Shown in pieces: positions 1 to 40,959 of a stretch of 40,959 nucleotides of DNA. A program made the translations under genes and the position numbers. Positions within the stretch are counted from its first letter, which is position 1. Each line of letters begins with the position of its first letter. A model generated the notes under the pieces. The model was not told the origin of the DNA, searched no databases, and saw nothing but the letters and a program-made list of their open reading frames with translations. This DNA comes from Mariniblastus sp. (GTDB lineage: Bacteria > Planctomycetota > Planctomycetia > Pirellulales > Pirellulaceae): assembly GCA_011523945.1 (NCBI GenBank), contig WTFU01000059.1, positions 1 through 40,959 of the forward strand, in the 5' to 3' direction.

Positions 1-2
1 GC

Positions 3-638
3 ATGACACCGCAAACCGTCAATGCCTATTACAGTCCAACCAAAAACGAAATTGTTTTTCCGGCAGCGATTTTGCAGGCTCCGTTTTTCAGCATGGATGC
101 TCCGGATGCGTTGAATTATGGCGGGATTGGAGCGGTAATTGGCCACGAAATTAGCCATGCGTTTGATGACCAGGGAAGCCGATATGATGGTGATGGGAAT
201 CTCAATAATTGGTGGTCAGAGAAAGACCAGGAAGCGTTTAGCAAGCTGACACAGCAGCTGATCGATCAGTATGCCGCCTATGAGCCGCTCGAAGGGAAAA
301 ATGTTAATGGCAAGTTGACCTTGGGGGAGAATATCGCGGATCTTTCCGGGCTCACCATTGCCTATAAGGCGTTTAATATTGCAAACAAGGATAAGCCAGA
401 AGTTCTCGTTGCGGGATGGAACGGCGATCAATTGTTTTTCGTTGGCTGGAGTCGCGTATGGCAGCGGAAGTATCGTGACAAGGAGATGGTCAAGCGTTTG
501 CTGACCGACCCACATTCGCCATCCAAGTATCGCGCCAACGGTCCAGTCACGAACATTGAAGCGTTTTACAATGCCTTTGACGTGAAACCTGGAGATGGGT
601 TATTCAAGCCTGAAGCCGATCGCATCACTATCTGGTAG
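3..638 (+). CDS. M13 family zinc metallopeptidase (neprilysin-like), C-terminal part
   Basis: This is the catalytic C-terminal end of an M13 (neprilysin/PepO) endopeptidase; the gene begins upstream of the window. Visible motifs are the substrate-binding NAYY segment (residues about 7-10 of the visible part), the zinc motif HEISH with the following AFDD, and the third zinc ligand in GENIADLSG, which matches the family E-x-x-x-D pattern. The protein ends in RITIW, a terminal tryptophan being usual for the family. In bacteria such enzymes are normally exported peptide hydrolases. The ATG at position 3 is internal, so nothing can be said about the signal peptide or full length. No gene of related function follows; the next gene is a flavin/Fe-S membrane protein on the same strand after about 330 bases. 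Confidence 0.95.
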   Translation: MTPQTVNAYYSPTKNEIVFPAAILQAPFFSMDAPDALNYGGIGAVIGHEISHAFDDQGSRYDGDGNLNNWWSEKDQEAFSKLTQQLIDQYAAYEPLEGKNVNGKLTLGENIADLSGLTIAYKAFNIANKDKPEVLVAGWNGDQLFFVGWSRVWQRKYRDKEMVKRLLTDPHSPSKYRANGPVTNIEAFYNAFDVKPGDGLFKPEADRITIW

Positions 639-966
639 TAAAAATCTACAACGGGCTATTTTGTACCACGGTAATCCTGCATTGGCGTTGCTCGTTGTTG
701 ATTTCAGGAGGGCTCAATGCCGTTGGTTATTTGCCTTCGCTTAATCGATACGGGTTCAGGGCCGTAAGTGGCGCTTTTAAATCAGGGCGATTTATATGGG
801 ATGAACGGCGGACAACTGCTTGACTGCGGCATCGGTAAGATCGACATTTTAAAGTTTGCCGAGGTTAAGGATTGTTTACGGTGCGCGGGCGGGAACTATT
901 TCAAAGTGGGAATTACATCTGCTAAGATGGGGCGTTACCGCCGTAAATAACACAATTGAGCAGACT
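639..966 (+). other. Intergenic leader with a short ORF behind a strong ribosome binding site
   Basis: About 330 bases separate the M13 peptidase stop from the preferred start of the NosR-like gene. The striking element is a perfect AGGAGGG at 706-712 four bases before an ATG at 717. It opens a 16-codon frame (717-767) beginning MPLVIC and ending TGSGP. A GTG directly after its TAA continues in the same frame to 950, with no recognisable product. No terminator or known riboswitch consensus was recognised. It could be an upstream leader ORF for the NosR-like gene, or chance. Confidence 0.35.
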
Positions 967-2706
967 TTGAACGTCGAATTACCTATTCTCAATCCAGAAT
1001 CGTCACCACGGAATCAAAGGTATCATTGGCGATCCCTCTTTGTGCACACTTGCCGCGTAGTCCTATTTCTTGGAGTTGTTTTCCTTTTACGAACACAGCA
1101 CAGAGAATTCGCTGAAAATCAACTGGACGCTATTGCTTTAAAATCTTTGACGGTAGAGAGTGTTCAAGAATGGCTCCCAGGTGCCACTGTTCTAGCTTCG
1201 TGGGACCAACAGAGTGGTACGCGCACTGTCTTGTCCATGGAAGAAGAAAAAATTGGGGCGATACTTCAGACCGCACCAATTGGGAATTCTGCCATTGGCT
1301 ATTTGGGCCCGACTAACTTATTGGTCGTTCTCTCAAGTGATGGAAGAATTTTGGACATCAGTATTTTAGTGAGTGAGGATACTGTCGAACATGTCACGGC
1401 CGTAGCTGATTCAAAAGACTTTTTATCGGCTTACAAAGGCTTGGCATGGGATTTCCCGGATCTTTGGCCAGACATTGATACGGTGTCAGGCGCAACTTTA
1501 ACCAGTTATGCCGTGAAGTCGGCGATTCGGAGAAGGGCAGGCTCACAGGTTAATTTGTCCAAGTTTCCGGATGAAGTCCAGGCTTCGGAATTATTACCGT
1601 TTTTCCCGGGACTCCAATCTTTAAAGATTGAGAGCCATTCAGAAAATCCAAATTTAGTTTTTGGTCCGGTTTATGATAATACGGATGGGATTGCTGGATA
1701 TTTTCTGCGAACCTCACCAACCGCGAATTCTCTATCCGGTTATCAAGGGCCAACGGACACACTAATCGCTTTTGATGAACAGTTTCGCTATCTCGGTTCT
1801 TTGATTCGCTCCAGCTACGATAATGAACCCTACGTTCGGTATGTGAAGGAAGACACCTATCTGGATGATCTTGTTCGTGGAAAGACAATCGACGAAATTT
1901 CTAACTATGATTCGTCTGAATACGAAGGGGTGTCAGGCGCTACGATGACCAGTCTAAACGTTCTCTCAGCTATTCAAACGACCGCGCGGCATCTTCAGAA
2001 GTATAATAATGGACAAGGAAGTAATGTTAACTGGAGCTGGATTTTAATTGAATGCCTGACTGCCATGCTTGGGTTTGCCGGTATCTGTCTTTCGTTCGTT
2101 GGCATGAAACATCGACGTAAAGGGCGTTTGCCGTTTCAACTGATTCTGATTGGCTTTCTTGGCTTCATTGCTGGAGAAATGCTCTCTCAAGCGGTTGTTG
2201 TTGGCTGGGCTAAGAACGGTTTCCCGCTCGCAAACGCGCCCGGTATGGTCTTTCTCTGCCTTTCTGCACTTACGATTCCAGTCGTCTCAAAACACAATAC
2301 CTACTGCGACCACATCTGTCCGTTTGGGGCCGTTCAGCAGCTAACGATGAAATCGGGGATTGAGAAAGTTCGACTGCCAAAGCGATTACGTCGATTTTTG
2401 AAACTGGTTCCAGGCGTTCTGTTGCTTATTACTTTGCTCGCTGCGACAGGGTGTTTCGAATTGGATCTTGCCTCGATTGAGCCATTTGATGCATTTTCAT
2501 TTCGAGTCGCTGGGTGGTTTACCATTACCATCGCCTTAACCGGTTTGGTGGTATCGTTGTTTGTTCCGATGGGCTATTGCCGGTATGGATGTCCAACTGG
2601 AGGTCTGCTTAATTTCCTTCGATTCAATCGGAAAAGTCATCAGATTCAGTTGCGTGACGGTTTCGCGATTTTGATGTTAATTCTCGCTCTGTTAATAACC
2701 AGCTAG
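967..2706 (+). CDS. NosR/RnfG-type flavinylated membrane protein with polyferredoxin-like 4Fe-4S motifs
   Basis: Predicted membrane electron-transfer protein. After a transmembrane segment near the N-terminus there are two extracytoplasmic FMN-binding domains, each ending in a flavinylation motif, SGATLTS (about residue 175) and SGATMTS (about residue 325); in NqrC/RnfG/NosR the threonine carries FMN attached by ApbE. Several membrane helices follow, with two cysteine motifs of the NosR/NapH type: CDHICPFG (about 447) and CRYGCPTG (about 538), each CxxxCP. The protein ends in a last helix. Family knowledge suggests electrons pass between membrane/cytoplasmic Fe-S clusters and extracytoplasmic flavins. 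No nos, nap or rnf genes are nearby, so the acceptor is unknown. Start is uncertain: TTG at 967 follows a weak GAG; the frame is open back to a TTG at 856. Confidence 0.85.
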   Translation: MNVELPILNPESSPRNQRYHWRSLFVHTCRVVLFLGVVFLLRTQHREFAENQLDAIALKSLTVESVQEWLPGATVLASWDQQSGTRTVLSMEEEKIGAILQTAPIGNSAIGYLGPTNLLVVLSSDGRILDISILVSEDTVEHVTAVADSKDFLSAYKGLAWDFPDLWPDIDTVSGATLTSYAVKSAIRRRAGSQVNLSKFPDEVQASELLPFFPGLQSLKIESHSENPNLVFGPVYDNTDGIAGYFLRTSPTANSLSGYQGPTDTLIAFDEQFRYLGSLIRSSYDNEPYVRYVKEDTYLDDLVRGKTIDEISNYDSSEYEGVSGATMTSLNVLSAIQTTARHLQKYNNGQGSNVNWSWILIECLTAMLGFAGICLSFVGMKHRRKGRLPFQLILIGFLGFIAGEMLSQAVVVGWAKNGFPLANAPGMVFLCLSALTIPVVSKHNTYCDHICPFGAVQQLTMKSGIEKVRLPKRLRRFLKLVPGVLLLITLLAATGCFELDLASIEPFDAFSFRVAGWFTITIALTGLVVSLFVPMGYCRYGCPTGGLLNFLRFNRKSHQIQLRDGFAILMLILALLITS

Positions 2707-2852
2707 TCCCGCAGAGGTTCTCCAGTAATGCGGTTCGTCAAAACAGTGGACTCTCGCGGTAACCAGTCACGCCAAGTGAGTGAAATTCTCGCTTCACCAA
2801 AGTGTAAACTGGTGTGACCCAGTCTGGTCTAAAATCGCGCGATTCGGGGGGC

Positions 2853-4319
2853 TCAGACCGTCGTATTCAAATATTGATTGCAGGCTTCGGCTGCCTGCCG
2901 GCCTTCTCGGATTGCCCAAACCACTAAGCTCTGGCCACGCCGACAATCACCTGCGGCGAAAACGCCGGGTTGGCTGGTTTCATAATCCGATGTGTTGGCG
3001 AGAATATTTGATCGCGGGCTCGTTTCGAGGCCAAATGCGTCAGAAATTCCCGGTTCGGGACCCGTGAATCCCAATGCAAGAAAGACCAAGTCGGCCTCAA
3101 TTAGTTTTTCGCTTCCGGGAATAGGTGAAAAGGGAGCCACGCCAGTCCGCTCGACGCTCCAATCGACTTCAACCGTCCTCAGGGCTGTGAGATTCCAATC
3201 CGCATCCGTTAGAAATTCGACGGTTTCAATATTAAAGGAACGGGGGTCTTGTCCATAAATTGCCTTTGCCTCCGCATGGCCATAATCAGTTCGAAAAATC
3301 AAAGGCCATTGAGGCCACGGATTCGAATCAGCTCTTGACTCTGGAGGGCGGTCGACAATCTCAAGATTGACCACGCTTTTACAACCCTGGCGGATTGCGG
3401 TTCCAATGCAGTCCGTCCCCGTATCTCCACCGCCGATTACAACAACCTTCTTGTCCTTGGCGGAAATGACAGCATCAGTACCATCGAGTAACGACGAAGT
3501 TGATCCGCGGAGGTAATCCATTGCAAAGTGGATGCCGTTGGTTGATCGACCAGGGATCTTGAGATCGCGTGGCGCAGTCGCGCCAACGCAGATGACTACT
3601 GCATCAAATTTCTTACGAATTTCAGCCGCGGATATAGTGACACCTACTTCTACGCCGGTTTCAAATTGAATTCCTTCCTGTCGCAACAAATCCAAGCGCC
3701 TTTCGACCACGTCCTTGCCAAGCTTCATGTTCGGGATACCGTACATCAATAACCCGCCAATTCGATCATCGCGTTCAAACACCGTTACCTGATGACCGAG
3801 TTGATTCAAATTATCAGCTGCAGCTAGACCCGCCGGTCCCGAGCCGACAACGGCAATTGTCTTTCCCGTCCGTTCCTTGGGAATTCTGGGAGCAACCCAC
3901 CCCTCAGAAAATCCGCGGTCAATAATGTTTCGTTCAATACTCTTGATCGTAACAGCTGGCTCATTAATCCCGAGCACACAGGAGCCTTCACACGGGGCAG
4001 GGCAGACTCTCCCCGTAAATTCCGGAAAATTATTCGTGGAATGAAGACGATCGAGAGCTTCCTTCCATTTGCCGTGATAGACAAGATCATTCCACTCGGG
4101 AATTAGATTATTGACTGGGCAACCGGTGGCTAACCGGTCAATGGTCTGGCCGGTATGGCAAAACGGCACGCCGCAATCCATGCACCTCGCGCCTTGTGTG
4201 CGCAGATCCTTCTCGTCTATTTGGACTAGAAATTCGTTCCAATCACTAACGCGAGCCTTGGGATCGCGGTGGCCTTCATCCATGCGATCAAATTCAATGA
4301 ATCCCGTTGGTTTGCCCAT
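2853..4319 (-). CDS. gltD: Glutamate synthase, small (beta) subunit
   Basis: Small subunit of NADPH-dependent glutamate synthase (GOGAT); it takes electrons from NAD(P)H through FAD and passes them to GltB for reductive transfer of the glutamine amide to 2-oxoglutarate. The N-terminal Fe-S region shows CMDCGVPFC and a later CPAPCEGSC, the family's cysteine pattern. The first dinucleotide fold carries [12 protein letters not shown] (about residue 155) and the second [12 protein letters not shown] (about 293). Length of 488 residues is close to E. coli GltD. The ATG start has an AGGA seven bases upstream. It lies 50 bases after gltB on the same strand, so the two are very likely one transcript; gltB precedes gltD as usual. 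Confidence 0.97.
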
Positions 4320-4369
4320 GTTTTTCCTGAACTCCCTCTCCGTAATCTAATCGGTAAATAACTCTGATC

Positions 4370-7300
4370 TTATCGCTGCACTGCTTCGGCTGAGTTCTGC
4401 TCGAGTATTTTGCGGTACAAAGTTGGAATAATCTTTTTGAAATTGCTAACCGCGGAATCCCAGTCCTCGAGAATCGCTGTGGCAACGGTCGACTCTGTGA
4501 ATTGAGCATGTTTTTCAATCAAGCTATGCAAGTCGTCCTTGTCATCTTGGCTTTCCACTGCGCCGATCTCAACCAGTTCGAGATTAAGATTGTTCAATAG
4601 ACGTTCGTTCGGGTCGTAGAGATAAGCAATCCCTCCGGACATCCCTGCCGCGAAATTCCGACCCGTTGGTCCAAGAATAACCACCCGTCCACCGGTCATG
4701 TATTCACAGCCATGGTCTCCAACCCCTTCGACGACGGCTACTGCTCCGGAATTTCGAACGGCAAAGCGTTCGGCAGCGACGCCGCGGAAATATGCTTCAC
4801 CAGAAGTTGCGCCATACAAGGCAACGTTTCCAATAATGATATTTTGTTCAGCGGCAAACTGTGATGTTTTCGGAGGGCGAACAACGATGCGACCGCCGGA
4901 CATGCCTTTGCCGACATAGTCATTCGCGTCGCCTTCCACTTGAATTGAAACGCCACCCGACAGGAACGCGCCAAGACTCTGTCCTGCGGATCCCTGGAAG
5001 TTGATGCAAATTGTGTTTTCAGGCAATCCGTCTGGACCGTGGGTTTTTACAACATGATGGCTCAAAATCGCACCTACGGATCGATCAGTATTCTTGATTT
5101 CTGACTGAATCTCTACACGTTGACGGGTTTGGATCGAATTTTTAGCTTCCTCTAGGAGTTTCCAGTCAAGCACGTCGTCCAGTGCGTGGTCTTGATCAAC
5201 CGTGCAATAAACCTGAACTCCGTCATGAAATCCAACTGCGGGGGCGAGTAGTTTTGAGAGATCAATTCCCTTCGCTTTCCAATGCTCAACTGCGTGGTCG
5301 ACATCAAGTGCGTCGACTCGCCCTACCATTTCATTGATTGAGCGAAAGCCGAGTTCCGCCATAATCTGCCGTGCTTCTTCAGCCACCATGAATAGGTAAT
5401 TAACAACATGCTCAGGTTTTCCCTTGAACTTTTTCCTTAGCTCAGTATCTTGAGTCGCAATCCCAACTGGACAGGTATTCAGATGGCATTTTCGCATCAT
5501 AATACAACCCATCGTGATTAACGGAGCAGTTGCAAACCCGTACTCTTCAGCACCGAGTAGAGTCGCGATTACGACGTCACGACCCGTTTTAAGTTGGCCG
5601 TCGGTTTGCAATCGTGTTCGACTGCGTAAGTCGTTCATTACCAGTGTTTGGTGAGTTTCGGCGATACCGAGTTCCCAGGGCATTCCGGCATGTTTAATGC
5701 TGGTTAATGGCGAGGCTCCCGTTCCCCCTCCTGAACCGGAAATTAGGATGTTGTCAGCATGCGCTTTCGCGACACCCGCTGCAATCGTTCCAACGCCAAC
5801 CTCGGAAACCAGTTTCACACTAATGCGTGCGGAAGGGTTCGCATTTTTTAAATCGAAGATCAACTGAGCTAGATCTTCAATCGAATAAATATCGTGATGG
5901 GGTGGAGGGCTGATTAGCGTAACCCCTGGAGTCGAACGTCGCGTATCTGCGATCGTTTGATTAACCTTGTGACCGGGGAGTTCGCCACCTTCCCCCGGTT
6001 TGGCCCCCTGTGCCATTTTGATTTGAATCTCATCGGCGTTGCTGAGATAGTAGGCGGTTACGCCGAATCTACCCGAAGCCACCTGTTTAATTGCCGAGCG
6101 GCGCAGATCTCCGTTTGCGTCCGCTTCAAAACGGTCGTAATTTTCACCACCTTCACCGGTGTTGCTTTTGCCCTCCAAACGATTCATGGCGATGGCCAAA
6201 GTCTCATGCGCTTCGCCTGAGATCGAGCCGTAACTCATTGCTCCGGTGCAAAATCGTTTTACAATTTCTTTAGCGGATTCAACCTGCTGAATCGGAATTG
6301 AGGTTCTCGATCGAAATTTTAGCAGACCGCGAAGATGGCATTCGCGAGCAGTCTGTTGATTAATGGCGTTTGAAAACCGTTTGTAAGCGTCAGGGTCGCC
6401 CGCCCGAGCTGCCTGTTGAATGTTTGCAATGTTTAACGGAGTCCACGCATGTTTCTCTCCGTCCTGCCGCCAGTGAACGGAGCCCTGTGTCTTCAGTTCA
6501 AGTACGGGGAGTTCAGAATTTGGTTTTTGAGTTGGGTATCCTAGCTCGTGTCGACGTAGTGCCTCACTCGATAATACTTCAAAGCCTACTCCCTCGATTC
6601 GACTTGCAGTGCCGGGAAATGATTTTTTAATCACATCCGAGTTTAGTCCAATCGCTTCAAAGATCCTTGCACCTTTGTAGCTCGCAAGCGTCGAGATGCC
6701 CATCTTAGCAAGAACCTTCAGCATTCCCTTATTCACGCCAGTCCGGTAGGCGGCAATGCACTGCTCCGGGGTTAATTCAGAATCAGGGGAAGAGGAATGA
6801 TGATCAATGATGGCTTCAAGTGCCAGGTAGGGATGGATTGCATCTGCTCCGAAACCGGTTAGGAGACAATGATGATGGACTTCTCGTGCCTCACCAGTTT
6901 CGACGGCGATTCCAATCCGCGTGCGAAGTTGTTTGTCCACCAAATAATGATGCACAGTACTAGTAGCAAGCAAGGCACTTAACGGCACTCGTTTCGGGCC
7001 AATTGCTCGATCGGAAAGAATTAGCATCGCGCAGCCATCAGAAATGGCGGACTCAGCTTCTTTGCAGATTCGTTTTAAGGCCATTGAGAATCCATCGGCA
7101 CCGTCCTCTTTATCAAAGGTAATATCGATGGATCGGCTTTTCCAGCCACGGTGGTCGAGGTTTTTGATGCCAGCCATCTGCTGGAAATCAAGGATCGGAT
7201 TATCCAGAAGTAGGCGGTTGCACTGTTTTTCGGTTGTTTCGAGTAAATTACCTTCAGGTCCGATATAACACTCGACCGACATCACAATCTCTTCACGGAT

Positions 7301-8908
7301 GGAATCAATTGGTGGATTGGTCACCTGTGCAAAAAGTTGAGCGAAATAGTCATATAACAAACGTGGCTTGTCACTCAAACACGCTAATGCTGCATCGTTG
7401 CCCATTGAAAGGATCGGATCCTTTTTTACTTTTACCAAGGGAAGCAACATGTATTTCATGGTTTCAGTGGTGTAACCGAATGCTTTCATTTGAGAAAGCC
7501 GCTCTGATCTCGAAAGCGGTGGGACTGCCTCCGATTTTTCCAACTGATCAAAAGTAATCCTTTGATTCTTCATCCACTGTGCATAGGGACGTCGGTTAGA
7601 AATTTCTGTTTTTAATTCATCATCGGCGACGATTCGTTTGTTTTCAAAGTCGACCAGGAACATCTTCCCTGGCTCTAGACGGCCTTTTTTGATTATTTTG
7701 GCAGGATCAATTTCCAGGACGCCAACTTCGCTTGCCATGACCACGCGATTGTCATCAGTGACGTAATAGCGGCTCGGCCGGAGACCATTTCGATCTAGGA
7801 CGGCCCCGATCATACGTCCGTCGGTAAATGAAATTGAGCTAGGCCCATCCCAGGGCTCTTGAAGACAGGAGTGGTATTCGTAGAACGCCCGTTTATCTTC
7901 AGGCATGGTTTGATGGTTTCGCCAAGCTTCCGGAATCATCATCATGACGACTTCGGGCAGGTCTCGCCCGGCCATCATTAGCAATTCCATTGCATTGTCA
8001 AATTCTCCGGAATCGCTGCATCCCTGCTCCGTTACAGGCATTACCGTTTTCAACGGTGCATTAAAAACATCGCTGGCCATCAATCCCTGGCGGGCAGCGA
8101 TCCAATTTCTATTTCCACGTAACGTATTAATCTCACCGTTGTGAGCCATCCATCGTAATGGCTGGGCACGAGACCAGTTCGGCAATGTGTTGGTTGAAAA
8201 CCGGGAGTGCACCATTGCAAGATGGCTTTCGTAATCCTCATCTTGCAGATCGACGAAAAATTGAGGCAACTGAGCCGTAGATAACATTCCCTTGTAAACA
8301 ATAATTCTTGAAGAGAGCGAGCACACATAGAACAAATCTGATGAATACATGCCGCTTGTACGTACCGATTTTGTTGTCGATTTTCGAATTTGATAAAGGC
8401 GGCGCTCAAAGTCTGCCTGGCTAATGCCGGCTTGTGCACCAATGAAAACCTGAAGAATCTTGGGCATGCTTCGAATGGCGGTCGGGCCTATCCCTGATCC
8501 TTCCACATCAATGGGAACCTCGCGCCATGCGATCAGTTTCTGACCAAATCGATTAGTGTTCTGTGCGAAAATCAGTTTGCACTTTTCCCGCTCCTCTTCA
8601 TCATTTGGAAGAAAGACATTTCCGACACCAATAAAAGGGAAATCAGTCGAGAAGCCGATTTGCTTTGCAAGCCTTTCGACCAATTTGGAAGGAATACCAG
8701 TTAGGATGCCTGCACCATCCCCCGTTTCTGGTTCGCAGCCGCAGGCGCCGCGGTGCTCCATTCTCGATAGAATCCCACACGCATCGACAACAATCTGTCT
8801 TGATGCGACTCCATCAATTTGTGCTACAAACCCAACGCCACAGCTGTCATGTTCGTAATCAGGGCTATAAAGCGTATTCTCCGCGGCAAACGGTTTCTGT
8901 GTGGTCAA
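4370..8908 (-). CDS. gltB: Glutamate synthase, large (alpha) subunit
   Basis: Large GOGAT subunit. The N-terminal type 2 glutamine amidotransferase domain exposes its nucleophile in HDSCGVGF (Cys23 from the chosen start), expected to become the mature N-terminus after propeptide removal. The central and FMN-binding synthase domains follow (segments GEGGE and SGSGGGTGASP), then the 3Fe-4S motif CIMMRKCHLNTC, and a C-terminal GXGXG beta-helix with repeated GG/GD turns. The preferred start is TTG at 8908 with AAGGAT about seven bases upstream, giving 1512 residues, the usual GltB size. The frame is open to a GTG at 9031, but those 41 extra residues do not look like GltB. It is cotranscribed with gltD. 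No glutamine riboswitch was recognised upstream. Confidence 0.97.
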   Translation of the reverse strand: MTTQKPFAAENTLYSPDYEHDSCGVGFVAQIDGVASRQIVVDACGILSRMEHRGACGCEPETGDGAGILTGIPSKLVERLAKQIGFSTDFPFIGVGNVFLPNDEEEREKCKLIFAQNTNRFGQKLIAWREVPIDVEGSGIGPTAIRSMPKILQVFIGAQAGISQADFERRLYQIRKSTTKSVRTSGMYSSDLFYVCSLSSRIIVYKGMLSTAQLPQFFVDLQDEDYESHLAMVHSRFSTNTLPNWSRAQPLRWMAHNGEINTLRGNRNWIAARQGLMASDVFNAPLKTVMPVTEQGCSDSGEFDNAMELLMMAGRDLPEVVMMMIPEAWRNHQTMPEDKRAFYEYHSCLQEPWDGPSSISFTDGRMIGAVLDRNGLRPSRYYVTDDNRVVMASEVGVLEIDPAKIIKKGRLEPGKMFLVDFENKRIVADDELKTEISNRRPYAQWMKNQRITFDQLEKSEAVPPLSRSERLSQMKAFGYTTETMKYMLLPLVKVKKDPILSMGNDAALACLSDKPRLLYDYFAQLFAQVTNPPIDSIREEIVMSVECYIGPEGNLLETTEKQCNRLLLDNPILDFQQMAGIKNLDHRGWKSRSIDITFDKEDGADGFSMALKRICKEAESAISDGCAMLILSDRAIGPKRVPLSALLATSTVHHYLVDKQLRTRIGIAVETGEAREVHHHCLLTGFGADAIHPYLALEAIIDHHSSSPDSELTPEQCIAAYRTGVNKGMLKVLAKMGISTLASYKGARIFEAIGLNSDVIKKSFPGTASRIEGVGFEVLSSEALRRHELGYPTQKPNSELPVLELKTQGSVHWRQDGEKHAWTPLNIANIQQAARAGDPDAYKRFSNAINQQTARECHLRGLLKFRSRTSIPIQQVESAKEIVKRFCTGAMSYGSISGEAHETLAIAMNRLEGKSNTGEGGENYDRFEADANGDLRRSAIKQVASGRFGVTAYYLSNADEIQIKMAQGAKPGEGGELPGHKVNQTIADTRRSTPGVTLISPPPHHDIYSIEDLAQLIFDLKNANPSARISVKLVSEVGVGTIAAGVAKAHADNILISGSGGGTGASPLTSIKHAGMPWELGIAETHQTLVMNDLRSRTRLQTDGQLKTGRDVVIATLLGAEEYGFATAPLITMGCIMMRKCHLNTCPVGIATQDTELRKKFKGKPEHVVNYLFMVAEEARQIMAELGFRSINEMVGRVDALDVDHAVEHWKAKGIDLSKLLAPAVGFHDGVQVYCTVDQDHALDDVLDWKLLEEAKNSIQTRQRVEIQSEIKNTDRSVGAILSHHVVKTHGPDGLPENTICINFQGSAGQSLGAFLSGGVSIQVEGDANDYVGKGMSGGRIVVRPPKTSQFAAEQNIIIGNVALYGATSGEAYFRGVAAERFAVRNSGAVAVVEGVGDHGCEYMTGGRVVILGPTGRNFAAGMSGGIAYLYDPNERLLNNLNLELVEIGAVESQDDKDDLHSLIEKHAQFTESTVATAILEDWDSAVSNFKKIIPTLYRKILEQNSAEAVQR

Positions 8909-9353
8909 AATACTATCCTTATCGATACGGATCCGTTCCTCGATTCCCGGGCTGCTGGTGAATTCAACACCGGAAAAACTGAGGTTTAGTGATAAACGCT
9001 TCGGAAAAAATAAGCAAACGTCCAAATCCACAACGGGACTGCATTTACCATTAAGCCCGTGTAACGGTTGTCCGGCACCAAAAAATTTGCCTTTTTGATT
9101 CGAACCCTAAGCTGCCCGTTCGTTTTGAGCCGGTATTCTTCTGGGGCATTGCTGCGGTGGAATCAACTTAAATCTACGAATTTAGCGTCCAGTTACGGGA
9201 CGAAGTCGAAAGCTTGAGCGAGACGAGGTTTGATGAATTGTTGCAGTAAGTATGGGATAATTTACAAAAATGAAATTTCAGACGTCTGGAAACGCAGATT
9301 TTGGCGTGTGTCAATATGTAGGCAATTGGAAATTCAAGTTAAAAGAGATTGTT
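8909..9353. other. Divergent intergenic region between gltB and the thioredoxin-like gene
   Basis: This stretch must contain promoters for both divergent genes. The 8909-9031 part stays open in the gltB frame but has no GltB-like sequence. I looked for sigma-70-like boxes and found none with convincing spacing. A GATTCGAACCC string near 9096 resembles a tRNA T-loop in reverse, but the flanking arms do not pair. An AAAGAG sits just upstream of the ATG at 9354. No terminator or repeat was seen. Confidence 0.4.
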
Positions 9354-10415
9354 ATGAATACCTCTGTTTCGCGTCGATTGAAAGTAGCCATTGGCATTCG
9401 AATTGTGATTGGAGTCGCTGTAATGACTACAGTCAGCAATTGTATTGCTCAGGGAAACTCCGAGCTCCCAAGCGGAATTGTGTGGCATGGCGTTCTCACC
9501 GATGGGCTTGCAGATGCAAAAGCGACTAATCGTCCAATCATGTTATTATCGGCGGCGCCACAATGTGCCGGAGTGCCTGGCATGTGGTGACCAGGAAAGC
9601 AAAATATGGACAGGAGTTTCTTGTCTAACGAAAAGGTAATTGAAGCATCTCGAAATTTCGTTTGTATACGCCTTGCGACTTATGAGGACGAAGCAGAAGC
9701 AGAGTTTTTGCGGACGGTCTACGTGGGAAGAACCGGTGATCTTGAGAACACCGTGTTTGTCTTAATGTCTCCCGACACGAAAGAAAACCTATGTCGACCC
9801 GGGCGTAGTCCCAATTTCGCGTTTCGATCACCCAACAGTCTTGCGGCTGAGATGAATAAAATCGCCGAACGATACGAAGTCACGGACACAAACGCGAATC
9901 CGATCCTTCCACAGCTTAAGGACGTCCGCTTAGGCTTAAATGTCAGTTCCTGTGACGGTTTACCTTCAGTTGTGTGCGTGGCAGATGGTAATAATCCCGC
10001 GGATTTAATGCAAAATGCACTCGCACCCATGGCGTATTCAGAGGAATTAGCTGGGAAGTTCGTCTATTCAACGACAACGGATGCTTCGATGCTGAATTCA
10101 GTCACCAATTATTTAGGCCAACCGGGAATCCTATTAATTGAGCCAGGGGATTACGGCTTGGATGGAAAGCTCGTTCAGTATTTTAGCCCATCGACAAAAA
10201 CAAGTGTGATAGAAAAGGCGCTAATCAATTACGCTAATTCGACGGGCAAGGTCACTAAAGAGCACTCTTCGCATGTGAGAACGGGAGCGAGAGAAGGGAA
10301 GACATGGGAAACGGAAATTCCCGTTGAGGATCGGAATTCGATCCAGGCACAACAGCGATCGAGGCGTTCTTCAGGTCGCGGCAGTTCGCGAGGCAGAAGG
10401 CCTGGCGGCAACTAG
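9354..10415 (+). CDS. Secreted thioredoxin-like protein, candidate selenoprotein (in-frame TGA at 9588-9590)
   Basis: One continuous frame of 353 codons interrupted by a single TGA at codon 79. The N-terminus (MNTSVSRRLK, then a hydrophobic stretch ending at AQG) is a Sec signal peptide. The start at 9354 has AAAGAG upstream. The region RPIMLLSAAPQC...MW-TGA-PGKQNMDRSFLSNEKV lines up with the thioredoxin-like pattern WCxxCKxMExxxxSDxxV: W precedes the TGA, sixteen residues separate it from the conserved V as in that family, and M, acid, R and S fall in register. The TGA therefore sits at the first redox cysteine; the second cysteine position is Lys. A hairpin just downstream fits a bacterial SECIS. 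The tail is basic and rich in R, S and G. Alternatives: recent nonsense mutation, sequence error, or reinitiation at ATG 9606 (AGGAA upstream), which would give a 269-residue product lacking the active site. Thioredoxin fold fairly sure; Sec is inference. Confidence 0.65.
9607..9627 (+). promoter_or_regulatory. Candidate bacterial SECIS hairpin downstream of the TGA codon
   Basis: The RNA can form an eight-pair stem: 9607-9614 with 9620-9627, including two G-U wobbles, closing a five-base loop AGUUU (9615-9619). The loop begins 24 bases after the UGA and has G at its second position. Bacterial SECIS elements are known to lie within the coding sequence just after UGA, with a small apical loop carrying a G in its first two bases about 16-37 bases downstream. 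Short hairpins are common by chance, so this supports but does not prove recoding. Confidence 0.45.
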
Positions 10416-10442
10416 AACCGCGTCCGAAATAACTCATCCTAG

Positions 10443-10470
10443 GGTGGCCTAATAACGGCCACCTTTTTTT
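10443..10470 (+). terminator. Rho-independent terminator after the thioredoxin-like gene
   Basis: A perfect seven-pair stem, GGTGGCC (10443-10449) with GGCCACC (10457-10463), a seven-base loop TAATAAC, then seven T. It lies 28 bases past the stop at 10415 and ends the plus-strand transcript before the convergent gene at 10503. Confidence 0.9.
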
Positions 10471-10502
10471 ATTTTCGGAAGATGAACCGGGAAGGAACGG
10501 AG

Positions 10503-11225
10503 CTACTTTTCTTGTTTCTCGAGCTCGCAGTTATTAAGGATTGAGATTTTCTGCCATATTTTACGAGACAAACCGGTTGTGAGCGTTTCCAACTCTGATG
10601 CCGCTGCCAATGCGACTCCATCTTCAAACTCTTGAGCATAAACGGCAGCTACTTTTCCAGTTAAGGAAAGCATTTCACTGCAATAGTCCAAGTATCGCCT
10701 GAGTTCAAAAAGAGTTAATCCTAACTCCGGTGATTCGCCAGTCTTTGGGTATTGAGTCTTTTGTGAAATGCGATGAGGATCTTTTGTTAACTGATGCATG
10801 TCGATTACGTGGGCAATAGAACGTAGTTCATGAAGTGCTTTTAAAGCCCTTGCCCTTTTGTACCTCACTTCAATCGACAAAAGGAAGAAGATTGCGGCGC
10901 CGATAAGAACAATATCGTTCAGGCCCGCCTCCATCAGAGTCACAACTGATTCAAGGTCCAATTGTTGGTCGAGATCAGATTGAAAATAAAAGAACGGAAC
11001 GATTGAGCAAACAAAAAGGATCAGGCAAAACGCCCAGGTCACGTAGCGAATCCAAATTACCGGTTTTCCAATCCACTCGGCTCGATCTTCCATGTTTTTT
11101 GCAATGACTGACAGTTGTCCGCACACTCGATTTAAGCCCGAGTCAGGAAATCGCTCTTTGATTCGTTGATTCAATTTTCCAATTGTTTCAACAATCAGTC
11201 TGGGTTGCAGGGTTTCGAGAGACAT
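10503..11225 (-). CDS. Hypothetical membrane protein with two transmembrane helices
   Basis: I do not recognise the family. The 240-residue protein has a soluble N-terminal part of about 60 residues (MSLETLQPRL, charged and helical), a hydrophobic segment near 67-87 (WAFCLILFVCSIVPFFYF) and a second near 108-122 (IVLIGAAIFFLLSIEV). It then has a long, mostly helical cytoplasmic-looking tail containing KRARALKALHELRS and a basic-to-acidic pattern consistent with helical hairpins. No catalytic motif is visible. It ends in the gap before the plus-strand terminator, so it is convergent with the thioredoxin-like gene and follows the uridine kinase gene on the same strand with about 50 bases between, possibly sharing its transcript. 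Confidence 0.75.
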   Translation of the reverse strand: MSLETLQPRLIVETIGKLNQRIKERFPDSGLNRVCGQLSVIAKNMEDRAEWIGKPVIWIRYVTWAFCLILFVCSIVPFFYFQSDLDQQLDLESVVTLMEAGLNDIVLIGAAIFFLLSIEVRYKRARALKALHELRSIAHVIDMHQLTKDPHRISQKTQYPKTGESPELGLTLFELRRYLDYCSEMLSLTGKVAAVYAQEFEDGVALAAASELETLTTGLSRKIWQKISILNNCELEKQEK

Positions 11226-11276
11226 AAGGACTAAACATTAAGTAAGTTATTTAGGTTCATCAAATTGACAGATAGG

Positions 11277-11942
11277 CTATATACACTCCGTTCCGCATGA
11301 GTCGGCAGTCAGGATTGCTTTAATGTGGTTTTCGAGAATTGAAATTGCTGCCCTGTTTTGGCCGCCACAAGGAACAACAATATCTGCATGCTTTTTTCCG
11401 GGTTCAAGAAATTCATGAAACATGGGACGGACTGTCTTGTGGTATTGTTCTAGAACAGAGTCAAGCGTTCTGCCCCGCTCGTTGATGTCTCTAATGAGGC
11501 GTCGAGACAGACAGACATCTAAATCGACATCCACGAAGATCTTTAGATCCAGTAGTTGGCGTACCTCGGCGTGGTGGAGAATCAGAATCCCCTCAAGCAA
11601 AATGACCTCAACCGGTTCAAAACAAGTCACATCCTTACTTCGATTATGCTGCGAATAGTCGTATTTCGGGATCTTGACGCTTTTGCCAGCGGACAACTGA
11701 GATAAGTGCTGAAAAAGAAGATCGTGCTCGAACGCATCAGGGTGGTCGTAATTAACGAGTTCACGTTCCGCGAATGAAAGGCCATCGCGGCAGCGATAGT
11801 AGCAGTCCTCGTTAATGGTTTTTACCTGCTCTTCGCCGAATTCGTTATTTATCGAATCACGAAGCTGGGAAGCCAATAGGCTTTTTCCGGATCCCGAAGC
11901 ACCCGCGATTCCGATAAATATTGGTTTTTTTAATACTTCCAT
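11277..11942 (-). CDS. udk: Uridine kinase
   Basis: Pyrimidine salvage kinase phosphorylating uridine and cytidine with ATP or GTP to give UMP and CMP. The P-loop GASGSGKS is at residues 14-21. Other family features are INEDCYYR (the acidic base and substrate-binding segment), NYDHPDAF, and a central PKYDYSQHNR with VILLEGIL immediately after, followed by RLIRDINERGR, the lid and nucleotide-binding arginines. Length of 221 residues is typical. I chose the ATG at 11942 (MEVLKKPIFIGIAG); the frame is open upstream to a TTG at 12002, giving 20 extra residues that the family lacks. The gene faces away from the DUF481 gene upstream. Confidence 0.93.
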   Translation of the reverse strand: MEVLKKPIFIGIAGASGSGKSLLASQLRDSINNEFGEEQVKTINEDCYYRCRDGLSFAERELVNYDHPDAFEHDLLFQHLSQLSAGKSVKIPKYDYSQHNRSKDVTCFEPVEVILLEGILILHHAEVRQLLDLKIFVDVDLDVCLSRRLIRDINERGRTLDSVLEQYHKTVRPMFHEFLEPGKKHADIVVPCGGQNRAAISILENHIKAILTADSCGTECI

Positions 11943-12081
11943 TTTGTCTAAAAAATTAGCGTGACAATGGGGAAATGAATTGGTGTAAATCTTACACGCC
12001 AACGGGGCAAAGAATCAGCCTTGTCGAAAGTTTTTATGTCCGCTAATCTCCCGTCCCATGCTTCTTTTCTGAGGAATTGCC

Positions 12082-12852
12082 GTGAAAGTTTCCACCTTTC
12101 TTTTCCATCTATTTTGCCTCTTTTTAACGACTGGCGCATGTTTTGGCCAGACTTCGGTGGAGATTGAAAATCCTGAGATAATAATTGAGGAGGAACCGAG
12201 TATTTGGAGCGGATCTTTCACTGCCGGGCTCAACGGCAAATCAGGCAACAGTCAAAGTGTGGACATGAATGTTGAGATGAATTGGGTCCGGGAAACAGAT
12301 TTCAGCAAAACCGACCTAATTGCCAACTACTTTTACAGCACCAACCAACTAGCGACCGTCACGGATCGCTTTTTTGGACAAGCCCGGCAGGAACGCAAAA
12401 TACGAGAGGGGCGCTTAAGTGCGTTTGCTCAAACGGCTGTCAACTGGGATCGTTTCAAGAATTATGATTACAGAATTGCATTGCACTCTGGTCTGTCCTA
12501 CGAGGTTTTTAAGAAAGAGGATCGTTCTTTAACCACTCGTCTAGGTGCTGGTGCTTCAAAAGAAGTAGGAGCGGTGATCGATGATTGGATTCCTGAACTC
12601 CAGCTAGGTGCCGATTGGGAGCGGGACATCACCGACACCGTCAAAACCTACTGCAACATCGATTACTATCCCAGTTTTAAGAATTTTGAAGAATTCCGTC
12701 TCAATACAAACGTCGGCCTTGAGTTCCTGATCGATTGGGAAAAAGACATTAACTTTAGAATTTTCGCCTTTAACCGTTACGACAACACGCCACCGGCTGG
12801 CAATGTCTCGAGCGATTTAGATTATGGATTTGCGCTGTCGTTTGATTTCTAG
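12082..12852 (+). CDS. DUF481 outer-membrane beta-barrel protein (YdiY-like)
   Basis: A 256-residue exported protein with a clear signal peptide (MKVSTFLFHLFCLFLTTGACFGQ) followed by alternating beta-strand sequence with many aromatic residues and a C-terminal FDF, as expected for an outer-membrane barrel. The pattern WSGSFTAGLNGKSGNSQSVD matches the DUF481 family, which includes E. coli YdiY and proteins described as salt-stress induced outer membrane proteins; the precise role is unknown. The start is GTG at 12082, supported by GAGG seven bases upstream. It stands alone between the divergent uridine kinase gene and a convergent PQQ-repeat gene. Confidence 0.88.
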   Translation: MKVSTFLFHLFCLFLTTGACFGQTSVEIENPEIIIEEEPSIWSGSFTAGLNGKSGNSQSVDMNVEMNWVRETDFSKTDLIANYFYSTNQLATVTDRFFGQARQERKIREGRLSAFAQTAVNWDRFKNYDYRIALHSGLSYEVFKKEDRSLTTRLGAGASKEVGAVIDDWIPELQLGADWERDITDTVKTYCNIDYYPSFKNFEEFRLNTNVGLEFLIDWEKDINFRIFAFNRYDNTPPAGNVSSDLDYGFALSFDF

Positions 12853-12886
12853 TCGAGCCCGTGGCTGAAGTAATTGACAGCAACGT

Positions 12887-14143
12887 CTAGTTCTTTGGTT
12901 TTCCATTGATGCAATACAGTTTGGAAATGCTGCGGAGAATTAGGCGATTTCCGGATACGGCCGGAGACGCCTTGAACCCGTCACCTAATTCAGTCTCCTC
13001 AACCAAATCATATTCTTCGGTGGGTTGGATAGCGTAGATTTGCCCTTTCTCGCTAAACGCAAAGATATGCTCACCATCGAATATGGGTGAGGAAGCGAAT
13101 GTAGTGCGTATTCTTTCTTGCCACATGATTTTCCCGTCAGCCGCTCGAACGCAACTCGCAATTCCCTTGTCGTTAAACATAAATAGATTTCCATTTACTA
13201 AAATTGGGGAAGGACGGCGGGTGACATTTTTGCTAATGGTCCAATCGATATTCGTCTTTGTGATATCACCACTACCCTTTGGGTTGATGGCGTCCATTCG
13301 CCCCATTCCGTTGGTCAATATAACGAGTCCATCCTCGGTCAGCAGGGGCCTCGCTGAAGCGTTCATGCCGTCGTGATAGACTGTCCACATTGGCTTGCCG
13401 TTGTTCGGGTCATAGGCTACGGTTGCACTAGCTGACGGGTAAATCAACATTGGTTTACCAGCGATCTCAAAAACACTTGCAGTGCCATACGCTTTTTTCC
13501 AATCGCCGTTGTCGGTCCCGTACTCAAGATTTCGGTCCGTCTTCCAGGCAGTTTCACCAGTCTTCTTATTTAACGCTACCACGTACTGCTTGTCCGCACC
13601 GTCATAGGCAACAATCAAGTTATCGCCATAAAGAATTGGTGACGATCCTGGTCCGCGAAAGTGATCGCACTCAAAATCCTCGCGACTCCAGATGGTCTTG
13701 CCAGTGTTCGTGTCCAAACAGGTCGTGCCATAGCTGCCGAAGTGGAGATAAACTCGCCCAGCCTCAACTACCGGAGTACAACTTGCATAACTATTGGTGG
13801 CGTGTCGAAACCGAGGGTTTTCATTTTGGTAAATCAATTTGTCGTGAATTACTTCACCGGTATCGAGATCAACGCAAATGCCGAACATCTGTTTTCCGTC
13901 TTCGGTGGCAGACGTTAGCCAGATTTGTTTCCCCCAAATAACCGGGGAAGACCAACCCCGCCCGTGAATGGGTGTTTCCCACGCAATATTTGACTGATCA
14001 CCTAAAGCGGGTGGCAGGGAAATCGCGGACGCGATGCCATCACCATTGGGGCCGCGAAATTCCGGCCAATTCTCCTGACCAAGCAGAGAATTAACCAACG
14101 CAACCAAATAGATAACCGGAAATAAATGTTTGACAAACTGCAC
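12887..14143 (-). CDS. Exported PQQ-repeat beta-propeller protein
   Basis: An exported beta-propeller with repeated PQQ-like blades. After a signal peptide (FVKHLFPVIYLVALVNSLLGQ) comes NWPEFRGPNGDG, the characteristic opening of planctomycete propeller proteins, then blade motifs such as DLDTGEVI, DTNTGKTIW, NKKTGETAWK, DPNNGKPMW and AADGKIMWQ. Such proteins resemble BamB and quinoprotein dehydrogenases, but no calcium/PQQ catalytic set is visible, so a scaffold or binding role is as likely as an enzyme. I chose the GTG at 14143, which has AAGGA seven bases upstream; an upstream GTG at 14167 is also in frame. It converges with the DUF481 gene (34 bases between stops). Confidence 0.9.
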   Translation of the reverse strand: MQFVKHLFPVIYLVALVNSLLGQENWPEFRGPNGDGIASAISLPPALGDQSNIAWETPIHGRGWSSPVIWGKQIWLTSATEDGKQMFGICVDLDTGEVIHDKLIYQNENPRFRHATNSYASCTPVVEAGRVYLHFGSYGTTCLDTNTGKTIWSREDFECDHFRGPGSSPILYGDNLIVAYDGADKQYVVALNKKTGETAWKTDRNLEYGTDNGDWKKAYGTASVFEIAGKPMLIYPSASATVAYDPNNGKPMWTVYHDGMNASARPLLTEDGLVILTNGMGRMDAINPKGSGDITKTNIDWTISKNVTRRPSPILVNGNLFMFNDKGIASCVRAADGKIMWQERIRTTFASSPIFDGEHIFAFSEKGQIYAIQPTEEYDLVEETELGDGFKASPAVSGNRLILRSISKLYCINGKPKN

Positions 14144-14404
14144 GTTAACGTCCTTTTCGACTATCACTATTCCGCCCTGGCAAATCTGTGCAACTCGATT
14201 ATCGAAAAGGCCGATTCGAGAGATTGGGCAGAGAAATATCTGGGGTATCGCAATGCTTTTGCGTAGAAAATCAACGCACTGCTCCCATTAAACATCAGAG
14301 ATAATAGATCAAATCTAAAGACGGATTCAACCAAAAAGTGGCAGCACGGAGGAGCAATTTAAATAAAATCGACGAACAACTTTGACTTGGTACTTACCCT
14401 TTTT

Positions 14405-15775
14405 CTAGAGGGTAAAGGTTAAGCCTAGCACGACCGAGTTTTGGACAACCTCCGGGTCGCTCAGATTTAATAGCCCAACGAGTGGCGCGAATCCTGTACT
14501 GCGAACGTACTCAAGACTAATTTGAGCATTTCGGGAAGGCTCAACACGGTATCCAATTACCAGTTGTCGATTAAATTCAAAATCCGTTCCGGGTGGACCT
14601 TGGATGCCCTCGCTCCATGAGACAGACCACCGAGCAGGCATCGAAATGAAGTAGGAGTCTAATGCTGCTTCAGCACTGTATGCGATCACCTCATGATTGG
14701 TGGCAGGCCAGTCGTTCACGGTTCGTACGTACTCAAAACCGAGGTGCATCCTGTTTATACGTAATCTGGCGTTGACGTCCCACGCTCCGTTTGGATCTCC
14801 AAAAAGTGTCGGATCATTATGTTCCGGAACGTTAGCGTCATAGATCGTACCGTAAATGAAACCGCCACCTAGTTTCAATTCTCCATCTCGCCTTGCTAGA
14901 GGCATTCTTAGGAGTAAATTTGCGGCAAAATTATTCACATCTCCGGACGCTTTGGAGTCGACCACGCGGACGCCGCGACCACCACTGAGGCCCGCGAATG
15001 TGGCGCTTACAATGCCATTGTCAAATCCGATACCGCCGCCTTCCCCTAACGCACCAAAATAGTGCCACGGAATTGACTGAGAAAAAGGGCTTAACGTTCC
15101 CATATCTCCAAAGCCGACATTTTTCTTTCCCAGATAACCGTACCAAGAAGATCGCGAAAAATCCCCGAACACCACGTAAGCCTGTCGAACCTGGTAACTG
15201 CCCTGCTTCGGATTGTTAAAGGAAAAAACATCGGAAAAAAGAGTCTCAAAATAGCCGTGCAGCCTCGGGCCGAAATTTACGCTCGTCGCCAAATTGGCTT
15301 GTAACATTCTGATATCGGAAGCAAAGTCACCTTCAAAATCAGTCGGAAACCGCCCGAGATAAGGGAATTTATCGGCCTCATTGGTTCGTCCATAGATGGC
15401 CGAGGCTCGAAATTGAGCGCCGAGCGTCATGTTGGTCTGCCCGGAACTATTGAGTGAATGTTCAAGTAGCAGGATTTCCTTGTTCGACTGACGATTTTGA
15501 AAATCAAGCATCTCCCGAGAATAATCGGGCGCCAACTGTATGAAGTTCCCATCAATAATGTCTGCAAACTGACTGCCATCCTCGATGACCACTTCCCCTT
15601 CGACACCTTCAGGGTACTCAATTTCCACAGAAGGGATAGAGGATTCGAAGACGAACTCGTCTTGGGCCAATACCGCAGGCGAATCTAAAGTCATGAAAAT
15701 CGCCGCAAAGCAAATCCAAAGGCTCAAAATTCGAAAGCTGGAAATTTTTGCAATCGAATGACTAATTAAAAACAT
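14405..15775 (-). CDS. Outer-membrane porin, LbtU-like
   Basis: A 456-residue exported protein: signal peptide ending near AVLAQ, an acidic linker (about 30-60), then a beta-barrel rich in alternating aromatics and glycines, ending in LGLTFTL, a C-terminal phenylalanine-type barrel signature. The block AYVVFGDFSRSSWYGYLGKK followed by FGDMGTLSPFSQSIPW resembles the LbtU siderophore-porin family known from Legionella and Coxiella, where this region has a similar residue pattern. That assignment is from memory of the family pattern, so it may simply be a general porin. No siderophore synthesis or TonB genes lie nearby. A short inverted repeat (TTACCCT/AGGGTAA, 14394-14415) spans the stop but lacks a T-run. 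Confidence 0.7.
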   Translation of the reverse strand: MFLISHSIAKISSFRILSLWICFAAIFMTLDSPAVLAQDEFVFESSIPSVEIEYPEGVEGEVVIEDGSQFADIIDGNFIQLAPDYSREMLDFQNRQSNKEILLLEHSLNSSGQTNMTLGAQFRASAIYGRTNEADKFPYLGRFPTDFEGDFASDIRMLQANLATSVNFGPRLHGYFETLFSDVFSFNNPKQGSYQVRQAYVVFGDFSRSSWYGYLGKKNVGFGDMGTLSPFSQSIPWHYFGALGEGGGIGFDNGIVSATFAGLSGGRGVRVVDSKASGDVNNFAANLLLRMPLARRDGELKLGGGFIYGTIYDANVPEHNDPTLFGDPNGAWDVNARLRINRMHLGFEYVRTVNDWPATNHEVIAYSAEAALDSYFISMPARWSVSWSEGIQGPPGTDFEFNRQLVIGYRVEPSRNAQISLEYVRSTGFAPLVGLLNLSDPEVVQNSVVLGLTFTL

Positions 15776-15886
15776 TCAGAGTATCCTTGAAGAACTCAGG
15801 GGAACGTCAGGAAGCGAATCTTTAATTAGATATTGTTTTTCTTTAAGTCAACTCGGATATTTTTTAAGCTGCAGCTTTTAGTGCTG

Positions 15887-16993
15887 CTAGCTGGTTTTGA
15901 TTCCAATTTTTAATACGTCGCGGCAGTACTTAAGACTATTTAAGAGCTCCTGCATTTGAAATTCTGGATCATTTGCTTTTCCGGCAGCGATCGGCTCACC
16001 TCGTCGTGCGAGTCGCAAAAACGCCTCATAGTCGACCGCTTTGACATCCGGATAGGCTTTCCAAAATTCATCCTTTTTGAAGTCGAAAGGCTTGTTAAAT
16101 CCGGAAATGATTTCTAACTGGAACGGAACTCCGGGGCAAAGCTTGGCAAACAGATCGGCGTAGCGCTTCCAGTCAACTAAACCTTCGCCAACGGCATTCC
16201 AGGCAACTCGAGCACCAGTGTCGGTTAGCCATGCAGTTGAATCGCGAATACCCGAGCTCACTGCATAAGGTCCAAGAATTTTTAAATTTTCAATTGGATC
16301 CTCAAGAGTCCAGGTGGCATTTCCACTGTCGATTGTTGCCCCGACGTATTCAGGGCCAGCGGCTTCGATTAATCCGACCAATTCACGAGCCTGCATATCG
16401 CCAGCGTGATTCTCGACAGCAATTTTTACGTTCGCGTCTATTGCCGCGGTTCTAACCTTCTTTAAAACTTCCACGGTGCGGTCGATGTGTTTTTGAATTC
16501 CACCCTCAGTCCTGCGATCTTTCTCTCCACCCAAATAGCATCGGAAAACCGGAGAGCCAATTTCGGAGGCAATCCTAATTCCGAGGCGAAGATGTTCCTC
16601 CGGAGAGCCCCATTTGTCATTCCATCGCCCCGCTGACGGGCATATGCCGCCGGTACCGGCATGGACGACCACTCCCAAATCCGAAGCCTTGCTTGCCAGT
16701 TCGCGAAGGTAATTTGTTTGGTGATTCTCGTAAACGTCTAAATCCGAAAGCAGCAATGAGTCGACTTTCTGTGTTCCGGCAAAATCCAATAACTGTGAAG
16801 CTTTCCACTTCAAAGCCCTAATCGAAAAATTGTCAAAACCAAGTGGAATTTTACGTTTTGGGGTGGTAGGAACGGATTCACCTTGCGCTTGCACCGCTGT
16901 ATTTGAAGCCAAAGTGATTAGGGCTGCGCCGCTGGCCGCAAGGAATTGACGTCGAGGCAAGTCCGCTACATTGAAGTTAGGTTTCGTTGACAT
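15887..16993 (-). CDS. TAT-exported sugar phosphate isomerase/epimerase-like TIM-barrel protein
   Basis: A xylose-isomerase-like TIM barrel (AP endonuclease family 2 fold) carried behind a twin-arginine signal, PRRQFLAASGAALITLASN. Metal-binding type features are visible: HAGTGG (near residue 113), KIAVENHAGDM with the Glu and His expected of a metal centre, ATIDSGNATW with the Asp/Gly turn, and LEIISGF with a Glu at the last strand. Planctomycetes carry many such exported isomerase-like proteins, usually linked to carbohydrate breakdown; the substrate here is unknown. I chose ATG 16993 because GAGGAG lies nine bases upstream; a TTG at 17050 is further up in frame. It follows inorganic pyrophosphatase by about 90 bases on the same strand. 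Confidence 0.87.
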   Translation of the reverse strand: MSTKPNFNVADLPRRQFLAASGAALITLASNTAVQAQGESVPTTPKRKIPLGFDNFSIRALKWKASQLLDFAGTQKVDSLLLSDLDVYENHQTNYLRELASKASDLGVVVHAGTGGICPSAGRWNDKWGSPEEHLRLGIRIASEIGSPVFRCYLGGEKDRRTEGGIQKHIDRTVEVLKKVRTAAIDANVKIAVENHAGDMQARELVGLIEAAGPEYVGATIDSGNATWTLEDPIENLKILGPYAVSSGIRDSTAWLTDTGARVAWNAVGEGLVDWKRYADLFAKLCPGVPFQLEIISGFNKPFDFKKDEFWKAYPDVKAVDYEAFLRLARRGEPIAAGKANDPEFQMQELLNSLKYCRDVLKIGIKTS

Positions 16994-17079
16994 CGCCGTA
17001 TTCTCCTCTTTGCGTTCAAGTCTGGTATCTTCGTTTTTTGGGTTTATCAAGAACTCGGCAAGATGACGACTCGGAAAGA

Positions 17080-17613
17080 CTATGATTCCGCTTTGCTGCG
17101 TTCAATTGCTTCCACAATCATTCTTTTCGCTACGTCTACCTGTTCCACGCTGGTAATTTCCACCCATTTATCTGCTTCTAAATCTTTATAGTGTTGAAAA
17201 AAGTGCTCGATTTGCTGAATGGTGATTTCAGGCAGATCGGAATAGCTTTTGATGTTTTCGTACCGTCGCGTCAGCTTGCTAGTCGGGACGGCAATGATTT
17301 TCTCGTCCGGTCCTGCGTCATCTTTCATCACGAGGACACCAACAGGTCGGCAGCTCATCACTGCCCCCGGCACAATTGCTCTAGTATTACAGACGAGGAC
17401 GTCAATCGGGTCGCCATCAAGTGAAAGCGTGTGGGGGATAAATCCATAGTTTCCTGGATAGACCATGGGGGTGTAGAGAAATCGATCAACAAACATCGTC
17501 CCGGATGCTTTATCGAGCTCGTACTTGATCGGCTGACCACCTACGGGAACTTCGACGATTACATTAATGTCTTCCGGAGGATTAGTGCCAATTGGAATAG
17601 AGTCTATTCGCAT
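17080..17613 (-). CDS. ppa: Inorganic pyrophosphatase, family I
   Basis: Soluble pyrophosphatase hydrolysing PPi to phosphate, which drives biosynthetic reactions. The signature DGDPIDVLV is at residues 66-74, with the metal-binding aspartates D66, D68 and D71; the [11 protein letters not shown] segment precedes it, and [12 protein letters not shown] follows, as in the family. At 177 residues it matches bacterial family I enzymes. The start ATG at 17613 has GGAAA a few bases upstream. It is cytoplasmic, having no signal. It is probably a single gene or coupled with the downstream isomerase-like gene, but their functions are not obviously linked. Confidence 0.96.
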
Positions 17614-17751
17614 CGATAGGTTTCCGATTGTTAAAAGTTAGCGGCCGCAAATCGTTTTCAAGGGAACTAACGACTCCGAGGCTGTGAAACCCTAATCTTA
17701 ATCGTTGCCAATTCAGACACCAGAGGTAGCACGGTTGACAAGTCGGCGCAT

Positions 17752-17778
17752 AAAAAAAGAGACGGCCTACCGGCCATC
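17752..17778 (-). terminator. Rho-independent terminator after the 153-residue hypothetical gene
   Basis: On the minus strand, GATGGCC (17778-17772) pairs with GGCCGTC (17767-17761) across a four-base loop, with one G-U pair, followed shortly by a run of seven T (17758-17752). It lies about 30 bases beyond the stop at 17809. Confidence 0.85.
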
Positions 17779-17808
17779 CCCTTAATAAATCGATAATGTT
17801 GTCGAGTC

Positions 17809-18270
17809 TTACTTAGCGACTTCTTCTTTGTCCTTGAGGACGATCGCCGTAAGCCCGTCTGCAAGCTTTTTAACAGCTTCTTGTACGTTTTCTTCTCCAA
17901 GTCTTAATACCTTGACGGTTTCCCAACCCTTTCCTTCTTTCCCCGAAAGTGTTTCTCGAAATTCTTCATAAATCTCACCCACCAGTTCGTGTTCTTCTTC
18001 ATTTAAACCGGTGATTTTGGGTTTCCTGCGCCAATTCAATTGGCATTGCCCTTTGTAAACCTGAATTACACTGCAGTGATTTCCGGCGGACGCATAAAAT
18101 GTTGCGTAGTCAGATTTACCACGGGTCACACTAGTGTAGGTACAGGTTAAATCGGTGTTATCGACGATAAACTGCTCTAGTTCGACGTAGGCGTTGTAAG
18201 CCCTTGCACTCGGACAAAGTCTTTCAGTTTCACGATCCCATTGTTCCCGTGTAATTTCTGTCGCAGCCAT
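17809..18270 (-). CDS. Hypothetical protein, 153 residues
   Basis: Family not recognised. A soluble protein without signal or membrane segment, opening MAATEITREQWDRE. The central part (ATFYASAGNHCSVIQVYKGQCQLNWRRK) has alternating hydrophobic strands and the tail is helical and charged (EEEHELVGEIYEEFRETL, then EENVQEAVKKLADGL), ending KEEVAK. An alpha/beta sandwich is plausible but not established. The ATG at 18270 has AAGGTG four bases upstream, an acceptable ribosome binding site. It has its own terminator, so it is likely a single gene; the upstream neighbour faces the other way. Confidence 0.75.
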   Translation of the reverse strand: MAATEITREQWDRETERLCPSARAYNAYVELEQFIVDNTDLTCTYTSVTRGKSDYATFYASAGNHCSVIQVYKGQCQLNWRRKPKITGLNEEEHELVGEIYEEFRETLSGKEGKGWETVKVLRLGEENVQEAVKKLADGLTAIVLKDKEEVAK

Positions 18271-18576
18271 CGGACACCTTATTTAACTCAAACACGTCAG
18301 TAAACCAGAACCTTTATCATAACGGATATTGGCAAACAGTTCACCATTGATTCGCAAAAACACCGTGACTTTCGGTTTGTTAGTCCAAAAAAGCCTCCTC
18401 TGAGCTCAAAAACCGACTTAGCAATAAAAAAAATTGGGATTAATCGGGTGAAGGCCCAACAGCTCATCCGTATTTTGCCACCTCCGGCATCCAGTTCTAC
18501 ATTTTTATCTTCGCGTAGATAAACTAGAATCTGCTAAGAATGACCCAATCGCTGATAAATAGACGACAAGCTACCT
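18271..18576. other. Divergent intergenic region, 306 bases
   Basis: This lies between the divergent genes at 17809-18270 and 18577-19242 and so must hold both promoters. It is AT-rich in places (an AATAAAAAAAATT run near 18422). I see no convincing promoter pair, repeat, RNA gene or riboswitch. A TAGAAT at about 18527 is a possible -10 box for the plus-strand gene but has no clear -35 partner. Confidence 0.3.
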
Positions 18577-19242
18577 ATGAATTTAAGAGCCCATCCAGAG
18601 CGAGTTTTCCTTCTCAAGTATCTAGCCATTGGCTTGATCTGCTGCGCTTTTGCGGTCTACGCTGCGTACGATGGATTTATTGCCTATCCTGCCGAGCTTC
18701 CAAGAGCCACTGCTTGGGAAGAACTTAAGACTGAGATTGAAGCCGACCCCGCGCTTGAACGAGCGGATCTGGTTGCTCAGTGGAAAATTATTTCCAAAGA
18801 GAACGGGTGGAGTGCAAAACAAGTTCAGAAAGATGGCACTGTTGCCGCCGTTCAAAATAAAATCTACTGGCAATACGCATTCATTGTCATCGGACTATCC
18901 ATTGGCGTCCCCTGTGTGGTTTGGTATTTCAACAATCGGAATACGTGGATTGAATCAACCGAAAACGGTTTGCGATCCAACGACGGCGTTGAGGTTTCGC
19001 TCGATCAAATCTTCAAATTTGATAAGAAAAAGTGGGAGAAGAAAGGAATCGGCGTAATCCATTTCAAAGATCAACACGGCGATGAAGGTACGTTTATTGT
19101 CGATGACCTAAAATTCGACCGAAAGATTACAGATGAGATCGTTCGGTGGATTGAATCCAAAATTCCTCATGAAATGATTGTCAATGGCGAGCCAGAGAAT
19201 TTTGAATTCGCAACTGATCCAACTGAGAGTGGAACGGGTTAG
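18577..19242 (+). CDS. Hypothetical membrane protein with two transmembrane helices
   Basis: Not a recognised family. The 221-residue protein begins MNLRAHPERV, has a first membrane helix at about 13-33 (LKYLAIGLICCAFAVYAAYDGF), a charged loop of about 70 residues, and a second helix at about 106-124 (YAFIVIGLSIGVPCVVWYF). The C-terminal half is a soluble domain with ENGLRSNDGVEVSLDQIFKFDKKKWEKKG, reading as short beta strands, reminiscent of a small PH-like or bPH fold, though this is only a guess from the strand pattern. A neighbouring PSCyt gene lies about 100 bases downstream on the same strand. Confidence 0.75.
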   Translation: MNLRAHPERVFLLKYLAIGLICCAFAVYAAYDGFIAYPAELPRATAWEELKTEIEADPALERADLVAQWKIISKENGWSAKQVQKDGTVAAVQNKIYWQYAFIVIGLSIGVPCVVWYFNNRNTWIESTENGLRSNDGVEVSLDQIFKFDKKKWEKKGIGVIHFKDQHGDEGTFIVDDLKFDRKITDEIVRWIESKIPHEMIVNGEPENFEFATDPTESGTG

Positions 19243-19341
19243 CTCAACAACCCTGTTTGTCTACCCAGTTTCAACCACTAAAATGCGGGCAATGGAATTT
19301 AAGGGCGGCGCATAAATTTTATACCGGTAAAAAATTAGCTT

Positions 19342-21930
19342 TTGGAATCGTTCATTTTGTACAAATCAAAATATTCTCAAAATCGAAAACTTTTCTTTTT
19401 TCCGAGGCCATTCATAATCCTCGGAAAAAAGTGCTTCTCACCATTGTTGTTTGTACTCGCCTTCTTGCTGATCTCATTCCAGCCATGGCAGGCGTTAGGG
19501 CAGGGGAGTCGAAAATCGGTATCGTTTATACGCGACGTTCGTCCAATCCTTTCTGACAAATGTTTTCAGTGTCATGGACCGGATTCAGAAACTCGAGAAG
19601 CGGAACTTCGGTTTGATAAAGAGGAGTCTGCGCTTAGGGTTATCGACAAAAAGGAACCGCGACAAAGCGAATTCCTCGAGCGAATTCTGCATCTTGATCC
19701 TGATGTTCTGATGCCTCCCCCAGAAACAAATAAACCTCTCACTGCAGCGGAAATTGAGACGCTTACTCTTTGGATTCAGCAAGGTGCAGATTGGTCCGAA
19801 TATTGGGCCTACGTCAAACCAAGGGCTCAGCCCGCGCGAACCCGACAAAAAGATAGTAATTGGATAGACGATTTGGTTGCCGTCAACCTTCGGCGTGGGG
19901 GCCTGTTCCCGGCGCCACCTGCCGATCCAAGAACGCTTTTGAGGCGGGTTTATTTCGATCTTACCGGACTCCCCCCTAGTCCTCTTAATATTGAGTCGTT
20001 TTTGGCTGACAAAGGCCCGGATGCGTTCGAGCGAGTTGTCGAGAAACTACTGGCTTCGCCTCGGTTTGGGGAAAGGATGGCCATCTATTGGCTTGATCTC
20101 GTCAGGTACGCCGACACAGTAGGCTATCATGGCGATCAGCCTCACAACATTTCACCCTACCGCGATTGGGTTATCAATGCATTTAACTCCAATCTTTCGT
20201 TCGATCAGTTTACGCGAGAGCAAATCGCAGGTGATCTAATCGAAAATCCCAGCGAAAGTCAGCTAATTGCCTCCGGTTACAATCGTTTACTTCAAACGAC
20301 CCATGAAGGTGGGTTACAACCACGTGAGTATTCGGCAATTTATGCTGCCGATCGCGTTCGAAATGTATCGCTGGTCTGGATGGGGGCAACACTGGGGTGT
20401 GCACAGTGTCACGACCATAAGTACGACCCGTATACCATTCGCGACTTTTATGCGCTCTCTGCTTTTTTCGCTGATATAGATGATGAGGCTCATTTCAAAG
20501 TCGGAACCAATTCGCTGCCGACTAAACGACCTCCAGAGATCCTCATTCTACCGAAAGCAGATCGCATAGAGCTGGATTCCCTTACCAACGAAATAGCCAA
20601 GGTGAACCGGAAGCTCGCGTCGCTGAAAACGGAGCTCTCCAAAAAAACAAAGCTCTTAGATAGCAAGAAGGTAGCGAATCAACCGCAAAGTGATCAACCG
20701 GCGCGACCGCTCGACAAAGAAAATTTGGATCTCGAAAGTCAAATCCGCCAGTTGAATAGTGAGATCAAGTCAAGCCAGTCCGTCAAAACGAATCTTGATA
20801 AATCGAAATCTTCCATCGAGAAGCGTGGCCGTTGGACAATGATTTCAAAATCGCTCGACAATCCGCGTATAACCAAAGTGCTCGCTCGAGGCGATTGGAT
20901 GGACGATTCCGGTGAAGTCGTTAGTCCAGCTGTGCCGAGCTTTCTTGGCGAGATTAAAAAGGAGACCAGAGCGGATCGTATGGATTTGGCTAACTGGTTG
21001 ACTGATGTTGAGTCTGGAAATGGTGCCTTAACGGCGAGGGTATTTGCTAATCGATTTTGGTATCTCATGATGGGCAGCGGTGTATCGAGATCATTAGACG
21101 ACTTTGGTGGACAGGGTTTTCCACCAAATAATGGAGAACTGCTCGATGCTCTGGCACTCGAATTTATTGAAAGTGGCTGGGATGTGAAGCAATTGGTTCG
21201 CCAAATTGTCACAAGTAAAACGTACCAGCAGTCATCGATACCGTCTGCGGAATCCTCTAAGCTCGACCCTTACAACGAATACTTCTCGCATCAGTCGAGG
21301 TATCGATTGCCAGCGGAGTTGATTCGCGACAGTGCTTTATCTGTGGGCGGCCTGCTGAACTTGAACACGCTTGGGGGAAATAGTATTAAACCAGCACAGC
21401 CTGAGAATTATTATCAGCATCTGAACTTTCCCCAACGGAGGTATCAACCCACGGCCAATGAAGATCAATGGCGTAGAAGTGTTTACATTCATTGGCAACG
21501 CATGTTTCTCCACCCAACATTAAAGGCTTTCGATGCACCTTCCAGAGAGGAATGCACCGCAGAACGTCCAAGCTCCAATACTCCATCCGCCGCATTAGTA
21601 TTGATGAACGATCCAATTTTCATTGAAGCGGCAAGAATGTTGGCGTCGCGTACTTTGGCATCCAGCCAGAATGATGAATTTGCAAATCGGCTCGAACGTC
21701 TTTATCAACTCGCGCTCTCTCGGCCTCCCGAGTCAAATGAAATTGAATTACTGAAAACGTTGTTTCAATCAAACTACGAGGTTTTTAGCCAAAACCAAGA
21801 AAAAGCAAAAGCGTTTCTGAACATTGGCCAGGCAAAAGCCAACACCAACACGGACGAAGCGACTCTCGCCACATGGACCGCCATCGCGAGAGCAGTCATG
21901 AACACAAATGAATTCATTACTCGCAATTGA
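19342..21930 (+). CDS. Planctomycete cytochrome c / DUF1549 / DUF1553 protein
   Basis: Large exported protein of the planctomycete-specific architecture PSCyt1-DUF1549-DUF1553. After an N-terminal hydrophobic signal (about 32-50), the haem motif CFQCH is at about 74-78 with a later MPPPE that supplies the expected methionine. DUF1549 covers about 165-390, and DUF1553 about 530-850. A second CAQCH sits within the DUF1549 region near 353-357. Between them, about 410-510, is a predicted coiled coil (DSLTNEIAKVNRKLASLKTE). Biochemistry is unknown; family members are proposed to act in polysaccharide or extracellular degradation. The start is uncertain: TTG at 19342 is the first start-like codon in frame and no ATG precedes the signal. 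It is followed by its usual partner, a DUF1501 protein. Confidence 0.9.
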   Translation: MESFILYKSKYSQNRKLFFFPRPFIILGKKCFSPLLFVLAFLLISFQPWQALGQGSRKSVSFIRDVRPILSDKCFQCHGPDSETREAELRFDKEESALRVIDKKEPRQSEFLERILHLDPDVLMPPPETNKPLTAAEIETLTLWIQQGADWSEYWAYVKPRAQPARTRQKDSNWIDDLVAVNLRRGGLFPAPPADPRTLLRRVYFDLTGLPPSPLNIESFLADKGPDAFERVVEKLLASPRFGERMAIYWLDLVRYADTVGYHGDQPHNISPYRDWVINAFNSNLSFDQFTREQIAGDLIENPSESQLIASGYNRLLQTTHEGGLQPREYSAIYAADRVRNVSLVWMGATLGCAQCHDHKYDPYTIRDFYALSAFFADIDDEAHFKVGTNSLPTKRPPEILILPKADRIELDSLTNEIAKVNRKLASLKTELSKKTKLLDSKKVANQPQSDQPARPLDKENLDLESQIRQLNSEIKSSQSVKTNLDKSKSSIEKRGRWTMISKSLDNPRITKVLARGDWMDDSGEVVSPAVPSFLGEIKKETRADRMDLANWLTDVESGNGALTARVFANRFWYLMMGSGVSRSLDDFGGQGFPPNNGELLDALALEFIESGWDVKQLVRQIVTSKTYQQSSIPSAESSKLDPYNEYFSHQSRYRLPAELIRDSALSVGGLLNLNTLGGNSIKPAQPENYYQHLNFPQRRYQPTANEDQWRRSVYIHWQRMFLHPTLKAFDAPSREECTAERPSSNTPSAALVLMNDPIFIEAARMLASRTLASSQNDEFANRLERLYQLALSRPPESNEIELLKTLFQSNYEVFSQNQEKAKAFLNIGQAKANTNTDEATLATWTAIARAVMNTNEFITRN

Positions 21931-21967
21931 TCTCAGACGCCCTCCTCGAACATCACCTGGAATTCCA

Positions 21968-23410
21968 ATGGCAACGACCAACCGAAGCGAATTAGTCAAC
22001 CAGCTCAATCGCCGCACCTTTCTACAGCGAGGTGGAGTTGGCTTTGGGGCGGCGGCTCTCGGAACACTTCTTGGACATTGGAATCCAAGCAGTGGTTGCG
22101 GGCAGTTCAACGAATCGGCCGCTGCGCTACCTCACCACCCACCGAAAATAAAACGGGTTATCTTCTTGTGTATGGCTGGCGGCCCTTCGCATCTAGAGAC
22201 CTTTGACTATAAACCCGAGTTAGAACGGCTCGACGGTAAACCAATGCCTGAGTCGTTTACAAAAGGGCAGCCAATCGCCCAATTGCAGGGGCAGACGCTC
22301 AAGTGCTTGAGGCCGCTGACTAAATTTAAGAAATTCGGTGAAAGTGGATTAGAGTTCAGCGACTTTTTGCCCTACCAATCGCAGTTGGCGGATGATATCT
22401 GCGTCGTTAAATCACTCGTTACCGAACAGATCAACCACGATCCGGCTCATACGTTTATGAATACGGGAACAGCAATCAGTGGGCGGCCTTCGATGGGCTC
22501 GTGGATTAATTACGGGTTAGGAAATGAGAGTGAGAACCTTCCGGGCTTTGTAGTAATGTCGAGCGTCGGAGGTAGGAATCCCCAGCCAATTGCCTCGCGT
22601 CAATGGTCAGCAGGCTTTCTGCCTAGTCGTCATCAAGGCGTCGAGTTCAATTCTTCGGGAAACCCAGTTCATTATGTTCAAAATCCCCGTGGAATAAGCG
22701 AACGTCAGCAAAGTGACTTAGTTCGTTCAATTAGTGTGCTCGATTCAATACGAAATCAGAAAATCCAGAATCCAGAAATCGACACCCGAATTGCCGCGTA
22801 TGAATTAGCTTTTCGAATGCAAACCTCGGTTCCTGAGTTGACCGATCTAAGCGATGAGCCTCAGCATGTTTTGGATATGTACGGTGCAACTCCGGGGGAT
22901 GGAAGCTTCGGGTCGAACTGTTTGCTGGCTAGACGCCTCGCGGAACGCGGGGTCCGCTTTATTCAACTCTATCATCGCGGTTGGGATCATCACGGTGGCC
23001 TCGAAAAATATATGAAAGTATGTTGCGACCATACTGACCGCGCTACGTGGGCGTTAATGGCGGATTTGAAACAGCGAGGAATGCTAGAAGATACACTCGT
23101 CGTCTGGGGCGGTGAGTTTGGCAGAACGCCAATGTTTCAAGGGAAGGGTGGTGCTGGCCGAGACCATCACATTAAAGGTTTTTCGATGTGGCTCGCTGGC
23201 GGAGGCGTGAAAAAAGGGCATTCTTACGGCGAAACCGACAGCCTAGGATATCACGCCGTCAAGGACGTCGTCCACGTAAGGGATTTACATGCCACGATCC
23301 TGCACCTATTTGGCATCGATCACGCCAGATTTACGGTGCCGTTTCAGGGGCTCGACATGAAGCTGACCGGCGTCAAGCCCGCTCGCGTTGCCCATGGAAT
23401 TTTGACTTAG
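21968..23410 (+). CDS. DUF1501 protein, TAT-exported
   Basis: A DUF1501 protein, partner of the upstream cytochrome/DUF1549/DUF1553 protein; sulfatase-like alkaline phosphatase-superfamily fold is suspected for DUF1501, with no confirmed activity. The N-terminus has a twin-arginine signal, NRRTFLQRGGVGFGAAALG. The IFLCMAGGPSHLETFDYKP segment (about 58-77), DPAHTFMNTGTA and GEFGRTPMFQGKGGAGRDHH near the C-terminus are typical family blocks with the metal-type D/H residues. I chose ATG 21968 (MATTNRSE) because GGAA lies just upstream; an ATG at 21908 is in frame but overlaps the preceding gene. About 37 bases separate the two genes, so they form one operon. Confidence 0.92.
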   Translation: MATTNRSELVNQLNRRTFLQRGGVGFGAAALGTLLGHWNPSSGCGQFNESAAALPHHPPKIKRVIFLCMAGGPSHLETFDYKPELERLDGKPMPESFTKGQPIAQLQGQTLKCLRPLTKFKKFGESGLEFSDFLPYQSQLADDICVVKSLVTEQINHDPAHTFMNTGTAISGRPSMGSWINYGLGNESENLPGFVVMSSVGGRNPQPIASRQWSAGFLPSRHQGVEFNSSGNPVHYVQNPRGISERQQSDLVRSISVLDSIRNQKIQNPEIDTRIAAYELAFRMQTSVPELTDLSDEPQHVLDMYGATPGDGSFGSNCLLARRLAERGVRFIQLYHRGWDHHGGLEKYMKVCCDHTDRATWALMADLKQRGMLEDTLVVWGGEFGRTPMFQGKGGAGRDHHIKGFSMWLAGGGVKKGHSYGETDSLGYHAVKDVVHVRDLHATILHLFGIDHARFTVPFQGLDMKLTGVKPARVAHGILT

Positions 23411-23462
23411 TCAGACGTGGCACGAACCGGTTTGTTTGCATCTCCAAGTCAGGGGCGCTAAC

Positions 23463-24737
23463 CTATTTTAAAAATCCATCCAAAGTCCCGGTGCTGTCAG
23501 CGAATTGATCAATTTCCAAGCCCATCATGTTACCAAGGCTTAGCCAGAGATTGGCAAGGCGGGTGCCTTCGGCCGCTTTAATGTGTGTTCCTGAGGTGTG
23601 GCGCCCATTACCTTGACCAGCAATGACGATTGGCAGCTGTTCGTAGGAATGTTGCGCGCCATTACCCAGTCCAGAGCCAAGAACAAATGTACATTTATCC
23701 AACAGCGTTGTTTCGCCATCTTGAACCGATTTCAGCTTGTTAACTAAATACGCATACTGTTCAACATGGAAACGGTCGATTTTCGCAACCCGATCATCCT
23801 CCGATGTGTCATGAGTCATCACGTGGTGACTCACTGGTTTTTCAAAAACTCCCTCGTAAAACTGCGGGGTCTCCCAACGCTCGGGGCCAACCATCATGGT
23901 TGCGATACGTGTTTGATCTGTTTGAAACGCAAGAACCATCAGGTCTCCCATCATCCGAATGTACTTGCCTCGATTTTTGGGCAATTGATTCGGCACCTTA
24001 TAATCGATCTTGCCGAGGGAACCTTTTGATGCTTGCTGCTTGGCAATTCGGTTTTCAACGGATCTTATCGAATTGAGATACTCATCCATCTTCCTTCGGT
24101 CACTCTTTCCAAGCGTCCTATTTAATCTCCTGGCGTCTTCCAATACAGTATCGAGGATGCTTTTTTTAATCGAAGCGGCTTCTCCGAACAGTCTCGCGAA
24201 AACCTTCCTAGGGTCATTTTGTGACTTCGCATCATAGCCCGGTCCGTACCAAGATATAGAATCGAAGATTTTTGGCTCCACATTGTCAATGAAGCTATTG
24301 CAGCTTAACTCGATGGACGGAAAAGGGGTAGCTTTTCCCGCCTCCCTGGCAATGACTTGATCCAAGGTGACATCAATAGCATTTACGCCATCGACACGCT
24401 CATTCGGCTTGGCGCTGGTTAGCCAACACGAACCTGCTTGCGAGTGGGGTTCGCCTGTGAGGTAAGTTCGATTTAGGCCACTGATGACGGTAACATCTTT
24501 TCGCAGAGGCTCCAGTGGCTTCAGACTTTCGCCAAACTCGAACTCGCTCCCCGCAGACTTCGGAAACCACTTTGAACCGATAACACCATTCGGTATATAC
24601 ATAAATGCCAAGCGGTTCGTGCTTGCAAAACCGGAACCATTTAGTTCCGTTGCCGAATGGCCCATCGCTTCAAGCCACGGCAACGCAATTGCGGCGCCGA
24701 TGCCCCGCAAAACCGCTCTACGATTAATACATCTCAT
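23463..24737 (-). CDS. DUF1552 protein, TAT-exported
   Basis: A DUF1552 protein of 424 residues with a twin-arginine signal (MRCINRRAVLRGIGAAIALPWLEAMG). The family is widespread in planctomycetes and other bacteria with the DUF1592/1588/1585 cytochrome proteins and has no established activity. Family blocks visible are FMYIPNGV near residue 45, HSQAGSCWLT, and VLGSGLGNGAQHSYEQLPIVIAGQGNG (about 350-377). Its start overlaps the upstream gene's stop by four bases (ATGA at 24734-24737), showing translational coupling. It is tail-to-tail with the DUF1501 gene (52 bases between stops, no clear terminator seen). Confidence 0.93.
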   Translation of the reverse strand: MRCINRRAVLRGIGAAIALPWLEAMGHSATELNGSGFASTNRLAFMYIPNGVIGSKWFPKSAGSEFEFGESLKPLEPLRKDVTVISGLNRTYLTGEPHSQAGSCWLTSAKPNERVDGVNAIDVTLDQVIAREAGKATPFPSIELSCNSFIDNVEPKIFDSISWYGPGYDAKSQNDPRKVFARLFGEAASIKKSILDTVLEDARRLNRTLGKSDRRKMDEYLNSIRSVENRIAKQQASKGSLGKIDYKVPNQLPKNRGKYIRMMGDLMVLAFQTDQTRIATMMVGPERWETPQFYEGVFEKPVSHHVMTHDTSEDDRVAKIDRFHVEQYAYLVNKLKSVQDGETTLLDKCTFVLGSGLGNGAQHSYEQLPIVIAGQGNGRHTSGTHIKAAEGTRLANLWLSLGNMMGLEIDQFADSTGTLDGFLK

Positions 24738-26926
24738 TCGCTTTCAACAATTTCTTCCAAGTGTTTTCGGAATAGTTCGCTTAACACGACTTCAGTGATG
24801 ACCGCACGAAACCTAAAATCCTGCTCGGCTACGGATTCCGCAATTCGACGAATTTCTGGTTGGTCACCAAAATTTAATTGCCGGCCCAATGCATATTTCA
24901 TTGTATGCTCAACAAAGGCGCGTACAAATCTAGATTTATCACGAAGTACAACGTTTTTAAATCGTTCAGCCCCGACAAACGCGTCACCTCTCAACTCGCC
25001 GGATGAATCTACCTTTTTTCCATTCGGATACGTGTTACGCCATTTCCCAACGGCATCAAACATTTCAAAGGCAAACCCGGGAGGGTCGATAACATTGTGG
25101 CACGTTGCACAAGCTTCATTTTCCCGGTGTTTGGCCAACTTCTCGCGAACCGTTAGGTTGGCCACCGGATCACTTGATGATTCTTCCAATGGAGGTACAT
25201 TTGCCGGGGCAGGGGGGGGCGGTGAATTATAGATCACATCCAGAATCCAAGCTCCACGATATACAGGACTAGTTCTCGTTGTTGTCGAGGTAGAAATCAG
25301 CATAGCGCCTGAAGACAAAACACCGCCCCGATGTCCATTTGGCCATTTGATTCGAAAAAAATCTTCAAAACGCTCCGCCGGTGGCGAGTAGCCCAAAGCC
25401 TGTTCGGGATCGACCGAATACCAATCCATCAGCTGCCGGTTTAAATAAGCGTAGTCCGAAGCAATGAACTCAGTAATCCTTCGATTTTCCACCATGACCG
25501 ATTCAAAGAACAGCAACTGTTCAATCATCATTGAAATTGCAGGAGGAGGACGCTGATTGCTTTGAAAATAATAGCTCGGAAAAAGCGTCTTGTCGGGCAG
25601 GACCGAGGCAACATCTTGAACTTTTAACCATTGCATCCCGAACTCAGTCGCAAGGGATTTGCACTTCGGATCGTCGAGCATTCGATTGACTTGATGACGC
25701 AATTGTTTATCGGTTAACAGCCGCCGCTCCTTCGCTGCCTGAAACAACTCATCGTCCGGCATTGAACCCCATATGAAAAAGGACAATCGATTGGCCATTT
25801 TAAGGTTTTGTTCTAACTCTACGTCACGCACCTTTTCTGTATACTCAGAAGAGTCCATGAGTGATGGTAAAAATTCATGCCGGAACAAGAAATTGGGTGA
25901 AATTAGAACGGCGGAAATCGTCGTGATCATTGAATCGGTGTAGGACTTGCTCTCTTCAAATTCAGTTTGAAACAACTTGGAATAAACCGAAATTTCTGCG
26001 TCCGAAACGCGTCGGCGAAAGGCACGCGGAATAAAAGCTTCCAATTGCGCCTTTGCCCGTTGAATTGAATTCTCTCTGCTTTCTCCATCGTTAGCACGGA
26101 ACAGCGACTGCCAAAGATGTGACAATTGGGCAAACTCAGCATTGTTCAAAAGCGAATTCGATATTTCAAGATAACTCTCCATCAGCAAAGGAGAGAGGCT
26201 TAGCGCAGACTGGTCGTTTGCAAATCCATGTTCGACCGGTGGGTCAACCGGCAGTGTTGAAACGCCAGGTAGATCAGAATACCGTTCACGGGAATTCCAA
26301 AAACAACTGACCGCTAAAACATGGCGAGGCATTTTCCCCGTTGACGGCTTGAAATAATCGTTGGTTTGAATGATTTTCGAATTATTATTGAAACACGAGC
26401 GAGGCATCCGAAAAAGATCACGAATTGTATTCTCATACTCCGTTCGATTCATCCGCCTAATTTGGCTATTCCCCTGATAGAAACTCGATTGCTTGGTCAC
26501 CGCACCCATCAACCAATCGCTCAATGTTTTAATCTCGTCAGCGGTTGGCCGAGAATTCCCCTCTGGAGGCATCCGTCCACTTTCTATTTGGCGGAGAACA
26601 TTTCCCCAAATAGGTAATGCTCCGTTGACGTCTTCTGTTTTCCGATAGGAAGAAAGATCGATACCGCCTTCTCCGTCGGGCCCGTCATGGCAATCGAGAC
26701 AATAATTTTCAAGGAACGGCAGACCGACCTGATCGAAGTCCTCCAGTGTCCTCGTCTGTTTTTGATCGGCAATGAACGATTGAGCCGGGGCAACCAACGG
26801 CAAGGTCGCCAAAGCGGGGGAGAATTGACCGATGGTCAAAATCATCCCAACGGCAAGAGAGGCGAAAACCAAAAAACTACGCAGCGTTAGTAAGTTTGCA
26901 AATTTTAAGTTCCTATTCAAAAGCAT
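24734..26926 (-). CDS. Planctomycete cytochrome c with DUF1587/1592/1588/1585 domains
   Basis: Large exported cytochrome-type protein with PSCyt1-like N-terminus, haem motif CLDCH (about 76-80 from the chosen start) and MPPEG, then the DUF1587/DUF1595/DUF1592 region (NRTEYENTIRDLF near 160; RAFRRRVSDAEI near 300), DUF1588 (about 490-600) with a second haem motif CATCH in ACATCHNVIDPPGFAFE, and C-terminal DUF1585. The N-terminal signal is SFLVFASLAVGMILTIGQFSPALA. I start at ATG 26926 (MLLNRN); a TTG at 26953 is further upstream. It is translationally coupled to the following DUF1552 gene (ATGA overlap). Function unknown; likely an extracellular or periplasmic oxidoreductase-type complex. Confidence 0.92.
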   Translation of the reverse strand: MLLNRNLKFANLLTLRSFLVFASLAVGMILTIGQFSPALATLPLVAPAQSFIADQKQTRTLEDFDQVGLPFLENYCLDCHDGPDGEGGIDLSSYRKTEDVNGALPIWGNVLRQIESGRMPPEGNSRPTADEIKTLSDWLMGAVTKQSSFYQGNSQIRRMNRTEYENTIRDLFRMPRSCFNNNSKIIQTNDYFKPSTGKMPRHVLAVSCFWNSRERYSDLPGVSTLPVDPPVEHGFANDQSALSLSPLLMESYLEISNSLLNNAEFAQLSHLWQSLFRANDGESRENSIQRAKAQLEAFIPRAFRRRVSDAEISVYSKLFQTEFEESKSYTDSMITTISAVLISPNFLFRHEFLPSLMDSSEYTEKVRDVELEQNLKMANRLSFFIWGSMPDDELFQAAKERRLLTDKQLRHQVNRMLDDPKCKSLATEFGMQWLKVQDVASVLPDKTLFPSYYFQSNQRPPPAISMMIEQLLFFESVMVENRRITEFIASDYAYLNRQLMDWYSVDPEQALGYSPPAERFEDFFRIKWPNGHRGGVLSSGAMLISTSTTTRTSPVYRGAWILDVIYNSPPPPAPANVPPLEESSSDPVANLTVREKLAKHRENEACATCHNVIDPPGFAFEMFDAVGKWRNTYPNGKKVDSSGELRGDAFVGAERFKNVVLRDKSRFVRAFVEHTMKYALGRQLNFGDQPEIRRIAESVAEQDFRFRAVITEVVLSELFRKHLEEIVESE

Positions 26927-27010
26927 GGCTCTTCGAGGTTTATTTGGCTTCAATGGTCAGCGGTCAGCATCGATTGCGGGGAATCAAATGAGTCAACAGC
27001 CGAAACTAGT

Positions 27011-27697
27011 TTAACGGGAACTTTTTTTTCGGATTGACTGAAGGACGAACTTCATTAATTCCTGCGACGTTGCGACAGTCTCGGCATCAATTCGTTTCAA
27101 TTTACTTTCAACGTCATCCCCAGTTCGAGCGTGTTCGAGAATCTCAGATCGCCGCCTCTGTAATTTTAAGAACTTGTAGTCCTGAGCCAATATCAGTTCT
27201 AAGGCATCTTTTTTTTCTTGCTCAGTCAAGGATTGGCTGATCGGCTTCAATATCTTACGAGCGCGCAAGTCCGGTTGAGCAGCCAAAATAATCAGCGTCA
27301 AATTTTTATGGAGATCGCCATCTTTGAATTCAGGCAATTCAGCTTCGTCATAATCATTTAAAAAATAAGTAGGAGGCACATCCGCTGCATCCTGTAAATT
27401 CTTAGCGCTTTTGGGGATGGGTGATTCCTCTGACTTATCGCTTCGCTTCTCTGGACGAATTTCATCTTGAGGCATAGGTTTGCTTCGGGGCGCAATAAAC
27501 TCTTTATCCGCTAGCAGATCGGCCTTCTTCACGCCCTCAGTGGGATTCTCAGCAAGGGGGCCAGGTTGTTTCGGGCAACCCATTAGCGGGAAAACATAAA
27601 ACCCAAAAAACGCCATCCAAATGAAACGAACGCGCGATCGATTCAAAATGAACTCATTCGAGGTTAGCCGTTCCAAATTGGTATGGTTTACAAACAT
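27011..27697 (-). CDS. Putative lipoprotein, unknown function
   Basis: Family not recognised. The 228-residue protein has a hydrophobic stretch and a lipobox-like PLMGC (cysteine about residue 40), followed by an acidic/proline-rich linker, so it may be a lipoprotein with an unusually long n-region; a start at ATG 27616 (MAFFGFYV) would give a standard lipoprotein length but has no ribosome binding site. The C-terminal half is helical and charged (EQEKKDALELILAQDYKFLKLQRRR), probably a coiled coil. It lies upstream of the cytochrome/DUF1552 pair on the same strand, about 84 bases before it, and may be cotranscribed. Confidence 0.65.
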   Translation of the reverse strand: MFVNHTNLERLTSNEFILNRSRVRFIWMAFFGFYVFPLMGCPKQPGPLAENPTEGVKKADLLADKEFIAPRSKPMPQDEIRPEKRSDKSEESPIPKSAKNLQDAADVPPTYFLNDYDEAELPEFKDGDLHKNLTLIILAAQPDLRARKILKPISQSLTEQEKKDALELILAQDYKFLKLQRRRSEILEHARTGDDVESKLKRIDAETVATSQELMKFVLQSIRKKSSR

Positions 27698-27749
27698 TTC
27701 GTCCCGCTAGCAATGATTGCTTAAGATATTCGAATCAGCAGACGGATTC

Positions 27750-27992
27750 CTAGCCCATCGGAACTGGCATGACATAATCCCATGCGGGTTTTAATTCCAA
27801 CTGCTGACAGCGATCCATCACAAATTGCCGGGGCTCTTCGCGAGAAAGACACAGACCCAGAAATTTGCCGCCGCCCAGCCAGCGGATTGGACTTACAACT
27901 CGCTGGGAAAAATTCCCTTTGGCATCAACATAGCGAAAGGTGACCACCAAATCATCGTAATTTTGAATTGATTTTTGAATTTTCTCTTTCAA
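27750..27992 (-). CDS. Stand-alone WYL-like domain miniprotein
   Basis: An 80-residue protein with the core of a WYL domain: YVDAKGNFSQRVVSPIRW, then GGGKFLGLCLSREEPRQFVMDRCQQLEL, which fits the family pattern of strand, G-x-x-x-L, and the F-x-x-D-R ending. WYL domains usually sense nucleotides or other ligands inside longer transcription regulators; here there is no DNA-binding domain. The TTG start at 27992 has a perfect AGGAGG seven bases upstream, which argues strongly that the gene is real. It could act alone or bind another regulator. WYL assignment is by pattern recognition and moderate in certainty. Confidence 0.7.
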   Translation of the reverse strand: MKEKIQKSIQNYDDLVVTFRYVDAKGNFSQRVVSPIRWLGGGKFLGLCLSREEPRQFVMDRCQQLELKPAWDYVMPVPMG

Positions 27993-28083
27993 CGGAAATC
28001 CTCCTAATGATGTTTTCGCTTCGATAATTTGAGTATCGCTGCAGCAAAAGACACGTTAGGTCAATTCTACCGAATTAATCTAA

Positions 28084-29448
28084 TTATTTTGGTGTTCCTT
28101 TAAGTGTCTTCAAACACAATAAAGATCGGCCGTGAGTAGGCTCTAATTCGAGGCAGCGACTAAATGATTTCGCAGCCGCGTCTGTCATTCCAAGCCCAAG
28201 TTCCGAGCGACCGAGTAGATAAAAGGCCTCGGCTGAATCAGGATTGTACTTTACCGCGAGACTTGCCTGTTTATTTGCCAGCTCAAATTCCTCTAAAAGA
28301 ATTCCTTCCTTCGCATAGAGCTCAGCTCCGATCGCTTGATACAGCAAGCTTTTCTGTTTATCTGCTAATTGCCCGCCATAGAAATCCGCGACTCGCTTGC
28401 AGCAATCTCTTGCAGATTTGTCGCTGTTAATATCAATTCCTTGCTTCCACGCTTCTAACGCCAATTCGTCATCCCCGCGCATTTTCCGAACATCTCCAAG
28501 CGTCAATAAAATGCTCGAGCTAGGGCCAAAACGTTCAATGCGTTCTTCGATCAGTTCGAGCGCCTCTTTCACACGCCCCACGAAAATATCAAGCTTGATA
28601 AACGAATCGTGAACCATAAGGTCGAATTCTTGCTCAAGCACTTCTTTGACTTTGGTTCGGGCGACACGATTTTCATGCTGCGCCACCTTTGCCATCGCTT
28701 CTTTGGCTTTAAGGTAAAAACCAAACTTGGAATTATTTTCCATTAAACGCTTTCGCTGCTCACCAAACGGGGATTTTATACGGACCCATTTGCTGTCGGC
28801 TTCAATGCTCTGCTTTTCGGCGCCGGGTACATCGCCCCGTTTCAACTCGATTTGTGATCTTAATACGAACGTCTGAACTGTTCCTTTCTCGGCACGCACG
28901 ACTTCGGTCAATAATGTTTCCGCTTCATCCAGTTCGCCCCTTCGATAAAGAATTTTTGCCAATTCGAATTTGGCCAACGGAATCTTTACCGCTTTCCGAA
29001 AGGCAATCTCTGCATTTTCAGGATCTTCGTTGCGTAAATGATTTCGGCCGATAAAGTACATCGCATCGGCAGCTTTTGGATGGCCCAAATCTATCGCCCT
29101 CTGGAATTCCGCATTACCCTCAACCACCTGACCGACTCGCGAGAGACAAAACCCATTGTCAAAGGCAACCCATGGGGACAATGGCATTAGTTCCGCTGCC
29201 CTGGCAAACGTGGCTTTGGCTTCTGCGTAATAACCGGCAGCCATATAGGCTTGGCCAAGCCAATGCCAATCCTCGGGTTCCTTGGTTGTGTCCCGAAAAA
29301 AGTTGAGGTCTTCCTCCGTAAAGGAATCAACCACGGCGAGGTTGGGTTGGGGCGGAGTTGGCTGGAATGCTTTTTGGTAGTATAGATAGCCGAAGACAAT
29401 GCATTCGATAGCGATGACTACGAGGGTTAGGGAAATTTCTCGCCGCAT
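28084..29448 (-). CDS. TPR-repeat membrane-anchored protein
   Basis: A 454-residue protein: short N-terminal anchor (residues about 5-25, LTLVVIAIECIVFGYLYY), then an extracytoplasmic-looking array of tetratricopeptide-like repeats, seen as regular alpha-helical pairs such as HWLGQAYMAAGYYAEAKATFARAAEL, AMYFIGRNHLRNEDPENAEIAF and a final SAEAFYLLGRSELGLGMTDAAAKSF block near 410-435. It probably binds a partner. Its ATG directly follows the upstream gene's stop (TAA-ATG, 29449/29448), and AGGAAGG lies upstream of the ATG, so the pair is translationally coupled. The likely partner is the FG-GAP protein. Confidence 0.88.
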   Translation of the reverse strand: MRREISLTLVVIAIECIVFGYLYYQKAFQPTPPQPNLAVVDSFTEEDLNFFRDTTKEPEDWHWLGQAYMAAGYYAEAKATFARAAELMPLSPWVAFDNGFCLSRVGQVVEGNAEFQRAIDLGHPKAADAMYFIGRNHLRNEDPENAEIAFRKAVKIPLAKFELAKILYRRGELDEAETLLTEVVRAEKGTVQTFVLRSQIELKRGDVPGAEKQSIEADSKWVRIKSPFGEQRKRLMENNSKFGFYLKAKEAMAKVAQHENRVARTKVKEVLEQEFDLMVHDSFIKLDIFVGRVKEALELIEERIERFGPSSSILLTLGDVRKMRGDDELALEAWKQGIDINSDKSARDCCKRVADFYGGQLADKQKSLLYQAIGAELYAKEGILLEEFELANKQASLAVKYNPDSAEAFYLLGRSELGLGMTDAAAKSFSRCLELEPTHGRSLLCLKTLKGTPK

Positions 29449-30789
29449 TTACTTAGCCCTTCCTGGATTAAGGAAAGCATCGATACTACCGAATTTCAAA
29501 TGCGGCCGACGGAAGTGAAAACTTCCAGTAACGATATCGGCGGTTCCATCGTTATTGATGTCGCCGCAAGTCACGCAGGAAAGCTGAATAGGATCGCTCG
29601 CAACCTGCCAAGTTTTAAAGTTTTGATTCCCGTCATTTTCGAGCCATACTACACTTGCCGCCTGATCTTGAGACCAGTCATTAAACATAGAAACCGCTGC
29701 AACATCGATATCGCCATCTCCATCGAAATCGGCCGGTGCAACACCGTAAATTCCACCGATCGAAGCAAGCTGATGTGACTCAAAATTCCAGTCGCCCTTG
29801 TTCTCGAGCCATTTGACACCATGCCACGGTTGAGCGGCATTGTTGATGAGTTCTAGATTGTCCCCGAGCGCGATCAGGAAATCCTGATCCCCATCCTGAT
29901 CTAAGTCGGTTGCCACCATCCCTGCCGTGCCGAGGTCAAAGTTAGATGATGAAAAAATCCAGTGTCTTTTTGCGTTGACAAATCCATCTCCGGGATTTTC
30001 AAACGCAATAACTTCTTCCTCTTCTTGCGAAACCAACGCAGCGAAATCCAAATCACCATCATTATCGAAATCCCCAACGGGAACATGGATCGCCCCGGAA
30101 ATGTTCATTAGCTCATGATCGGTGAAGTTCAAATTTCCGTCGTTTTCCAAATACAGTATCTGGCCCTGCAAGAGGCCGCCAAATACGGCGACAACTAAGT
30201 CCAAATCGCCATCGTTATCAAAATCACCGTGTTGCGCGTCAGTGACTCTCCTGACGCTTTTCAAAATATCGATCGTTTCAAACACCCCATCGTTGTTTTG
30301 GAGAAGACAAACTCGACCAACTAAATCATTCGTTGGCTGAATTCCCCCAATACAGCTGACGAGGTAATCGATATCTCCATCGCCATCAAAATCGACCGGA
30401 TTGACTCCTCCTGGACCTGGCAGCAAACGATCCTGGTTAATGACTGTTTCACTCCAGCTCCCATCTACTTCATGGCTTAAGCGCGTAACTTGCCCCGTCC
30501 GGCAATCAGCCGCGACAACATCCATCCAATCACCTTTCGCCGAGGGTAGGAGTCTGAGGTTCGCGTAGAGCTGGCCGAATTCCGGATTAGGCAGCAACGA
30601 TTCACGGCTAAACTCAATTTTGGAGGGATCGAAGTTTGCTCGAATCCGCTCCACATCGACTGGTTTACCACGCGCCTGAATTTTATCATTGAATAAATAG
30701 AAAACAGCCGGGATAACGAGCATCGAAACCACCAGTGCGGCGGCCAAGGGGCGGTTCTTTTCTCTTTCTGAATTCAAGATGGATCCCAC
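29449..30789 (-). CDS. FG-GAP/VCBS repeat protein with N-terminal anchor
   Basis: A 446-residue protein with a hydrophobic N-terminus (AALVVSMLVIPAVFYLF, about 17-33) and then FG-GAP/VCBS repeats with the calcium-binding pattern DxDxDGxxD: VDFDGDGDIDYLVS, GDFDNDGDLDLVVA, DFDNDGDLDFAALV, TDLDQDGDQDFLIA, ADFDGDGDIDVAAV and NNDGTADIVTG. These form a beta-propeller similar to integrin alpha and to the repeat part of planctomycete extracellular proteins. GTG at 30789 or TTG at 30777 could be the start; GGGAT lies just before the second. It is the first gene of a pair with the TPR protein, whose start abuts this stop. Confidence 0.9.
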   Translation of the reverse strand: MGSILNSEREKNRPLAAALVVSMLVIPAVFYLFNDKIQARGKPVDVERIRANFDPSKIEFSRESLLPNPEFGQLYANLRLLPSAKGDWMDVVAADCRTGQVTRLSHEVDGSWSETVINQDRLLPGPGGVNPVDFDGDGDIDYLVSCIGGIQPTNDLVGRVCLLQNNDGVFETIDILKSVRRVTDAQHGDFDNDGDLDLVVAVFGGLLQGQILYLENDGNLNFTDHELMNISGAIHVPVGDFDNDGDLDFAALVSQEEEEVIAFENPGDGFVNAKRHWIFSSSNFDLGTAGMVATDLDQDGDQDFLIALGDNLELINNAAQPWHGVKWLENKGDWNFESHQLASIGGIYGVAPADFDGDGDIDVAAVSMFNDWSQDQAASVVWLENDGNQNFKTWQVASDPIQLSCVTCGDINNDGTADIVTGSFHFRRPHLKFGSIDAFLNPGRAK

Positions 30790-31117
30790 TTATTAATGAA
30801 CATATTAACAGACCTTATTTTATCCGCTTGCTACGCAACATGTTAACATTGCTCGCGATTGGAACGTAGCTAAACGGCGATGATTTCTAGTTGCATCGAT
30901 AATTGTCCCACAAAATCCAATATTTTGCTTGATTCCCCTCGAGTTGCAACGAGTACCAGCGGTGTATCCCCTGCATACTCTACCTCTAGCCCCTATATCT
31001 TTGAATTACGCGAAAATGTAGAAAGCGGTTCAGGCGGTGTAAGGAACGTACGCCACGTAGATTGTAATAACTGAAATTAATTGGCGATCATTTGCTTGAT
31101 ACGCACTTTTGAAAGAA
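30790..31117. other. Intergenic region, 328 bases, between the FG-GAP operon and moaA
   Basis: Both flanking genes are on the minus strand: moaA ends at 31118 and the FG-GAP gene starts at 30789, so this holds the end of the moa operon and the promoter of the next. A plus-strand frame of 64 codons (30880-31074) shows no family resemblance and is probably chance. A palindromic AACATGTT sits at about 30839-30846. No T-tailed hairpin or riboswitch was recognised. Confidence 0.3.
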
Positions 31118-32143
31118 TCAACCACCTATTTGATACATCGCTCGTTCCGGCCGAACAAAACGGCCGCTGTTGGATCCATGGCCAAGTTTCTTATGTTGGA
31201 TACCTAGGCGAATTCGTTTTTCAATATCTTCATCTGAGGCCTCAGATCGAATCAATTCTTTAAGATCCCACTCTTCAGTAGAAAAAAGACAATTTCGCAA
31301 TTTCCCTTCCGAAGTGATCCGCATTCGATCGCACGACTGGCAAAATGGCTCCGAAACAGAATCAATAAATCCAATGGGCGGCCCTTGATTCGAAATTTGA
31401 AAATCAGTTGCGGGTTGACTAGCGCGATCGCGCGTGATCGGCGTAAGCATTCCAAAATTCTCTTCAATTATATCTCGTAGCATCGCCCCAGTGAAAACCT
31501 GCTGGTTTTCCCAAGCTTGATCGCCATCTAAAGGCATAAATTCAATAAACCTTAAATGAAGATTTTGTTGTTGCGCCCATGAAACCAGCGGCACGACTTC
31601 AGTTTCAGATATCCCCTTAACGGCAACAGCGTTGATGCGCAGGTTTTCGAAACCCGCATTGATCGCAGCGTCGATTCCAGAAAGCACTTTATCGAGTGCG
31701 TCTCTGCGAGTGATCTCTTTAAATTTTTCTCCGTCAATCGAATCTAAGCTGACGTTGATACGGTCTAAACCACTTGCCTTGAGTTTTTCTGCCTGATCGA
31801 CCAACAAGATACCATTTGTTGTAAGTGCAACTTCATCAATTCGAGGAATCGACTTTAGCAACTTCACCAAATTCCAAATTTCCGATCGCACGAGCGGTTC
31901 TCCACCGGTCAGCCGCACCCGGTTGACTCCCTGTCGGGCGAGTATATCGACGACTCGATGAATTTCTTCGAAGGAAAGGATACTATCCTGTGGAAGAAAC
32001 TTTACATTTTCCGGCATGCAGTAAAAGCACCTGATATTACAACGATCAGTGACACTAATACGCAAACTGCGATGTTCTCTTTCGAAGGTATCCACAATAG
32101 GTGTCATCGAGAATTTTGAATGCCCGTTTTGATTGAGATTCAA
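31118..32143 (-). CDS. moaA: GTP 3',8-cyclase, molybdenum cofactor biosynthesis
   Basis: Radical SAM enzyme that, with MoaC, converts GTP to cyclic pyranopterin monophosphate in molybdopterin synthesis. The first cluster motif CNIRCFYC (Cys35, 39, 42 from the 341-residue start) is the CxxxCxxC radical SAM signature; the second cluster ligands are in CQSCDRMRITSEGKLRNC near residue 270-288. The sequence ends in QIGG, the conserved C-terminal Gly-Gly. The TTG at 32143 has AAGGGGG seven bases upstream; an internal ATG at 32107 (MTPIVDTF) matches typical MoaA starts and may be the true one. It abuts moaE with about three bases between. moaC is not in the window. Confidence 0.95.
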   Translation of the reverse strand: MNLNQNGHSKFSMTPIVDTFEREHRSLRISVTDRCNIRCFYCMPENVKFLPQDSILSFEEIHRVVDILARQGVNRVRLTGGEPLVRSEIWNLVKLLKSIPRIDEVALTTNGILLVDQAEKLKASGLDRINVSLDSIDGEKFKEITRRDALDKVLSGIDAAINAGFENLRINAVAVKGISETEVVPLVSWAQQQNLHLRFIEFMPLDGDQAWENQQVFTGAMLRDIIEENFGMLTPITRDRASQPATDFQISNQGPPIGFIDSVSEPFCQSCDRMRITSEGKLRNCLFSTEEWDLKELIRSEASDEDIEKRIRLGIQHKKLGHGSNSGRFVRPERAMYQIGG

Positions 32144-32146
32144 GGT

Positions 32147-32608
32147 CTAGCCCCCTTCCTCAATTGAATTGAGATCCTTGGACGTGGGACGCGGTTCTCC
32201 AGTAGGATGCACCCATTCAGTTTTTCCATCAGCCCAAAATTCCTTTTTCCAAATTGGAACTTGTATTTTTAGTTCATCGACCAACCACGCGGCGGCCTCG
32301 AAGCTCTCCCTACGATGTCCGGTGCTGACTGCGACTGCGATGCTCGCCTCCCCAAGCTCTACCACACCAATTCTGTGGACGACAGAACACTGTTCAATGT
32401 TCCACTTAGATGCCGCAATGTCGACCAGTTGTTGTATCTTTTCGACAGCCATTGATTCATAACACTCGTACTCAAGTTGAATCGTCTCTTTATCGCCCGT
32501 ATACTGCCGCGTCGAGCCGACAAACATGACACTTGCACCGGCTAAATTCGACTTAACTGAATCCAAGACCTTTGAAGTATCAATTATCTTATCCGTAATC
32601 AAAATCAT
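32147..32608 (-). CDS. moaE: Molybdopterin synthase catalytic subunit
   Basis: MoaE, catalytic subunit of molybdopterin synthase, transfers sulfur from the thiocarboxylated MoaD to precursor Z (cyclic pyranopterin monophosphate). The VGSTRQYTGDKETIQLEYECYESMA segment (about 31-54) matches the MoaE fold opening, HRIGVVELGEASIAVAVSTGHR is the central block, and IPIWKKEF-type segment VPIWKKEFWADGKTEWV (about 116-132) carries the conserved lysines of the active site. Length of 153 residues is typical. Starts ATG 32608, 77 bases after moaD, with moaA directly after: a compact Moco operon, with no recognisable Moco riboswitch upstream. Confidence 0.95.
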   Translation of the reverse strand: MILITDKIIDTSKVLDSVKSNLAGASVMFVGSTRQYTGDKETIQLEYECYESMAVEKIQQLVDIAASKWNIEQCSVVHRIGVVELGEASIAVAVSTGHRRESFEAAAWLVDELKIQVPIWKKEFWADGKTEWVHPTGEPRPTSKDLNSIEEGG

Positions 32609-32685
32609 CTACTGTTTATTCCTGACGCCAATCGACCAAGCCAATACTAGCAAAAGCGAATTACTATCTCGAAAATAAAATATGT

Positions 32686-32931
32686 CTAACCACCGCTCAC
32701 CGGTGGAATTAATGCGATCTCGTCACCTTCGTTAACCACACTTTCATCGGTGGCGAACTCACGATTCAATGAAACCGCCGACCGCATAATAAGTTCGCCC
32801 ATATTCGGATAATCATCGGAAACTATCCGCTTCATCTCTTTGACTATGCAGCCAACAGGAACATCAAGCGCGAGCTCTCCGGTGCCATTTATTTCGCGAG
32901 CGGCAGCAAATAATTTAATCTTTATATTCAT
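32686..32931 (-). CDS. moaD: Molybdopterin synthase sulfur carrier subunit
   Basis: MoaD, a ubiquitin-like sulfur carrier of 81 residues. The C-terminal PPVSGG ends in the Gly-Gly whose terminal carboxylate is adenylated and thiocarboxylated. The opening MNIKIKLFAAAREINGTGELALDVP and the later NEGDEIALIPPVSGG are the family's typical beginning and end. Its ATG overlaps the upstream oxidoreductase stop by four bases (ATGA, 32928-32931), so translation is coupled to that gene. It pairs with MoaE downstream. Confidence 0.95.
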   Translation of the reverse strand: MNIKIKLFAAAREINGTGELALDVPVGCIVKEMKRIVSDDYPNMGELIMRSAVSLNREFATDESVVNEGDEIALIPPVSGG

Positions 32932-35900
32932 GAGATAACCAAATCACCACTGCGCCGACTTAGTAAGTTGTCTAGTTCCGGCATCAGGCCGTATGCCAGC
33001 GCTAGAATTTTAATTGGGTGAACCGTCGGCTTGGTCGTCCCCTGTTCCATTTGAATTTTGCACGTACTACATTCGGTTGTTCCAGCGATAATGTGAGTAC
33101 TACGCATCGCATTAATCAGCGTGAAGCCCATTTTTAAACTATTGAGATAGTTCTTCTTTTTCAATCCATAAGTTCCGGCCATGCCGCTGCACCCTTTTTC
33201 CAATAACTCAACCTGAAGGCCCGGAATCAGTTTGAGCAGTTTCATGGAAGGCAGCTCAGTTCCCAACGCACGCTGGTGACAGGGCAAATGATAACCAATC
33301 GAGGCATTGATTGGTTTAAAATCAAGTTCGAGATCGCCCGATGAGTGCAAGTCCAGCAAAAAGGATGCGGCGTCTTTTGTGTTCTCTGCCACCAGAATAG
33401 CATCCGGATCGTCAAGCAAGTTAAGGTATTCGTGCTTTAGCGCCAATGCCGCGGACGGTTCGGTAGTTACGATTTGATAGCCTTGGCGAACCCACTCCGC
33501 TAATAACTCAACATTTTTTTGGGCGAGTCTTTTTGCCCTCACAACTGCGCCGTCCGAAATCAATGACATCCCCGAAACATTTTGGCCGCCGGGCACGACC
33601 ACATCAATTCCATTGTGTTTTAGGACTTTAACAAACGCTTTTCCGAGCTCGACGTCATTCCAGTTGACGAAAGCATCGACGAAGAACACGATTTTGCGCG
33701 ATTGCTGAGTTGATGGCCGGTTTAATTTCTGGCGATTTGCCCAACGGCTAAAACTGGTCCGCGAAAAGGACGGCAATTTCCGTCCCTGTGCGATTCCAAT
33801 CGCCTTTTCCAATACCCACCGAGACGTTCGATTTTGCAGTAGTCGGTTGGTTAATGACGGCATCTGACCTGCAATTTCGTAGAGCCAGTCAAGCCGCATT
33901 AAGAGCCAATCAGAAAGTTTTAAGCCATTTGCCGAAAAATACTGTGCTTTTGCTTCTACCATTAACTTTGGGATGTCTACGCCAGCAGGGCATTCGAAAC
34001 GACACTGATGGCAATTTATACAAAGATCGGCTGTCTGCTTGAATTCGTCAGTCGCCATCGATTTTTCATCTAGCGTACCTGTGAGCACCCCTCGCATTAA
34101 ATTCGCTTTGGCGCGAGGTGAACTCTCCTCCAGTGGCGCAAGGCGAAAAACCGGGCACATTCGTTCAGCGGGTGCACTCGATCGGCAGCGACCGCAACCA
34201 TTACAATTTCTGGCTGCTAGGGCAATTTGAGGCAGCTGCCAATTCAATTCCGGATCCAGAACCGGCAAAGCACCTGTTTTCGGCTGCATTGCTTTTTTTG
34301 GTCGTGAGATCCAACCGCTAGCTTTCTCTTTCCGCTGATCTTGTTTTTCAAAATCTAACGAATCAGTCGTTTCATCAACATCTGGTGGGACGCCTAAGAA
34401 CGAAGAATTGACGGTGACTGGACGGATATTATCTCCCAGGCCGGAAAACGGGTGGCCGACGATCTTTCCAGGATTAAAGATGTTTCCCGGATCAAAAATA
34501 CGTTTTACATCTGAAAACACGTTGTAAAGCGAGCCATATTGACGCCTCAGAAACCACGTTCTGCTTAGACCATCGCCGTGCATGCCACTGATGGTGCCGT
34601 TGTTCTCCAACACCTGCTCGAACAGTTGATTAGCAAGCCGATGCATCTTCGCGATTTCACTGCTATCGGAGAGGCTCATGAAAGGGCGAATGTGAATCGT
34701 CCCCTGAGGAGCATGACAAAAAATTGAAGCAGTGACCTCGTTGTCGTTTAAAATCTTGTGTACCGTAGAAAGAAATGCGGGAATCTTGGATGGATGAATA
34801 GCGATGTCCTCGACAAAGGGCAGAGCTCGCTTATCCCCTTTTAATCTGTATAGAGTCGGAACGACACGTCGGACAATTCTCCATAAAAGGTCTCGCTGAT
34901 CTTGTTGGGTTGCTAATCTGACTTCGTAAGCTAACTTTTTTCGCCGCTGAATACGTGTGACAAGATGATCCAGTTTCGACCTTAGCTGCGATTCATCCGA
35001 CGCCTGATACTCGACCAGCAGCATGGCTTCCGCATCGGCAGGCAACAACCTCTGAAATTCACTATTTGTTTCACGTGCGAGGGACAGAAGTCGCCGGTCG
35101 AGCAGGTCGCAAGCGGAAACCCCCATTTTGTTGATTTCGACTGCGGCTGAGGCGGCCGAATCGAGGCGATGAAAAAAGAGCAGCGCTACACCACGATGAC
35201 GCGGGATCGGCTCCGTTTTCAGTGTAGCTTCGGTAATGATACCCAGCGTTCCCTCACTCCCAACCAACAGGCGGGTCAAGTCAGTGTGCCCCTCTTGTTC
35301 CACATCAAAAAGATTGTAACCCGCTTGATTTTGCTTGGATTGGGGAGAGTGCTCGGCAATTAATTCTTCGTTGGACGTGACGACCCGCCGGACGCGCCCG
35401 GCTAAAAGTTGGCCTCGAAGGCTTGGGAATGTTTTCGAAATTGACGCGTTCTCTTTGGAATCGAATTCAACTACTTCGCCCGTCGATAGCACCATCTGCA
35501 ATCGCATAATGTTATCCCGGGGAGCGCCATATCTGACCCAATGGCTTCCAGAGGTGTTCATTGCCAACGTTCCGCCAACGGTCGTTACGTTTCGCGTTGC
35601 AGGATCGGGGCCGAATAGCTGGCCGTGAGCTTTTAGATGACGATTCAAATCACCAATTACCACACCGGGTTGAACCGTCACCGTATCTTTTCCGACCGAT
35701 TGAATTTTTCGCATCGAATGGGAGAAATCGAGGATTACCCCCTTCCCAACACAAGCCCCGACGACGTTGCTTCCTGCACCGCGGGGAATCAGGGAAATCT
35801 GATTCTCCGCCGCATACTGCACACACGCAACGACATCAGCGGTACTAGCGGGTCTGACAATTCCCAACGGTTGAATCTCATAGATACTGGCGTCACTAGC

Positions 35901-35990
35901 ATACATTTGAAGAAAAGTTGCATCGCAATGCACTTCTCCCTCAATTAAACCACTTAGATCGGCTTGTATTCTTGCGCGTTCCGGATCCAT
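32928..35990 (-). CDS. FAD/Fe-S oxidoreductase (YdiJ-like D-2-hydroxyacid dehydrogenase type)
   Basis: Fused protein of 1020 residues, the size and order of E. coli YdiJ. The N-terminal FAD-binding type 4 domain has PRGAGSNVVGACVG (about 86-99) and the DLxRLLVGSEGTLGI block near 240. An FAD-linked oxidase C-terminal domain follows to about 520. Then two 4Fe-4S motifs: CNGCGRC with a later CP near 602-620, and CINCHQCRFECPAG near 660-673. The C-terminal part resembles GlcF-type CCG domains but is degenerate (PCHQRALG and KGCSGMAG, one cysteine where two are usual). YdiJ is reported to act on D-2-hydroxyglutarate; the substrate here is not known, and D-lactate or glycolate are also possible. 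It heads an operon overlapping moaD by four bases. Confidence 0.9.
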   Translation of the reverse strand: MDPERARIQADLSGLIEGEVHCDATFLQMYASDASIYEIQPLGIVRPASTADVVACVQYAAENQISLIPRGAGSNVVGACVGKGVILDFSHSMRKIQSVGKDTVTVQPGVVIGDLNRHLKAHGQLFGPDPATRNVTTVGGTLAMNTSGSHWVRYGAPRDNIMRLQMVLSTGEVVEFDSKENASISKTFPSLRGQLLAGRVRRVVTSNEELIAEHSPQSKQNQAGYNLFDVEQEGHTDLTRLLVGSEGTLGIITEATLKTEPIPRHRGVALLFFHRLDSAASAAVEINKMGVSACDLLDRRLLSLARETNSEFQRLLPADAEAMLLVEYQASDESQLRSKLDHLVTRIQRRKKLAYEVRLATQQDQRDLLWRIVRRVVPTLYRLKGDKRALPFVEDIAIHPSKIPAFLSTVHKILNDNEVTASIFCHAPQGTIHIRPFMSLSDSSEIAKMHRLANQLFEQVLENNGTISGMHGDGLSRTWFLRRQYGSLYNVFSDVKRIFDPGNIFNPGKIVGHPFSGLGDNIRPVTVNSSFLGVPPDVDETTDSLDFEKQDQRKEKASGWISRPKKAMQPKTGALPVLDPELNWQLPQIALAARNCNGCGRCRSSAPAERMCPVFRLAPLEESSPRAKANLMRGVLTGTLDEKSMATDEFKQTADLCINCHQCRFECPAGVDIPKLMVEAKAQYFSANGLKLSDWLLMRLDWLYEIAGQMPSLTNRLLQNRTSRWVLEKAIGIAQGRKLPSFSRTSFSRWANRQKLNRPSTQQSRKIVFFVDAFVNWNDVELGKAFVKVLKHNGIDVVVPGGQNVSGMSLISDGAVVRAKRLAQKNVELLAEWVRQGYQIVTTEPSAALALKHEYLNLLDDPDAILVAENTKDAASFLLDLHSSGDLELDFKPINASIGYHLPCHQRALGTELPSMKLLKLIPGLQVELLEKGCSGMAGTYGLKKKNYLNSLKMGFTLINAMRSTHIIAGTTECSTCKIQMEQGTTKPTVHPIKILALAYGLMPELDNLLSRRSGDLVIS

Positions 35991-36242
35991 TAACGTTGAT
36001 CGTTTGACTTGCTATTTAAAATTTGAATTTTGACTCGCGAGCATTACAGAATGTAGGCCCGTTTATCTGGCCCGAAAAACATAAAGAATCTGGAGCAAAC
36101 GCGCTCCGGTTGGCGTATGTTAATCGATCCCTTATTTTATCGTATTGACTTCCTTAGCAACGGGGCAGAATTGATTTTGCGTCAGAAACAGCGAGAAATA
36201 GTTCACAAAACCAGTGATTTAGGAAGAGTTTGAGAATCGACC

Positions 36243-36749
36243 ATGAAACAACTGTTCTTAATGCGTCATGCAAAATCATCCTGGGCCGATGGCGGCATGT
36301 CCGATTTTGAACGCCCTCTCAATAAACGTGGAAAACGAGTGGCGCCGAGAATGGCGAAATTCTTAGCTAGTCAACAGGCCGTTCCCGAACTGATCATTTC
36401 CTCGCCCGCCGCACGTGCTGCGGCGACTGCGAGTATGGTAAGCGAAGCAATTGGTGAATCTGAGCCAGTTCCAATGCGATACGAGGCGAATTTCTACCAC
36501 GCGCCAGCTAAAGAGTACGTGAGAGTATTGGCGACCGCTGATCTCAGTGAAATCTCGAGATTGATGTTCGTCGGGCATAATCCGGGGCTTGAGGATTTGG
36601 TTGAGTCGCTCACCGGAAAATGGGAAATTCTACCAACCGCAGCGATCGTGCAACTTGAGTTTGACGCTGCAAATTGGAAGGAAATCAGCCCCAATTGTGA
36701 ATGTAAAATGCTGAATATTTGGAGGCCAAAGGAAGTCGGGATTGATTAA
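36243..36749 (+). CDS. sixA: SixA-like histidine phosphatase
   Basis: A member of the histidine phosphatase (RHG) superfamily of 168 residues, close in size to E. coli SixA, which removes phosphate from histidine-containing phosphotransfer domains. The catalytic RHAKSSW is at residues 8-14, with the histidine being the phosphorylated nucleophile; the second arginine region is in SPAARAAATASM, and the second histidine in FVGHNPGLEDLV (about 110-122). The start ATG is clear. It is divergent from the oxidoreductase operon across about 250 bases. SixA proper acts on ArcB, which need not exist here; a related phosphatase role is equally likely. Confidence 0.88.
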   Translation: MKQLFLMRHAKSSWADGGMSDFERPLNKRGKRVAPRMAKFLASQQAVPELIISSPAARAAATASMVSEAIGESEPVPMRYEANFYHAPAKEYVRVLATADLSEISRLMFVGHNPGLEDLVESLTGKWEILPTAAIVQLEFDAANWKEISPNCECKMLNIWRPKEVGID

Positions 36750-36766
36750 AAACTGACGCCCTCGAA

Positions 36767-37234
36767 TTATTCTAAATCTAAGTCCTTCAATTCCTGCCGG
36801 TAATCATGTTGGAGATCTTCGTGGTACGATTCAATCAGCTTTTGAATTTTCTTAAGTTGTCCGGCGTACATGTTAAACATTACTCGGCGCTCTCGAAAAG
36901 GCGTTTCGCTCTTAAGTAGTGAACGACAAAAGAAGACCCTGACGGTGAACTCCGTTTCTTTCGAACCCGAAAATCTCAAGCACTTATCCATTACGCGGAT
37001 GGTTTTTCTAAGTGTTTTTTTGTGCATATTTGGAGATGTGCGGAACTGTTCTTCAATTTCTTCGCACAAATAACCGGCGTAGGCTGATTCATTTTCAGAG
37101 AGAAAAAGCGCATAGGTAAGGAGTTCTTTGTTATCCTTTTTGAAACGGGCCAGCCGCAACACTATCTCGAGTAATTCTCCTTGGTCGAGTTTAACGAGTT
37201 GTTTTTTTATTTCCGCGATCGACGCCGCTTTCAT
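36767..37234 (-). CDS. Hypothetical protein, helical, downstream of SET-domain gene
   Basis: Not a recognised family. The protein is all-helical and charged (KAASIAEIKKQLVKLDQGELLEIVLRLARF at the start, TYALFLSENESAYAGYL in the middle, and a coiled-coil-like RVMFNMYAGQLKKIQKLIESY near the end). No signal or membrane segment. I choose ATG 37234 because GAGGTG lies five or six bases upstream; a second start at 37273 overlaps the stop of the SET-domain gene in a TAATG arrangement. Either way it is coupled or nearly coupled to that gene, suggesting a joint role, perhaps a substrate or partner of the methyltransferase. Confidence 0.75.
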   Translation of the reverse strand: MKAASIAEIKKQLVKLDQGELLEIVLRLARFKKDNKELLTYALFLSENESAYAGYLCEEIEEQFRTSPNMHKKTLRKTIRVMDKCLRFSGSKETEFTVRVFFCRSLLKSETPFRERRVMFNMYAGQLKKIQKLIESYHEDLQHDYRQELKDLDLE

Positions 37235-37272
37235 TGATTTCACCTCGGCTAAGTCTGCCAGTTCAAAAAGCA

Positions 37273-37731
37273 TTAACTGGAGCGATTAATTTTTCCAATT
37301 TCATCCATCGAAACAACATACCCTCGACAATTCTCAGCACCGCATTGGCATTTAATTGCGAATTCCGCGGGCCAGTTGTAATCAATCGTCAATTCCTCGC
37401 CTGGCGAGATGTTCCGGACCGCTGACAGATACAGACCACCGCAACTTTTCTCTTCTACCGATTCTGGATCACCTTTCCAGTGCGAGGCTGTCAACCAATC
37501 AAATTCACAGTTGAAATCACAGCTGTGATTCAGAAATCGAAAAGGGGCAATTGGTTCTAATTGATACCCCTCCGCTGCTTGAAACGTGTATTCAGTTTCC
37601 AAGCGTTCATCCTGAAATAAGTCACCCCGGATTTGACCAATTACCGCCGCCGCTGGAAATGCGATTTTAGCGAAAACGCCACTCCCCGCTATTCCTTTAC
37701 CAACGCTTACTGTTGCACATTCCGACCGCAT
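37273..37731 (-). CDS. SET-domain protein, putative lysine methyltransferase
   Basis: A 152-residue stand-alone SET domain. Motifs in order: KGIAGSGVFA (about 12-21, the opening G-x-G-x-F/V block), NHSCDFNC (68-75, the cofactor/substrate NHSC motif), GEELTIDY (111-118, the catalytic tyrosine motif), and a post-SET-like CQCGAENCRGYV (Cys128, 130 and 135), which in eukaryotic enzymes binds zinc with a fourth cysteine from the NHSC motif. SET enzymes transfer methyl groups from S-adenosylmethionine to lysine. In bacteria SET proteins are often of eukaryotic or shared origin and have few known substrates. The ATG at 37731 has no good ribosome binding site. The inverted repeat at 37772-37791 lies upstream. 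Confidence 0.9.
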   Translation of the reverse strand: MRSECATVSVGKGIAGSGVFAKIAFPAAAVIGQIRGDLFQDERLETEYTFQAAEGYQLEPIAPFRFLNHSCDFNCEFDWLTASHWKGDPESVEEKSCGGLYLSAVRNISPGEELTIDYNWPAEFAIKCQCGAENCRGYVVSMDEIGKINRSS

Positions 37732-37771
37732 ATTTAAAATCAGTTATCCTTAAAATTTAATCAGAACTGCG

Positions 37772-37791
37772 TTAACGCTAGTTGGCGTTAA
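37772..37791. repeat. Inverted repeat upstream of the SET-domain gene
   Basis: TTAACGC (37772-37778) and GCGTTAA (37785-37791) form a perfect seven-base inverted repeat with a six-base spacer, about 41-60 bases upstream of the SET gene start. It has no T-run, so it reads as a possible operator rather than a terminator. The regulator is unknown. Confidence 0.4.
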
Positions 37792-37899
37792 ACATAAGAC
37801 TACAGAACAACTATTAAGAACATGGCCTAAAGGTACGCTCTTCGACCGTGTTCAAATTCAGCATCGTGAACCTTTCCGATAAAGCTAACAGGACGCCAG

Positions 37900-39750
37900 C
37901 TATTTAAAAACCGGTGCCGAGTAGGCTTCTCTGATTTTGTAATCCGCCAACGATTCAGTATTCATGGAGATCTGAAATGACTCACCGTCACGGATTACCT
38001 TTAGTTCGATTGATTTCTTCCTAGAGTTTTCAATTCGATCGTTCCAATGAGTGAGAGCATTGAGCTTTTCACCATCAATCGCGGTGATAACATCACCCGC
38101 CTTCAATCCATTTGTTTCCGCCCGCGGTGATTCTCGGCCGGTACTTTCAACTACTACGATGGTAGAAAGTTCAGCGAGATATTTTTTTACATTAAATAAA
38201 TCACTGTCAACCGTTTGATCAAATTTCGCCGGATCTTCTCCTTCGCGACTTGCCTTTAGCCTCAGTACTTCTCTTACGGCTTGATAACAATTAATCAAGC
38301 CATGACCGGTGCTTGCATCGAAACCAGGGGAGCCAATATCCGTTGCAGTCGATGTGATTATCTCGCGAATACGCCACGGATGAATTTCTTTGTCTGCCGA
38401 TCTCATCAGCGCAATTGCCCCACAGAACATTGGACCTGCGAATGAATTTCCATTGATTGCAGATTCATTAACGTTACCATTTTCGAAAAATACAGGTAAT
38501 TGGTGGTTGAACGCGCAGACCTCGGGTTTCCTGACCTTCCCGTCGCGATAGTGTTCTGTTTGCCATTGAACCGGTCCCTGACTCGAAAAAACCGTTTTCG
38601 TTAGATCACGCTGCACGCCTGCGGCAGCGAATACCGCCTGCGGAATATCTTCCGGAGTGCGCATCTGGCGTGGGATTCTGGCAGTTTTCGCAAAATTTCC
38701 AGCGCCGGAGACAAAACAGAGGCCACAGATCGTTCCATGCTCAAGAATTTTACGCCAGTGACTACGGTATTCCCCCAAGGCAGGAATCGAAAAACTCATA
38801 CTGTAAGTGTCCGCTCCATTTTCAATCGCCCATTCAACACTTGATTCGATTTCCCCACGGGATATCACTCCGGCCCATTCACCCGATGGTGCTATCCCAA
38901 ACTCATATTTGAATTCCGGTGATCCTCGACCGCAAACAATTGCTGCACACATAACTCCATGCAAATCCCGAACGGATTCACTTTTGGGCCGAACCGATAG
39001 TTGAGGCGAGCCATCATTAAAATTGAACCCAACGATTGGTGCCTGCGATTCAGCCATTTGAGGTGAATTTGGGAAATGAAAATCGTGAATTACATTTAGT
39101 GTACCCTTGCCAGAAATGCCTAATTTCTTCCAAACTTGATCGGCCTTCAACGCTCGGGTGTACCACGGGTGCAACCAACGCTCAGAGTCAAAGACAAACT
39201 CATCGGAATTTTCCCTTGTACGGGAAGTAGAAGCATTGCCATGGGTTGAGTCAGTTTTCCGAATAATAAAAACCTTGCTGATACCCGGAATTTCTTGAAG
39301 TTTCTCCAAATCAGCAATTCTAGTTGTCGCGCTAAAGCCATTTATAATCCAATGCTGCCGAATATCCGTAAGCGTCTTAGCCGCCTTGAGTTGATCGATC
39401 GCCTTCTTCGCTTCAAGAAACGAGCGTTGAGATTCACGCTTCATTGTCTTAAGACAGCGTTCCCGCAAAACCGGGCTCGGGATGCCGTCCCATTCTGTTG
39501 TGCGTCTTTGATACGCTTTGCCATCACCCAGTAGTTGACGGTCAAACCAAACTTTTACCGTGATCTCCGCGTTTTTCCCGAAGCGCTGCAACGAATTGGG
39601 CACGCTGGATACCCAAACCTTCCCTTCGACATCCTCGAACTCAACCGAGCTTTCTTCAGCGTGCCGCAAAGCCTGGCCATGAATATAGGGAAGGAAGACG
39701 AATCCAAATAAACAAAGTGAGGCAACGAAGCAGAGATTATTAAGTCGCAT
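37900..39750 (-). CDS. Secreted subtilisin-like serine protease (S8) with C-terminal PDZ domain
   Basis: Exported S8 peptidase of 616 residues. Signal peptide MRLNNLCFVASLCLFGFVFLPYI-HGQ, then a propeptide-like I9 region (IINGFSATTRIADLEKL near 135-152). The catalytic triad is Asp223 (HDFHFPN), His264 (DLHGVMCAA) and Ser436 (GNSFAGP), with oxyanion Asn352 (SGAGNFA). Ser sits in GNSFAGP where most subtilases have GTSMAAP. A PDZ domain near 535-605 (LKAGDVITAIDGEKL) probably binds substrate C-termini. I choose ATG 39750; a TTG at 39780 is also in frame but the extra ten residues precede a normal signal. A likely role is extracytoplasmic quality control or degradation. Confidence 0.92.
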   Translation of the reverse strand: MRLNNLCFVASLCLFGFVFLPYIHGQALRHAEESSVEFEDVEGKVWVSSVPNSLQRFGKNAEITVKVWFDRQLLGDGKAYQRRTTEWDGIPSPVLRERCLKTMKRESQRSFLEAKKAIDQLKAAKTLTDIRQHWIINGFSATTRIADLEKLQEIPGISKVFIIRKTDSTHGNASTSRTRENSDEFVFDSERWLHPWYTRALKADQVWKKLGISGKGTLNVIHDFHFPNSPQMAESQAPIVGFNFNDGSPQLSVRPKSESVRDLHGVMCAAIVCGRGSPEFKYEFGIAPSGEWAGVISRGEIESSVEWAIENGADTYSMSFSIPALGEYRSHWRKILEHGTICGLCFVSGAGNFAKTARIPRQMRTPEDIPQAVFAAAGVQRDLTKTVFSSQGPVQWQTEHYRDGKVRKPEVCAFNHQLPVFFENGNVNESAINGNSFAGPMFCGAIALMRSADKEIHPWRIREIITSTATDIGSPGFDASTGHGLINCYQAVREVLRLKASREGEDPAKFDQTVDSDLFNVKKYLAELSTIVVVESTGRESPRAETNGLKAGDVITAIDGEKLNALTHWNDRIENSRKKSIELKVIRDGESFQISMNTESLADYKIREAYSAPVFK

Positions 39751-39926
39751 GGGCAAGTTAGCTAGATTCGAGGAAGTCAAAAATTACTCAAAACAAACGT
39801 GATCCTAGCTCGATTTCAGTTGAAGAGCAATTTCAGGCCTTGACCACAGTCGGCGATTGATCAGACCGAACCCGAACCGAAGGCTCCCAAAGTAAAATCC
39901 GCAAACTGAAATTCAAATTGGCGCAA

Positions 39927-39962
39927 TAAAAAAGCCCGTGCACGCTTTCACGTGAACGGGCT
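39927..39962 (-). terminator. rRNA operon terminator
   Basis: On the minus strand, AGCCCGT (39962-39956) pairs with ACGGGCT (39939-39933), with an inner CACG/CGTG continuing the stem after one mismatch, then a run of T (39933-39928) and TATT. It begins just after the 5S gene and ends the rRNA transcript. Confidence 0.85.
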
Positions 39963-39971
39963 CATAATAAA

Positions 39972-40078
<107 letters not shown>

Positions 40079-40167
40079 AGAGACCACATCGGCTTATTCA
40101 CCCGATGTGGCCTGATCCTGACAAAGATCATGTCTTTTGGTTGTGTCTTATAGATGGCTCGTGTCGC

Positions 40168-40183
40168 GGGTCAATGTTGACCC
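40168..40183. repeat. Palindrome in the 23S-5S spacer
   Basis: GGGTCAATGTTGACCC (40168-40183) is a 16-base palindrome with seven-base arms and a two-base centre; GTTGACCCA recurs at about 40227-40235. The spacer between 23S and 5S is about 260 bases and contains no tRNA gene. It may serve as a processing stem for the rRNA precursor. Confidence 0.4.
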
Positions 40184-40340
40184 AGATTTGCATGGCAATG
40201 GCGGCTGCCAACCCATGCGGGCCACGTTGACCCAATGACGCCTTAAATAGCGTCGGCAGGAAATTCCTACCTTCAAATTGACCTAAACTGGTATCAGTTT
40301 CTGATTGGTATAAACCCAACCGAAAATGAGAGACCTGGAT

Positions 40341-40959
<619 letters not shown>

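Follow-up and report, generated by a model that had tools for sequence, protein, structure and literature searches.

A TGA codon conserved in every copy examined marks what looks like a new, possibly selenium-obligate, family of thioredoxin-like selenoproteins in Planctomycetota and other bacteria

Protein disulfide isomerases carry CxxC or CxxS sites and combine active with motif-less domains, the AGR proteins lack a full CxxC, and neither AGR2/AGR3 nor the C-terminal domain of DsbD is known to contain selenium. In bacteria, selenocysteine (Sec) occupies the first Cys position of a thioredoxin fold in the UxxC selenoproteins (Trx and TlpA/DsbG types) and in the VPGUxxT selenoproteins (NF041382/NF041383; OS_HP5 in PMC13188914), which are present in Planctomycetota and have a Thioredoxin_7-like first domain with a VPG loop before the Sec codon. 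For nearly every selenoenzyme the Cys homologues are the more abundant, as the same source states, so the purpose of Sec is hard to state; a family without any Cys form would be a natural test case for reactions that require selenium. Searches for Cys/Sec pairs require Cys homologues, and the homology module of deep-Sep uses them too, according to the available parts of PMC13188914 and PMC12013277. Families lacking Cys forms are thus a blind spot of such searches.

The locus described here lies in a 40,959-nucleotide stretch of Mariniblastus sp. DNA (contig WTFU01000059.1), referred to below as the window, and its features are collected in Table 1. The coordinates and the translation bear out what the first-pass annotation had read there, namely a frame of 353 codons holding a single in-frame TGA, which leaves 78 codons before it and 274 open codons after it; the TGA (...GVPGMW-TGA-PGKQNMDRSFLSNEKV) comes directly after a Trp, and a Val stands sixteen residues past it. 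Both flanking frames are on the other strand, so the gene stands alone: on the left is an opposite-strand gene at 4370-9031 that we take to be glutamate-synthase-like, and on the right a reverse-strand frame at 10503-11225. The terminator of its own that had also been proposed is present as a hairpin with a T tail, but such sites are no more frequent in the region than expected by chance (two found in a scan, against 1.9 expected in shuffles). Hydrophobic N-termini recur among the relatives when judged by eye, and together with the N-terminus of the window protein they suggest that the product is probably exported from the cytoplasm.

Table 1. Features of the predicted selenoprotein gene and its surroundings, in window coordinates.
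Feature	Position	Strand	Basis or remark
Predicted selenoprotein gene, 353 residues including Sec at codon 79	9354..10415	+	ATG start at 9354; TAG stop at 10413-10415; conserved family
Probable signal peptide, residues 1-33, cleavage near AQ|G	9354..9452	+	By eye from the translation
First thioredoxin-like domain (predicted), Thioredoxin_7-like, holds Sec, residues ~42-173	9477..9872	+	
Codon of Cys71, eight residues before Sec, candidate resolving residue	9564..9566	+	Conserved in 71/73
In-frame TGA (codon 79), very probably read as selenocysteine 79	9588..9590	+	Homologue comparison
Codon of Lys82, at the place of the second Cys of CxxC	9597..9599	+	Residue counts; alignment to VPGUxxT proteins
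SECIS hairpin, nine-pair stem, GUU apical loop at 9616-9618	9607..9627	+	Folding, covariation, covariance model
Second thioredoxin-like domain (predicted), without CxxC, residues ~186-298	9909..10247	+	Model and Foldseek
Terminator-like hairpin and T tail, 3' of the gene	10441..10475	+	Hairpin at 10441-10465

Relatives were sought in GTDB contigs with the part after the TGA alone (alignment A2), the site itself being left out to avoid bias. A contig scan by one peptide pattern, which relatives without that pattern could escape, matched 178 stretches, of which 176 were confirmed and the best 80 kept, and TGA stands at the same codon in all 80 of these loci. Separately assembled MAGs share it, among them L088-L093, whose downstream part is 80-93% identical to that of the window. 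Because 80/80 loci carry the TGA, separate assemblies included, the comparison indicates that it is neither chance nor an assembly error, the latter being one of the ways in which the first-pass annotation had thought it might be explained away. A genome survey gave the same picture. The window protein matches 58 of 392 Planctomycetota genomes at E 0.001, and a profile (A1) made from 33 of the 55 copies separates the family from everything else: full-length members score at least 308 bits, partial members, most of which lie at contig ends, at least 78, a 51-residue fragment (G148:C275, model positions 253-303) scores 37.5, and the next class, mostly generic thioredoxin-like stretches, starts at 36.2. 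By the profile table the family is present in 53 of the 392 genomes, and all 55 copies that reach the Sec site have TGA; the site is missing from the pieces in G332, G253 and G343, from one in G186, from the G148 fragment and, for the frameshifted G052 copy, from its downstream half. In 288 Verrucomicrobiota genomes there were three strong matches, all with TGA (WUPGK, FUPGY and FUPGY), and the remaining matches scored at most 25.2 bits, one of them (L178) with a TGA in a different motif. No Cys form of the family was found among the matches in the 392 and 288 genomes, for which the top few candidates per genome were scored, or among the best 80 of the 176 loci; Trp, Arg and Gln, which the first-pass annotation had named as residues to look for, are likewise absent from every homologue examined that reaches the site. 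The two collections overlap, several genomes being the same MAGs as loci, and together hold 135 loci with 102 distinct 48-base stretches. We also noted a family copy (L070, in G052:C33) that is split over two frames shortly after the Sec site, through either assembly error or decay.

The apparatus for Sec insertion, whose presence had been put forward as a check, was found in full in the genome of the window (91.9% complete, 1.4% contamination): selA (588 bits), selB (370 bits) and selD (259 bits) each score above their family cut-offs, and a tRNA-Sec with anticodon UCA scores 67.4 bits, also over its cut-off, the same tRNA being named tRNA-Sec (anticodon tca) by ARAGORN, with which Rfam concurs. 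Across the Planctomycetota selA is over cut-off in 239 of 392 genomes, and it goes with the family, being present in 50 of the 53 family-bearing genomes (judged by best E, all 1e-117 or better) versus 189 of the 339 others (Fisher one-sided p 4.2e-9, a value that takes related genomes as independent). The remaining three family-bearing genomes are all draft assemblies, G082 and G332 having no selA and G280 a fragment below cut-off; tRNA-Sec is over its cut-off of 47 bits in each, at 68.8 in G082 and, weakly, at 48.7 in G332 and 49 in G280. Outside the phylum, or where no phylum label is given, selA is over cut-off in all 12 carriers checked. As a separate matter, two selA matches contain internal stops (G326:C70:13854-15215, one TGA and one TAA; G395:C26:86621-87922, one TGA), for which alignment overrun, decay or assembly error could account.

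These data bear on the possibility that the TGA is read as Trp or another standard amino acid, through a variant code or near-cognate read-through. Such decoding would leave the frame intact, and a Trp does adjoin the TGA. Yet TGA acts as a normal stop elsewhere in the window, ending 5 of the 28 open frames of at least 150 codons (a count that includes the part of the selenoprotein gene after its own TGA), no homologue examined has an ordinary codon at the site, and a complete Sec apparatus accompanies the gene, with selA again in 12/12 of the carriers that have another phylum label or none. With the covarying hairpin described next, this makes decoding as a standard residue extremely unlikely.

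A hairpin follows the TGA at +19 to +39 counted from its T, starting 16 bases past the UGA, with the consensus UGGACAGGA GUU UCCUGUCC[G/A]. Bacterial SECIS elements are expected to have G then U in the loop, a set spacing from the UGA and an energy below -7.5 kcal/mol, by the limits given in PMC13188914, and the window hairpin falls within them with 9 pairs, a GUU loop, 25 nt from UGA and -9.3 kcal/mol. Over 53 genes the 30-base hairpin segment has a mean energy of -11.6 kcal/mol; 51 of the 53 are within the energy limit, and two are weaker than -7.5 kcal/mol. Compared with synonymous versions of the same protein, with codons drawn from each gene's own, the segment has a mean z of -2.4, with values below zero in 52 of 53 genes and below -1.5 in 38, whereas control stretches 48 and 96 bases further on have means of 0.13 (53 genes) and -0.16 (52 genes); the window hairpin has z -4.36, at -9.3 kcal/mol versus -2.2 for its recodings. 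Pairing is kept in 90.7% of cells over the 102 distinct copies versus 28.9-55.6% with the 3' side slid by 1-6 bases, and seven copies retain six or fewer of the nine pairs; L013 and L055, which lie outside the motif pattern used for the recoding and upstream-Cys sets, are included in this count. In a 42-row alignment (A3, in which L004 was entered as 6 bases, its cells as gaps) 89.7% of cells are paired versus 28.7-52.8% when slid by 1-3 columns, six of the nine pairs show two-sided change, and the covariation score was reached by none of 500 shuffles, which ignore the relatedness that the slides keep. The encoded residues change along with the stem, the Arg87/Leu90, Gln87/Trp90 and Glu87/Phe90 types each preserving it.

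A covariance model was made from 44 of the 80 loci (A5), without the window, its nearest kin (L088-L094) and the poor pairers L109, L149 and L153. Run on the window it finds the hairpin site at 54.4 bits (E 7.6e-21), the next match being at 10.6 bits; over the whole of its own genome the next-best match scores 24.5 bits. That second match (C64) we regard as chance, for it skips the hairpin and lies inside the long frame of another gene, and the following four matches in this genome came with no convincing gene.

A true stop at the TGA, which would leave a short peptide of 78 codons and a downstream part begun at the internal Met85, has in its favour an ATG six codons past the TGA in the window (9606), where a mechanically called ORF of 269 aa begins. 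However, Met85 occurs in just 70 of the 102 distinct copies, the first predicted domain takes in sequence on either side of the TGA, all copies examined carry TGA at the site, and the hairpin is constrained beyond the protein sequence, and we consider termination highly improbable. Codon 79 (UGA) instead very probably specifies Sec; the Sec insertion first suggested on the strength of the frame thus gains support from the sel genes, from TGA in all copies examined and from a covarying SECIS hairpin. SelB and tRNA-Sec would decode UGA 79, directed by that hairpin.

Prediction and alignment place the product among proteins of thioredoxin fold. AlphaFold, with a set of 54 sequences (A4, the window and 53 of the 80 loci, also used for residue invariance; a further alignment, A6, holds the window and 49 of the 80), gave pLDDT 95.0 and pTM 0.92 with two alpha/beta domains, the Sec residue lying directly before a helix, and Foldseek matches to PDI, DsbD and AGR proteins support a thioredoxin fold. 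With the whole protein Foldseek returns PDI-like multi-domain proteins that superpose poorly (rmsd 13-22 A); a single domain is matched by AGR2/AGR3 and by the DsbD C-terminal domain (DsbD-gamma), with TM by target of 0.54-0.64. The second domain modelled alone (pLDDT 89) has weak thioredoxin matches, the best at E 0.002 and none at 0.001, with TM by target of 0.34-0.69 among the first 30 Foldseek matches listed. At the sequence level, Pfam Thioredoxin_7 (PF13899) is matched by 53 of the 54 members at E 0.01 (best 9.2e-8), the window protein scoring 18.2-18.6 bits against a gathering score of 27; a sequence search of solved structures gave nothing below E 0.28. We describe the product as two tandem thioredoxin-fold domains, as shown by prediction and alignment. 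Long N-terminal extensions occur in L110, L117, L120, L123-L126, L151 and L134/L016, some with low-complexity stretches carrying LTxxQ-like motifs and one with an in-frame stretch that looks like a planctomycete cytochrome c domain; L132, from a MAG labelled Proteobacteria, has 437 residues after Sec, some 170 beyond the usual.

The usual motif of the family is C-x7-U-P-G-[K/Y] with Trp before Sec. The positions invariant in the 54 sequences include Trp78, the Sec position, Pro80, Cys71, Cys104, Arg106, Tyr110, Glu111, Glu115, Asn132, Arg151 and Trp318. A profile-profile alignment with VPGUxxT proteins (hhalign; A7, 13 rows; probability 97.4%, over the first domain only) puts Sec79 on their first Sec/Cys and Lys82 on their second Cys, in agreement with the earlier assignment of the TGA to the first Cys of a CxxC and of Lys to the second. 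Position 82 is Lys in 87, Tyr in 12 and Phe in 3 of the 102 distinct copies, so that the two redox residues three apart that define CxxC are not present. Prediction and alignment thus show Sec at the N-terminus of a helix, in place of the first Cys of CxxC, and the second Cys lost. A placement of Sec79 on the second Cys, produced by gapped local HMM alignment of a few distant relatives (L085, L172), was rejected, ungapped pairing and hhalign favouring the first. Thr133 (51 Thr and 3 Ser in the 54) aligns with a Pro of the VPGUxxT proteins, which suggests that the cis-proline site is now Thr.

Because there is no Cys three residues on and Cys71 is in the loop leading to the helix, Cys71 is the natural partner of Sec. 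Of 73 distinct upstream segments 71 have it, and the two that do not (L068 and L069) have their upstream Cys one and three residues away in the same loop. On fold and residues we tentatively propose, at a little short of even chance, that the protein is a monoselenol redox enzyme acting outside the cytoplasm and resolved by Cys71. Sec would attack a peroxide, a disulfide or another oxidised substrate, Cys71 would resolve the selenenyl intermediate by forming an Se-S bond within the protein, which a partner, for instance one of DsbD type, would reduce; the motif-less second domain may bind substrate, like the b domains of protein disulfide isomerases. A plausible though less probable reading has the enzyme as a Sec-dependent peroxidase or reductase resolved by an outside thiol, with Cys71 structural only: without its second Cys the site resembles those of one-Cys enzymes, the upstream Cys is displaced in the divergent L068 and L069, and Cys104, another Cys that never varies among the 54 aligned proteins, is found again in distant thioredoxin-like relatives. 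The near-constancy of Cys71 and the retention of a Cys in the same loop by both exceptions weigh against this reading.

Gene neighbourhoods were compared over the 80 loci with flanks of up to 6 kb, clustered by BLAST and judged by eye from one example per cluster, and no conserved neighbour hinting at a substrate was found in them; the chemistry proposed above is for that reason argued from fold and residues. Of the 31 frames (from 27 loci) in the largest cluster, most represent the upstream half of the gene itself, 20 of them ending at the TGA, and one fused frame probably drew them together with other proteins. The other clusters were set aside as functional partners, since they look like local synteny of one lineage or like large families at scattered distances.

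By record title most of the 80 loci come from Planctomycetota MAGs, Pirellulaceae and Mariniblastus among them, and the other labels are Verrucomicrobiota, Eremiobacterota, Obscuribacter, another cyanobacterium-labelled record and one Proteobacteria. The distribution is patchy, since none of the 8 other sampled genomes of the window's own taxonomic family has a family-strength match; one of the eight, G353, has a strong selA and lacks the gene. In a midpoint-rooted tree of 54 rows the window groups with L089 (Pirellulaceae) and L091 (Mariniblastus) at support 100/99, and three Verrucomicrobiota rows join two planctomycete-labelled rows at 100/100. L159 and L163 (Melainabacteria/Cyanobacteriota) form a group inside the larger half of the tree, as do L136 (Vulcanimicrobiota), L133 and L140. 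These placements suggest lateral spread of the gene.

Since the relatives examined keep TGA and no Cys version was found, this looks like a family in which sulfur has not replaced selenium. For a bacterial selenoprotein, Cys homologues are the rule without being a requirement. One account, which we think nearly as likely to be right as wrong, is that of an obligate-selenium family: a secreted monoselenol enzyme of thioredoxin fold whose reaction is beyond sulfur, with Sec selected in every known copy, such that lineages giving up Sec decoding would lose the whole gene and not swap in Cys, and laterally moved copies would persist only in Sec-decoding hosts (by label Planctomycetota, Verrucomicrobiota, Vulcanimicrobiota/Eremiobacterota and Melainabacteria). 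Further families of this kind may have been overlooked, above all in Planctomycetota, because their genes would be truncated wherever annotation takes each TGA for a stop.

Among weak planctomycete thioredoxin-like relatives we noted an in-frame TGA at the first Cys of CxxC in L076, L077, L083 and L084, with motifs UMLC, UGAC, UPPC and UGFC, and UMGC in a second L084 frame; L178, from Verrucomicrobiota, has a thioredoxin-like frame with a UNNG motif, and some weak profile matches in Planctomycetota also hold one TGA. Sequences of this kind hint at further Sec-containing thioredoxin-like families in Planctomycetota.

Set against known families, the gene looks, from its sequence, like a new selenoprotein family of the thioredoxin-like kind with unusual, possibly obligate, use of Sec. 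Pfam gave no match over cut-off for the window protein and NCBIfam none for the six proteins scored, the window protein included. Table 1 of PMC13188914, an inventory of 119 prokaryotic selenoprotein families (2026), has no row matching motif and architecture, consistent with the first-pass remark that this architecture was not known from described selenoproteins. In the open-access literature as available no description of the family was found, and the supplementary candidate table of PMC4807772 could hold an earlier mention. A diverged member of a catalogued family, VPGUxxT or Trx7/PDZ, would account for some weak signals: at E 0.01 NCBIfam matches Trx7/PDZ (NF041199) in 21 of the 54 members (best E 2.4e-5) and the two VPGUxxT types in 2 each (best 3.9e-6, for NF041383), a VPG loop before Sec is common to many members, and hhalign aligns the first domains with high probability. 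Against this, the six proteins score far under the curated cut-offs (at most 14.7 bits versus 275 for NF041383 and at most 14.9 versus 300 for NF041199), the first domain alone aligns while the second half of VPGUxxT differs, and VPGUxxT retains its second Cys and has Cys forms; we therefore hold membership in a catalogued family to be very unlikely.

VPGUxxT is the closest comparison, sharing the Thioredoxin_7-like first domain, the VPG loop and Sec at the first Cys position. It is over cut-off in 31 of the 392 Planctomycetota genomes (L185-L198; several matches are listed with two TGAs), and its second half (CFWxGExxLG...VEVxFDP) looks to us like methionine sulfoxide reductase A. It has x-x-Cys after Sec and also occurs in Cys forms (L189, L190, L195), and its second half does not align with that of the new family, which has a two-residue insert (x-Trp) before Sec, Lys, Tyr or Phe in place of the second Cys, a second domain that is Trx-like and no Cys form among the copies examined. 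Trx7/PDZ is alike in its weak Thioredoxin_7 similarity, but its motif as listed in PMC13188914 is CxxU and it has a PDZ part, neither of which is seen here. AGR2/AGR3 and the DsbD C-terminal domain share the fold of the first domain but are single-domain, and the sequence similarity to AGR is not significant (E 0.36 or worse). ERp44, yeast PDI and QSOX1 likewise combine several thioredoxin-fold domains, active and motif-less, but are eukaryotic and arrange them differently, as the rmsd values over long alignments show. The bacterial UxxC selenoproteins, finally, have the thioredoxin fold and Sec at the first Cys position in common with the new family, but theirs, as given in Table 1 of PMC13188914, have a Cys three residues on.
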